Origin: Teichococcus aerophilus
GTDB taxonomy: Bacteria > Pseudomonadota > Alphaproteobacteria > Acetobacterales > Acetobacteraceae
Direction of reading: 5' to 3'
DNA length: 64,000 nt
NCBI RefSeq assembly: GCF_014490485.1
Contig: NZ_JACTVA010000011.1
Location: 18,300 to 82,299, forward strand
Part shown: one piece after another, positions 1 to 64,000 of the stretch
Numbering within the stretch: position 1 is the stretch's first letter
Layout of the letters: every line of letters begins with the position of its first letter
Made by a program: the position numbers and the translations under genes
The notes under the pieces: model-generated
Database searches by the model: none
What the model saw: the letters and a program-made list of their open reading frames with translations, nothing else
What the model was told of the DNA's origin: nothing

Positions 1-283
1 GCATGTTCTCCAGAGCCGTACCTGAGGAAACATGCTGATAAATGACTATTTTATATCAATAATTTCTCTATCCGAAGCGCAAGCTAGATGCCTCATTCTT
101 CCTGAATCGCGGGTGCAGGGGATCGTATCCCCTGCCGGGGGAGCTTGAGGGGGCGGAGCCACCTCGATCCCACCGGGACGCAGGCCGGCCCTACCCACGC
201 GTGCGCCCAAAGGAAAAGGCCGGGGAATGAGTTCCCCGGCCCTCCTTCAACACCAGCCTGGCGAACCGCCAAGCCGAGCGGCA
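1..283. other. Left-edge non-coding stretch
   Basis: No convincing gene lies here. Positions about 30-75 are clearly AT-rich compared with the rest of the window. A perfect inverted repeat with 9-bp arms and a 3-base loop lies at 115-135 and could be a terminator of a gene beyond the left edge, though it has no T tract on either side. The rnj terminator-like hairpin is at 218-241. Confidence 0.5.
218..241 (-). terminator. Terminator-like hairpin after rnj
   Basis: A perfect 10-bp stem (GGCCGGGGAA on plus) with a 4-base loop lies 42 bases beyond the rnj stop codon. Read on the minus strand it is followed by TTTTCCTTT, as expected for a Rho-independent terminator. The stem is nearly the same as the ends of the dispersed repeat family elsewhere in the window. 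Confidence 0.75.
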
Positions 284-1942
284 TCACACTCGCAGCAGGT
301 GCACCTCGACGGTCGGCCGCTTGCGCAGCCGGCGGCCCAGGGCCTTACGCAGCGCCGCGCGGGCGGCATCGCGCAGGGAGTCGTCTTCCTGGCGCAGGTT
401 GCCGGGCAGTTCCGTCACGCTGCGTGCCAGCTCGGCGGCGATCTGGCCAGGCTCCTGGTCCGTCGGCTCGAACAGGCCGGGGGCGGAGACCTGGGGGGTG
501 CCCAGGACGCGGCCGGACTTGTCCACCGCCAGGGAGGCGACGACAACGCCGTTGAACAGCATCTTGCGCCGCGCGCCCATGACGCCGCCATCCAGCGGCA
601 CCAGCCGGTCCCCGTCGATGACGAGGCGGCCGGTCGGCACGCCTTCCACTACGTCCGGCGCCTCGTTGCCGGAAAGCGGGGCGAGGCGCAGCACGTCGCC
701 ATCTTCGGTCAGCACCGGGGTGCTGCCCATCTCGCGCGCCAGGGAGGCGTGCTCCTGCAGGTGGCGCCACTCGCCATGCACCGGCACGGCGTAGCGCGGC
801 TTCACCAGCGAGTAGAGCTTGCGCAGCTCATCCCGGCAGGCGTGGCCGGAGACGTGGACCTTGTAGTCCTCCGCCGTCATCACCTTGCAGCCGCCGCGGG
901 CCAGCTCGTCCTGCATGCGCAGCACGGCCTTCTCGTTGCCCGGGATCATGCGGGAGGAGAAAATGACGGTGTCGCCTTCGCCCAGCGAGATGCGCGGATG
1001 GGTATCGGCCGCGATCTTGGCCATGGCGGAGCGCTGCTCACCCTGGCTGCCGGTGCAGATGATCAGCAGCTCGTTGTCGGGCAGGTCATCCGCCTCGTCC
1101 TCGCTGATGAACGGACCGACGCCCTTCAGGTAGCCGCATTCGCGCGCCGAGGCCTCGGCATTGCGCAGGCTACGGCCGAACAGCGCCACCCTGCGTCCCA
1201 CCGCCTTGGCCGCCAGCGCGATGGACTCGACGCGGGCGACATTGGTGGCGAAGCAGGTGACGGCAACGCGACCCTTCAGCGGCCGCAGCAACGGAACCAG
1301 GTTGCGCCGTACCTCGGCCTCGCTGCCGGAATGGCCCTCGACCATCGCGTTGGTGCTGTCGCACACCATGGCCAGGACGCCTTCCTGGCCCAGGCGGGCG
1401 AAGGCTTCCAGGTCGGCGGGCTCGCCGATCAGCGGGTCCGGGTCCAGCTTCCAGTCGCCGGTGTGCAACACCGTGCCGTAGGGCGTGCGGATGGCGATCG
1501 ACTGCGCTTCCGGCACCGAGTGGGTGACACGGATGAAGGTCAGGTCGAACGGCCCGAGCTGGAAATTCCCGCCGAGCGGGATGGTGTGCAGCGGCACCTG
1601 GTGCAGCAGGTTGGCCTCGGCCAGCTTGCGGCGCAGGACGGACGCGGCGAAGGGACCGGCATAGACCGGGCACTTCAGCTGCGGCCACAGATGCGCCACG
1701 GCACCGATATGGTCCTCGTGCGCGTGGGTGATGACCAGCCCGGCCAGCTGGTCGCGCCGTTGCGCCAGCCAGTACGGGTCGGGGGTCATGACCTCCGCCT
1801 CGGGGTTGTCGTTGCCGCCGAAGCCAATGCCGCAATCGATGGCCAGGAGCCGGCCGTCGCAGCGATAGACATTCAGATTCATGCCTATCTCCCCGGACCC
1901 GCCAAGCGGGATGAAGGATAGGTCGCCAGTGATCAGATTCAT
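284..1942 (-). CDS. rnj: Ribonuclease J
   Basis: The product is a 552-residue ribonuclease of the metallo-beta-lactamase/beta-CASP family, a cytoplasmic 5'-3' exonuclease and endonuclease for mRNA decay and rRNA maturation. The zinc-binding motif HAHEDH is at residues 73-78, a further ligand motif (HTGDW) lies near residue 160, and a beta-CASP SGHA motif lies near residue 365. The length matches the family (about 550). It is the last gene of a minus-strand run after coaX, a position common in Alphaproteobacteria behind nuoN-birA-coaX. The ATG at 1942 gives the family N-terminus (MNLITGDLSFIPLGG); its Shine-Dalgarno site is weak. Confidence 0.95.
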   Translation of the reverse strand: MNLITGDLSFIPLGGSGEIGMNLNVYRCDGRLLAIDCGIGFGGNDNPEAEVMTPDPYWLAQRRDQLAGLVITHAHEDHIGAVAHLWPQLKCPVYAGPFAASVLRRKLAEANLLHQVPLHTIPLGGNFQLGPFDLTFIRVTHSVPEAQSIAIRTPYGTVLHTGDWKLDPDPLIGEPADLEAFARLGQEGVLAMVCDSTNAMVEGHSGSEAEVRRNLVPLLRPLKGRVAVTCFATNVARVESIALAAKAVGRRVALFGRSLRNAEASARECGYLKGVGPFISEDEADDLPDNELLIICTGSQGEQRSAMAKIAADTHPRISLGEGDTVIFSSRMIPGNEKAVLRMQDELARGGCKVMTAEDYKVHVSGHACRDELRKLYSLVKPRYAVPVHGEWRHLQEHASLAREMGSTPVLTEDGDVLRLAPLSGNEAPDVVEGVPTGRLVIDGDRLVPLDGGVMGARRKMLFNGVVVASLAVDKSGRVLGTPQVSAPGLFEPTDQEPGQIAAELARSVTELPGNLRQEDDSLRDAARAALRKALGRRLRKRPTVEVHLLRV

Positions 1943-2048
1943 CGAGTCTCACAACAGGGGTTGATAGTCACTTCGGTCTCGTCTGGAGCGACAACCCCGG
2001 GCGCGCCGTTGTCCCCGTGGGGAAGGCGCGGCGTCCGGCTTTCGTCGC

Positions 2049-2867
2049 TCAATCTGTTTCGGCCCGCAGGATATCCGGCAGGGCCGTACGATGGAAAATG
2101 GGGATGGGATTGCGATCCGCCAACAGGCGGAGCCCTTCCAAGGTGATATCGGGGTCGGTGCGTTCCATCACCGGCGTGCCTTCGGCCAGCAGAGGCGCCA
2201 GCCCACCTGTGCCGACAACCTTGAGCGGAGCGCCGAACTCGGCCTTGATGCGGGACACGATTCCTTCCACCAGACCCACATAGCCCCAGAAGATACCCGA
2301 TTGCATCGCCGGAACGGTGCTGCGGCCGATCACGGATTGGGGACGGCCGATGCCGATGCGGGGCAGCCGGGCCGCAGCCCGGTGCAGTGCCTCGATCGAG
2401 AGCTGGATGCCGGGGGCGATGATGCCGCCCAGATAGGCGCCGTCATGGTCCACCATGTCGAAGGTGGTCGCGGTGCCGAAATCGATCACCACCAGCGGGC
2501 CGCGGTAGTGGTAGTGGGCGGCCAGGGCGTTCAGCAGGCGGTCGGCACCCACTTCCTCCGGATGGTCCACCTTGATCTCGAAGCCCCAGTCCAGCGAGGC
2601 GCGGGCGATCAGCGGCTCGGCCACGAACCACTCGCGGCACAGGCGGCGCAGATTGTAGAGGGCGGCCGGCACCACGGTGCCGATGACGCAGCGTTCCACA
2701 TCCGCCGGGCGCAAGCCGTTCAGTTGCAGCAGCGCCAGCAGCCACACGGCGTACTCGTCGCTCGTCCGGTCGGTGCGGGTGGCAATGCGCCAGCGGCCGC
2801 GCCACTCCGCGCCATCATGGATGGCGAAGACGACGTTGGTATTGCCGGCATCAATGGCGAGCAGCAT
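2049..2867 (-). CDS. coaX: Type III pantothenate kinase
   Basis: The enzyme phosphorylates pantothenate in the first step of coenzyme A synthesis. At 272 residues it has the usual CoaX length. The N-terminal phosphate loop DAGNTN is at residues 6-11, and the ASKHA-fold motif GTATTFD follows VIDF. An in-frame upstream start at 2903 exists, but the ATG at 2867 is preferred: it gives the family N-terminus MLLAIDAGN and follows a strong GGGGAGGGG ribosome binding site. It lies between birA and rnj in the complex I run. Confidence 0.95.
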
Positions 2868-2936
2868 CGGCTTCCCCTCCCCCGGGGCGTTGATCAAACC
2901 CATGGATGGGCACGGCGTTGCGCGGCCGTGCCGAAA

Positions 2937-3668
2937 TCACCGCGCCGCCAGCCATTCGCCGGCGGAGACGACTTCCACCCCCTGCGGGGTGGCGAAGAGC
3001 AGCCGGCCATCATCATCCAGCCCGCCGAAATGGCCGTCCCGGAACACGTCGCCCTGGCGCAGCACCATCGGCGCCGCCAGCGCCGGGCCCCGCGCCACCC
3101 AGGCCTGCCGTACCGCCGCCAGCCCGGCCTGGTGCCAATGCGCCACACTGGCCAGCAACCGGTGGGCGAAAGCCACCGGGTCCGGCGGCGCGATGCCGGC
3201 CTGGGCGAAGCTGGCGGCCCGCCGGTCCGCCAGCTCCGGCGCCACGGCCAGGTTGACGCCGATACCGAAGATCACCCAGTCGATGCCGCCATCCGGCGAG
3301 ATGGCGCCCTGGGACAGGATGCCGGAGCACTTGGCGCCGTCCAGCAGCAGGTCGTTCGGCCATTTCAGCTGCAGCTGCGTGCCGGGCGGCAGGATGCCGG
3401 CGGCGGCGTCGGCCAGCGCCACGCCAGCCAGCAGGCCGTATTGCGGCAAGTCCCGCGCCGGCCCGGTGGGCCGCAGCAGCATGGAGATGAAGAGATTACC
3501 GGCGGGCGAGGTCCAGGCCCTGCCCTGCGTGCCCCGTGCGGCGCTTTGCCGCCGGGCCAGCACGGCAAGCCCTTCCGGCTCACCCTGCTGTGCGGCGGCC
3601 AGCACGATATCCTGCGTGCTGGCCAGTTCATCATGGATGGCGAGGCGCCATCCGCCGGACTGTATCAC
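2937..3668 (-). CDS. birA: Biotin--[acetyl-CoA-carboxylase] ligase
   Basis: The enzyme makes biotinyl-AMP and attaches biotin to the carrier protein of acetyl-CoA carboxylase. The product is 243 residues, with RGTQGRAW at 45-52 and KWPNDLL at 102-108, both active-site hallmarks. It begins directly with the catalytic domain, so it is a monofunctional (group I) ligase without the DNA-binding domain of the E. coli repressor. The start is a GTG whose bases overlap the nuoN stop (GTGA), indicating translational coupling. An open frame continues upstream inside nuoN but is only a shadow of that gene. Confidence 0.93.
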   Translation of the reverse strand: MIQSGGWRLAIHDELASTQDIVLAAAQQGEPEGLAVLARRQSAARGTQGRAWTSPAGNLFISMLLRPTGPARDLPQYGLLAGVALADAAAGILPPGTQLQLKWPNDLLLDGAKCSGILSQGAISPDGGIDWVIFGIGVNLAVAPELADRRAASFAQAGIAPPDPVAFAHRLLASVAHWHQAGLAAVRQAWVARGPALAAPMVLRQGDVFRDGHFGGLDDDGRLLFATPQGVEVVSAGEWLAAR

Positions 3669-5095
3669 CCCACCAGGGCCGCGACGGCTGCCTGGGCCGC
3701 CGAGAGGAACAGGCCGGGGAAGGCGAAGAAGAACAGCGTGAACAGCCCGGTCCCCGCCAGCACGACGGAGAGGCTGGCCGGACGGGCATCCAGCGCACCG
3801 ATGCCGGCGTCGAAATACATCACCTTGATAACGCGCAGGTAATAATAGGCCGACACCGCCGAGGACAGCACGCCCACCACCGCCAGGGTGATGAAGCCGC
3901 CCTGGATGGCTGCGCCGATGACGAAGTACTTGCCGAAGAACCCAGCAAGAGGCGGGATGCCGGCCATCGAGAACATGAACAGCGTCATCGCCAGCGCCAT
4001 GGCCGGGTCCGTCCGGCCGAGGCCGGCGAGGTCTTCCACCTTCTCCAGCGACTGGCCATTGCGGCGCATCGCGATCAGCACCGCGAAGGCGCCGACATTG
4101 GTGAAGAGGTAGATGGCCATGTAGACCAGCAGGGCGCGCACACCGAGCTCGCTGCCCACCGCCAGGCCCATCAGCGCGTAGCCGACATGGCCGATGGAGG
4201 AATAGGCCATCAGGCGCTTGATGTTGGTCTGCCCGATCGCCGCCAGCGCGCCCAGGACCATCGAGGCCAGGGAGCACAGGATGATGATCTGCTGCCACTG
4301 GCCCGCCAAGTCCCCGAAGGGGCCGGCCGCCACGCGGGTCAGCAGCCCGATGGCGGCGACCTTGGGGGCGGAGGCGAAGAAGGCCGTCACCGGCGTCGGC
4401 GCGCCTTCATAGACATCCGGCGTCCACATGTGGAACGGCACGGCGGAGACCTTGAAGGCCAGCGCCGCCAGCACGAACACCAGGCCAACCACCAGGCCGA
4501 AGGGCACCGCTTCCGCAGTGCCGATGGCGTCGGCGATCCGGTCGAAATTCGTGGTGCCGGAGAAGCCGTAGATCAGGCTGGCGCCGTAGAGCAGCAGGCC
4601 GGAGGCCAGCGCGCCGAGCACGAAGTACTTCAGGCCAGCTTCCGACGACCGCCCGTTGTCCCGGTCGAACGCCGCGATGACGTAGAGCGAGAGGGAGAGC
4701 AGCTCCAGGCCGATATACAGTGTCAGCAGGTCGTTCGCCGACAGCATGATCATCATGCCGATGGTGCTGAACAGCAGCAGGATCGGGAACTCGAACTTGG
4801 CGAGACCCTGCTTGGCGTTCCAGTCCATCGCCACCAGCACGCCGAGCGCCGCGCCAGCCACCACCAGCAGCTTGGTGAACTTGGTGAAGGCGTCCGAGAC
4901 ATACTGGCCGGCGAAGGCGGTGCCTTCCGGCTGCACCAGCACCAGCACGCCCGAGAGCAGCAGGGCACCCAGCACCGCCATGTTGATGGCGTAGCTGGTG
5001 TCCCGCTTCGGGATGACGCCGGCGACCAGCGCCAGCAGGCCGCATATGGCCAGAACCAGTTCCGGCAGAACGAGGGTCCAGTTCATCACGGTCAC
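3665..5095 (-). CDS. nuoN: NADH-quinone oxidoreductase subunit N
   Basis: This is an antiporter-like proton-pumping membrane subunit of complex I, about 476 residues with many hydrophobic helices. The conserved core around residues 200-260 includes AFKVSAVPFHMWTPDVYEGAP, with the Lys and His/Pro helix-break signature of the NuoL/M/N family. A GTG at 5095 overlaps the nuoM stop; the ATG at 5086 (MNWTLVLPE) is an alternative start. The stop overlaps the birA start. Confidence 0.96.
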   Translation of the reverse strand: MTVMNWTLVLPELVLAICGLLALVAGVIPKRDTSYAINMAVLGALLLSGVLVLVQPEGTAFAGQYVSDAFTKFTKLLVVAGAALGVLVAMDWNAKQGLAKFEFPILLLFSTIGMMIMLSANDLLTLYIGLELLSLSLYVIAAFDRDNGRSSEAGLKYFVLGALASGLLLYGASLIYGFSGTTNFDRIADAIGTAEAVPFGLVVGLVFVLAALAFKVSAVPFHMWTPDVYEGAPTPVTAFFASAPKVAAIGLLTRVAAGPFGDLAGQWQQIIILCSLASMVLGALAAIGQTNIKRLMAYSSIGHVGYALMGLAVGSELGVRALLVYMAIYLFTNVGAFAVLIAMRRNGQSLEKVEDLAGLGRTDPAMALAMTLFMFSMAGIPPLAGFFGKYFVIGAAIQGGFITLAVVGVLSSAVSAYYYLRVIKVMYFDAGIGALDARPASLSVVLAGTGLFTLFFFAFPGLFLSAAQAAVAALVG

Positions 5096-6603
5096 ATCCC
5101 GGCCAGACGCGGCAGCGCCATCGCGGCTTCATGCCGCGCCAGCAAAGCCGCGACACTGGCCTCGAAGAAAGAGAGGAAGGAGGAGGGGTAGATACCCATC
5201 CACAGCGTCAGCACGATCAGCGGCGCGAAGGTGACGTATTCACGCGGGCTAAGATCCAGCAGGGCCTTGATCTCGGGCTTGGCCAGCTTGCTGAACAGCA
5301 CCCGGCGGTACAGCCACAGCATGTAGCAGGGGCCGAGGATCATGCCGGTGGCGCCGAAGAAGGCGATCCACGGATTGACCTGCCAGATGCCCACCAGCAC
5401 CAGGAACTCGCCCGGGAAGCCCGCGGTGCCCGGGAGGGCGACGGAGGCCATGGTGAACAGCATGAACAGCGCGCCATAGACCGGCATCACCTTGGCGACG
5501 CCGCCGTAGCGCGCGATCTCCCGCGAGTGGACGCGGTCGTAGACCACGCCGACGCAGAGGAACAGCGCGCCGGCCACCACGCCGTGGGACAGCATCTGGA
5601 AGATGGCGCCCGACAGGCCCTGGTGGTTCATCGAGAAGATGCCGAGCGTCACGATGCCCATATGGGCGACCGAGGAATAGGCGATCAGCTTCTTCATGTC
5701 CTCCTGCGCCATCGCCACCAGGGAGGTGTAGATGACGGCGACGATGGAGAGCGTGAAGATGAAGGGCGCGAACCATTCCGTCGCCTGCGGCAGCAACGGC
5801 AGGCTGAAGCGCAGGAACCCGTAGGCACCCATCTTCAGCAGCACGCCGGCCAGGATGACGGAACCGGCCGTCGGCGCCTCCACATGCGCGTCCGGCAGCC
5901 AGGTGTGCACCGGCCACATCGGCACCTTCACGGCGAAGGAGACGAAGAAGGCCAGGAACAGCCAGACCTGCAGGCTGGGCGCGATCTGCAGCTTGAACAG
6001 CTCGGGGATGCTGGTGCTGCCGGCCATGTACCAGAGCGTCAGCACGGCGAGCAGCATGAGCAGCGAGCCGAGCAGCGTGTAGAGGAACAGCTTGTACGCG
6101 GCATAGACGCGCCGCTGGCCGCCCCAGACGCCGATGATCAGGAACATCGGGATCAGGACGCCCTCGAAGAAGATGTAGAACATCAGCATGTCCATCGAGC
6201 TGAACATGCCGATCATCATCGTCTCGAGCACCAGGAAGGCGATCATGTACTCGCGCACCCGGCTCTGCACCGACTCCCAGGAAGCCAGGATGCAGATGGG
6301 GGTCAGCAGCGTCGCCAGCAGCACGAACAGCACGGAGATGCCGTCCACGCCCAGGTGGTAGGACAGGCCGAATTCCGGCATCCACTGGTGCAGCTCGACG
6401 AACTGGAACTCAGCGGTCGACTTGTCGAAGCTGAACCACAGGATCAGCGATAGCGCGAAGACGATCAGGCTGGTCCACAACGCCGTCCAGCGGGCGTTGG
6501 CGGCAACGACCGCCTCTTCCCCCCGGATGAAGAGAAGGATGCCCGCGCCCACCAGCGGCAGGAAGGTGAGCAGCGTGAGCAGGGGAAAACCCGCGGCGTT
6601 CAT
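5092..6603 (-). CDS. nuoM: NADH-quinone oxidoreductase subunit M
   Basis: This is a second antiporter-like membrane subunit of complex I, 503 residues. It carries the conserved block KVPMWPVHTWLPDAHVEAPT of the family with the helix-breaking proton-channel residues, and the essential Lys and Glu environment (AYSSVAHMG, FEGVLIPMFL). Its start overlaps the end of nuoL by 4 bases (6600-6603) and its stop overlaps the nuoN GTG, so L, M and N are probably translated as a coupled set. Confidence 0.97.
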   Translation of the reverse strand: MNAAGFPLLTLLTFLPLVGAGILLFIRGEEAVVAANARWTALWTSLIVFALSLILWFSFDKSTAEFQFVELHQWMPEFGLSYHLGVDGISVLFVLLATLLTPICILASWESVQSRVREYMIAFLVLETMMIGMFSSMDMLMFYIFFEGVLIPMFLIIGVWGGQRRVYAAYKLFLYTLLGSLLMLLAVLTLWYMAGSTSIPELFKLQIAPSLQVWLFLAFFVSFAVKVPMWPVHTWLPDAHVEAPTAGSVILAGVLLKMGAYGFLRFSLPLLPQATEWFAPFIFTLSIVAVIYTSLVAMAQEDMKKLIAYSSVAHMGIVTLGIFSMNHQGLSGAIFQMLSHGVVAGALFLCVGVVYDRVHSREIARYGGVAKVMPVYGALFMLFTMASVALPGTAGFPGEFLVLVGIWQVNPWIAFFGATGMILGPCYMLWLYRRVLFSKLAKPEIKALLDLSPREYVTFAPLIVLTLWMGIYPSSFLSFFEASVAALLARHEAAMALPRLAGM

Positions 6604-8516
6604 CGGCCGATCCCGAACAGGAAGATGCTGACGAAAAGGACGACCCCGATGATCATCGTGAAGGCGTAGTTGGCCACCCGTCCCGTCTGGAACCTGGAGA
6701 CCCGCCCGGCGGCGGCCACGGTCAGGGCCGCGGCACCATTGGGCATGCCATCGATCACCTTGGCGTCGCCGACCTTCCAGAGCCAGAAGGCCAGGCGGCG
6801 CGCGGGGCGGACGAACAGGAAGTCATACAGCTCGTCGAAGTACCACTTGTTCAGCAGGAAGCGGTACACGCCCGGGAAGGTCGCGGCGATCTTGCCCGGA
6901 ATGGCGGGCATGAACATGTAGAACAGGTAGCCCACCGCGATGCCGATGACACCGGCGACCGTCGGCGCCAGCGGCACCCAGGACGGCACCTCATGCACTT
7001 CGTGCATGATGTGGTTGCCCGGCTGGTTCACGATGGACCCGTTCCAGAACTCCATCCAGTGATGGCCGACGAAGTTCTCCACCAGCAGCGCGCCGGCGAA
7101 GACCGCGCCCACCGCCAGCACCAGCAGCGGCAGCAGCATGACCGCCGGGCTCTCATGCACGTGCTCCATCGTGTGATGGTCCGCGCGCGGCTTGCCGTGG
7201 AAGGTCATGATGATCAGGCGCCAGGAGTAGAAGGCGGTCAGCACCGCCGCGATCATGCCCATGACGAAGGCATACTTGGCCGTCCAGCCATGGCCGGCGA
7301 AGGCGGCTTCCAGCACGAAGTCCTTGGAATAGTAGCCGGCGAAGAACGGGATGCCCGCCAGCGCCAGGCTGCCGATCCAGAACATCGCGTAGGTCAGCGG
7401 GATCTTCTTCCAGATGCCGCCCATCTTGCGGATGTCCTGCTCGTCCGACATCGCGTGGATGACGGAGCCGGCGCTCAGGAACAGCAGCGCCTTGAAGAAG
7501 GCGTGGGTGATCAGGTGGAACACCGCGCCCTGGTAGGCGCCGACGCCGACCGCGAAGAACATGTACCCCAGCTGCGAGCAGGTGGAGTAGGCGATGACGC
7601 GCTTGATGTCGTTCTGCACGCAACCGATGGTCGCCGCGAAGAAGGCGGTGGTGGCACCGATGAAGGTGATGAAGCCCAGGGTGTTCGGCGCGTATTCGAT
7701 GACGGGCGACATGCGCGCCATCAGGAACACGCCCGCCGTCACCAGCGTCGCCGCATGGATCAGCGCGGAGACCGGGGTCGGGCCTTCCATGGCATCCGGC
7801 AGCCAGGTGTGCAGGCCGATCTGCGCCGACTTGCCCATGGCGCCGAGGAACAGCAGCAGCGCGATCGCCTCCAGCACCGGCATGCCGCCGATGGTCTGGC
7901 CCTGCACCGCCGCCACGCCCTGGAAGATACCGTCGAACTCGACAGTACCGAAGGTCCAGAAGGTCAGCGCCATGCCCAGCATGAAGAACAGGTCGCCGAC
8001 GCGGTTGACGATGAAGGCCTTCATCGCCGCGCGGTTGGCGCTTTCCTTCTCATACCAGTAGCCGATGAGCAGGTAGCTCGCGAGGCCGATGCCTTCCCAG
8101 CCGAAGAACAGCTGCACCAGGTTATCGGCCGTCACCAGCATGAGCATCATGAAGGTGAACAGCGACAGGTAGCTGAAGAAGCGCGGCGTCGTCGGGTCAT
8201 GCGACATGTAGCCGACGGAATAGACGTGGATCATGGTCGAGATCAGCGTGACCATGGCGACCATCGCGGCGGCGATGGTGTCGTAGCGCAGCGCCCAGTT
8301 GAACTGCATGCCGCCGACGTCGAGCCAGGTTCCCAGCTCCACCGTCGTCGGCGCGTGGCCGAGCGCGACGTTGTAGAAGTTCACCGCGCCGCAGACGGCG
8401 GCCAGCGCCATGAAGAACACCGTGGTCCACTGCGCGGCCTTGTCGCCCATCAGGCGGCCGAACAGCCCGGCGATCAGCGCACCGACCGCCGGGAAGAAGA
8501 TGGCACCCATATACAT
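6600..8516 (-). CDS. nuoL: NADH-quinone oxidoreductase subunit L
   Basis: This is the largest antiporter-like membrane subunit, 638 residues, which also supplies the long lateral helix joining the proton channels. The family block KSAQIGLHTWLPDAMEGPTPVSALIHAATLV is present in the middle, and a C-terminal extension includes an amphipathic section and a final membrane helix ending in FLFGIGR. The length is normal for NuoL. It starts 4 bases after nuoK ends. Confidence 0.97.
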   Translation of the reverse strand: MYMGAIFFPAVGALIAGLFGRLMGDKAAQWTTVFFMALAAVCGAVNFYNVALGHAPTTVELGTWLDVGGMQFNWALRYDTIAAAMVAMVTLISTMIHVYSVGYMSHDPTTPRFFSYLSLFTFMMLMLVTADNLVQLFFGWEGIGLASYLLIGYWYEKESANRAAMKAFIVNRVGDLFFMLGMALTFWTFGTVEFDGIFQGVAAVQGQTIGGMPVLEAIALLLFLGAMGKSAQIGLHTWLPDAMEGPTPVSALIHAATLVTAGVFLMARMSPVIEYAPNTLGFITFIGATTAFFAATIGCVQNDIKRVIAYSTCSQLGYMFFAVGVGAYQGAVFHLITHAFFKALLFLSAGSVIHAMSDEQDIRKMGGIWKKIPLTYAMFWIGSLALAGIPFFAGYYSKDFVLEAAFAGHGWTAKYAFVMGMIAAVLTAFYSWRLIIMTFHGKPRADHHTMEHVHESPAVMLLPLLVLAVGAVFAGALLVENFVGHHWMEFWNGSIVNQPGNHIMHEVHEVPSWVPLAPTVAGVIGIAVGYLFYMFMPAIPGKIAATFPGVYRFLLNKWYFDELYDFLFVRPARRLAFWLWKVGDAKVIDGMPNGAAALTVAAAGRVSRFQTGRVANYAFTMIIGVVLFVSIFLFGIGR

Positions 8517-8520
8517 GCGC

Positions 8521-8832
8521 CTAGCCCCTCAGCGTGGACACGTCGTCCACCGCGATGCTGCTGCGGTTGCGGAAGTAGATCACCAGGATGGCCAGCCCGA
8601 TCGCGGCCTCGGCGGCCGCCACGGTCAGCACGAACATGGCGAAGATCTGCCCCGTCAAATCCTGCAACGCGGAGGAGAAGGCGACGAAATTGAGGTTCAC
8701 CGAGAGCAGGATGAGCTCGATGGACATCAGGATGACGATGATGTTCTTCCGGTTTAGGAAGATGCCCAGCACGCCCAGCACGAACAGGATCGCGCTGACC
8801 GAGAGGAAGTGGGACAGGCCGATGTTCAGCAT
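8521..8832 (-). CDS. nuoK: NADH-quinone oxidoreductase subunit K
   Basis: This is a small three-helix membrane subunit, 103 residues, typical length. Helix 2 and helix 3 carry the buried glutamates of the proton path ([10 protein letters not shown] and [11 protein letters not shown]). The start codon overlaps the nuoJ stop by one base (TGATG). Confidence 0.97.
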
Positions 8833-9530
8833 CAGTGATGGCCCCCGCCATGCTGGTCGTCATGCGCCACGGCCTTGGGCTTCTTCGCCGCGGGCAGCGG
8901 GCGGCGGATGATGCCACCCAGCTCGGCCAGGCCGGCGCGCTTCGGCACGTCCTTCATGGTCACGGCATGGGCGCGGGCCACCTGCACGGCGATGTTCTGC
9001 CGGCGGCTGTTGGCCGGCTTCTCGCGCAGCGTCAGCACGATGGCGCCGATCATGGCCACCAGCAGGATCAGGCCGGAGGCCTGGAACAGGAAGATGTAGT
9101 CCGTATAGAGGATGCGCCCGATCGCCTGGGTGTTGGTGGCGACGTCGGCCGGGTTGGGATGCATCCGCAGCCCCTGCGCGTCATCCGCGAACTGCCAGGC
9201 GCCGTAGACGAACAGCAGTTCCAGGAACAGCATGCCGCCGACGATGGCGCCGATCGGCAGGTAGCGCTGGAAGCCCTCCTTCATCTGCACGAAGTCGATG
9301 TCCAGCATCATGACGACGAACAGGAAGAGCACGGCGACCGCGCCGACATAGACGATGACCAGGATCATCGCGAGGAACTCGGCCCCCGCGATCAGGAACA
9401 GCGCCGCGGCGTTGAAGAACGCCAGGATCAGGTACAGCACGCTGTGGACCGGGTTGCGCGCGGTCACCACCATGACCGCGCTCGCGATCAGGATGGCCGC
9501 GAAGACATAGAAGGCAAGAGCCGCGATCAT
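8832..9530 (-). CDS. nuoJ: NADH-quinone oxidoreductase subunit J
   Basis: This is a five-helix membrane subunit of complex I, 232 residues. The conserved third-helix motif [20 protein letters not shown] is clear. The C-terminal tail after residue 170 is charged and ends in a His/Gly run (DDQHGGGHH), longer than the E. coli protein but common in Alphaproteobacteria. It is separated from nuoI by 129 non-coding bases, the widest gap inside the operon. Confidence 0.96.
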
Positions 9531-9659
9531 CGCACCCCTCCTCCGCGCTGTTGCAGCGTCATGGCACCGTTCCAGAAGACAGAGAGCCGCCCAGGCAGGG
9601 GGCGGGGCCGCGAAGGATTTTGGCGAGGGGGCGCGGCCACGTTCCCCTCCGCCACACGA

Positions 9660-10148
9660 TCAACGGTAGGGCGCGTCCAGCTCCAGACGCTTCGCCAGCT
9701 CCGGCTCCCACCGGTCGCCATTCGCGAGGAGCTTGTCCTTTTGGTAGATCAGCTCCTCACGCGTCTCGGTCGCGAACTCGAAATTCGGCCCCTCGACGAT
9801 GGCGTCCACCGGGCAGGCTTCCTCGCACAGGCCGCAATAGATGCACTTCGTCATGTCGATGTCATAGCGCGTGGTGCGGCGGCTGCCGTCCTCACGCGGT
9901 TCGGCCTCGATGGTGATGGCCTGGGCGGGGCAGACGGCCTCGCACAGCTTGCAGGCGATGCACCGCTCTTCCCCGTTGGGGTAGCGGCGCAGCGCGTGCT
10001 CGCCCTTGAAACGCGGGGAGAGCGCCATCTTCTCGAACGGATACTTGATCGTGGCCTTCGGCATGAAGAAGTACTTCAGCGTCAGCGCCATGCCGGAGAC
10101 CAGTTCGGTCATCAGCAGGCTGTAGGCCGCGCGGTCCAGCGTCGCCAT
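9660..10148 (-). CDS. nuoI: NADH-quinone oxidoreductase subunit I
   Basis: This is the ferredoxin-like subunit that carries the two [4Fe-4S] clusters N6a and N6b near the membrane. It has 162 residues. Two CxxCxxCxxxCP motifs are visible with cysteines at 63, 66, 69, 73 and 102, 105, 108, 112. The length and the C-terminal ELDAPYR ending match the alphaproteobacterial/mitochondrial TYKY type. Confidence 0.97.
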
Positions 10149-10219
10149 GTCTCACCTCGCCGCGCGGGGGTAGCCCGCGCGTTTCATTTCCACAAGACGG
10201 TTCGTCGTCATGGCCGTCA

Positions 10220-11230
10220 TCATACCGGCAGCCACCCGGCCAGCTTCAGCACGAAGGCGGTCAGCACCAGCCAGACCAGGCTGATCGGCAGGAACACCTT
10301 CCAGCCCAGGCGCATCAGCTGGTCGTACCGGTAGCGCGGGAAGGTGGCACGCACCCAGACGAAGGTGAACATGCACAGGCACACCTTCAGGATGAACCAC
10401 AGCGGACCTGGCACCCAGTTGAAGGGCGCCATGTCGATCGGCGCCAGCCAGCCACCCAGGAACAGGGTGGTCGTCATGGCCGACATCAGGAACATGTTGG
10501 CGTATTCGCCCAGGAAGAACAGGGCGTAGGTCATGGCGGAGTATTCCACCATGAAGCCCGCCACCAGTTCCGACTCACCTTCCGCCAGATCGAAGGGCGG
10601 GCGGTTGGTCTCGGCCAGGGTCGAGATGAAGAAGATGATGAACATCGGGAAGAGCGGGATGAAGAACCACACCGTCTTCTGCGCCATGACGATCTGCGTC
10701 AGGTTCAGCGAACCGACGCAGAGCAGCACCGTCACGATCACGAAGCCCATCGAGACTTCGTAGGACACCATCTGCGCCGCCGAGCGCAGCGCGCCCAGGA
10801 AGGCGTATTTCGAGTTCGACGCCCAGCCCGCGATGATGATGCCGTAGACACCGAGCGAGCTGATGGCGAACAGATAAAGGATGCCGACATTGATGTCGGC
10901 GATCGCCCAGCCCTCATTCACCGGGATGACCGCCCAGGCCATCATCGCCAGGATGAAGGTCAGCATCGGCGCGAAGATGAACAGCGCCCGGTTGGCGCCG
11001 GAAGGAATGATGGTCTCCTTCATCAGCATCTTCGCCGCGTCCGCGAAGGGCTGCAGCAGGCCGAAGGGCCCGACCACGTTGGGGCCGACGCGCATCTGCA
11101 TCGCCGCCATGATCTTGCGCTCGGCATAGGTCATGTAGGCGACGAAGATCAGCAGCGGCACCAAGATCGCCAGGGTCTGGGCGATGGTGATGGCCAGGAT
11201 GCCGATGGAGGAGTTGAGGAAAGCGTCCAT
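10220..11230 (-). CDS. nuoH: NADH-quinone oxidoreductase subunit H
   Basis: This is the membrane subunit at the junction of the hydrophilic and membrane arms that forms part of the quinone site. It has 336 residues and about eight hydrophobic segments. Family motifs include [20 protein letters not shown] near the N-terminus and the acidic loop [20 protein letters not shown]. It begins 6 bases after nuoG ends. About 70 non-coding bases separate it from nuoI. Confidence 0.97.
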
Positions 11231-11236
11231 CGGTCC

Positions 11237-13297
11237 TTACTCCGCCGCCTGCGCCACGGGCGCGGCGTTATAGATGCGGCTGCACTCGGCCATCGTCTCG
11301 GAGGCGCGGCTGATCGGGTCGGCCAGCCAGTAGTCGGTCAGGTTAGCCTTGAAGGCGGTGCCGGAGAGGGTGCCGCCCGCGGCCGGGCCGGCCACGTCCT
11401 GCACACCGCCGGCGATGCGGCCATCCACCAGCCCGAATACCGGGTTGGCGGCGACCATGCCGGCCCGCACATCCTCCAGCGTATCGAAGGGCAGGTTGAC
11501 GCCCATCGCCACGCCGGCGGCGCGGATGATGCGCCAGTCTTCCTTCGCCTCGCCGGGCGGGAACACGGCCAGGCGGCCGCGCTGCACGCGGCCCTCGGTA
11601 TTCACGTAGGTGCCTTCCTTCTCGGTATAGGCGGCACCGGGCAGGATCACATCGGCCCGCGACGCCGCGCGGTCCCCATGATGGCCCTGGTAGATGACAA
11701 ACGTACCGGGGGAGATGAAGGCGGGCTCGAAGCCGTCGGCACCCAGCAGCCACAGCGCATCGACGCCGCCGCTCAGCATGCCGGCCAGGTCCTGGCCACC
11801 CTCGCCCGGCAGGAAGCCGGCATCCAGCGCGCCGACCTGGCCGCCGAACAGGTGCAGCATGTTGAAGCCGTGCCATTCCGGCGTCAGCGCACCGATCTGG
11901 TTGGCCAGCGCCCACGCCGCCGCCAGCACCGCCGCGCCATCCTCACGCGCCACCGCACCACGGCCGAGGATGATCATCGGCTTCTTGGCCTCGCCCAGCA
12001 CCTTGGCGAAGGCGTGGCTGCCATCCAGCAGGGCGTCGAGGACCGCGGTCCCCTCCCCCAGATGCTCGGCGGTGTAGGTCAGGTCCAGCCCGGCCTCGCC
12101 GATGGTGGCCACCGGCATGGCGCCGCTGTTCCAGCGCTTGCGGATGCGCGCGTTCAGCACCGGCGCTTCCTTGCGCGGGTTGCTGCCGATGATCAGCAGC
12201 GCGTCCGCCTCGTCGATCCCGGCGATGCCGGAATTGAACAGGTAGTGGTCGCGGCGGCTGCCATCGATCTTGGCGCCGTCCTGGCGGCATTCCAGGTTCT
12301 GCGAACCCAGCGCGTTCATCAGCGCCTTCAGGGCGTACACGCTCTCCACATCGACCAGATCGCCGGCCACGGCACCGATCCGGCTGCCCGGCATGCCCTT
12401 CAGCTTGCCGGCGATGTGCTCCAGTGCCTCCGGCCAGGTGGCCGGCTGCAGCTTGCCCTCACGGCGGATCCAGGGACGGTCCAGCCGCTTGCGCTTCAGG
12501 CCGTCGAAGGAGAAGCGGCCACGATCGGCCATCCATTCCTCGTTCACGTCCTCATTGGTGCGCGGGATGATGCGCAGCACCTCGGGGCCCCGCGTATCGA
12601 CGCGGATGGCCGCGCCCACGGCGTCCAGCACATCGATGCTGTCCGTCTTGCGCAGCTCCCAGGGGCGGGAGACGAAGGCGTAGGGCCGGCTGGTCAGCGC
12701 GCCCACCGGGCAGATGTCGATCAGGTTGCCGGAGAGCTCGGTGGTCAGCGCCTTCTCGACATAGGTGCCGATCTGCATGTTCTCGCCACGCCCGGTCGCG
12801 CCCAGCTCCGGCACGCCCGCCACCTCGGTAGCGAAGCGCACGCAACGGGTGCACTGGATGCAGCGGGTCATGATCGTCTTGACCAGCGGGCCGAGATACT
12901 TGTCCTTCACCGCCCGCTTCTCTTCGCGGTAGCGGCTGCCGTCGCGGCCGAAGGCCACGGCCTGGTCCTGCAGGTCGCACTCGCCGCCCTGGTCGCAGAT
13001 CGGGCAATCCAGCGGGTGGTTGATCAGCAGGAATTCCATGACGTTGCGGCGGGCATTCCGCACCATCGCGCTGTCGGTGAATACCTTCATGCCGTCCGCG
13101 ACCGGGTAGGCACAGGATGCCACCGGCTTCGGCGCCTTCTCCACCTCGACCAGGCACATCCGGCAATTGCCGGCGACGCTCAGCCGCTCGTGGTAGCAGA
13201 AGCGCGGGATCTCCTTACCGGCGGCCTCGCAGGCCTGCAGCACGGAGGCGCCGTTGGGGACCTCAACCTCGATCCCGTCGATCGTAACCTTCGCCAT
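11237..13297 (-). CDS. nuoG: NADH-quinone oxidoreductase subunit G
   Basis: This is the large iron-sulfur subunit of the peripheral arm, 686 residues. The N-terminal [2Fe-2S] ligands are C34, C45, C48 and C62. The His-ligated N5 cluster follows (H94, C98, C101, C107), then a further [4Fe-4S] motif CIQCTRC. A molybdopterin-oxidoreductase-like domain without catalytic role fills the C-terminal two thirds. It is shorter than the E. coli protein and of the alphaproteobacterial/mitochondrial type. Confidence 0.96.
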   Translation of the reverse strand: MAKVTIDGIEVEVPNGASVLQACEAAGKEIPRFCYHERLSVAGNCRMCLVEVEKAPKPVASCAYPVADGMKVFTDSAMVRNARRNVMEFLLINHPLDCPICDQGGECDLQDQAVAFGRDGSRYREEKRAVKDKYLGPLVKTIMTRCIQCTRCVRFATEVAGVPELGATGRGENMQIGTYVEKALTTELSGNLIDICPVGALTSRPYAFVSRPWELRKTDSIDVLDAVGAAIRVDTRGPEVLRIIPRTNEDVNEEWMADRGRFSFDGLKRKRLDRPWIRREGKLQPATWPEALEHIAGKLKGMPGSRIGAVAGDLVDVESVYALKALMNALGSQNLECRQDGAKIDGSRRDHYLFNSGIAGIDEADALLIIGSNPRKEAPVLNARIRKRWNSGAMPVATIGEAGLDLTYTAEHLGEGTAVLDALLDGSHAFAKVLGEAKKPMIILGRGAVAREDGAAVLAAAWALANQIGALTPEWHGFNMLHLFGGQVGALDAGFLPGEGGQDLAGMLSGGVDALWLLGADGFEPAFISPGTFVIYQGHHGDRAASRADVILPGAAYTEKEGTYVNTEGRVQRGRLAVFPPGEAKEDWRIIRAAGVAMGVNLPFDTLEDVRAGMVAANPVFGLVDGRIAGGVQDVAGPAAGGTLSGTAFKANLTDYWLADPISRASETMAECSRIYNAAPVAQAAE

Positions 13298-13303
13298 GGC
13301 GCG

Positions 13304-14644
13304 TTACTCCGCCGCCAGCGGCGGAACGCCGCTGGTTTGGTTCGCATGCGGCATGACGCCGCCGTTCTTCTTCGCGTGGTACTGCTGGATGCGCTCTTCC
13401 ATCATCGGCCGGAAGTGGCGGATCAGCCCCTGCACCGGCCAGACGCCGCCATCGGCGAGCGCGCAGATGGTGTGGCCCTCGATCTGCCGGGTGACGCTTT
13501 CCAGCACGTCGATCTCGGCGATCTCGGCGCGGCCCTCGACCATGCGGTCCATCAGGCGCTTCTGCCAGCCCATGCCTTCGCGGCAGGGCGTGCACTGGCC
13601 GCAGCTCTCATGCTTGTAGAAGGCCGCGAGCCGGGCGATCGCCTTGATCAGGTCGGTGGACTTGTCCATGACGATGACGGCGGCGGTGCCGAGGCCGGTC
13701 CGCTGCTCGCGCAGCGCATCGAAATCCATCAGCACGTCGTCGCACACGGCCTTGGGGATCATCGGCGTGGAGGACCCGCCGGGGATCACCGCCAGCAAAT
13801 TGTCCCAGCCGCCCCGCACGCCACCGGCATAGCGGTCGATCAGCTCCCGCAACGGGATGCTCATCTCGGCTTCCACATTGCAGGGCTTGTTCACGTGGCC
13901 CTGGATGCAGAATACCTTGGTGCCGCTGTTCTTCGGCCGGCCGAAGCTGGCGAACCAGGAGGCGCCGCGCCGCATGATCTCCGGCACCACCGCGATCGTC
14001 TCGACGTTGTTGACCGTGGTCGGGCAGCCATACAGGCCCACCGCCGCCGGGAAGGGCGGCTTCAGGCGCGGCATGCCCTTCTTGCCTTCCAGGCTCTCGA
14101 TCAGCGCCGTCTCTTCGCCGCAGATATACGCACCCGCGCCGCGATGGACGTACAGGTCGAAATCCCAGCCGGAACCGGCGGCGTTCTTGCCCAGCAGCCC
14201 GGCATCATAGGCCTCGTCGATCGCGGCCTGCAGCACCAGGTGCTCGTTGTAGTACTCGCCGCGGACATAGATGTAGCCGGCATGCGCGCCCATGCCGACG
14301 CCGGCGAGCAGGCAGCCCTCGATCAGCGTGTGCGGATCGTGGCGGATGATGTCCCGGTCCTTGCAGGTGCCCGGCTCCGACTCGTCGCAATTGACGACGA
14401 GGTAGGACGGCCGGCCATCCGGGTTGGCCTTGGGCATGAAGCTCCACTTCAGCCCGGTCGGGAAGCCGGCGCCGCCGCGGCCACGCAGGCCCGACTGCTT
14501 CAGCTCCTCGATGATCCAGTCCCGGCCCTTGGCGATGATCGCCGCCGTGCCATCCCAGTTGCCGCGCCGGCGCGCTTCCGGCAGGCGCCAGTCATGCAGG
14601 CCGTACAGGTTGGTGAAGATGCGGTCCTTGTCGCTCAGCGCCAT
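13304..14644 (-). CDS. nuoF: NADH-quinone oxidoreductase subunit F
   Basis: This is the NADH- and FMN-binding subunit that starts electron transfer, 446 residues. The glycine-rich NADH site [13 protein letters not shown] is at about residues 55-67. The N3 [4Fe-4S] motif [12 protein letters not shown] lies near residue 350, with its last Cys further on. It lies 6 bases before nuoG and 4 bases after nuoE. Confidence 0.97.
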
Positions 14645-14648
14645 GGTC

Positions 14649-15278
14649 TCACTCCTTCGCCATCATCGGAATGTCGAGCAGCGTGTTCGGCCCGCCTTCC
14701 GGCGCGCTGGTCTGCCGGCCGATGCTGCTGCCGGGTGCCGGCCGCTCGCCCCGCTTCAGGGACTCGATCAGCTTCACCGTACGGTCGTAGTCGAGATCTT
14801 CGTAGTAATCGTCATCGACCTGCAGGATCGGCGCATTCACGCAGGCGCCGAGGCACTCTACCTCGGAGAGGGTGAACAAACCGTCCTCGCTGGTGTCGCC
14901 GTAGCCCTTGAGGTGGCCGGCGTCCTTGCAGGCACGCAGCACGTCGTCCGAGCCGCGCAGCCAGCACGGGGTGGTGCCGCACACCTGCAGGTGGAAGCGG
15001 CCCATCGGCTTCGTGTTGAACATGAAATAGAAGGTGGCGACCTCGTAGACGCGGATCGGCGCCATGGAGAGCTTCACCGCCACGGCATCCATCGCCACGC
15101 GCGGCACCCAGGCGCTGCCGGTCAGGCGGCCCATCTGCTTCTGCGCGACATAGAGCAGCGGAATGACCGCGCTGGCCTGCTTCCCTTCCGGATAGCGCGC
15201 GACGATCTTGGCGATCTGCGCCTCGCTGTCCGCATCGAAGGTGAAGTCAGTAGGTTCCTGCTGATGCGGGGCGCTCAC
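14649..15278 (-). CDS. nuoE: NADH-quinone oxidoreductase subunit E
   Basis: This is the thioredoxin-fold [2Fe-2S] subunit (cluster N1a), 209 residues. The four ligands are C100, C105, C142 and C146. The start is a GTG overlapping the nuoD stop (GTGA). The C-terminal tail after about residue 170 is longer than in E. coli, as in other Alphaproteobacteria. Confidence 0.96.
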
Positions 15279-16492
15279 CGGTCAATCTCTCCGAACACGA
15301 TATCCAGGCTGCCGATCACCGAGACCGCGTCAGCCAGCATGTGCCCCTTGGAGAGCACTTCCATCGCCTGCAAATGCGCGAAGCCGGGCGCGCGGATATG
15401 GCAGCGATACGGCTTGTTGGTGCCGTCGGCCACCAGGTACACGCCGAACTCGCCCTTGGGCGCCTCGACCACCGAATAGGTGCTGCCCTCGGGCACGTGG
15501 TAGCCCTCGGTGTACAGCTTGAAGTGGTGGATCAGCGCTTCCATCGACCGCTTCATCTCGCCGCGCTTCGGCGGCGTGATCTTGTTATCGGCCAGCTTCA
15601 CCGGCCCGCCCGGCATCTGCGCGATGCACTGGCGGATCATCTTATGGCTCTCACGCATCTCCGCCACGCGCACCAGGTAGCGCTCATAGCAATCGCCATG
15701 GCTGCCGACCGGCACTTCGAAATCCAGTTGGTCGTAGATGTCGTAGGGCTGGCTGCGGCGCAGGTCCCACGCGGCGCCGGACGCGCGGATGCAGGGGCCC
15801 GAGAAGCCCCATTCCATCGCCTGCTCCGCCGTCATGATGCCGATATCGACGGTGCGCTGCTTGAAGATGCGGTTGCCCGTCAGCAGGCGCTCGATGTCAT
15901 CGACGAATTTCGGAAACTGGTCGGCCCACAGGGAGATCTTCTCCAGCAGGCCCGGCGGCAGATCCTTCGCCACGCCACCCGGACGCACGTAGTTGGCGTG
16001 GTAGTGGGAGCCGGAAGCCGCCTCGTACACTTCCAGCAGGATCTCGCGCTGCTCGAAGCCCCACAGGGACGGCGTCGTCGCGCCCACATCCAGCGCATAG
16101 GTCGTGATGTTCAGGATGTGGTTCAGGATGCGGCTGATTTCCGCGAACATGACGCGGATATACTGCGCGCGCAGCGGTGCCTCGACGCCCAGCAGCCGCT
16201 CCGTCGCGATGGCGAAGGCGTGCTCCTGCGCCATCGGCGCCACGTAGTCCAGGCGGTCGAAATACGGCAGCGCCTGCAGGTAGGTCTTGTGCTCGATCAG
16301 CTTCTCGGTGCCACGGTGCAGCAGGCCGATATGCGGGTCCGCACGCTCCACCACCTCGCCCTTCAGCTCCAGGATCAGGCGCAGCACGCCGTGCGCCGCC
16401 GGATGCTGCGGGCCGAAATTGATGGTGTGGCTGTCGTACTCGACGGTGCGCGTCTCGGACGCGGCGGCCGTCTCGGGCGTGCTGGTGCTCAT
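15275..16492 (-). CDS. nuoD: NADH-quinone oxidoreductase subunit D
   Basis: This is the 49-kDa quinone-site subunit, 405 residues, separate from NuoC (not the fused NuoCD of E. coli). The family signature [18 protein letters not shown] opens the conserved domain, and the end GEIDR is typical. An open frame runs upstream through nuoC, but the ATG at 16492 overlaps the nuoC stop (ATGA) and gives a normal-length protein, so I chose it. Confidence 0.96.
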
Positions 16493-17154
16493 TCGCGGGT
16501 AATCCGGTTGAGATGCACCTTCTCGTCGCCGGGCAGCGTCGTCATGCCTTCCCAGGGCGAGAGGAAATCGAAATTGCGGAAGTCCTGCTGCAGCTTGACG
16601 GGCTCGTACACCACCGCCTGCCGCTCGGGGTCGTAGCGGACCTCGACAAAGCCGGTCAGCGGGAAGTCCTTGCGCAGCGGGTGCCCCTCGAAGCCGTAAT
16701 CCGTCAGGATCCGGCGCAGGTCGGGCTGGCCCTCGAAGACGATGCCGTACATGTCCCAGGCCTCGCGCTCGTACCACGTGGCGCTGGCCCAGATGGAGAC
16801 GACGCTGGGCACCGGGGTCGCCGCGTCGGTGGTGATCACGACACGCAGGCGGTGGTTCAGCTGCAGGGAGAGCAGGTTGTAGACCACCTCGAACCGCTCG
16901 GCCCGCCCCGGCCAGTCGACGCCGCACAGATCGACGCACTGGTTGAAGGCGAAGCGCGGGTCGTCGCGCAGCATCGTCATCAGCGCCGGCAGCGCATCGC
17001 GCGCGGCGAAGATCTCCGCCTCCGCGCCCCGGACGACGCGGCCGGAGGCGATGACGCCCGCCGGCACGGCGGCGATGACATCGGCCACCAGCTGCTCCAG
17101 CGCCGTCAGCGGCGCCGGCTCGGCGATTTCGGTCGGAAGGGTTTCGTCAGCCAC
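16489..17154 (-). CDS. nuoC: NADH-quinone oxidoreductase subunit C
   Basis: This is the 30-kDa peripheral-arm subunit that packs against NuoD and NuoB near the quinone site, 221 residues. The signature [20 protein letters not shown] and the [42 protein letters not shown] block are diagnostic. I chose the GTG at 17154, which overlaps the nuoB end by 8 bases; an upstream frame through nuoB looks like a shadow. The acidic N-terminal region before about residue 35 is less conserved. Confidence 0.93.
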
Positions 17155-17704
17155 GGAGGATGCTCCCCGTCCGGCGGATCTTCTTCTGCAGCTGCAGGAT
17201 CCCGTAGACCAGCGCCTCGGAGGTCGGCGGGCAGCCGGGGACATAGACGTCCACGGGCACCACACGGTCGCAGCCGCGCACGACGCTGTAGCTGTAGTGA
17301 TAGTAGCCGCCGCCATTGGCGCAGCTGCCCATGGAGATGACGTAGCGGGGCTCAGCCATCTGGTCGTAGACCTTGCGGAGCGCCGGGGCCATCTTGTTGG
17401 TCAGCGTGCCGGCCACGATCATCACATCCGACTGCCGTGGCGAGCCGCGCGGGATCACCCCGAAGCGGTCGAGGTCATAGCGCGGCATGTAGGCGTGGAT
17501 CATCGGCACCGCGCAGCAGGCCAGGCCGAAGGTCATCGGCCAGAGGCTGCCCGTGCGGGCCCAGTTAACGATCTTGTCGAGGTTGGCGACGACGAAGCCC
17601 TTGTCCTCGATCTCGCCGGTCACGCTGTCGATCACCGACTTCTGCGCCGCGCCGGCCGGCAGCGGCTGCTGATTCCAGGCGATCTGGTCGTTGGTGCTGC
17701 TCAT
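17147..17704 (-). CDS. nuoB: NADH-quinone oxidoreductase subunit B
   Basis: This subunit carries the N2 [4Fe-4S] cluster that passes electrons to quinone, 185 residues. The adjacent cysteines C63-C64 in GLACCAVPM are the rare tandem-Cys N2 ligands; [10 protein letters not shown] and VPGCPPTSE supply the other two. The frame is open to 17746, but the ATG at 17704 lies just after the nuoA stop and gives the usual N-terminus, so the longer start is unlikely. Confidence 0.95.
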
Positions 17705-17711
17705 CGGTGGC

Positions 17712-18080
17712 TCACTCCCAATCCAGGGCGCCTTTGCGCCACTCATAGACGAAGCCCACCGTCAGCACTCCGAGGAAGCCCATCATCGACAGGAACCCGG
17801 CCCAGCCGATCTGCCCCAGCGTCACCGCCCAGGGGAACAGGAAGGCGACTTCCAGGTCGAAGATGATGAACAGGATGGCCACCAGGTAGAAGCGGACGTC
17901 GAACTTGTGGTGCGTGTCCTCGAACGGCTCGAAGCCGCACTCGTAGGTCGAGAGCTTCTCGGCGTACGGCTTCTGCCGCGCGGCCAGCACGCTGCCGCCC
18001 ACCATGGCGATAGAGATACCACCGGCGATCACCAGGAAGACCAGGATCGGGAAATAGTCGGCCAGCAGGGGCTGGGTCAT
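17712..18080 (-). CDS. nuoA: NADH-quinone oxidoreductase subunit A
   Basis: This is a three-helix membrane subunit, the first gene of the complex I operon, 122 residues. The conserved loop with [14 protein letters not shown] includes the redox-sensitive loop Cys, followed by [18 protein letters not shown]. The frame is open to 18170, but the ATG at 18080 gives the normal length. The operon promoter should lie in 18081-18257, between this start and the tRNA-Asp terminator; I cannot place it precisely. Confidence 0.95.
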
Positions 18081-18257
18081 GATGCATCCGTCCCTCGGGC
18101 CAGGGGCCCAAACCACCATGCACAGGGGGGCGCATGGCCAAGCCACGCCGCAGGGCATGCCGCAGCGCAACGCTGGGCGGACCTTACTCGCCTCGCGTCA
18201 CAATCGCCATAGCCTCAGGGGCATTGCAGAACATTGAAAAGCAGACACCTAGAATGC

Positions 18258-18291
18258 AAAACGTCGCCCTGGCTAACCAGGGCGACGTTTT
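18258..18291 (-). terminator. Perfect hairpin terminator after tRNA-Asp
   Basis: A perfect 15-bp stem with a 4-base loop, whose arms begin with AAAA and end with TTTT, lies 17 bases beyond the 3' end of tRNA-Asp. The T-rich 3' arm suits Rho-independent termination of the tRNA transcript on minus. The symmetry means it could also work on plus. Confidence 0.85.
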
Positions 18292-18308
18292 GAACAGGAC
18301 CACCGCAG

Positions 18309-18385
<77 letters not shown>

Positions 18386-18476
18386 TTGCGGCGTGGAGGG
18401 GGAAATACGGCCCCCATCCTGATGTGTCAACGGGGTGAAATCGCCTTTTCGCGATCGTTCCGCCGGTAGCATGGAA

Positions 18477-18548
18477 TGGGCGCTGAGGGATTCGAACCCC
18501 CGGCATCCTCGGTGTAAACGAGGCGCTCTACCGCTGAGCTAAGCGCCC
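18477..18548 (-). tRNA. tRNA-Val (TAC)
   Basis: This is a 72-nt cloverleaf. The acceptor GGGCGCT/AGCGCCC pairs fully, the anticodon stem CCTCG/CGAGG holds anticodon TAC, and the T loop contains GGTTCGAATCC. The 3' CCA is not encoded (the bases after the discriminator A are TTC), unlike the neighbouring tRNA-Asp. It lies between hupB and tRNA-Asp in the same direction and may share their transcript. Confidence 0.97.
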
Positions 18549-18571
18549 GAAGCCGGAAGGAAACGCGGGCG

Positions 18572-18844
18572 TCAGCCCACGCCGTCCTTCAGGTTCTTGC
18601 CCGCCTTGAAGCGCACCGTGGTCGTCGCCGCAATGTCGATTTCTTCACCGGTGCGCGGATTCCGCCCCTTGCCAGCCTTGCGGTGCGAAATGGAGAAGGT
18701 GCCGAAGCCCACCAGCCGCACCTCTTCCTTCTGCTTCAGCGCGGCGCCGATGGCGTCGAACAGCGCGTCCACGACTTCCCCGGCCTTGGCCTTGGACAGC
18801 TCGCCGGTCTCGGCGACGACCGATACCAGATCCTGCTTGTTCAC
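18572..18844 (-). CDS. hupB: DNA-binding protein HU
   Basis: This is a 90-residue histone-like protein that bends DNA as a dimer and organises the nucleoid. The beta-arm region GFGTFSISHRKAGKGRNPRTGEEI and the Lys-rich C-terminus are diagnostic. The start is the GTG at 18844, which follows AAGGGGG at good spacing; a longer open frame upstream lacks conservation. It follows lon in the usual alphaproteobacterial order and precedes two tRNA genes. Confidence 0.96.
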   Translation of the reverse strand: MNKQDLVSVVAETGELSKAKAGEVVDALFDAIGAALKQKEEVRLVGFGTFSISHRKAGKGRNPRTGEEIDIAATTTVRFKAGKNLKDGVG

Positions 18845-19022
18845 TGGGCTACCCCCTTGTTGATTCGGTCCCTGACCGGCCCCGAGCCGGTCGGTGTTGA
18901 CCGACACTAGGCAGTGCCATTTTGCCGCGTCAACGCCGGCATCGCGGGCAGCGGGGCAAAACACAGAGGTTTTCACGCGACGCCGCCGAAACGACACACG
19001 GGGCGGCGAAATCCCAAAGAAA

Positions 19023-19052
19023 AAGGGGGGGTGGCTGATGCCGCCCCCCCTT
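19023..19052 (-). terminator. Terminator after lon
   Basis: A hairpin with 9-bp arms (AAGGGGGGG on plus paired with CCCCCCCTT) plus an inner GGC/GCC extension lies just beyond the lon stop. It is followed on minus by TTTTTCTTT, a good Rho-independent terminator. Confidence 0.85.
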
Positions 19053-19060
19053 CCCCGGGT

Positions 19061-21475
<2,415 letters not shown>

Positions 21476-21622
21476 TGGGGACCTCACTCAGGACAGTCGG
21501 CACGGGTCCGCCCGGTATCGGCACGGCCCCCGTCGCCACGGGATGTTCCCGGAAATGGGGCCGGCCGCCCCGCAGAACAAGCCATCGCTGGCCTGCCCTG
21601 CGTCGGGCGCCGGAACCCCGGC

Positions 21623-22879
21623 TCAGGCGGAAGACTGCTCCGCCGCCCGTTCACCATAGATGAACAATGGGGCGACTCGGCCTTCGGCCACCTCCTTGTT
21701 CACCACCACTTCATTCACGTCTTCCAGCCCCGGCAACTCGTACATGGTGCTGAGCAGAATGCTCTCCATGATCGAACGCAGGCCGCGCGCGCCGGTCTTG
21801 CGCTGGATGGCACGGTTCGCCACCGACTTCAGCGCGTCGTCCGTGAAGGAGAGCTTGGTGGCCTCCATCTCGAACAGTCGCTGGTACTGCTTCAGCAGCG
21901 CGTTCTTCGGCTTGGTCAGGATTTCTATCAGCGCCTTCTCGTCGAGGTCCTCGAGCGTGGCGATGACGGGAAGACGACCAATGAACTCGGGGATCAGGCC
22001 GAACTTCAGCAGATCCTCGGGCTCCACCTCGCGCAGGATGGCGCCGGCGCGGCGCTCATCCGGCCCGCGGACCTCGGCACCGTAGCCGATGCCGGAGCCC
22101 TTGCCCTTGGCGGCGATGATCTTCTCCAGCCCCGCGAACGCCCCGCCCACGATGAACAGGATGTTGGAGGTGTCGACCTGCAGGAATTCCTGCTGCGGAT
22201 GCTTGCGCCCGCCCTGCGGCGGCACGGAGGCAACGGTGCCTTCCATGATCTTCAGCAGCGCCTGCTGCACGCCCTCGCCGCTCACATCACGGGTGATGGA
22301 GGGGTTGTCGGACTTGCGGCTGATCTTGTCGACCTCGTCGATATAGACGATGCCGCGCTGGGCCCGCTCCACGTTGTAGTCCGCGGCCTGCAGCAGCTTG
22401 AGGATGATGTTCTCCACATCCTCGCCCACATAGCCGGCCTCGGTCAGGGTCGTGGCGTCGGCCATGGTGAAGGGCACGTCGAGGATGCGTGCCAGCGTCT
22501 GCGCCAGCAGCGTCTTGCCCGAACCCGTCGGGCCGACCAGCATGATGTTGGACTTGGCGATTTCGACTTCGCCAGCCTTGGCACCATGGGCCAAGCGCTT
22601 GTAATGATTATGGACCGCGACAGCGAGCACCTTCTTGGCGTGCTCCTGCCCGATGACATAGTCATCCAGCACCTTGGAAATTTCGCGCGGCGTCGGCACC
22701 CCGTCGCGGGACTTCACCAGATGCGTCTTGTGCTCCTCACGGATGATATCCATGCAGAGTTCGACGCACTCGTCGCAGATGAAGACCGTCGGGCCGGCGA
22801 TGAGCTTGCGCACCTCGTGCTGCGACTTGCCGCAGAACGAGCAGTACAGGGTATTTTTCGAGTCGCCGGACTTGCTCAT
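21623..22879 (-). CDS. clpX: ATP-dependent Clp protease ATP-binding subunit ClpX
   Basis: This is an unfoldase that recognises substrates and feeds them to ClpP, 418 residues. The N-terminal zinc-binding domain has CSFCGKS and CDECVELC. Then come Walker [13 protein letters not shown], the pore loop GYVGED, Walker [11 protein letters not shown] and the ClpP-docking IGF loop within PEFIGRLPV. The ATG at 22879 follows AGGAG; an upstream GTG at 22897 is less likely. Confidence 0.97.
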
Positions 22880-23009
22880 GAGCGCTCCTGGGTCCACCGG
22901 AAAACAGTCGGCGGACCTGACGGGACTGTAGCCCCAGTGTCATCCTGGGGGAAGTGGAACGGCACCCGGCCGGCCCGTGCCGGACCGGATGCCATTGAAA
23001 TCAAAGCCT

Positions 23010-23663
23010 TCAGGCCTTGGGCGGCTCCGCTGCCGGGGCCACCGACGCCGGGCGCTGGTCCACCACCTGGTCGATCAGGCCAAAATCGCGGGCCTCCTCG
23101 GCGGTCAGGTAGGTATCCCGCTCCATCGCCTTCTCGATCTCTTCCAGGCTCTGTCCGGTGTGATGGACATAGATCTGGTTGAGCCGGGCGCGGGTCTTGA
23201 GGATCTCCCGCGCCTGGATGGCGATGTCGGTTGCCTGGCCCTGCGCGCCGCCGGACGGCTGGTGGATCATCACCTGGCTGTTCGGCAGGGCGAAGCGCTT
23301 GCCCTTCTCACCCGCCGTCAGCAGCAGGCTGCCGGCGGAAGCCGCCATGCCCAGGCACACGGTGGATACCGGCGCACGGATGTACTGCATGGTGTCGTAC
23401 ATCGCGAGGCCGGCGGTCACCACGCCGCCGGGGCTGTTGATGTAGAACGCGATATCCTTGTTGGGATTCTCGCTCTCCAGGAACAGCAGCTGGGCGCAGA
23501 TCAGCGCCGAGACCTGGTCGAAGATCGGCCCGGTCAGGAAGATGATCCGCTCCTTCAGCAGGCGCGAATAGATGTCGAAGGAACGCTCGCCCCGCGCGGT
23601 CTGCTCAATGACCATGGGGACCAGCGTATTGTTGTAGATCTCGACCGGATCGCGGTCACGCAT
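23010..23663 (-). CDS. clpP: ATP-dependent Clp protease proteolytic subunit
   Basis: This is the barrel-shaped serine protease partner of ClpX, 217 residues. The catalytic Ser is S109 (GMAASAGS) and the catalytic His is H134 (MIHQPSGG). The ATG at 23663 follows GGAAAGGA. An open frame reaches 23750 but adds unconserved sequence. The C-terminus is Ala/Pro-rich ([11 protein letters not shown]). It lies between tig and clpX. Confidence 0.97.
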
Positions 23664-23821
23664 CGTCAATCCTTTCCCGGCGGCGGCGCCGTGCCCGTCC
23701 AGGTGCCCCTTGCCCCTGGCGACCGCGCCGACTCCTAGTTCCGCCGTCACTCTAGCTGTCGCCGGTTAACATGGGACAGCCAGCCCGGCTGCGAAAGAGG
23801 GGGACACCCCAGATATGACGG

Positions 23822-23851
23822 CGGGCCAGGGTGGTATCCCACCCCGGCCCG
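23822..23851 (-). terminator. Hairpin after tig
   Basis: A strong hairpin with 13-bp arms, one mismatch and a TATC loop lies about 45 bases beyond the tig stop. There is no T tract on the minus side, so it may be a Rho-dependent or processing structure and not a classical terminator. Confidence 0.5.
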
Positions 23852-23895
23852 CGCGCCTTAATCACTCTCCGGCCCGCGGGCCGGCGATAGCCTGC

Positions 23896-25251
23896 TCAGG
23901 CAGCCGCTTCGGCCGGCTCGGCGGACAGCTCGGCCGCCGGCACTTCCTTCTCGGTCACTTTGGCCAGCTCCAGCATGAAGTCGACCACCTTCTCCTCGAA
24001 CAGCGGCGCGCGGAGGTTCTCGATCGCCTGCGGGTTCTTCTGGAAGAACTCGATCACCTGGCGCTCCTGGCCCGGGTAGCGCTGGGCCTCGGCCCGCATC
24101 GCACCGGTCAGTTCCTCGTTCGTCACCTGGATGTTGTTGCTGCGGCCGATCTCGGACAGCAGCAGGCCCAGGCGGATGCGGCGCTCGGCAATGGCGCGGT
24201 ACTCGGACTTCAGCGTGTCCTCGTCCTTGCCCTTGTCTTCCTCATCCAGGCGGCCGGCGGTGCGATCGGCCTCGATGCGCTGCCAGATCTGCTCGAACTC
24301 GGCATCGACCATGCCGGCCGGAACCTCGAACGAGGCCTGGGCGGACAGGGCGTCCAGCAGCTTCCGCTTCACGTTGAGGCGGGAGATCTGGTCGTATTCC
24401 TGCTGCAGCGACTCGCTGATGCGGGTCTTCAGCTCGGAAACGTCGGCCAGGCCCAGCTTCTTGGCGAAGTCGTCGTCCACCGTGGCGGAGGCCGGGGTCT
24501 GCAGCTTCTTGGCGGTCAGCTTGAACACGGCGTCCTTGCCGGCCAGCTCGGCCGCGCCGTACTCGGCCGGGAAGGTTACCTTCACGTCGCGCGTCTCGCC
24601 GACATTGATGCCGACCAGGCCCTCGGCGAAGCCCGGGATGAACCCGGCGCCGCCAATTTCCACCGGCATGTCGGTGCCCGTGCCGCCCTGGAAGGGCTCG
24701 GCCAGGCCACCTTCGGCCGCTTCATCGACCAGGCGGCCCTCGAAATCGGTCACGACCACGTCGCCCTGCGCGGCAGGGCGGGCCTCGGTGACGTCTTCCA
24801 TCTGGCGGTTGCGGGCGGCGATGCCCTCCAGCGCCTTGGTGATTTCCTCGTCGCCCACCTTGGTCACCGGCTTCTCCAGCGCGATGGCCGAGAAATCGGG
24901 CAGCGGGATCTCGGGGAGCTGCTCCAGTTCGATCGTGAACTCGAGGTCCTCGCCCTCCGCGAACTTCACCAGCTCGATCTTGGGCTGCAAGGCGGGGCGC
25001 AGGCCCCGCTCCTCGATCACGGTCCGGGTCACGGACTGGACCTGCTCGTCCAGAACCTCACCCATCACGGACTGGCCGAAGCGCTGCTTCACCACGGAAG
25101 CCGGCACCTTGCCGGGGCGGAAGCCCGGGATGCGGACTTCCTTGGCCACGGCCGCCAGGCGCTTGTCGCGCGCCGCGGCGATATCCGCCGCCGGAACCAC
25201 CACGGAAAAGCCCCGCTTCAGCCCCTCGGCTGCCTGCTCGGTCACCTGCAT
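23896..25251 (-). CDS. tig: Trigger factor
   Basis: This is a ribosome-bound chaperone with peptidyl-prolyl isomerase activity, 451 residues. The ribosome-binding signature IPGFRPGKVPASVVKQRFG is in the N-terminal domain, followed by an FKBP-like domain (about residues 165-245) and a helical C-terminal domain. The C-terminus is Ala/Glu-rich. I prefer the ATG at 25251 (MQVTEQ, the family N-terminus). A GTG at 25260 has the better-spaced AGGAG and cannot be excluded. Confidence 0.95.
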   Translation of the reverse strand: MQVTEQAAEGLKRGFSVVVPAADIAAARDKRLAAVAKEVRIPGFRPGKVPASVVKQRFGQSVMGEVLDEQVQSVTRTVIEERGLRPALQPKIELVKFAEGEDLEFTIELEQLPEIPLPDFSAIALEKPVTKVGDEEITKALEGIAARNRQMEDVTEARPAAQGDVVVTDFEGRLVDEAAEGGLAEPFQGGTGTDMPVEIGGAGFIPGFAEGLVGINVGETRDVKVTFPAEYGAAELAGKDAVFKLTAKKLQTPASATVDDDFAKKLGLADVSELKTRISESLQQEYDQISRLNVKRKLLDALSAQASFEVPAGMVDAEFEQIWQRIEADRTAGRLDEEDKGKDEDTLKSEYRAIAERRIRLGLLLSEIGRSNNIQVTNEELTGAMRAEAQRYPGQERQVIEFFQKNPQAIENLRAPLFEEKVVDFMLELAKVTEKEVPAAELSAEPAEAAA

Positions 25252-25305
25252 CGTCGCCACACCTGCTCCTGAAAATCAGTCTCGTGTCCGGCCGGCGGCG
25301 CTGGA

Positions 25306-25390
25306 TGGTGCGGGCGGAGGGACTTGAACCCCCACGGCTTGCGCCACTGGAACCTAAATCCAGCGTGTCTGCCAATTCCACCACGCCCGC
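25306..25390 (-). tRNA. tRNA-Leu (TAG)
   Basis: This is an 85-nt class II tRNA with a long variable arm and encoded CCA. The acceptor GCGGGCG/CGCCCGC pairs fully, the anticodon stem CTGGA/TCCAG holds TAG, and the T arm contains GGTTCAAGTCC. It lies upstream of tig on the same strand. Confidence 0.97.
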
Positions 25391-25552
25391 AGGCTTGACG
25401 CCGGCAAAGTCGTCGAGCCGGCGCGTTTAGCGCAGGGGCGCTTATATTGAAAGGGCACAGCGCGAATCCGCTGCCCGCGCCCTTGCCGGCCCCTTGCCCT
25501 CCCACGGCCCGACCGGCACAGGTAACGGCACAGCCACCGACGGAATCCCCGC

Positions 25553-26725
25553 ATGAGCGCCGCCCTCGACAGCCTGCCGTCCCGCATCAAGGACCTCGGC
25601 GCCAACCAGATCGCCGAGATTGCCGACATGGCGCGGGAGGACCCGGCCGTCATCAAGCTGTGGATCGGCGAGGGCGACCTGCCCACCCCCTCCTTCGTCA
25701 CCGAGGCCGCCGAGGCCGCCATGCGCGCCGGCCAGACCCGCTACACCTACTCCCACGGCCTGCCCCAGCTGCGGCAGGCCCTGGCGGACTACCACCGCCG
25801 CCACTGGGACGTGGCGGTGGACCCCGCCCGCTTCACCATCACCGCCGGTGGCATGAACGCCATCATGCAAGGCATGCAGGCCGTGCTCTCCCCGGGTGAC
25901 GAAGTCATCATCCCCGGCCCGCACTGGCCCAACATGGCGGCCACGGTGACGGTGCTGGGCGGCGTGCCCGTCATGGTCCCCTTCCGCCGCACCGCCCATG
26001 GCGGGTTCGAATTGTCGCTGGCGGATATCGAGGCCGCCATCACGCCCCGCACCCGCGTCATCGCCATCAACTCTCCGTCCAACCCCACCGGCTGGGTGAT
26101 GCCGAAGGCCGAGATGCTGGCCATGCGGGACCTGGTGCGCGCCCGCGGCCTCTGGCTGCTGTCGGACGAGGTGTACAACCACTTCACCTACGGCAACGCC
26201 ATCGCCCCTTCCTTCCTGGAAATCTGCGACGAGACGGACAAGCTGCTGGTCAGCAACACCTTTTCCAAGAACTGGGCGATGACGGGCTGGCGCGCCGGCT
26301 GGCTGATCTACCCGGCCGGCATGGAAGGCGTGTTCGGCAATCTCGGCCAGTACAACACCACCAGCATCCCCACCTTCATCCAATACGCCTGCATCGCCGC
26401 GCTGGAGCAGGGCGACGACTTCATCCGCATCATGGTCTCCCGCTGCCAGGAAAGCCGCCGCATCTTCTGCGAAGGGCTCGGCGCCATCCCCGGCATCCGC
26501 CTGCAGCCGCCGGAAGGCAGCTTCTACCTGATGTTCTCGCAGGATGGCGTCACCGACAGCCGCGCCCTGGCCATCCGCCTGCTGCGCGAAGCCAAGGTCG
26601 GCCTAGCCCCCGGCACCGCCTTCGCCGATGACGACGACGGCAAGCTCCGCCTCTGCTTCGCTATCTCCCCGGGTCTGGCGGAAGAGGCGATGGGGCGGCT
26701 GGCAGGGTTCTTTCGGAAAGGGTGA
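25553..26725 (+). CDS. Pyridoxal phosphate-dependent aminotransferase (class I/II)
   Basis: This is a 390-residue fold-type I aminotransferase, probably acting on aspartate or another amino acid. The PLP lysine is in SNTFSKNWAMTGWRAGW (about residue 242). The cofactor-contact motif INSPSNPTGWVMP is present, as is the C-terminal Arg region KLRLCFAIS that binds the substrate carboxylate. No signal peptide is visible. It stands alone on plus after tRNA-Leu and ends in a terminator-like repeat end. Substrate specificity cannot be read from the sequence. Confidence 0.9.
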   Translation: MSAALDSLPSRIKDLGANQIAEIADMAREDPAVIKLWIGEGDLPTPSFVTEAAEAAMRAGQTRYTYSHGLPQLRQALADYHRRHWDVAVDPARFTITAGGMNAIMQGMQAVLSPGDEVIIPGPHWPNMAATVTVLGGVPVMVPFRRTAHGGFELSLADIEAAITPRTRVIAINSPSNPTGWVMPKAEMLAMRDLVRARGLWLLSDEVYNHFTYGNAIAPSFLEICDETDKLLVSNTFSKNWAMTGWRAGWLIYPAGMEGVFGNLGQYNTTSIPTFIQYACIAALEQGDDFIRIMVSRCQESRRIFCEGLGAIPGIRLQPPEGSFYLMFSQDGVTDSRALAIRLLREAKVGLAPGTAFADDDDGKLRLCFAISPGLAEEAMGRLAGFFRKG

Positions 26726-26728
26726 AGG

Positions 26729-26946
26729 AAGGTCGGGGGAGTGAACTCCCCCGAACCCCCTCCTTTTTTGCGGTGTTTTGGCCGATGCTGATCGGGCCGG
26801 GCTCAGCCAAATTTTTTATTTAATATCAAATAAATAGTACGAAAATATTCGGACACTTGCCAAGCTGAGGCCACCCGTCACCACCCGCACTGTCTCAGAC
26901 TCGAAGAAAAAAGAAGGGGTCCAGGGGAATTCCTTCCCCTGGCCTT
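26729..26946. repeat. Dispersed inverted-end repeat, copy 1 (variant core)
   Basis: A 218-bp unit with inverted ends fills the gap between the convergent aminotransferase and AceE-like genes. The left end (hairpin 26733-26754, then CCTTTTTT) terminates plus-strand transcription. The right end (hairpin 26921-26942, followed on minus by CCCCTTCTTTTTTCTTC) terminates the minus-strand gene. On minus, the right end matches the 49433 copy well beyond the hairpin. The core is unusual: an AT-rich island at about 26808-26855 with an inverted repeat at 26815-26834, absent from the other copies. Confidence 0.65.
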
Positions 26947-26986
26947 CCCACCGCCGGAACCCCGGCGGGCGGCGGCGGGCTGCCGC

Positions 26987-29383
26987 CTACCGCCCCAGCA
27001 GCGCCTGGGCGCAGGCGTCCAGGATGGCGTCGGTATCCAGCCCGTATTCGGCATACAGGTCCGGGATGTCGCCGGACTGGCCGAAGCGGTCCACGCCCAG
27101 CGGCACTACGCGCTGGCCACGCACCGCGCCCAGCCAGGCATGCGCCGCCGGGTGGCCGTCCAGCACGCTGACGATCGCCGCATCCCGCGCCAGCGGCGCC
27201 AGCAGCGACTCGATGTGGGAAGGCACCGCTCCCGGGCCCTGGCGCGCCTGCCGCCGTGCCGCCAGCCAGGCCGCATGCAGCCGGTCCGGGCTGGTGATGG
27301 CCAGCAGCCCGGCGCCCGGCTCCTCCGTCCGTAGCTCCTCGAACGCCGCCATGGCCTCGGGCGCCACCGGTCCCTGGTAGGCAATGGCGATGCGCGCGCC
27401 CGGCGCCGGCGGCACCGCCCAGTAGCCACCGGCGATCACCGCCGCCGGGTCCAGCACCCGCTCCGGCTGCGCCAGCCCACGGGTGGACAGCCGCAGCCAC
27501 ACCGCCGAGCCATCCGGCTTCTGCATATGCTCGAAGGCCCAGCGGAACAGGATGGCCAACTCGTCGGCGTGGGTGGGCTCGAAGCTCGCCAGCCGGTCCT
27601 GCGCCATGCCGATCAGCGGCGTGTTGACGCTCTGGTGCTGCCCGCCCTCCGGCGCCAGGGTCAGGCCGGACGGGGTGGAAACCAGCAGGAAGCGGGCATC
27701 CTGATAACAGGCATAGATCAGCGCATCGAGGCCCCGGTTAACGAAGGGGTCGTACACGGTGCCGATCGGCAGCAGCCGCCCGCCGTGTAGCCGGTCCGCC
27801 AGCCCGAGCGCGCCCAGCAGCAGGAACAGGTTCTGCTCGGCGATGCCCAGCTCGATATGCTGGCCCTTGGGGGACATGCCCCAGCGCTGCGCCGAGGCCA
27901 GCTTGGCATCGCGGAACACGTCGTTCTTCAGGTGGCGGTCGAATACCCCGCGCCGGTTCACCCACGGCCCCAGGCTGGTGGAGACCGTCACATCCGGGCT
28001 GGTGGTGACGATGCGGGAAGCGAAGCTCTCCGCATCGCCCTTCCCCGCCCGGCCGATCTCGGCCAGCAGCTCGCCGAAGGCCGCCTGGGTGGACAGCGTG
28101 CGGCCTTCCGGCACCTTCGGCACCGGCAGGCTGGCCGGCACCGGGACAGAGGGGGCGGCCAGGCTGCGTCCCTCCGGCGCCAGCACCGGCGCGAAGGGGA
28201 TGTCGCGCAGGAAGGCCTCGAGCTCGGCGGCGGGCAGGTCCAGCCCCTCGAACCGCTCCCACTCCTGGCCGGGGCGGATGCCCATGCCGTGGCGGAAAGC
28301 CTCCATCTGCTCCTTGGTCATCAGCCCGGCATGGTTGTCCTTGTGCCCGGCGAAGGGCAGGCCCATCCCCTTCACCGTGTAGGCGATGAAGCAGGTCGGC
28401 TGGTCGCCCGCCGCATCCTGGGCGCGGAAGGCGCTTTCCAGCGTCTCGATGTCATGGCCGGCCAGGTTGGTCATCAGCCCGCCGAGTTCCTCGTCGTCCA
28501 GCGGGTCGATGATGGCGCGCACGCCCTCGTCCCGCCCCAGCTCGGCCAGCAGGGCGGCGCGCCACGCGGCACCGCCCTGGAAGGTCAGCGCCGAATACAG
28601 GCTGTTGGGGCAGTCATCGATCCAGCGGCGCAGCGCCTCGCCGCCCTCCCGTGCGAAGGCGGCTTCTAGCTTGCGGCCGTATTTGAGCGTGACGACGTTC
28701 CAACCCATGTCGCGGAACAGGCCCTCGATGCGGCCGAACAACCGGTCCGGCACCACCGAGTCGAGGCTCTGGCGGTTGTAGTCGATCACCCACCAGACAT
28801 CGCGCACATCGTGCTTCCAGCCTTCCAGCAGGGCCTCGTAGATATTGCCCTCGTCCAGCTCGGCATCGCCGACAATGGCGACGTGGCGGCCACGCGGCAG
28901 GCCCTCCCGCCCCAGCCCATGCAGGTGCACATAGTCCTGCACCAGACTCGCAAAACTGGTCAGCGCCACGCCCAGCCCGACTGAGCCGGTGGAGAAATCC
29001 ACCTCCGCGCCGTCCTTCACCCGGCTGGGATAGGGCTGGATGCCGCCGAACTGCCGCAGCGTCGCCAGCTTCTCCTGGCTCTGGCGGCCCAGCAGGTAGT
29101 TCATGGCGTGGAAGACCGGGCCGGCATGCGGCTTCACCGCCACCCGGTCCTGCGGCCGCAGGATGCCGAAATACAGCGCCGCCATGATCGACACGACGGA
29201 GGCAGAGGACGCCTGGTGCCCGCCCACCTTCAGCCCGTCGCGGTTGGGGCGGATATGGTTGGCGTGATGGATCGTCCAGGCGGAAAGCCAGAGCAGCTTG
29301 CGCTCCAGCGCCTTGAGGATGCGCAGGCGGCAGGCCGGATCGGCCACCGGGTGGAGGGCATGCGCCCCCGGTGAGGCATTCAT
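26987..29383 (-). CDS. AceE-like thiamine-diphosphate enzyme (E1 / transketolase family)
   Basis: The 798-residue product resembles the homodimeric pyruvate dehydrogenase E1 family and not two-chain E1 enzymes. The ThDP/Mg motif is GDAELDEGN (about 172-180) with partner VIDYNRQSLD (199-208), followed by the AceE-like GLFRDMGWNVVTLKYG. It is shorter than E. coli AceE (about 890). No E2 or E3 gene is adjacent, and no lipoyl domain is visible. The ATG at 29383 follows AGGAGG at 8 bases; a GTG at 29401 is less likely. The physiological 2-oxo acid or ketose substrate is unknown. Confidence 0.85.
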   Translation of the reverse strand: MNASPGAHALHPVADPACRLRILKALERKLLWLSAWTIHHANHIRPNRDGLKVGGHQASSASVVSIMAALYFGILRPQDRVAVKPHAGPVFHAMNYLLGRQSQEKLATLRQFGGIQPYPSRVKDGAEVDFSTGSVGLGVALTSFASLVQDYVHLHGLGREGLPRGRHVAIVGDAELDEGNIYEALLEGWKHDVRDVWWVIDYNRQSLDSVVPDRLFGRIEGLFRDMGWNVVTLKYGRKLEAAFAREGGEALRRWIDDCPNSLYSALTFQGGAAWRAALLAELGRDEGVRAIIDPLDDEELGGLMTNLAGHDIETLESAFRAQDAAGDQPTCFIAYTVKGMGLPFAGHKDNHAGLMTKEQMEAFRHGMGIRPGQEWERFEGLDLPAAELEAFLRDIPFAPVLAPEGRSLAAPSVPVPASLPVPKVPEGRTLSTQAAFGELLAEIGRAGKGDAESFASRIVTTSPDVTVSTSLGPWVNRRGVFDRHLKNDVFRDAKLASAQRWGMSPKGQHIELGIAEQNLFLLLGALGLADRLHGGRLLPIGTVYDPFVNRGLDALIYACYQDARFLLVSTPSGLTLAPEGGQHQSVNTPLIGMAQDRLASFEPTHADELAILFRWAFEHMQKPDGSAVWLRLSTRGLAQPERVLDPAAVIAGGYWAVPPAPGARIAIAYQGPVAPEAMAAFEELRTEEPGAGLLAITSPDRLHAAWLAARRQARQGPGAVPSHIESLLAPLARDAAIVSVLDGHPAAHAWLGAVRGQRVVPLGVDRFGQSGDIPDLYAEYGLDTDAILDACAQALLGR

Positions 29384-29523
29384 GTTCGGTTCCTCCTGCA
29401 CGGCCTTATGGCGACCGGTCTCGGACCCAGCGAGGCTAGAGGAAGGCCTCCCCCAGGGGAACCGCTTCCGCGCGGCGAAAGCGCATGGCGGCCGCGCCCG
29501 GGCGCCTCGGGCTGGGGCTGCCA

Positions 29524-29552
29524 GCTGACACGGCTTTTAAAGCCGTGTCAGC
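29524..29552. promoter_or_regulatory. Perfect 29-bp palindrome
   Basis: Two 14-base arms (GCTGACACGGCTTT and its complement) flank a single central T. It lies between the end of pmbA and the start of the AceE-like gene, both on minus, about 140 bases upstream of the AceE-like start. It has no U tract beyond it and almost no loop, so it looks more like a dimeric regulator operator than a terminator. Its function is not established. Confidence 0.45.
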
Positions 29553-29600
29553 AGTACTCGGTCCGCCACTGCGGCTCGGCCGCGCCCTGCCGCGAGAGGG

Positions 29601-30926
29601 TCAGGCGCCGGCCAGGGTCATGCCATCCACCCGCAGGGTCGGCGCGTCGGTACCGCGGCGGAACCGCAGGTCATCGGCAGCGGCCATGTGCAGGAACATT
29701 TCCTTCAGGTTGCCGGCGATGGTGACGCCGCTGACCGGCTCCGCCAGCTCACCCCGGCGGATCATGAAGCCGGAGGCACCGCGGCTGTAGTCGCCGGTGA
29801 TGCCGTTGATGCTGCTGCCCATCATCTCGGTGACGTAGAAGCCCTCGTCGAGATCGGCCATCAGCGCGGCCGGGGAGACCTGGCCGGGCTCCAGCCACAG
29901 ATTGGTCGCCGCGGGCGATGGCGGGCTGGAAATGCCTCGGCTGGCATGCCCGGTGGAGACCAGTCCCAGCTGGCGGGCGGAGCGCCAATCCAGCACCCAG
30001 CTTTGCAGGATGCCGTCCTGCACCAGCGCCCGCGCCTCGCCCGGCATCCCTTCGCCGTCGAAGGGGCGGGAGCGCAGGCCACGCACGCGCAGCGGGTCAT
30101 CCCGCAGGGTCAGGCCGGTGGCCAGCACCTGCTGCCCCATCTTGTCCCGCAGGAAGGAGGTGCCGCGCCCGATGGCGGTGCCGTTCAGCGCCCCCACCAG
30201 ATGGCCGAGCAGGGAGGCGGAGACGCGCGGATCATACACCACGCTCAGCTTGCGGCTGGCCGGACGCGTCGGGTTCAGGCGGCGGACCGCCCGCTCCCCC
30301 GCCCTGCGGCCCAGGGTCGCCGCATCCTCCAGCTCCGCCAGATGCACGGCGACGCTGTGGTCGTAATCCCGCTCCATCCCCGTGCCCTCGCCTGCCAGCG
30401 CGGAGACGGAGACGGAATGGCTGCTGCGGGCATATTCCCCGGCAAAGCCGTTGGAGGAAAAGATGGCGATGCGGCTGCGGTTGAACCCCGCCTCCGCGCC
30501 ATTGCTGTTGGTGACGCCTGCCGTGGCCAGCGCCGCTTCCTCCGCCGCCGCGGCACGGGCGAGCAGATCTTCCGCCGTCGGCTCGGCCGGGTCGTCGAGG
30601 TCCAGCTCACGCGCCGGCACCGGCACCCGCTCCGGCAGTCCGGCGAAGCGGTCCTCCGGCACGGCGCGCGCCATCGCCACGGCGCGCTCGGCCAGCGCGG
30701 CGAAGCTCGCGCGGTCCGGGTCGGTGGAGGAAACGATCGCCTGCCGCTGGCCGACAAACACGCGCAGGCCGAGGTCGAACCCCTCGGCCCGTTCGAGATG
30801 CTCGATCACCCCCAGCCGGCGCGCGACGGAGAGCGAGGTCGAGGCGGCCAGCACCGCGTCCGCCGCGTCCGCCCCCGCCGCGCGGGCGGCGGCGACGAGC
30901 GCGTCGAGCATCTCCAGCCGGTTCAT
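29601..30926 (-). CDS. pmbA: TldD/PmbA family metalloprotease-like protein (PmbA/TldE)
   Basis: The 441-residue protein matches PmbA/TldE, the partner of TldD in a heterodimeric metalloprotease that in E. coli matures microcin B17 and degrades CcdA. The conserved C-terminal motifs MGSSINGITGDYSRGASGFMI and GNLKEMFLHM are clear. PmbA itself lacks the zinc site, which belongs to TldD; no tldD is in this window. The ATG at 30926 overlaps the stop of the M16 peptidase gene (ATGA), implying coupled translation. An open frame continuing to 31127 is a shadow of that gene. Confidence 0.92.
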   Translation of the reverse strand: MNRLEMLDALVAAARAAGADAADAVLAASTSLSVARRLGVIEHLERAEGFDLGLRVFVGQRQAIVSSTDPDRASFAALAERAVAMARAVPEDRFAGLPERVPVPARELDLDDPAEPTAEDLLARAAAAEEAALATAGVTNSNGAEAGFNRSRIAIFSSNGFAGEYARSSHSVSVSALAGEGTGMERDYDHSVAVHLAELEDAATLGRRAGERAVRRLNPTRPASRKLSVVYDPRVSASLLGHLVGALNGTAIGRGTSFLRDKMGQQVLATGLTLRDDPLRVRGLRSRPFDGEGMPGEARALVQDGILQSWVLDWRSARQLGLVSTGHASRGISSPPSPAATNLWLEPGQVSPAALMADLDEGFYVTEMMGSSINGITGDYSRGASGFMIRRGELAEPVSGVTIAGNLKEMFLHMAAADDLRFRRGTDAPTLRVDGMTLAGA

Positions 30927-32188
30927 GCCGCCAGCTTCTCCATGATGCTCGGCAGGCCGGGCACCTTGCCGGCAGGCCCAAGCGCGGCCAGCGTCGGGCG
31001 GGAGCGGAAGATCATCGCGGCGGCCTGCTGCACCTGCTCGATGGTGACGGCGGCGATATTCGCCTTCGTCTCTTCCGGCGTGATGATGCGGCCATGCACC
31101 TGCAACTGGCGCGCGATCTGCTCGCACCGGCTGCCCGTGGACTCCAACGACATCAGCACCGAGGCGCGGAGCTGCGCCTTGGCGCGGTCCAGCTCATCCG
31201 TCGTGACGTCGTGCTGCACCCGCTTCAGCTCTTCCAGGGCCACCGGCACCAGCTCGGCCGCCTGGTCCTCGCCCGTGCCGGCGTAGATGGAGAATACGCC
31301 GCCATCGCGGAACGGCTGCGCGAAGGAATAGATGGAGTAGACCAGCCCGCGGCGCTCCCGGATCTCCTGGAACAAGCGGGAAGACATGCCGCCACCCAGC
31401 ACGGTGGAGAGCAGCATGGTCGGGTAGTGCCACTTGGTGGTGACCGCCGGGCCCTCGAAGCCCAGCACCACGTGCACCTGGTCCAGCTCACGCTCCTCGC
31501 GGAACTCACCGCCGGCATAGCGGGCGGGCTCGCCCAGCGCCGGGTCGACATTCGGCAGGTCGGCGAAGTGCCTCTTCACCTGGGCCACGAGGTCGTCATG
31601 CTCCAGCGCGCCAGCGGCGGCGACGACCATGCGGCTCGGGCCATAGTGGTGGCGCATGTAGTTGGTCAGCACCTCCCGCGGCATCTTGGCGATGATGCCC
31701 TCGGTGCCCAGCGTCGGCCGGCCCATCGGCTGGTCGGGGAATGCGGTGGCCTGGAAATGGTCGAAGACGATGTCGTCCGGCGTGTCGTTCGCCTGGCCGA
31801 TCTCCTGCAGGATCACGCCCCGCTCGCGCTCCAGTTCCTCCGGGATGAAGGTGGAATGCGTCAGGATGTCGCCGAGGATATCCGCCGCCAGCGGCATATC
31901 TTCCTTCAGCACCTTGGCGTAGTAGGCGGTCTGTTCCCGCGCCGTGTAGGCGTTCAGGTGGCCGCCGACATTCTCGATCTCGCGGGCGATGGCGGCGGCG
32001 TCGCGCTTGGTCGTGCCCTTGAAGGCCATGTGCTCCAGGAAGTGGGAGACACCGTTCTCCGCCGCCGTCTCGTCCCGCGTGCCGGCGTGGACGTAGGCAC
32101 CGATGGAGACGGTCTCGACGCGCGGCATGGTCTCGGAGGCAATGGTGAGGCCGTTGGGGAGGCGCGTCAGGCGCACCGCATCAGACAT
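30923..32188 (-). CDS. M16 family zinc peptidase (mitochondrial processing peptidase-like)
   Basis: This is a 421-residue insulinase-family peptidase, similar to alphaproteobacterial relatives of the mitochondrial processing peptidase beta subunit. The inverted zinc motif HFLEH is near residue 50, and the second glutamate ligand region is ELERERGVILQEI. The glycine-rich loop LGGGMSSRLFQEIRE of the C-terminal domain is intact. It lies downstream of thrC (377 bp gap) and is coupled to pmbA. The ATG at 32188 gives the normal N-terminus. No signal peptide is seen. Confidence 0.94.
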   Translation of the reverse strand: MSDAVRLTRLPNGLTIASETMPRVETVSIGAYVHAGTRDETAAENGVSHFLEHMAFKGTTKRDAAAIAREIENVGGHLNAYTAREQTAYYAKVLKEDMPLAADILGDILTHSTFIPEELERERGVILQEIGQANDTPDDIVFDHFQATAFPDQPMGRPTLGTEGIIAKMPREVLTNYMRHHYGPSRMVVAAAGALEHDDLVAQVKRHFADLPNVDPALGEPARYAGGEFREERELDQVHVVLGFEGPAVTTKWHYPTMLLSTVLGGGMSSRLFQEIRERRGLVYSIYSFAQPFRDGGVFSIYAGTGEDQAAELVPVALEELKRVQHDVTTDELDRAKAQLRASVLMSLESTGSRCEQIARQLQVHGRIITPEETKANIAAVTIEQVQQAAAMIFRSRPTLAALGPAGKVPGLPSIMEKLAA

Positions 32189-32329
32189 TCGGGGGGACTT
32201 TCTCTGTGGCCCGTGCATGGCACGCGCCGATCCATGATTCGCCATAATGTAGGGGCGAAGCCGGCGACATGCGACCCTGCGTTGTTCTGGCTGGGTTGCG
32301 TGTGTTCACTGGGTGGAAGGAGGGGGAGA

Positions 32330-32460
32330 AAGGCCAGGGAAAGAGTTCCCCGGACCCCGTCTTCCTTCCGGAAAATCGGGGCAGCGCTTCAGGACCAGAG
32401 AGGCGGCCTGGATGGATACAATGGCCGCACGGTCTGAACCGTCAGTCTCCGAGGGCCACG
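32330..32460 (+). repeat. Dispersed repeat, left-half copy
   Basis: It starts with the family end (imperfect hairpin 32334-32353, then GGACCCCGTCTTCCTT). It continues with interior sequence recognisable in the full copies, including CTGAACCGTCAGTC before a G-rich stretch. The right half and right inverted end are missing, replaced by the thrC hairpins. Confidence 0.55.
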
Positions 32461-32508
32461 GACCCTTGGCGGAACCATCGTGCCACAAGCGGCAACAGAT
32501 GGCGGGGC

Positions 32509-32531
32509 CTGGGGTGGCACCGCCACCCCAG
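32509..32531 (-). terminator. Hairpin downstream of thrC (distal)
   Basis: A perfect 10-bp stem (CTGGGGTGGC) with a 3-base loop lies on the 3' side of thrC. It lacks a T tract. With the nearer hairpin at 32538-32557 it may form a tandem transcript end. Confidence 0.5.
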
Positions 32532-32537
32532 CGGGGT

Positions 32538-32557
32538 CCAGGGGCAAGCGCCCCTGG
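32538..32557 (-). terminator. Hairpin immediately after thrC
   Basis: A perfect 8-bp stem (CCAGGGGC) with loop AAGC lies 8 bases beyond the thrC stop. No T tract follows, so the termination mode is uncertain. Confidence 0.5.
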
Positions 32558-32565
32558 TGCGTCTC

Positions 32566-33972
32566 TCAGGCCGCGTTACGCCGCGCGTGCCCGCGTACCG
32601 CCGTCTCGATGGCGGCCAGGTCGTTGGGCATCACCTCGTAGCGTTCCTCCCGCTCGTACAGATCCGCCATCCGCAACGGCAGCGGCGGGCGGAAGCCGGT
32701 GGCCTTCTCCACCGCATCCGGGAACTTGGCCGGATGCGCCGTGGAAGCGACCACGACGGGGATGCCCCGGTCCTCCGGCCGCAAGGCCCGCGCAGCGGCC
32801 GTGGCCACGGCGGTATGCGGGTCCGCCAGGTAAGCGCTTTCCGCATACAGCCGGCGGATTTCCTCCAGGATGCCTTCGTCCGAGAGGGTAAAGCCCTGGA
32901 ACAGCTCGGTCGCCCGCTTCCAGGCGGCGTCCGGCACCGGCATGCGGCCCTCGGAGCGGAAGCGCGTCATGGTCTCCGCCGTCGCCTTGGCGTCGCGGCC
33001 CAGCAGTTCGAACAGCAAGCGCTCGAAGTTGGACGAGACCTGGATGTCCATGCTGGGGGAGAGGCTGGGCTCCACCGGCTTGGCCGACATGTCGTTGCTG
33101 GCAATGAAGCGGGCCAGGATGTCGTTGCGGTTGGCGCCGACGATCAGCCGCTCGATCGGCAGGCCCATGCGGCGTGCCACCCAGGCCGCCAGCACGTTGC
33201 CGAAATTGCCGGTGGGGACCGAAAAGGCCACCGGGCGGTCCGGCGCACCCAGCGCCAGCGCGGCATAGACGTAATACGGCACCTGCGCCGCGATGCGGGC
33301 CCAGTTGATCGAGTTCACCGCCGACAGCCGCATCTCGTTGCGGAAGGGCGCGTCGTTGAACATCGCCTTCACCAGGTCCTGGCAGTCGTCGAAGTCACCC
33401 TGCACGGCGATGTTGCGGATGTTGGAGGACAGCACCGTGGTCATCTGCCGGCGCTGCACCTCGCTGGTCCGGCCCTCCGGATGCAGGATCACCATGTCGA
33501 TCGCACTGCGGTCCCGGCACGCCTCGATGGCCGCGCTGCCGGTATCGCCCGAGGTCGCGCCGACGATGGTCACCCGCTCGCCCCGCTTGGCCAGCACATG
33601 GTCGAACAACCGCCCCAGCAGTTGCATCGCCATGTCCTTGAAGGCGAGCGTGGGGCCGTGGAACAGCTCCAGCGAGAACATGCCGGGCTCGATCTGCACC
33701 AGCGGCGCCGTGGCGGCATGGCCGAAACCGCCATAGGCGGCCCGGGTCATCACCAGCAGCTCCGCCTCCGAAATCGCCGGGGCGGTGAAGAGCGAGACGA
33801 TCTTCGCCGACAGCTCCGCATAAGACAGGCCGCGCAGCGCGCGCCATTCATCGGCGGAAAGCTGCGGCCAGCTCTCCGGCATGAACAACCCGCCATCCTC
33901 GGCCAGCCCAGCCAGCAGGACGTCTTCGAATTCGCGAACCGGGGCCCCGCCCCGCGTGGAGAGATAGCGCAT
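32566..33972 (-). CDS. thrC: Threonine synthase
   Basis: This is a PLP enzyme converting O-phosphohomoserine to threonine, 468 residues, the long (class II, fungal/proteobacterial) type. The N-terminus RYLSTRG is typical. The PLP lysine is in HGPTLAFKDMAMQLLG, and the phosphate-binding region contains GATSGDTGSAA. It lies alone upstream of the M16 peptidase gene, a neighbourhood common in Alphaproteobacteria. Confidence 0.97.
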   Translation of the reverse strand: MRYLSTRGGAPVREFEDVLLAGLAEDGGLFMPESWPQLSADEWRALRGLSYAELSAKIVSLFTAPAISEAELLVMTRAAYGGFGHAATAPLVQIEPGMFSLELFHGPTLAFKDMAMQLLGRLFDHVLAKRGERVTIVGATSGDTGSAAIEACRDRSAIDMVILHPEGRTSEVQRRQMTTVLSSNIRNIAVQGDFDDCQDLVKAMFNDAPFRNEMRLSAVNSINWARIAAQVPYYVYAALALGAPDRPVAFSVPTGNFGNVLAAWVARRMGLPIERLIVGANRNDILARFIASNDMSAKPVEPSLSPSMDIQVSSNFERLLFELLGRDAKATAETMTRFRSEGRMPVPDAAWKRATELFQGFTLSDEGILEEIRRLYAESAYLADPHTAVATAAARALRPEDRGIPVVVASTAHPAKFPDAVEKATGFRPPLPLRMADLYEREERYEVMPNDLAAIETAVRGHARRNAA

Positions 33973-34318
33973 GATGCGCGCAGACTAGGCCGCCCGGCAG
34001 GCCCACGCCATAGCGCGCCTGGGGGCTTCGAAAGGGATAAGGGGAAAGGCCGGGGAAAGAATTCCCCGGACCCCTTCTTTCTTTTTCGAGTTTTTGCCGG
34101 AGTGGCTGTTGAAGGGGTGGCCCTGAGAGACGGCTGGGTGCGCCGGAGGTTCTGGACCTCCGGCGACTGACGGTTCAGCCCTTGTGGCCCATGATTAAAA
34201 TCATCAAGCAGCGTCCGCTCTCAGTCCTGCAGCGCAACGCCAAACTCGCAGAAAAAAGAAGGGGTCCGGGGAGTTCCTTCCCCGGCCTTCCACCACCCCA
34301 TCCAGAAGCCCCACGCCG
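33973..34318. other. 346-bp intergenic region xylanase to thrC
   Basis: Most of it is a complete dispersed repeat (34046-34289). The remaining about 70 bases next to thrC should hold its promoter. No gene is seen. Confidence 0.65.
34046..34289 (-). repeat. Dispersed inverted-end repeat, copy 2 (complete)
   Basis: A 244-bp unit bounded by inverted copies of AAGGCCGGGGAA. The end hairpins are at 34050-34069 and 34266-34285, and each is followed toward the inside by CCCCTTCTTT-type tracts. Reversed, it aligns along its entire length with the 45464 copy, including ACTGAGAGCGGACGCTGC, TGATGATTTTA, GGGCTGAAC and CCCTTCAACAGCCAC segments. An internal perfect hairpin with 9-bp arms (GCCGGAGGT on minus) is present. 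The right end also serves as terminator of the xylanase gene 30 bases away. No target-site duplication is apparent. Confidence 0.8.
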
Positions 34319-35512
34319 TCAGGCCCCCGCGAAGGCGCGCCGCAGGGCTTCCCACATCGCGTTGCGCCTGAAGCTGGCATCCAGGGGTAGGCCGCGATGG
34401 GTACGCGGGGCGGGCATGGCGACGCTGGGGTCGGTGGTCAGCCAGGAGTAGCGGTCGCTGAGGCCCCAGGTGAACACCGTGCGCACCCCGGCGGCCAGGG
34501 CGGTAGAGACGAAGGCGTAGGCGCGTTCGTTGACCAGCGCGTCCCGGGCCGCCAGCTCCTGCGGCGCGTCGGCGGTCTCCCGGATGTCCATCTCGGTGAT
34601 GAGGACGGAGAGGCCGGCCTGGCGCAGGGCGGTGATCAACGCGGTCAGCGGCTCCGGCCGGAAGGGCTTGGCCAGTTGCAGGTGCCCTTGCAGGCCGACG
34701 GCATCCAGCGGCACGCCGCGGGAGAGCAGGTCCCGCACCAGCGCCAACAGTCGCCGTCGCTTCTCGGCGGCGGCGGGGGTGTCTTCCTCGATGCCATACT
34801 CGTTCAGGGTGAGGCGGAGCAGCGGATCGGCGCGGCGGGCCATCCGCAGCGCCTCGTCGATATAGGCGGGGCCAAGCGCGCGCAGGAACGGCGAGTCCCG
34901 GAGTTCGAGATCCCCCGCCTGCGGGGTGTCGCTGCCCGGCGGGTCGGCGATCACTTCGTTGACCACGTCCCAGTCGCGGATGCTGGCGCGGGTATGGGCC
35001 AGGACGCGGCGGATATGCGCCTGCATGATGCTGGTGGCCCGCTCCGGCCCCTGGCCCAGGGCTTCCTCCGCCCAGGCGGGCAGGTGCTGGTGCCAGACCA
35101 GCGCGTGGCCGCGCACCAGCCTCTCCTGCGCCTTGGCCCAGGCGAGGATGCCGTCCAGCGGCGCGGTGTCGAACTCACCTTCGGTGGGCTGCAGCGCGCC
35201 CCACTTACCTTCCCATTCCGGCACCACCATCGACGCCTCGCGCCGGAAGGCGGCAGCGTAATCAGCATCGGTGGCCAGCAGGCCGCTTTGGACGGCGGCA
35301 CCGAAGGTGATGCCGTTCTGCCGCGCGATGGCGCCCAGCCCGGTCGGCAGCGACGCGGCGGCGGGGCGGGACATGGCCAGGCCAAGGCCAGCCGCGCCCA
35401 GGGCCCGCCGGGACAGGAGGGGGTTCAGGGTGCGGCTCCGGAAGGCCGGATGGGGGACCGGGTCAGGCAGGTCGCGCGCATGTCGGGCCAGCTTCAGTGG
35501 GTGCAAGGCCAT
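34319..35512 (-). CDS. Endo-1,4-beta-xylanase, glycoside hydrolase family 10, Tat-exported
   Basis: This is a GH10 catalytic domain of a secreted xylan-cleaving enzyme, about 397 residues from the ATG at 35512. The acid/base glutamate is in WDVVNEV and the nucleophile glutamate in LITEMDIRE; HALVWHQHLPAW is also typical. The N-terminus carries a twin-arginine signal (LSRRALGAAGLGLA) after an unusually long basic n-region of about 35 residues, so the true start may be further downstream. A GTG at 35533 is also possible. It is an accessory gene between atpC and thrC. Confidence 0.88.
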   Translation of the reverse strand: MALHPLKLARHARDLPDPVPHPAFRSRTLNPLLSRRALGAAGLGLAMSRPAAASLPTGLGAIARQNGITFGAAVQSGLLATDADYAAAFRREASMVVPEWEGKWGALQPTEGEFDTAPLDGILAWAKAQERLVRGHALVWHQHLPAWAEEALGQGPERATSIMQAHIRRVLAHTRASIRDWDVVNEVIADPPGSDTPQAGDLELRDSPFLRALGPAYIDEALRMARRADPLLRLTLNEYGIEEDTPAAAEKRRRLLALVRDLLSRGVPLDAVGLQGHLQLAKPFRPEPLTALITALRQAGLSVLITEMDIRETADAPQELAARDALVNERAYAFVSTALAAGVRTVFTWGLSDRYSWLTTDPSVAMPAPRTHRGLPLDASFRRNAMWEALRRAFAGA

Positions 35513-35603
35513 TGAGTGTAACGCAAAGCCCACCGGCGCGTGATGACGTTGCCGCCAGCACAGCCCAAGGCAGCAAGCCCAGGATGCTGGCCGCCAAAAC
35601 GCA

Positions 35604-35635
35604 AACCGCCCGCGGAGCAGACCCCGCGGGCGGTT
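35604..35635 (-). terminator. atp operon terminator
   Basis: A perfect 12-bp stem (AACCGCCCGCGG on plus) with an 8-base loop lies beyond atpC, followed on minus by TTTGCGTTTT. A smaller perfect hairpin with 7-bp arms (35646-35661) lies between it and the atpC stop. Confidence 0.8.
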
Positions 35636-35672
35636 CAGCGGACCAGGGCGGTGAACCGCCCGGGCCGGATTG

Positions 35673-36083
35673 TCAGGCGGCGCCGGCCACGTCGGCCATG
35701 GTGCGCGCGGAGAGCAGGCGATCCATCGCCTTCTCCCGCACTTCCGGCAGGTCGTTGGCAGCGGCTTCGTAGGCGGCCTCGGCCTCCTTCACCCGCACTG
35801 CGGCAGCGGCGCGGGAGAGCTGGTCCACCGGGGTGGCCTCATCCGCCAGGACCGTGACGCGGGTGGGCGTGATCTCGGCGAAGCCGCCGGCCACGAACAG
35901 CCGCTCGGCCGGCTGCCCGCCGCCACGCACCTCGATAACGCCGCCCTTCAGGGCGACGATCATCGGCGAGTGGCCGGGCAGGATGCCCATGTCGCCCTCG
36001 GCCGCCGGGATGATCGCCATCTCGACGGGCCGGGAGAGCAGCAGCTTCTCCGGGCTCACCAGTTCAAGGTCGAAGGTCGCCAT
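35673..36083 (-). CDS. atpC: F1 ATP synthase epsilon subunit
   Basis: This is the 136-residue rotor subunit of F1 and the last gene of atpHAGDC. The beta-sandwich signature GDMGILPGHSPMIVALKGGVIEVR and the VAGGFAEI motif are clear. A helical C-terminal part follows. The length is normal. Confidence 0.96.
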   Translation of the reverse strand: MATFDLELVSPEKLLLSRPVEMAIIPAAEGDMGILPGHSPMIVALKGGVIEVRGGGQPAERLFVAGGFAEITPTRVTVLADEATPVDQLSRAAAAVRVKEAEAAYEAAANDLPEVREKAMDRLLSARTMADVAGAA

Positions 36084-36106
36084 GGGTCAGTGCTTCCCCT
36101 GGAGCC

Positions 36107-38432
<2,326 letters not shown>

Positions 38433-38454
38433 GGGTCTGCTCCCCTAGGCCCCC

Positions 38455-40583
<2,129 letters not shown>

Positions 40584-40786
40584 GGACAATCCCGTTTCTT
40601 GCTATCCCGGCCATCCTCGACAGGTTTCCCCGCCTCGGACAGCGATGACGACGCGCCCGGAGGAGTTCCGTCGCGGCGGGCGGGGATTACCACAGGCTGT
40701 TGCAAGGCGGCAACCGGCTGAGGCGGGATTCGTTACCGCCGTTTCAAGAATGGGTCACTTTTCTCGCTATCCTGTGTACGTCGCCG

Positions 40787-43075
40787 TCACAGGAAGCTCA
40801 CCGGGTCCACATCCACCTGCACCTTGACGGAAGCCGGAACACGAACCCGTGACAGCCATTCCCGCAGGATCGGCTGCACCGCCACATCCCGCCGCACCTT
40901 TATTAACAGCCGCCGCCGGTGCCGGCCGCGCAACAGGGCCAGCGGCGCAGGCGCCGGGCCCAGCACCTCCACCCCCTCCCCGCCCGGGGCCTCCAGCCCC
41001 AGGTCGCGGGCGATGGCGTCGGTCTCCCGCTCGTCCTCCCCGCTGACGATCAGGGCCGCGAGGCGGCCGAAAGGCGGCCAGTGGCCGGGCCGCCGCTGGT
41101 CCGCCTCCGCCGCCATGAAGCCTTCGAGGTCGCCAGAGATCAGCGCCTGCATCACCGGGTGCTCCGGGTTCCAGGATTGCAGCATCACCTGCCCCGGCGC
41201 CTCGGCCCGCCCGGCACGGCCGGCCACCTGGTGCAGCAGTTGCACCGTCCGTTCCGCCGCCCGCAGGTCGCCGCCCGCCAGGCCCAGATCGGCATCCACC
41301 ACACCCACCAGCGTCAGATGCGGGAAGTGCCAGCCCTTGGCGACGATCTGCGTGCCGATGATCAGGTCCACCTCCCGCGCCTGGATGGCGCGCGCCGCCT
41401 CGGCCGCCGCGGCCGGGCCGGGCAGCGTGTCGCTCGCCATCACCAGCCGGCGGACATCGGGGAACAGCTCGGACGCTTCCTCCTGCACCCGCTCCACCCC
41501 CGGGCCCAGCGGCGTCAGGCTGCCCTCGGCGCCGCATTCCGGGCAGGTGGGCGGGATCGGCTCGGCATGGCCGCAATGGTGGCACTGCAGCCGGCGCTGG
41601 ATGCGGTGCTCCACCAGCCAGGCGGTGCAATTGGGGCAGCGCATGCGGTGGCCGCAGGTGCGGCACAGGGTCAGCGGCGCGTAGCCGCGGCGGTTGAGGA
41701 ACAGCATCGCCTGCTCCCCCCGCCCGATCGCGTCCCGCACCGCCTGCACCAGCGGCGGGCTGAGGAAGCGGCCGCGTTCCGGTGGCGTCACCCGCTGGTC
41801 GATGGTGCTGACCTTGGGCAGGGTGGCGCCACCATGCCGCACCGGCAGGTTCAGGCTGGCGTAGCGCCCGGTCTCGGCATTGTTCAGCGTCTCCAGGCTT
41901 GGCGTGGCGGAGACCAGCACGCAGGCGGCCTCGTTCAGCCGGGCGCGCACCACCGCCATGTCCCGCGCGCTGTAGATGACGCCCTCTTCCTGCTTGAAGG
42001 AAGTTTCATGTTCCTCGTCCACCACGACCAGGCCGAGATCGGGGAATGGCAGGAACAGGGCGGAGCGCGCGCCGACCAGCGCCTGCACCCGCCCCTCCGC
42101 CACGCCGCGCCAGGTATCCCGCCGCCGCCGGCTGCCCAGCTCGCTGTGCCACAGCGCCGGCGGGCAGCCGAAGCGGGCCTCGAACCGCTCCAGCCACTGG
42201 GCGGAGAGCGCAATCTCCGGCAACAGCACCAGCGCCTGCCGGCCCTGCGCCAGGCACTCCGCCACCGCTTCCAGATATACTTCCGTCTTGCCGGAGCCGG
42301 TGACGCCCTGCAGCAGCGTGACGCCGAAGCCGCGCGTGGCCACTGCCTGCCGCAGCGCCGCGCCCGCCACCTGCTGGTCCTCCGCCAGCGCGGGGCCCTG
42401 CTTCCTCAGGTCCGGCACCGGGAACTCGGCGGCGCGGGCGATCAGCGCCGGCTCCAGCAACCCGGCCTCGGCCATGCCGCGCAGCACGCCGGAGGAGACG
42501 CCGGCGGCGCTGGCAATGGTGGTGGCCAGGTGAGCCTCGTTGGCATCGCCCTGGGACAGCTCGCCCTCCAGCGCCTCCAGCACCCGCATTCGCGTCGGCG
42601 TCACCTTGCCGCCGCGCGCCAGCACGGCGCGCCCGGCGGCGGAAAGGCGCCATCCCGCCTTGGCCGCCGGCGGCTCCAGCGCCGAGGGGCTGCTCATCGC
42701 CATGCGCAGCACGGCGCCGGGCGGGCTGACGGTATAGGCCGCCACCCAGTCGACGAATTTCCGCAGCGTCGCCGTCATCGGCGGCACGTCCAGCACGGCG
42801 GTGATGTTCTTCAACCGGCGCTCCGGCAGGTTGGGGTCGGCGTCGCCATCCCACACCACGCCGATCGTCTCCCGCCCACCCAACGGCACCTGCACGAAGG
42901 CGCCCAGCTCCGGTGGGTCCAGATCCTCCGGCACGCGGTAGTCATAGGCGCCGGCCAGCGGCAGCGGCAGCAGCACCCGGCGGCGCGGGCGGCCCTGCGG
43001 CAGCGCCTCCCCGGCCGTGGGCGGCAGCAGCTGCGCGGCGGCGAGGGCGCCGCCCTTTCGTTCGCCCCTGCTCAT
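40787..43075 (-). CDS. priA: Primosomal protein N' (replication restart helicase PriA)
   Basis: This is a 762-residue 3'-5' DNA helicase that reloads the replisome at stalled forks. Walker A is [14 protein letters not shown] and the helicase box is [13 protein letters not shown]. The zinc region [13 protein letters not shown]...[18 protein letters not shown] gives eight Cys ligands. The N-terminal 3'-DNA-binding domain begins near [18 protein letters not shown] after about 30 variable residues, so the start could be further downstream. It is divergent from the transaldolase gene across 72 bp. Confidence 0.95.
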
Positions 43076-43147
43076 CGGTTAGTCTTCATCCCGGAACACA
43101 TCCACACACGTGGTGCCACCGCGCTGCGTCCACCAGGAAATCCCTCA

Positions 43148-43804
43148 ATGAAGTTCTTCGTCGACACCGCCGAAGTGGCCGACATCCGCGCGCTGACCGA
43201 GCTCGGCGTGGTTGATGGCGTCACGACCAACCCGTCGCTGATCGCCAAGTCCGGCCGCAAGATCGCCGAGGTGATCGCCGAAATCTGCGCCATCACGCCC
43301 GGCCACGTCTCCGCCGAGGTCACCGCGACGGATTACGAGGGCATGCTGGCCGAGGGCAAGTTCCTGCGCAACATCGCCCCCAACGTCGCCGTGAAGGTGC
43401 CGCTGACGGAAGCCGGGCTGCGCACCTGCAAGACGCTCTCCAGCGAAGGCACGCCGGTCAACGTTACGCTGTGCTTCTCCGCCGCCCAGGCGCTGATGGC
43501 CGCCAAGGCCGGCGCCACCTACATCTCGCCCTTCGTCGGCCGGCTGGACGACCTGGCGCAGGACGGCATGATCCTGATCGAGGAGATCGTGACGATCTTC
43601 GCGAACTACCCGGCCATCAAGACCGAGGTGCTGGTTGCCTCCATCCGCCACCCGCTGCACCTGGTGCAGGCGGCGAAGATCGGTGCGGACGTCGCCACCC
43701 TGCCCGCCAGCGTCATCCGCCAGCTGATCAAGCACCCGCTGACGGATCGCGGCCTGGAAGCCTTCCTGGCCGACTGGCAGAAGACCGGCCAGTCCATCCT
43801 CTGA
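43148..43804 (+). CDS. fsa: Transaldolase / fructose-6-phosphate aldolase family protein
   Basis: This is a small (218-residue) TIM-barrel transaldolase. The Schiff-base lysine is K83 in VAVKVPLT, the N-terminus [13 protein letters not shown] is typical, and [29 protein letters not shown] is the conserved block. Small members act either as transaldolases of the pentose phosphate pathway or as fructose-6-phosphate aldolases, and sequence alone does not decide. The ATG at 43148 follows AGGAAA. The stop overlaps the next start (TGATG). Confidence 0.92.
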
Positions 43805-44457
43805 TGGAGAACGGCGCACAGCCACCGGACGAAGCCGGCCCGGGCGCAAGCCCGGGGTCCGAGCAGGTCGCCGCGTGGCTGCGCGCCAACCCGTCCTTCC
43901 TGGCGGAGCGGCCGGAGCTCTACCGGCTGCTCACCCCGCCCCGCCGCATCCATGGCGAGGGGCTTGCCGACCACATGGCGGCCATGATCCAGGCCGAGCG
44001 CACCGCCACCCAGGACCTCGCCGCCTCCGCCCGCGCCGAGGACGGCTTCGTCCGCCGCACCCAGCAGGCCGTGCTGGCGCTGATCGCCGCCCCGGACCCG
44101 GAAGAGGCCGTCGCGCATGAGTGGCCGGCGCTGCTGGGGCTGGAACATTGCACCCTGGCCGGTGAGGGCATCCCGGCCGCCCACCGCCGCCACCTGCCGG
44201 CCGGCACCGTGCGGGCCCTGCTGCCCACCGGGCGCGACACCCTGCTACGGGACCAACCGGCCGACGCCCCCCTGCTGCACGGGGAAGCCGCCGCGCTGAT
44301 CGCCCGCGATGCCCTCGCCCGCATCCCCCTGCCCGCCGGAGCGCCGCTGATGCTGGTGCTGGGCGCGCGGGAGGCCAGCGCCCTGCCCCGCAGCGGCGCC
44401 GGGCCGCAGCTGCGCTTCCTGGCCGCCGCCCTCGCCGCCCGGCTGCAACCCGCCTGA
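43804..44457 (+). CDS. DUF484 family protein
   Basis: This is a 217-residue soluble protein of the DUF484 family, whose gene is almost always next to xerC in Proteobacteria. The N-terminal part VAAWLRANPSFLAERPELYRLL and a GAF-like C-terminal region are visible. Its molecular function is unknown. The ATG overlaps the stop of the upstream transaldolase gene by one base, and xerC follows 10 bases later, so the three genes form one operon. The Pro/Gly-rich first 20 residues are not conserved. Confidence 0.85.
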   Translation: MENGAQPPDEAGPGASPGSEQVAAWLRANPSFLAERPELYRLLTPPRRIHGEGLADHMAAMIQAERTATQDLAASARAEDGFVRRTQQAVLALIAAPDPEEAVAHEWPALLGLEHCTLAGEGIPAAHRRHLPAGTVRALLPTGRDTLLRDQPADAPLLHGEAAALIARDALARIPLPAGAPLMLVLGAREASALPRSGAGPQLRFLAAALAARLQPA

Positions 44458-44467
44458 GGACCCGCGC

Positions 44468-45391
44468 ATGACCGGCTTCGAAGCCCGCGCCGCCTTCCTG
44501 GACTGGCTGGAGAAGGAGCGCCGCGCCAGCCCGCACACCCTGGCCGCCTATGGCGCCGATATCACTGACCTGCTCGGCTTCCTCTCCAACTACCATGGCG
44601 CGGAGCCGGACCTCGCCAGCCTCGGCGCCCTGCGCCCAGCCGACCTGCGCGCCTTCATGGCCTTCCGCGCCAACCCCGGCGGCAAGGCTAAGGGCGTCGG
44701 CACCGCCACCCGCGCCCGGCAGCTCTCCTCCGTCCGCAGCTTCATGCGCTTCCTGGCCAAGCAGCATGGCGTCTCGCCCAACGCGCTGGCCGGGCTGCGC
44801 GGCCCCCGGCTCAAGCAACCGGTGCCCAAGGCCCTGCGCGTGGCCGAGGCGCGGGACGTCACCACCGAAACCGGCAGCGTCGAACACTCGCCCCTGCAAG
44901 CCGCGCGCGACGAAGCGCTGTTCACCCTGCTCTATGGCTGCGGCCTGCGCATCTCCGAAGCGCTGGCCCTGAACGTCCGGGACGCACCGCGCGCCGCCAC
45001 CGGCCTGCGCGTCCTCGGCAAGGGCAACAAGGAACGCATCGTCCCGGTGCTGCCGGCGGTCGAAAGCGCCATCGCCAACTACCTCGCCGCCCGCGGCGGC
45101 CCGCTGCCGGACGCCCCGCTATTCATCGGCGCCCGCGGCGGCCGGCTGGACCCGGCCGTGGCGCAGAAAGCTATCCGCGACTACCGCCGCCTCGCCGGCC
45201 TGCCTGAGCACACCACGCCCCACGCGCTGCGCCACTCCTTCGCCACCCACCTGCTCGGCGCAGGCGCGGACCTGCGCTCCATCCAGGAACTGCTCGGGCA
45301 CGCCAGCCTCTCCACCACCCAGCGCTACACCAGCGTGGACGCGGTGCACCTGCTGGAAACCTGGCAAAAGGCGCATCCCCGCAGCAACTGA
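44468..45391 (+). CDS. xerC: Tyrosine recombinase XerC
   Basis: This is a site-specific recombinase that resolves chromosome dimers at dif with XerD, 307 residues. Catalytic residues R161, K185, H252, R255, H278 and Y287 are all visible. The N-terminal SAM-like DNA-binding domain begins FLDWLEKERRASPHTLAAYGAD. The genomic setting (DUF484-xerC) supports housekeeping XerC and not an integrase. The ATG follows GAGGA. Confidence 0.95.
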   Translation: MTGFEARAAFLDWLEKERRASPHTLAAYGADITDLLGFLSNYHGAEPDLASLGALRPADLRAFMAFRANPGGKAKGVGTATRARQLSSVRSFMRFLAKQHGVSPNALAGLRGPRLKQPVPKALRVAEARDVTTETGSVEHSPLQAARDEALFTLLYGCGLRISEALALNVRDAPRAATGLRVLGKGNKERIVPVLPAVESAIANYLAARGGPLPDAPLFIGARGGRLDPAVAQKAIRDYRRLAGLPEHTTPHALRHSFATHLLGAGADLRSIQELLGHASLSTTQRYTSVDAVHLLETWQKAHPRSN

Positions 45392-45777
45392 GGGGCGGTA
45401 CGGCAAGCGGATGGGGGAAGGCCTTTGTTGATGGGGGGCTCTCCCATTGCGGGAAGGGCAAGGAAGGCTGGGGAAAGAATTCCCCAGACCTCTTCTTTCT
45501 TCTGCGCGTTTGGTGTGGCGCTGCCGGACTGAAAGCGGACGCTGCGTGATGATTTTATGAATGGGCCACGCGGGCTGAACTCTCAGTCGCAGGAGGTCCA
45601 GGATCTCCGGCCCACTCAGCCGTTTCTCAGATGCGCCCCTTCAACAGCCACGCCTGAAAACTTGAAAAAGGAAGATGGGTCCAGGGAATTCCTTCCCCGG
45701 CCTTCTCTCCCCAGCACCACCCACGCGCAACACGCATCCCCCGACCGCTGCCGTCTGACGCCTGCCGCGCGTATCGG
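45392..45777. other. 386-bp convergent intergenic region
   Basis: It lies between convergent xerC (plus) and the PspA-like gene (minus). It is mostly occupied by a full dispersed repeat at 45464-45704, which provides inward terminators for both genes. I see no gene in it. Confidence 0.65.
45464..45704 (+). repeat. Dispersed inverted-end repeat, copy 3 (complete)
   Basis: A 241-bp unit starting AAGGCTGGGGAAAGAATTCC and ending in the inverted form. It is a close full-length relative of the 34046 copy (roughly four bases in five by eye), in the opposite orientation on the chromosome. The left end hairpin is followed by TCTTCTTTCTT and faces xerC. The right end faces the PspA-like gene. In the middle hairpin several arm bases differ from copy 2. 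Confidence 0.8.
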
Positions 45778-46575
45778 TCAGACAGGCCCGCCGATCTGGC
45801 GGGGGGCGCCTGGGCCGCGCAGGGCGGCAAGGCGGTCGGAGAGGCTGGCGGCGGGGCCGGCCTTGCCGGAGGCGGCGGCCAGGGCGGCGGCGATGTTGGG
45901 GTCGTCCTGCTCCGGCTTGGTCGGCGTCAGCAGCTTGGCCTTGCTGTTGGCGGCCTCGGCTTCGGCGAGGTTGCGGGCGGCAGCGTCCTGCATGGCTTTC
46001 AGCGCCACGCTGAGCCCGCTGGTGGCGCCCGAGAGGCCGGCGGCCTGGCGGGCGGCTTCGGCCCGGCGCTCCGCGGTGTCGCGCTGCTGGGCGGCGCGGC
46101 CCATGTCCCGCTCAGCGCGGGTCAGCTCGGAACGTGCGGTCTTCAGCTTCTGGCCGGCCTGGTTGTAGGTGTCCTGCAGCGTGGTCAGGAATTCCTGGGC
46201 GTCGACGGCGTCCTGCTTCTCGCGCTCCAGCTCCGGCGCCATCTCCTCCAGCATGGTGACCAGCGTGCCGAGGGAGCGCTCCAGCTCGGCCTTCTTGGCC
46301 GGGTCGGCCTCGGTGGCGGCGCGGTTCTGCAACTGCTCGGCAGCGGCCATGCGCTGCTGGGACAGGCGCTGGATGGCATCGGCCTCGCGCTGCTCTTTCT
46401 CGAAGGACTGGCGCGCTTCGGCGACCTGCAGGCCGAGCTGGTCCAGGTGCTGCTCCATGGTGCGCAGCTCGGCCTCGGTGGCCGATTTGGGGTCCCAGCG
46501 GACGATGGCCTCGACGGCGGAGCTGACGGCCTGGTCGGTCTTCACGCCGACGAGGTTACGAATGAAGGCGAGCAT
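45778..46575 (-). CDS. PspA/IM30-like coiled-coil protein (YjfJ-like)
   Basis: The 265-residue protein is mostly alpha-helical coiled coil from about residue 30 to 190, with the alternating Glu/Gln/Arg/Ala pattern of PspA/Vipp1-type membrane-remodelling proteins. It starts MLAFIRNLVGVKTDQAVSSAVEA and lacks a signal peptide, so it should act at the cytoplasmic membrane surface. The C-terminus is a Pro/Gly/Ala tail. Nearby DUF350 and DUF2491 genes match the E. coli yjfJ-yjfK-yjfL neighbourhood. The ATG at 46575 follows AGGGAGA; a longer frame to 46707 is not supported. Confidence 0.8.
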   Translation of the reverse strand: MLAFIRNLVGVKTDQAVSSAVEAIVRWDPKSATEAELRTMEQHLDQLGLQVAEARQSFEKEQREADAIQRLSQQRMAAAEQLQNRAATEADPAKKAELERSLGTLVTMLEEMAPELEREKQDAVDAQEFLTTLQDTYNQAGQKLKTARSELTRAERDMGRAAQQRDTAERRAEAARQAAGLSGATSGLSVALKAMQDAAARNLAEAEAANSKAKLLTPTKPEQDDPNIAAALAAASGKAGPAASLSDRLAALRGPGAPRQIGGPV

Positions 46576-47141
46576 GGGCGATGTCTCCCTGGGGGCGTGA
46601 TCGCCTGAGGTGGGTTCACCGAAGGCGAGGATCACTTGGTCAAACAAACTGCCCTGTGAACATGCGGAACAGGGCACGCTTCGGAACGTGATCGCCGCCG
46701 GTCGCACCGACCGGGGCGGGCATCATTCGAACGAACGGACAGTCGGAACGCCGCCGCCGCCGGTGGCGGGCAGGCTCCGGCATGATGGCCACTTGTTGTG
46801 GTGGCAGCGCGCGGATCATGCGGTCAGGCAAGGCTTGGCGGGCAACGGCGTTCGGCGGCGATGCCGGCAGCCTCGGATCGCCCGGTCGGTCACAACCAAA
46901 CACGTTATGATATCGGAACATATCCCGACAGGCGACTGTCGAAGGCCGTACTGGTCCAATGCCGATGCGCCCGGCCGTCGAACAGTGGGACAAGGGGCGG
47001 CGGACCAGCCAGGCGGTGCGGAGCGGCGCCCCGGTCACGGTAACACCCGCCCAGGTCGGTACCGGCCCGCCGGCAGCGATGTACCAGCCTGCCGAAGGCC
47101 GCGCCGCTGCTGCATTCCTCATGGCGGCGGCCTGCCGTCGC
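46576..47141. other. 566-bp gap inside the yjf-like module
   Basis: No open frame here looks like a gene: those present have GC-driven, unstructured compositions. It contains inverted repeats at 46650-46676 (8-bp arms) and 46698-46714 (7-bp arms, 3-base loop), both upstream of the PspA-like start and possibly regulatory. The stretch around 46900-46925 is locally less GC-rich. It presumably holds the promoter of the PspA-like gene and the transcript end of the DUF350 gene. Confidence 0.5.
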
Positions 47142-47555
47142 TCAGCCGGCCATGGCGCCGGCATTGAGCAAAGCCACGGCCAGTTGCAGCCCCGCCAGCA
47201 TCCATGCCGCGCCCAGATTGCCGGCCTCGATCATCTCCCGCAGCCCGCGCAGCAGCAGCGTGGCCACGGCGAAGGTCAGCAATTGCAGCGCCAGCGCCAC
47301 GATGCCCCAGACCACGATGTCCAGCGTCACCTGGCTGGTGGCCAGCGTCGCGGCCAGCGGGATGGCCAGCGCCACCAGGCTGGCGCCCAGCACGATGCCG
47401 GCGGCGGCATTGCCTTCCCGGATCAGCCGCATCTCGTGGAACGGCGTGATGGCCATGTAGAGGGCCACGCCGATGCCGAGCAGCGCCAGCGTCACCGCGA
47501 ATTGCAGGACCAGGACCGGCAGGCCCAGCCGCAGGGTATCCAGTATCACGTCCAT
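47142..47555 (-). CDS. DUF350 family membrane protein (YjfL-like)
   Basis: This is a 137-residue integral membrane protein with about four hydrophobic helices, including VLVLQFAVTLALLGIGVALYMAITP and AAAGIVLGASLVALAIPLAATL. The pattern of a pseudo-duplicated two-helix unit with an ITPFHE motif fits DUF350 (UPF0719, E. coli YjfL). Its function is unknown. It follows the DUF2491 gene by 54 bases on the same strand. The ATG at 47555 is preceded by AAGGA at longer than ideal spacing. Confidence 0.85.
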   Translation of the reverse strand: MDVILDTLRLGLPVLVLQFAVTLALLGIGVALYMAITPFHEMRLIREGNAAAGIVLGASLVALAIPLAATLATSQVTLDIVVWGIVALALQLLTFAVATLLLRGLREMIEAGNLGAAWMLAGLQLAVALLNAGAMAG

Positions 47556-47609
47556 GGCGTCATGCGTCCTTGGGCAGTCCGGGGTAGGCGTCCTTGCGGG
47601 ACGCCCAGG

Positions 47610-49196
47610 TCAGGCGAGCGAAAGCGAGGCGGCGCTGATATCCAGCCCCGCGCGGATCTCCACCCAGGCCTGCCCGCCATCCTCGATGGCGGAGACCAGG
47701 ATGTATTCGGTCTGCGGCGCCGGCTCGGCCGCGCCGGTGGGGGCGGCGTAGAGCATGGCGTGGTTCTGGATGACGCGGCGGCCGGCGGTGGTCTCCACCT
47801 CCTCCGGCATCGAGCGGGGCGGGACCATGCCGCCGCCGGGGGACCAGACGCGGTCATAGAGCTTGCCGTCCTTGGTCTGGAACTGGAACCAGCCGATCAG
47901 CCCTTCCTGCGGGTCCAGCCAGGTCTTCCATTCCTCTTCGTCGGCGGGCGTCACCTCGTCCAGCAAGGCGAAGAAGCGGCACTCGTCCGGCTCGTTGTTG
48001 GGGCCGAGATGCAGCTGGATCATGCCCTGGTCCGCCTGCAGGTACAGCCGCACCAGCGAGCCCTGCCCCTCCCCGCCGACGCGCCCTACCGCCTCCACCA
48101 CCGCCGGCTGGCCGGTGGGCGGCGGCGTCAGCTGCGTCTGCCCGGCGGCCAGGATGAAGGGCGTCGGGTCCAGTTGCACCGGCATGCCGAGGCGGAACTG
48201 GGAGGGGGCATAAGCCTCGCCCGAGGCCTTCTGGCGCAGCATGCCCGCCGCGTCCCGGATCAAGCCACCACTGGCCATGCTACTGCCTCCCTGCCTGGGG
48301 CGGCGGCGGCCCCAGAGAAACACCGCCACGCCGATGCCGCCGATCAACACCAGCGCGATGATGGCCATGGTGCCGCCGCTGCCGGAGGATTCCGTGCTGG
48401 GCGTGCGCGCGTTCGGCGCGGCGCGGCCGGTCGCCACCTCCACCGGCACGTCGGGCGGCAGGTAATTGGGGTCGCGCGGCGTCACCGCGTTCTCGGCCAG
48501 GGAGCGGTCGAGCTGCTGCAACTGGCTGCGGACCTCGGGGTCCGTCCGCGCGCGCTGCTCGGCCTCCTGCCGCCATTGCTGGTAGCCGGCATCGTCCTGG
48601 TGATGGTGGAAGAAGGCGGCGTGGGACGGATTGTTCAGCGAGCTGAGCATGAACCACAGGAAGGCGGCGTCCCACATCCCGAAGCCGCCCCGGCCCGCCG
48701 TACGCGCCTGCGGGGCATAGCCCCGGTCCCGGTACCAGCCACCGGTATAGCCACCGCCGCCACGCCCATAGCCGCCGCCATACCCGCTGCCGCCGACGCT
48801 GCCCGAGCTGCCGCTGCCATAGGGCGCGGAAGGGGCCGGCGCCTGCCGCGGATACTCGATGCGCGACTGGCTACGGGCATCGTTCTCCCGCATCCGGCGC
48901 AGCGCGTCGCCGGACTGGCTGCGGCTGTAGCCACGATCAGCTGAGGAACCGCCATAGCTGCCGACCGAGGGCGTGCGCCCGCTGGTCGATGGCCGCGAAT
49001 AACCACCGGAGGACCGGGATGGCGACGAATAGGAGCGGGAGGTGGAGGGCGAGCGGGAATAACCGCCGCTGGAACGCGGCCGGGCCTCGGCCTCGGCTAC
49101 CAGGCGGAAGGAGGATTGCGGGAACAGCACCGGGGACACGGCGCCGGACACGGCCAGCGCTGCGATGGCCAGCGGTACGGCGAAACGTCTGCGCAT
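47610..49196 (-). CDS. DUF2491 (YjfK-like) protein with long exported low-complexity domain
   Basis: This 528-residue protein has an unusual layout. Residues 1-37 form a signal-like segment (RRRFAVPLAIAALAVSGAV). Residues 40-160 are Ser/Gly/Tyr/Arg-rich, with near-repeats SSGGYSRSPSTS and SSGGYSRPSTSG and a GGGYGRGGGGYTGG run. Then come a hydrophobic patch (171-189), a FFHHHQDD segment, and a clear transmembrane helix at about 277-296 followed by RRRPR. The C-terminal 330-528 is the globular DUF2491 part (GWFQFQTKDGKLYDRVWSPGGG). The arrangement suggests an outside low-complexity domain joined to a cytoplasmic domain. The DUF2491 assignment is from memory of the family. Confidence 0.75.
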   Translation of the reverse strand: MRRRFAVPLAIAALAVSGAVSPVLFPQSSFRLVAEAEARPRSSGGYSRSPSTSRSYSSPSRSSGGYSRPSTSGRTPSVGSYGGSSADRGYSRSQSGDALRRMRENDARSQSRIEYPRQAPAPSAPYGSGSSGSVGGSGYGGGYGRGGGGYTGGWYRDRGYAPQARTAGRGGFGMWDAAFLWFMLSSLNNPSHAAFFHHHQDDAGYQQWRQEAEQRARTDPEVRSQLQQLDRSLAENAVTPRDPNYLPPDVPVEVATGRAAPNARTPSTESSGSGGTMAIIALVLIGGIGVAVFLWGRRRPRQGGSSMASGGLIRDAAGMLRQKASGEAYAPSQFRLGMPVQLDPTPFILAAGQTQLTPPPTGQPAVVEAVGRVGGEGQGSLVRLYLQADQGMIQLHLGPNNEPDECRFFALLDEVTPADEEEWKTWLDPQEGLIGWFQFQTKDGKLYDRVWSPGGGMVPPRSMPEEVETTAGRRVIQNHAMLYAAPTGAAEPAPQTEYILVSAIEDGGQAWVEIRAGLDISAASLSLA

Positions 49197-49432
49197 CCGC
49201 GATCCTGTCGGTGGACCACCGCCGCGTGGTGGTCAGCGAGACAGAGGATATAGATTTACCGCGCCATGCGCGACCAGAGCCGGAGCCTGGGCGGAAGCGT
49301 CACATCGGCTTGATGGAGCGTTGCCACCCCAGCGCCGAGACCCTTTGGGGACTGCCTTCCTGGTCAGCCACAGGCTGGTGGCGGGAACGGTCGTGTCTTG
49401 GGCGAGCTGGGCACGCCGCGCGCGGCGGCAGG

Positions 49433-49565
49433 AAGGCCGGGGAAGGAATTCCCCAGGCCCCTTCTTTTTTCTTCAAGTCAGAGATAGGGATTCGCGGCGC
49501 GCAGTGAGCCAGATGGCGAAGCCTGGGTGATTTCCAGGGCTGATCGACATTCAGCCTCAGGAGGC
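49433..49565 (+). repeat. Dispersed repeat, left-half copy next to a full copy
   Basis: It begins with the family end (AAGGCCGGGGAAGGAATTCC, then CCCCTTCTTTTTTCTTC). Its interior ends in GGGCTGAT...TCAG..TCAGGAGG, matching the first half of the full copies. It then runs directly into the next copy at 49566, so its right half seems lost or replaced. Confidence 0.6.
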
Positions 49566-49780
49566 AAGGTCAGGAGAAAGAACTCCCCTGAAACCCCATC
49601 GTTTTTTTGCCAGTTGGCGTGGAGATTCAGGACAGGCAGGTGCAGTCATGGGCCAGATGGGCTGACTTTTCAGCCCCCGGCGTAACCCTACCTGGGCTCA
49701 GAGAGGCTGACGCCCCCACGGCCACGCCCGAAAGACGCGCAGGAGAAAGATGGGGTCCGGGGAATTCCTTCCCCGGTCTT
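49566..49780 (+). repeat. Dispersed inverted-end repeat, copy 4
   Basis: A 215-bp unit with a degenerate left end (AAGGTCAGGAGAAAGAAC) followed by ATCGTTTTTTT, and a well-preserved right end (GTCCGGGGAATTCCTTCCCC). The interior keeps ATGGGCCAGATGGGCTGA and CACGGCCACGCC segments recognisable from copies 2 and 3. It is more diverged and about 25 bp shorter. The right end lies 81 bases beyond lpdA and probably terminates it. Confidence 0.65.
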
Positions 49781-49861
49781 TCGTCCCGGCCTCAAAGCCG
49801 GTTGTTTCCCGGCCAGTGCCGCATCCCGGGCGGCACCGCCACCCGGGCCGCAATCGCGGTC

Positions 49862-51253
<1,392 letters not shown>

Positions 51254-51422
51254 GGAGCAGTGTTCCCGCTGGACAATTCTGGTGGGCGGAAACTGGCCCG
51301 TCACGACGGCAGGGGCAAGGGGGAGCGGGGCCTTGTGCGGTGCGAAAAGCCATGCGCCACAAGCTTCGCAAGCATGATCAAGGGCAGACCGCCCAGGATG
51401 TCGGCAATGGAGAGATCGCCTG

Positions 51423-52280
51423 ATGCCCGCGCCGCCCACGCTGCTGGACTACGACCGTCGCATCGCCCGCGCCATCGCCTGGCTGGCGGCGAATCCCGGC
51501 CAGTCGCCTTCGCTGGAAGTCCTGGCGGCGGCAGCCGCCTTCTCACCCTGCCATTTCCATCGCATCTACCGCGCCATGACCGGGGAGACCCCGGCGGCGA
51601 CGCTGGCGCGGCAGCGGCTGCAGCGGGCGGCGGGGGAGTTGCTCGGCACGGCGCGGCCCATGGCCCGGGTGGCCAGACGGGCGGGATTCGGCAGTGTGGC
51701 CGCCTTCACCCGCGCCTTCCGCGCCGCGCACGGATTGCCGCCGGCCGCCTACCGGCGGCGGGGCGGCATCGGCCGGCCCCTTCAGGAATGCCCCATGCAG
51801 GAGAGTACGATGTTCGACGTGACGATCGAGGTCATGCCGCCGCTCAGGCTGGCGGCGATCCGCCATACCGGCCCCTATGCCGACATCGCGCCCACGTTCG
51901 ACCGGCTGGCGAGCTGGGCGCGGGCACGCGGGTTGCTGGAAGGACCGCGGCGGGTCTTCGGCCTCTACCACGATGATCCGGATAGCGTGCCGCCGGCCCG
52001 CCTGCGCGCCGATGCCTGCGTCACCATCGGGCCGGACGTGGTGGTGGAGGGGGAAGCGCGACTGCTGGAACTGCCCGCCTTCGAAGCCGCCACGGTGGTG
52101 TTCCAGGGTCCCTATGCCGAGCTTGGGAAGGTCTATGACTGGCTCTACGGCACCTGGCTGCCCGGCAGTGGGCGTGAGCCGGCCGACCAGCCGCCGATGG
52201 ACGAGGCGCTGAACAACCCACGCCAGCACCCGCCATCGGCGTGGCTGACGCGGGTGATCATCCCGCTCAGACCCGCCTGA
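51423..52280 (+). CDS. AraC-family regulator with GyrI-like effector-binding domain
   Basis: This is a 285-residue protein with an N-terminal AraC double helix-turn-helix (about residues 10-110; [20 protein letters not shown]) fused to a GyrI/SbmC-like small-molecule-binding domain (about 130-283, starting [20 protein letters not shown]). This Rob-like layout is typical of regulators sensing cationic or aromatic compounds, but the ligand is unknown. It is divergent from lpdA across about 170 bp and its 3' end overlaps the convergent membrane-protein gene by 14 bases. The ATG follows GGAGAG. Confidence 0.88.
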
Positions 52281-52701
52281 TCCGGCGCCGGCGTTCCCGC
52301 CGGGCGAGGACGGCACCGGTGATGGCCAGCGCCCAAAGGGTGCAGAGGATCGGAACGGCCACCCCCGGCGGGGGCAGCAAAAGCAGCCTCAAGTCAGTGG
52401 GCCGGCTCTCGGCCTGTATCGCGGCGCCGAAGAGCAGGTAGCCGCTCAGCAAGCCGAGAAACAGCATGAACAGCCCGAGATCGACCGCACCACCGCCGTG
52501 GAACCCTTTCCAGGCATTGTGTCCCGCATATCCGAACGCCAGGACCACGACGGGAAAGGTGGAGACATAGGGTGGATTGGGCCCGCCATACCAAAGCGCG
52601 ACCAGGAGCCATCCGCCCGCCAGCAATGCGCCACCCCACAACAGGCACAAAAAAACGGCGAGGACCGTGTATCGCACGATCCTCGCCGCTTTGCTTTCCA
52701 T
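52267..52701 (-). CDS. Small membrane protein of unknown function
   Basis: This is a 144-residue protein with about four hydrophobic segments (VLAVFLCLLWGGALLAGGWLLVAL, FPVVVLAFGYAG, LGLFMLFLGLLSGYLLFGAAI, VAVPILCTLWALAITGAVLA) and an Arg-rich C-terminal tail ([11 protein letters not shown]) that should face the cytoplasm. I do not recognise the family. It begins 17 bases after the sucB stop, so it may be cotranscribed with sucAB, but its ribosome binding site is weak. Local base composition is a little less GC-rich than its neighbours. Confidence 0.6.
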   Translation of the reverse strand: MESKAARIVRYTVLAVFLCLLWGGALLAGGWLLVALWYGGPNPPYVSTFPVVVLAFGYAGHNAWKGFHGGGAVDLGLFMLFLGLLSGYLLFGAAIQAESRPTDLRLLLLPPPGVAVPILCTLWALAITGAVLARRERRRRIRRV

Positions 52702-52718
52702 GGCGGAAAGAGTGGCCC

Positions 52719-53960
52719 TTACAGGTCCAGCAGCAGGCGCCGCGGGTCCTCCAGGCTCTCCTTCACACGCACCAGGAAGGACACAGCCTCCTTCCCGTCA
52801 ACGATGCGGTGATCGTAGGACAGCGCCAGGTACATCATCGGCCGCACCTCGATCTTGCCGCCCACCACCATCGCGCGCTCCTTGATGGAGTGCATGCCGA
52901 GGATGCCGGACTGCGGCGGGTTCAGGATCGGGGTGGACAGCAGCGAGCCGTAGATGCCGCCATTGGTGATGGTGAAGCTGCCACCGGTCAGCTCCTCCAG
53001 CTTCAGCTGGCCGTCACGCGCCTTCTTGCCGAAGCCTGCAATGGTCTTCTCGATCTCGGCGAAGCCCATCTGGTCGGCGTTCTTCAGCACCGGCACGACG
53101 AGGCCGTTCGGGCCGCCGACGGCGATGCCCATATGCACGAAGTTCTTGTAGACGATGTCGTCGCCGTCGATCTCGGCGTTCACCGCCGGGAATTCCTTCA
53201 GCGCGGCCACGCAGGCCTTCACGAAGAAGGACATGAAGCCGAGCTTGGCGCCCAGCTTCTTCTCGAAGGCGTCCTTGTACTCGCTGCGCAGGCCCATCAC
53301 GGCCGACATGTCCACCTCGTTGAAGGTGGTCAGCATGGCGGCGGTGTTCTGCGCCTCCTTCAGCCGGGTGGCGATGACCTTGCGGAGACGGGTCATCTTC
53401 ACCCGCTCCTCGCCGCCTTCCAGCGCGCGGGGGGCCTTGGCGGCGGGCTTCGGCGCGGCGGCCTCGGCCGGGCGGGCCAGGAAGGACTGCACGTCGCCCT
53501 TGCTGATACGGCCGTCCTTGGCGGTGCCGGTGCCGACCTGCTCGGCCGACACCTTGTTCTCCGCCATCATCTTGGCCGCGGCAGGCAGCGGCGCATGGCC
53601 ACCACCCGGCACGGAAACGGGGCCGTTGACGGGGCGCGGGGCCTCGACCTTCGGCGCCGGCGCGGCGGAGGGGGCGGCATGGGCGGCGGCGGGCTTCTCG
53701 GTGGCCTTGGGGGACACCTTGCCTTCGCCGGCCGAGATGGTGCCGAGCAGCGCGCCCGGCTCGACCTCGGCGCCCTCATCGGCGGCGATGGCTTCCAGCA
53801 CGCCGGCGGCCGGCGCGTTGACTTCCACCGTGACCTTGTCGGTCTCCAGTTCCACCAGCGGCTCGTCGGCGGCCACGGCCTCGCCGGCCTTCTTCATCCA
53901 GCGGGCCACAGTGGCCGTGGAAACACTTTCGCCCAGGGTGGGGACCAGGATCTCGGTCAT
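52719..53960 (-). CDS. sucB: 2-oxoglutarate dehydrogenase E2 (dihydrolipoyllysine succinyltransferase)
   Basis: This is the core acyltransferase of the 2-oxoglutarate dehydrogenase complex, 413 residues. One lipoyl domain has the modified Lys in ETDKVTVEV. An Ala/Pro linker, an E3/E1-binding domain ([25 protein letters not shown]) and a catalytic domain ending [16 protein letters not shown] follow. It lies 38 bases after sucA. Confidence 0.97.
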
Positions 53961-53998
53961 ATATATCGCCTCTCTACCGGGTGCGTGCTCGGGTTAAC

Positions 53999-56890
53999 TT
54001 AGGACAGGCCGAGCGCGGAGCGCACCAGGGCTTCCTGCTGCTGCTGATGAACCTTGGCGGAACCGGTGGCCGGGCTCGCCGCTTCCTCACGGCCGACATA
54101 GGTCGGGCGCTTCGCCTTGATGTCGAGGTCCTTCAGCACCTTCTCGATGCGTCGGTCCACGAAGGTCCAGGCGCCCATGTTCTCGGGCTCCTCCTGGCAC
54201 CAGACGATCTCGGCGTTCTTATACTCAGCCAGGACACGCGCCAGCGTGACGCGCGGGAACGGATACATCTGCTCCAGCCGCACGACGGCCACGTCCTGCA
54301 CGCCCTTGTCGCGGCGCTCCTGCACCAGGTCGTAGTAGACCTTGCCCGTGCAGATGACGACGCGCTTCACTTTGTCCGACGCCGCGATGGCATCGGTCTC
54401 GGGGATCACGGTCTGGAAGTGGCTGCCGGGTGCGAAATCGGCCAGGCTGCTGACGGCCAGCTTGTGCCGCAGCAGCGACTTCGGCGTCATGACGATCAGC
54501 GGCTTGCGGTAGTTGCGCTTCAGCTGGCGGCGCAGCGCGTGATAGTAGTTCGCCGGCGTCGTGAAGTTGCAGACGGCCATGTTGCGTTCGGCGCAGAGCT
54601 GCAGGTAGCGCTCCAGCCGGGCGGAGGAATGCTCCGGCCCCTGCCCTTCATAGCCATGCGGCAGCAGCATCACGAGGCCGGACATGCGCAGCCACTTTGT
54701 CTCGGCCGAGGCGATGAACTGGTCGATCACCACCTGGGCGCCGTTGGCGAAGTCGCCGAACTGGCCTTCCCACAGCGTCAGGGTCTGCGGGTCGGCCAGG
54801 GTGTAGCCGTAGTCGAAGCCGAGCACGCCCATCTCGCTCAGCAGCGAGTTGAAGGCTTCCATCCGGGACTGGCCGTCGCGGATGTTGTTCAGCGGCATGT
54901 ATTCCGCCTGGTTGGTCTGGTCGATCAGCACGCAATGGCGGTGGCTGAAGGTGCCACGCTGCACGTCCTCGCCCGAGAGGCGGATGCGGTGGCCTTCCAG
55001 CAGCAGCGTGCCGAAGGCCAGCGCCTCGCCCGTCGCCCAGTCGATGCCCTCGCCGGTCTCGATGGCGTTCTTCTTCGCCTCGAGCTGACGGGTGATCTTG
55101 GAGTTGGCGTTGAAGTCCGCCGGCACGCGGGAGAGGGCTGCGCCAACCTCGCGCAGCGTATCCAGCGCCACGGCGGTGCCGTCCTCCTTCTCCTCCTCCT
55201 CGGACCCGGCGGCCTTCAGGCCGGACCAGTGGCCTTCCAGCCAGTCCGCCTTGTTCGGCTTGAAGGTCTGGGCGGCCTGGTAGGCGTCCTCGAGCTGGGC
55301 GTTGAACGCGTCCAGCATCGCCTTGCTGTCCTCGGCCGGCACGGCGCCGGAGGCGGCCAGACGCTCCGCGTACAGGGTACGGGTCGTCTTGGTCTCCTTG
55401 ATGCGGGCGTACATCAGGGGCTGGGTGAATGCGGGCTCGTCGGTCTCGTTATGGCCGTGGCGGCGGTAGCAGACGATGTCCAGCACCACGTCGGCAGCGA
55501 ACTTCATGCGATACTCGGCGGCCATGCGGGCGCAGAACACCACCGCTTCCGGGTCGTCGCCATTCACATGCAGGATCGGCGCCTGCACGGACTTGGCCAC
55601 GTCGGTGCAGTACAGGCCGGAATAGGCGTGCACCGGCACCGTGGTGAAGCCGATCTGGTTGTTGGTGACGACGTGCACGGTGCCGCCGGTGCGGTAGCCG
55701 ATGAGCTGGCTCATCGCCAGCGTCTCATAGACCACGCCCTGGCCGGCGAAGGCGGCATCGCCATGCAGCAGGATGGCCATGACCGAGCTGCGGGCCTTGG
55801 TGTCGCCGGACATGTCCTGCCGCGCGCGCACCTTGCCCACCACCACGGGGTCCACGACCTCGAGATGCGACGGGTTGGGCTGCAGGGACAGATGGACCTG
55901 GCGGCCACCGATCTCGATATCGGTGGAGGTACCGAGGTGGTACTTCACGTCGCCGGAGCCCTGGACGTCGTCCGGATTGGCGGAGACGCCCTTGAACTCG
56001 GCGAAGATGCGCGTGTAGGGCTTCTTCACCACGTTCACGAGCGTGTTCAGCCGGCCGCGATGGGCCATGCCGATGACGATCTCGCTGGTCCCGCCGGCGG
56101 CCGCGGCCTCGATGACCGTCTGCACCGCCGGGATGGTGACCTCGCCGCCCTCAAGCCCGAAGCGCTTGGTGCCGACATACTTCTTGGCGCAGAAGGCCTC
56201 GAAGCCCTCGGCCTCGGTCAGCTGCTGCAGGATCTGGCGCTTGGCGCCGGCATCGAAGCTGTTGGACCAGGGCGCGCCCTCGATCCGCTGCTGGATCCAG
56301 GATTTCTGCTCCGGGTCCTGGATGTGCATGAACTCGACACCGATCGGGCCGCAATAGCTGGCGCGGCAGGTCGCGATGATCTCGCGCAGCGTCGCCGTCT
56401 CCTTGCCCAGCACGCGGTCGATGAAGATCGGCCGGTCCATGTCAGCGTCGGAGAAGCCGTAGGTCTTCGGGTCCAGCTCCGGATGGGCCTTGGGCACCTG
56501 CAGGTGCAGCGGGTCCAGCTGGGCCTCCAGATGGCCGCGCACGCGGTAGGCGCGGATCAGCATCAGGGCGCGCAGCGAATCCAGCACCTGAGCGCGGGCG
56601 GCGGCCGGGTCGGCGGCAGCGGCGGGCGCGGCGCCCGGCTTGCCAGCCTTCTTGGGGTCCAGCTTCGGCGCCTCGGGCTCCGGCGCGAAGCCGCCGCGCG
56701 GGCGCGGGGCCCAGGAGGCACCGGTCGCGTTCTGCATGACGGCGATGGCGTCGTCGCCCAGGGCTGCGAACAGCTCCTGGAAAGACGGGTCCACGCTGTC
56801 CGGCTGATCCACCCAGCGGGCATAGAGATCGGCGAGGAAGGCGGCATTCGCCCCCGTCATCGCACTCGCCAGGATGTCGATACCGGCCAT
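53999..56890 (-). CDS. sucA: 2-oxoglutarate dehydrogenase E1
   Basis: This is the thiamine-diphosphate decarboxylase component, 963 residues, normal for the family. The ThDP motif GDAAFAGQGVVYE...NNQIGFTT and the substrate-pocket region GMAHRGRLN are intact. The N-terminus ANAAFLADLYARWVDQPDSVDPSFQELF is the E2-binding segment. A perfect inverted repeat with 8-bp arms lies just upstream (56904-56926). Confidence 0.97.
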   Translation of the reverse strand: MAGIDILASAMTGANAAFLADLYARWVDQPDSVDPSFQELFAALGDDAIAVMQNATGASWAPRPRGGFAPEPEAPKLDPKKAGKPGAAPAAAADPAAARAQVLDSLRALMLIRAYRVRGHLEAQLDPLHLQVPKAHPELDPKTYGFSDADMDRPIFIDRVLGKETATLREIIATCRASYCGPIGVEFMHIQDPEQKSWIQQRIEGAPWSNSFDAGAKRQILQQLTEAEGFEAFCAKKYVGTKRFGLEGGEVTIPAVQTVIEAAAAGGTSEIVIGMAHRGRLNTLVNVVKKPYTRIFAEFKGVSANPDDVQGSGDVKYHLGTSTDIEIGGRQVHLSLQPNPSHLEVVDPVVVGKVRARQDMSGDTKARSSVMAILLHGDAAFAGQGVVYETLAMSQLIGYRTGGTVHVVTNNQIGFTTVPVHAYSGLYCTDVAKSVQAPILHVNGDDPEAVVFCARMAAEYRMKFAADVVLDIVCYRRHGHNETDEPAFTQPLMYARIKETKTTRTLYAERLAASGAVPAEDSKAMLDAFNAQLEDAYQAAQTFKPNKADWLEGHWSGLKAAGSEEEEKEDGTAVALDTLREVGAALSRVPADFNANSKITRQLEAKKNAIETGEGIDWATGEALAFGTLLLEGHRIRLSGEDVQRGTFSHRHCVLIDQTNQAEYMPLNNIRDGQSRMEAFNSLLSEMGVLGFDYGYTLADPQTLTLWEGQFGDFANGAQVVIDQFIASAETKWLRMSGLVMLLPHGYEGQGPEHSSARLERYLQLCAERNMAVCNFTTPANYYHALRRQLKRNYRKPLIVMTPKSLLRHKLAVSSLADFAPGSHFQTVIPETDAIAASDKVKRVVICTGKVYYDLVQERRDKGVQDVAVVRLEQMYPFPRVTLARVLAEYKNAEIVWCQEEPENMGAWTFVDRRIEKVLKDLDIKAKRPTYVGREEAASPATGSAKVHQQQQEALVRSALGLS

Positions 56891-56903
56891 CAGATCCTCC
56901 TCG

Positions 56904-56926
56904 CTTCACCCGCTCCTGGGGTGAAG
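56904..56926. promoter_or_regulatory. Inverted repeat in the sucA leader
   Basis: A perfect repeat with arms CTTCACCC/GGGTGAAG and a 7-base loop sits 14 bases upstream of the sucA start. It could be a leader hairpin near the ribosome binding site or a protein binding site. It is recognised by symmetry only. Confidence 0.35.
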
Positions 56927-57036
56927 CGGCTTTCCTCAATCACGGGCGTCACATAACGCAGCGCCGCCCCTGATATAGGGACGGCGTGCATGAACATAGA
57001 ATGTATGGCGGCGTAATGGCAGCCACCCGGAAGGCG

Positions 57037-57055
57037 CGGCCCCATTTTGGGGCCG
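57037..57055 (-). terminator. Hairpin after sucD
   Basis: A perfect 8-bp stem (CGGCCCCA) with a 3-base T loop lies about 40 bases beyond the sucD stop. It has no T tract on minus, so partial termination or an mRNA end between sucCD and sucAB is only a possibility. Confidence 0.4.
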
Positions 57056-57093
57056 GCCTTGGCCGGGCTCGCCTTGTCGCGCCGCCGGCAGCA

Positions 57094-57984
57094 TCAGCCG
57101 CGCAGGGCCTTCACCATGGTCGAGCCCAGCGCCGCCGGGCTGTCGGCCACATGGATGCCGGCCGAGCGCATGGCGTCCATCTTGGCTTCCGCGGTGTCCT
57201 TGCCGCCGGAGATGACGGCGCCGGCATGGCCCATGCGGCGGCCCGGAGGGGCCGTCGCACCAGCAATGAACCCGACGACCGGCTTGTAGTTCTTGGAGCC
57301 GGCCTTGTTTTCGCGGCCCAGGAACTCGGCGGCCTGGATCTCGGACTGGCCACCGATCTCACCGATCATGACGATCTGGTGGGTGTCGGGGTCGGCCAGG
57401 AACATCTCCAGCACTTCCGTGAAGTCCATGCCCTTCACCGGGTCGCCACCGATGCCGACGCAGGTGGACTGGCCCAGCTTGGCCGCCGTCGTCTGCGCCA
57501 CGGCCTCATAGGTCAGCGTGCCCGAGCGGGACACGATGCCGACGGAACCCGGCAGGTGGATATGGCCCGGCATGATGCCGATCTTGCAGGCACCCGGGGT
57601 GATCACGCCCGGGCAATTCGGCCCGACCAGGCGGGACTTGCTGCCGGAGAGGGCGCGCTTGACCTTGATCATGTCGATCACCGGGATGCCCTCAGTGATG
57701 CAGATGATCAGCGGGATCTCGGCGTCGATCGCCTCCAGGATGGAGTCGGCGGCGAACGGCGGCGGCACGTAGATGACGGAGGCGTTGGCGCCCGTCTGTT
57801 CCGCGCACTCGGCCACGGTGTTGAACACCGGCAGGTTCAGGTGGGTCTGGCCACCCTTGCCCGGCGTCACGCCGCCCACATAGTTGGAGCCGTAGGCGAT
57901 GCCCTGCTCGGCGTGGAAGGTACCCTGAGAGCCGGTAAAGCCCTGGGTCATCACCTTCGTATTGGCGTCGACGAGAATGGCCAT
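57094..57984 (-). CDS. sucD: Succinyl-CoA synthetase alpha subunit
   Basis: This subunit binds CoA and carries the phosphohistidine, 296 residues. The CoA site region [13 protein letters not shown] opens the protein and the active His is in [10 protein letters not shown]. It starts one base after sucC ends. Confidence 0.97.
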
Positions 57985-57985
57985 A

Positions 57986-59182
<1,197 letters not shown>

Positions 59183-59275
59183 CCGCTCACCCTTTGAATG
59201 GGGCTGTACGACCGAAGCCCGGCCGAGAAGGCGGCCGGGGCGTCAGCCCCAGCCCCCAGGGGTTCGAAGTCGGTA

Positions 59276-60679
<1,404 letters not shown>

Positions 60680-61168
60680 TCAGAGCGGCATGCACCGCAC
60701 GATGTCGTCATGGCCGCGCGCCAGGGTGGACATGGTGCCCGCCGGGCAGTCCCGCTGCTCGCCCGAGGCCGTCGGCAGGCCGGACTGCCAGGAGGTCAGC
60801 CGCGCGCCGCCCGAAGTCATGCCGGAGCGCTGCGCCGTAACGGTGCGGCTGTTGCGGCTGCTGTTGCCGGTGGCCTTCGCCACGCGGCGGTTGTTGTTGC
60901 GGGCCGTCGCCTGCTGCTGCTGGCGGGTGGCCGGGCGCGCCACGCGGGACGTCACCTGCCGCGCCGTCGCCTGCGGGCGGGAGGTGGTGCGGGCGGCCGC
61001 GCGCTGCGGCGCCGCGGCCTGCCGGCTGGCGGTGCGGGTGGACGAAGCCTGCACGGGCTTCACGACCTTACCGGCCCGCGCTTCCGGCCGGCGGCTGCTG
61101 GCATCGGCGGACGGCGCCGCCATCGTGATGGCGAATAGGCTGAACAGGCAGACAGCAATCCAACGCAT
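60680..61168 (-). CDS. Secreted Arg-rich low-complexity protein of unknown function
   Basis: This is a 162-residue protein with a clear Sec signal (MRWIAVCLFSLFAITMAAPSADA). The mature part is built from Ala, Thr, Ser, Gln and Arg in loose xxR steps (TSRPQATARQVTSRVARPATRQ). I count 22 Arg but only 3 Lys after the signal. A short ordered C-terminus has two cysteines (DCPAGTMSTL...VRCMPL). I recognise no domain. High basic charge suggests binding to envelope polymers or nucleic acid, but this is a guess. A GGGGG precedes the ATG at 61168; the longer frame to 61381 runs into zapE and is a shadow. Confidence 0.7.
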   Translation of the reverse strand: MRWIAVCLFSLFAITMAAPSADASSRRPEARAGKVVKPVQASSTRTASRQAAAPQRAAARTTSRPQATARQVTSRVARPATRQQQQATARNNNRRVAKATGNSSRNSRTVTAQRSGMTSGGARLTSWQSGLPTASGEQRDCPAGTMSTLARGHDDIVRCMPL

Positions 61169-61239
61169 GGCAAATACCCCCAAAAACTCGTTTCCCAGGA
61201 TCAACCGGTCCCCCCCGGGACCGGCAGGCCGCCCACGCC

Positions 61240-62427
61240 TCAGGTGAGGTGCGGCAAGCCCAGATAATCCTGGCTCTGCATCTCCATCAGGCGCGACGCT
61301 GTCCGCTGGAACATCGCCGCGTTCTCTCCCTGCTCGTAAAGCTGGTCCGGCACCGCCGCGGCGGAGGCGACCAGCTTGCACCGGTGTTCGTAGAGCGTGT
61401 CCACCAGCGTGATGAAGCGGCGGGCCCGGTCGAAATTATCCGGCCCCAGCCGTGGCACCCCGTCCAGCACCAGGGTGTGGTAATGCGTCGAAAAGGCCAG
61501 GTAGTCGGCCGGTCCCAGCGGCTTGCCGCACAGCGCGTCGAAATCCGCGCGCGCGACACCCCCGACCGCCTGGGGCACTTCGATCTGCCGCCCCAGCACC
61601 GCCAGGGTCTTGGGCTGGCCGTGCCGCTGCCCGGTCAGCTCGTAGAAGGCATTGTCCAGCGCCCGCTCGGCGCGGCCATCGGCCGGCACGTGCCAGGTGG
61701 GCAGGCCGTGGATACGGTCCCGCCGGTAGTCCTGCGCCGATTGCAGGTACAGCACCGCCACCTTCTGCTGGATCAGATGGATGAAGGGCAGGAAGGCATC
61801 GCGCCCCGGCTTGCCCTTGAACAGGTCGGCCGGCGCGGTGTTGGAGGTGGCGACCATCACCACGCCCTTGGCGAACAGCGCCTCAAACAACCGGCCGAGG
61901 ATCATGGCATCGGTGATGTCATGCACCTGGAATTCGTCGAAGCACAGCAGCGCGGCATCATCGGCGATGCTGTCGGCCAGCGGCGGGATCGGGTCGGCAT
62001 CGTGGCCGTTCTGCTTCCGCCAGGCATGGATGCGGGCGTGGCATTCCTGCATGAACTGGTGGAAGTGGATGCGGCGCTTCCGCGGCACGTCGGCGCAATC
62101 GAAGAACAGGTCCATGAGCATGGACTTCCCGCGCCCCACCTCGCCAACCATGTACAGGCCCTGCGGTGCGTTGCCCGGCGCTTCGTCGACCGGCTTGCGG
62201 CGGAAGAAGCGGCTCATGAAACCGCCGCCAGGCTTGTCGGGTTCTTCCTGCCGGGGCTCGTAGCCGCGCAGGCGGCGCCAGAGATCCTGCAAGGTCTCCG
62301 CGGCCAGCTCCTGGGCGCTGTCGGCGCGCAGCACCCCGGCCGCTACCCTCGCGCGGTAAGCGGGCAGTGGTCCTTCTGCTGTCGTCGGGAGGCGCTGGGC
62401 CTCCGCCGGCGTGATAGGGCCATCCAT
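61240..62427 (-). CDS. zapE: Cell division protein ZapE (AFG1-like ATPase)
   Basis: This is a P-loop ATPase, 395 residues, that in E. coli acts at the division ring; homologues include mitochondrial AFG1/LACE1. Walker A is GEVGRGKSMLMDLFF, and the AFG1 signature KRRIHFHQFMQECH and Walker B LLCFDEFQVHDITDAM are intact. I prefer the ATG at 62427 (MDGPITPAEA); upstream starts at 62475 and 62457 exist. A zapE gene between sdh and mdh is common in Alphaproteobacteria. Confidence 0.93.
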   Translation of the reverse strand: MDGPITPAEAQRLPTTAEGPLPAYRARVAAGVLRADSAQELAAETLQDLWRRLRGYEPRQEEPDKPGGGFMSRFFRRKPVDEAPGNAPQGLYMVGEVGRGKSMLMDLFFDCADVPRKRRIHFHQFMQECHARIHAWRKQNGHDADPIPPLADSIADDAALLCFDEFQVHDITDAMILGRLFEALFAKGVVMVATSNTAPADLFKGKPGRDAFLPFIHLIQQKVAVLYLQSAQDYRRDRIHGLPTWHVPADGRAERALDNAFYELTGQRHGQPKTLAVLGRQIEVPQAVGGVARADFDALCGKPLGPADYLAFSTHYHTLVLDGVPRLGPDNFDRARRFITLVDTLYEHRCKLVASAAAVPDQLYEQGENAAMFQRTASRLMEMQSQDYLGLPHLT

Positions 62428-62595
62428 CGCGTTGCGGCATAGCCTCTTGGCCGGCATCCGGCAACCGTGATGCATGAAGACCGCCTGCGAAGTCGTTGCT
62501 CAAAAAGGAAACTTAGCCGCTCTCATGCCGGTGATGCATCTATCGGCACCGGCAATGGTTAATCATCCGTTGAGAATAATAAAAGGGAATTCACC

Positions 62596-62859
62596 ATGAT
62601 CGACAAGACGAAGATCCAGGAACACGCTGAAATCGTCGGCTCGTGCGGCAATCATGTCGGGACGGTCGATCACCTCGAAGGTGATTTCATCAAGTTGACC
62701 CGCAACGATTCCGCCGACGGGCAACACCATTACCTGCCGTTGAGCGCCGTCGCGGATGTCGACGGAGAAAAAGTGGTCACTACGATGAACCACAAGGCTG
62801 CGTTGTCTTTGCTGCAGGACCGACCGGAATCCGGCGCCGGTGGCTTCGCCGCCGTCTGA
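62596..62859 (+). CDS. DUF2171 domain protein
   Basis: This is a small 87-residue soluble protein of the DUF2171 type (MIDKTKIQEHAEIVGSCGNHVGTVDHLEGDFIKLTR), a PRC-barrel-like fold with the HHYLPLSAV motif. The function is unknown; relatives occur in stress-linked settings. It is the only plus-strand gene in this end of the window. The ATG follows AAGGGA at 7 bases. It is less GC-rich in its leader (62560-62595). Confidence 0.8.
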   Translation: MIDKTKIQEHAEIVGSCGNHVGTVDHLEGDFIKLTRNDSADGQHHYLPLSAVADVDGEKVVTTMNHKAALSLLQDRPESGAGGFAAV

Positions 62860-63022
62860 AGCGGCCCAAGGGCGGGGTAGAAATATCGTCGGCCCCTCGC
62901 CTTTTCTTTCGTGCCGCGTGCCGGCCAAGACCGTGAGCGCAGCCACTTCGCCTTGCAGCCAGGGCTGCTGCTGACATCGCCGCCGTGATGCGGCATCCCG
63001 GAAAGCGCGCCTCCCGGGCATG

Positions 63023-63060
63023 AAAAAGCCCCGACGGATTTGCATCCGGCGGGGCTTTTT
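63023..63060. terminator. Bidirectional terminator between DUF2171 gene and sdhB
   Basis: A long stem starting AAAAAGCCCCG and ending CGGGGCTTTTT, with one internal A-G mismatch and a TTGC loop, gives a T run in both directions. It lies 21 bases beyond the sdhB stop and serves it on minus; on plus it can also end the DUF2171 transcript. Confidence 0.88.
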
Positions 63061-63081
63061 CGGCCGACCCGTGAGGGTGGC

Positions 63082-63867
63082 TCAGCTCTGGCGCTCGACC
63101 ATCATCGACTTGATGCTGCCAATGGCCTCGGCGGGGTTCAGCCCCTTCGGGCAGGTCGCCGTGCAGTTCATGATGGTATGGCAGCGGTACAGCCGGAACG
63201 GATCTTCCAGGTTGTCCAGCCGCTCACCCGTCGCCTCGTCGCGCGAATCGGCGATCCAGCGATAGGCCTGCAGCAGCACGGCCGGGCCGAGGTAGCGGTC
63301 GCCGTTCCACCAGTAGGACGGGCAGGCGGTGGAGCAGCAGAAGCACAGGATGCACTCCCACAGCCCGTCCAGCTTGGCGCGCTCTTCCTTGGACTGCAGC
63401 CGCTCGCCATCCGGCGGCGGGGCCGTGTCGGACTTCAGCCAGGGCTCGACCGAGCGGAGCTGCGCGTAGATCTGGCTGAGGTCCGGCACCAGGTCCTTCA
63501 CCACCGGCATGTGCGGCAGCGGGGTGATGCGGACATCCGCCTTCTTCACGTCCTCGATCGGCTTCAGGCAGGCCAGCGTGTTCATGCCGTCGATGTTCAT
63601 CGCGCAGGAACCGCAGATGCCCTCGCGGCAGGAACGACGGAACGTCAGCGTCGTGTCCGTCTCGTTCTTGATCTTGATCAGCGCGTCCAGAACCATCGGG
63701 CCGCACTTGTCGAGGTCGAGCTCGTAAGTGTCGTAGCGCGGGTTCTCCCCCGTATCGGGGTCGAAGCGGTAGATCTTGAACGACTTCACGTTCGTGGCGC
63801 CCGGCTCGGCCTTATAGGTCTTGCCGGTGCCGATGGTGGAATTCTTGGGCAGCGTGAAAGTGGCCAT
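63082..63867 (-). CDS. sdhB: Succinate dehydrogenase iron-sulfur subunit
   Basis: This is the electron-transfer subunit of complex II, 261 residues. The [2Fe-2S] ligands are in CREGICGSC with a later Cys. The [4Fe-4S] and [3Fe-4S] motifs are [12 protein letters not shown] and [17 protein letters not shown]. It follows sdhA by 15 bases. Confidence 0.97.
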
Positions 63868-63882
63868 GAACCCGCTCCTTCC

Positions 63883-64000
63883 TCAGTACACGCGCGGCTT
63901 GGGCGGGAAGACCTGGACCTCGTTGGTCAAGGTCCGCATCTTCACGTCGCGGTAGTCGAGGGTGACGTTGTAGTTGTCGTCGACCTTGGCCAGGGTGTGC
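63883..64000 (-). CDS. sdhA: Succinate dehydrogenase flavoprotein subunit, C-terminal fragment
   Basis: Only the last 38 codons are in the window; the rest lies beyond the right edge. The visible protein ends NVTLDYRDVKMRTL...VFPPKPRVY, the typical SdhA C-terminus. It is truncated by the window boundary, not broken. Confidence 0.93.
   Translation of the reverse strand, partial: HTLAKVDDNYNVTLDYRDVKMRTLTNEVQVFPPKPRVY

Follow-up and report, generated by a model that had tools for sequence, protein, structure and literature searches.

The window, by which we mean the whole stretch of 64,000 nucleotides that was analysed, contains a repeat at 45464-45704 that lies between the convergent xerC and PspA-like genes, about 73 nt from the stop codon on either side, just where the initial annotation had placed it. 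The left arm of this copy consists of CTGGGGAA-AGAA-TTCCCCAG followed by ACCTCTTCTTTCTT, and the right arm, read from the opposite side, of CCGGGGAA-GGAA-TTCCCTGG followed by ACCCATCTTCCTTTTT. Comparison of this copy with its own genome (5.66 Mb in 140 contigs) returned 554 first-look candidates and 40 scored full-length matches, and the best 40 matches were 81-87% identical to it. The only known RNA families found within the window were tRNAs.

Further elements of the same family are present elsewhere in the window (Table 1). The initial annotation described several units as lying directly behind genes. This is true of the convergent sites, but only the right arm at 49433-49780 lies behind a gene 3' end, because the flanking genes (47610-49196 and 49862-51253) are both on the minus strand, and the copy at 34046-34291 occupies a tandem gap. 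The pair at 49433-49780 also includes an extra weak plus-strand arm at 49573-49611. The element at 26729-26946 does stand between convergent genes as annotated, but its two arms proved to lack the conserved core between them. The interior (26770-26900) is unrelated and, for a window of 68% G+C, unusually A+T-rich (AAATTTTTTATTTAATATCAAATAAATAGTACGAAAATATT). In the mosaic copy at 32330-32565, the type II right arm is GCCTGGGGTGGCACCGCCACCCCAGC plus an outer hairpin; window positions 32188-32565 correspond to positions 50487-50864 of contig C13.

Table 1. Repeat elements in the window and the parts of the reference copy.
Feature	Position	Strand	Basis or context
Full copy (reference for finding)	45464..45704	+	40 full-length scored genome matches
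Left arm, terminator-like read rightwards: CTGGGGAA-AGAA-TTCCCCAG then ACCTCTTCTTTC	45464..45507	+	sequence, arm statistics
Right arm, same hairpin type read leftwards, then minus-strand T-rich tract	45665..45704	-	sequence, arm statistics
Conserved core GGCCACGCGGGCTGAAC..CAGTCGCAGGAGGTC-CAG-GATCTCCGGCC	45564..45612	+	compensatory changes across copies and species
Core palindrome	45588-45612		within conserved core 45564..45612
Second full copy in window	34046..34291	-	tandem gap, 32566-33972(-) / 34319-35512(-)
Inward arm pair without conserved core	26729..26946	.	arms 26729-26769 + and 26901-26946 -; convergent genes
Inward arm pair	49433..49780	.	arms 49433-49476 + and 49739-49780 -; tandem gap
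Mosaic copy	32330..32565	.	type I left arm (32330-32368), core-like palindrome, type II right arm
Weak single arm	216..247	+	arm scan

An oriented alignment of 30 copies gave a single consensus of ~245 bp, GGAAGGCCGGGGAANGAATTCCCCGGACCCC(T/A)TCTTTTTTCTGCGAGTTTGGCG ... core ... CGAAAAAAGAAAAGATGGGGTCCGGGGAATTCNTTCCCCGGCCTTCC, in which two inverted arms surround a core of ~50 nt with an 11-bp palindrome. Beyond the repeat, the flanks are unrelated except for a purine/pyrimidine bias that fades over ~15 nt. Beside the palindrome, the flank consensus read by eye is GGAAGG. Each arm reads inward as an 8-bp G+C-rich hairpin followed by a T-rich tract. All eight stem pairs are intact in 160 of 208 arms and seven in another 33, making at least seven in 193/208. 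The stems keep their pairing through compensatory changes: among 199 usable arms, the two outer pairs occur as C-G/T-A/G-C in 175/15/2 and 138/27/25 arms. The tract after the stem is ACCCC-like and then mostly T, and 91% of type I arms have at least 8 T within the 14 nt that begin 5 nt past the stem. Neighbouring arms less than 600 bp apart face inward in 164 cases (116 + 48, from two data sets) and outward in none; at sister-species loci the ratio is 10:0. These results uphold the initial description of an inward-facing pair of terminator-like hairpins at the two ends of the repeat.

The core between the arms is conserved and asymmetric. Its palindrome, CGCCGGAGGTC-NNN-GACCTCCGGCG, keeps its pairing through double changes in its own genome and in relatives (CGCTGGAGG/CCTCCAGCG in Pseudoroseomonas wenyumeiae, for example). 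Double changes were counted in 11 of 125 cores at each of two positions, counts that are slightly inflated because some of the 125 cores are the same place counted twice. RNAalifold preferred a long-range duplex between the two arms, which we rejected as the conserved structure: C/T at column 11, the variable position of the left arm, covaries with G/A at column 28 of the same arm and not with the other arm, and each arm therefore forms its own local hairpin. Some arms in two species carry perfect or near-perfect palindromes of 18-22 bp (GCGTAAACGTATACGTTTACGC, ATCAAACCTATAGGTTTGAT) in place of GGACCCC in the stretch from hairpin to T-tract. Such nested-palindrome arms were seen in the present genome at C97 64296, C97 121209, C51 55921, C97 110190, C51 35151, C51 56203, C54 42808 and C58 15806, and in the sister species (G006) at D60 60669 and D115 32015.

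Copy statistics cover 1.56 Mb of the 5.66 Mb genome, with genes called by a self-trained hexamer model. This sample holds 138 full copies, which extrapolates to ~500 genome-wide, an overall density that may be overestimated because contigs were partly picked for carrying matches; the comparison of gap types is unaffected by that choice. In the 1.166 Mb set (97 full copies, 273 arms), a single full copy shares more than 60 nt with a called gene, and the 88 arms that are not part of full copies are all clear of called genes. Leaving out contigs C1-C4, full copies occupy 43/106 convergent gaps (41%), 46/505 tandem gaps (9%) and 5/107 divergent gaps (5%), compared to 20.7, 54.1 and 19.2 expected from free intergenic length. 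The replicate contigs (0.39 Mb) gave 21/57 (37%), 18/233 (8%) and 2/57 (4%), respectively. The enrichment between convergent genes on which the initial annotation would have its proposal judged is therefore present (odds ratio ~7, p = 8e-14; replicate p = 2e-7). Of 45 copies in tandem gaps, 41 are in the half nearer the 3' end of the upstream gene (p = 9e-9); the median distance is 32 nt to that 3' end versus 144 nt to the next start. Contig C1 (285 kb; loci L176-L190) is nearly repeat-free, with a full copy in 1/41 convergent gaps versus the 43/106 on the other sampled contigs excluding C1-C4 (p = 7e-7); it could be a replicon of its own or have been acquired recently. A search for plasmid copies of the repeat gave no match.

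The sister species (median protein identity 89%) has 100 adjacent gene pairs in common with the sampled contigs of the present genome. These orthologous pairs contain 11 full-copy sites in the present genome and two in the sister species, and 11 of the 13 lack the element in the other species. Several of the empty counterpart gaps measure only 1-10 bp, and the one orthologous to the copy at 34046-34291 measures 77 bp. Some insertions lie between genes whose sister-species orthologues abut or overlap. At C97 72355 the sister species has an evidently related remnant, and a type II element was seen by eye opposite C54 51767. Moreover, two copies within the sister species (L031 and L046) are 97% identical in unrelated flanks, the identity stopping at GGAAGGC and CCTTCCTCCC. 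Empty orthologous sites and near-identical copies at unrelated loci thus substantiate the portability that had been proposed, and by sequence comparison the repeat is a short terminal-inverted-repeat unit that disperses, a property it has in common with MITEs.

No convincing excess of k-mer matches pointed to a target-site duplication in the 66 copies with both outer ends. The Y1/RAYT transposase (PF01797) is absent from the present genome and six genus members and present in 5 of 14 control genomes. No autonomous transposon was seen between arms in ~1.6 Mb (~28% of the genome), and none was found flanking copies. Given these negative results, it is the comparison between genomes that points to mobility. 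Two candidate autonomous copies were rejected: by eye, the gene in C19/L315 is deacetylase-like, and C68 holds a nested palindrome with an IS5-like insertion in it. This latter insertion sequence (L299 1140-2060) has the ends GGGCCTGTC/GACAGGCCC and, by eye, an IS5-like transposase frame.

A simple terminator scan scored the plus-strand arm of 45464-45704 as terminator-like. Because one match is ordinary for the region (shuffles: mean 0.5, sd 0.8), the evidence that the arms are not due to chance is family-wide. A d'Aubenton-Carafa-type score was positive for 21/80 arms read inward, for 0/80 read outward and for 0/80 shuffled; the arms are directional, yet most fall below the strict threshold because ACCCC intervenes between stem and T-tract, and this spacer weakens the terminator prediction. 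Gene-facing arms lie at a median of 29 nt from the stop codon (273 arms, combined set), and 73% are within 60 nt. Near-consensus single arms behind genes in sister species start 0-15 nt past the stop codon in 13 of 17 cases; ten of these are in convergent gaps, where an arm faces a gene end by default. On these features, the type I ends of the repeat are predicted to be probable transcription terminators.

Element or arm matches were found in 15 of 16 genus relatives searched with a full copy. Beyond the genus, weak core fragments were the only matches, in 3 of 98 searched members of other genera of the family. Within the reach of these searches, the repeat is restricted to one genus of Roseomonas-like bacteria. 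A second version, type II, has two hairpins per arm (GGGGTGGAAAGTCCACCCC / GGGGTGACAGTGTCACCCC) and little U-tract, and is abundant in three relatives (G001, G002 and G013); type II loci include L322-L351 and L077 4907-5160. Only 2% of type II hairpin readings from these three genomes have at least 8 T of 14, which overstates the T deficit because outward readings are counted in; the inward readings shown mostly have 5-7 T. Type II placement is convergent at 21 of 30 loci examined, which were drawn from the best matches. The closest named relative by XerC is P. wenyumeiae Z23 (82%). The P. wenyumeiae xerC and lpdA genes converge directly across one type II element; in the window, ~4 kb containing the PspA-like and other genes lie between xerC and lpdA (45464-49787), with repeat copies at the bounds.

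We consider it likely that these elements are a genus-restricted MITE/REP-like repeat with predicted, probably functional terminators at its ends, which is tolerated behind genes and in places has been co-opted there. The two arms and palindromic core would spread as a unit. A type I arm transcribed inward would fold into a hairpin like that of an intrinsic terminator, with a U-rich tract downstream, and a copy between convergent genes would probably end both transcripts. The build-up of copies at gene 3' ends would be due mainly to insertions being least harmful there, and some copies and single arms a few nt past stop codons would then probably act as the terminator of that gene. The initial annotation went further and suggested that the unit may be kept, and may spread, for the two-way terminator that it supplies to flanking genes, which we regard as doubtful. 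The strong 3'-end and convergent enrichment would fit, as would the proximity of gene-facing arms to stop codons; canonical hairpin-T terminators are also rare in this genome (27/680 gene ends), and slightly rarer at gene ends with an arm (5/242 versus 22/438, p = 0.07). However, tolerance predicts the same placement, and there is only a weak trace of selection for terminating the neighbouring gene. In tandem gaps, arms facing the gene 3' end score 45.5 bits versus 42.1 for those facing away (p = 0.08), with T counts of 9.2 versus 8.6 (p = 0.02), and single-arm remnants number 12 gene-facing versus 14 away. Type II elements have almost no U-tract yet lie mostly between convergent genes, and insertions that part abutting or overlapping gene pairs would be a disadvantage if termination is strong. 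An older hairpin-TTTT terminator, common to the sister species, already stands between gene and copy at C58 12679.

An extension of that idea, which seems to us unlikely, is that a lineage with so few canonical terminators came to rely for much of its convergent termination on a transposing two-way terminator whose arms, with or without a U-tract, are exchangeable and whose conserved palindromic core binds a putative factor. A role in chromosome structure is improbable: the repeat would be a putative gyrase or nucleoid-protein binding site between convergent genes, as proposed for BIMEs, and its hairpins would be secondary. Convergent placement agrees with such a role, as does a core palindrome kept genus-wide with compensatory changes while the arm type changes; but the core is missing from some arm pairs, such as 26729-26946, and its conservation may reflect the needs of transposition. 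It is very improbable that there is no mobile unit at all, only two ordinary terminators of convergent genes that resemble each other through a genus-wide terminator sequence. The near-consensus single arms behind sister-species genes could be taken that way, but this explanation is already contradicted by the conserved asymmetric core, by the 64 full copies in tandem and seven in divergent gaps, where two terminators are unneeded, and by the empty orthologous sites and 97% identical copies in unrelated flanks.

For the tolerated MITE/REP-like repeat that we favour, the closest precedent is the pneumococcal SPRITE, likewise a dispersed short terminator-like repeat that is enriched between convergent genes, lies near 3' ends and has no target-site duplication shown (PMC3049150). 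Its authors give both tolerance and co-option readings and make the same tolerance argument, reporting the same over-representation between convergent genes for IS elements (PMC3049150). SPRITE differs in being an 18-bp single duplex with a U-rich tract and AAAA/TTTT termini, AT-rich and present in 30 copies, whereas the present repeat has two inward 8-bp stems, a conserved core, G+C-rich sequence, GGAAGG/CCTTCC ends and hundreds of copies. REP/BIME elements and CGTC REP dimers are also inverted intergenic palindrome pairs, found in hundreds by the 3' ends of convergent or unidirectional genes, and CGTC REPs likewise lack a dedicated transposase (PMC3733652, PMC2817692). CGTC repeats are, however, missing from Acetobacteraceae (PMC3733652), and the present repeat has no GTAG/CGTC tag by eye, no Y1/RAYT gene in seven genomes, and a ~245 bp unit with its own core and U-tracts. 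Bacterial MITEs (Correia/NEMIS, RUP, ERIC) are similarly small and dispersed, with terminal inverted repeats and a stable fold (PMC10969869, PMC2229807). Unlike these, the present repeat has no detected target-site duplication, no related IS that we found, and terminator-like hairpin ends. DNA uptake sequences often lie within genes, whereas arms outside full copies overlap no called gene. Where PMC3049150 mentions them, the Neisseria uptake-sequence terminators are alike in that a repeated sequence forms terminator hairpins. No description of this repeat family was found in searches of the open-access literature.

Convergent enrichment alone, here as in the REP and SPRITE work, is no proof of a termination role, because versions almost without U-tract are mainly there too. 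This genus nevertheless offers hundreds of similar two-ended terminator-like elements in a natural system, with gains that can be read against empty sites in a sister species, and the question of tolerated parasite versus recruited terminator is thereby directly testable.
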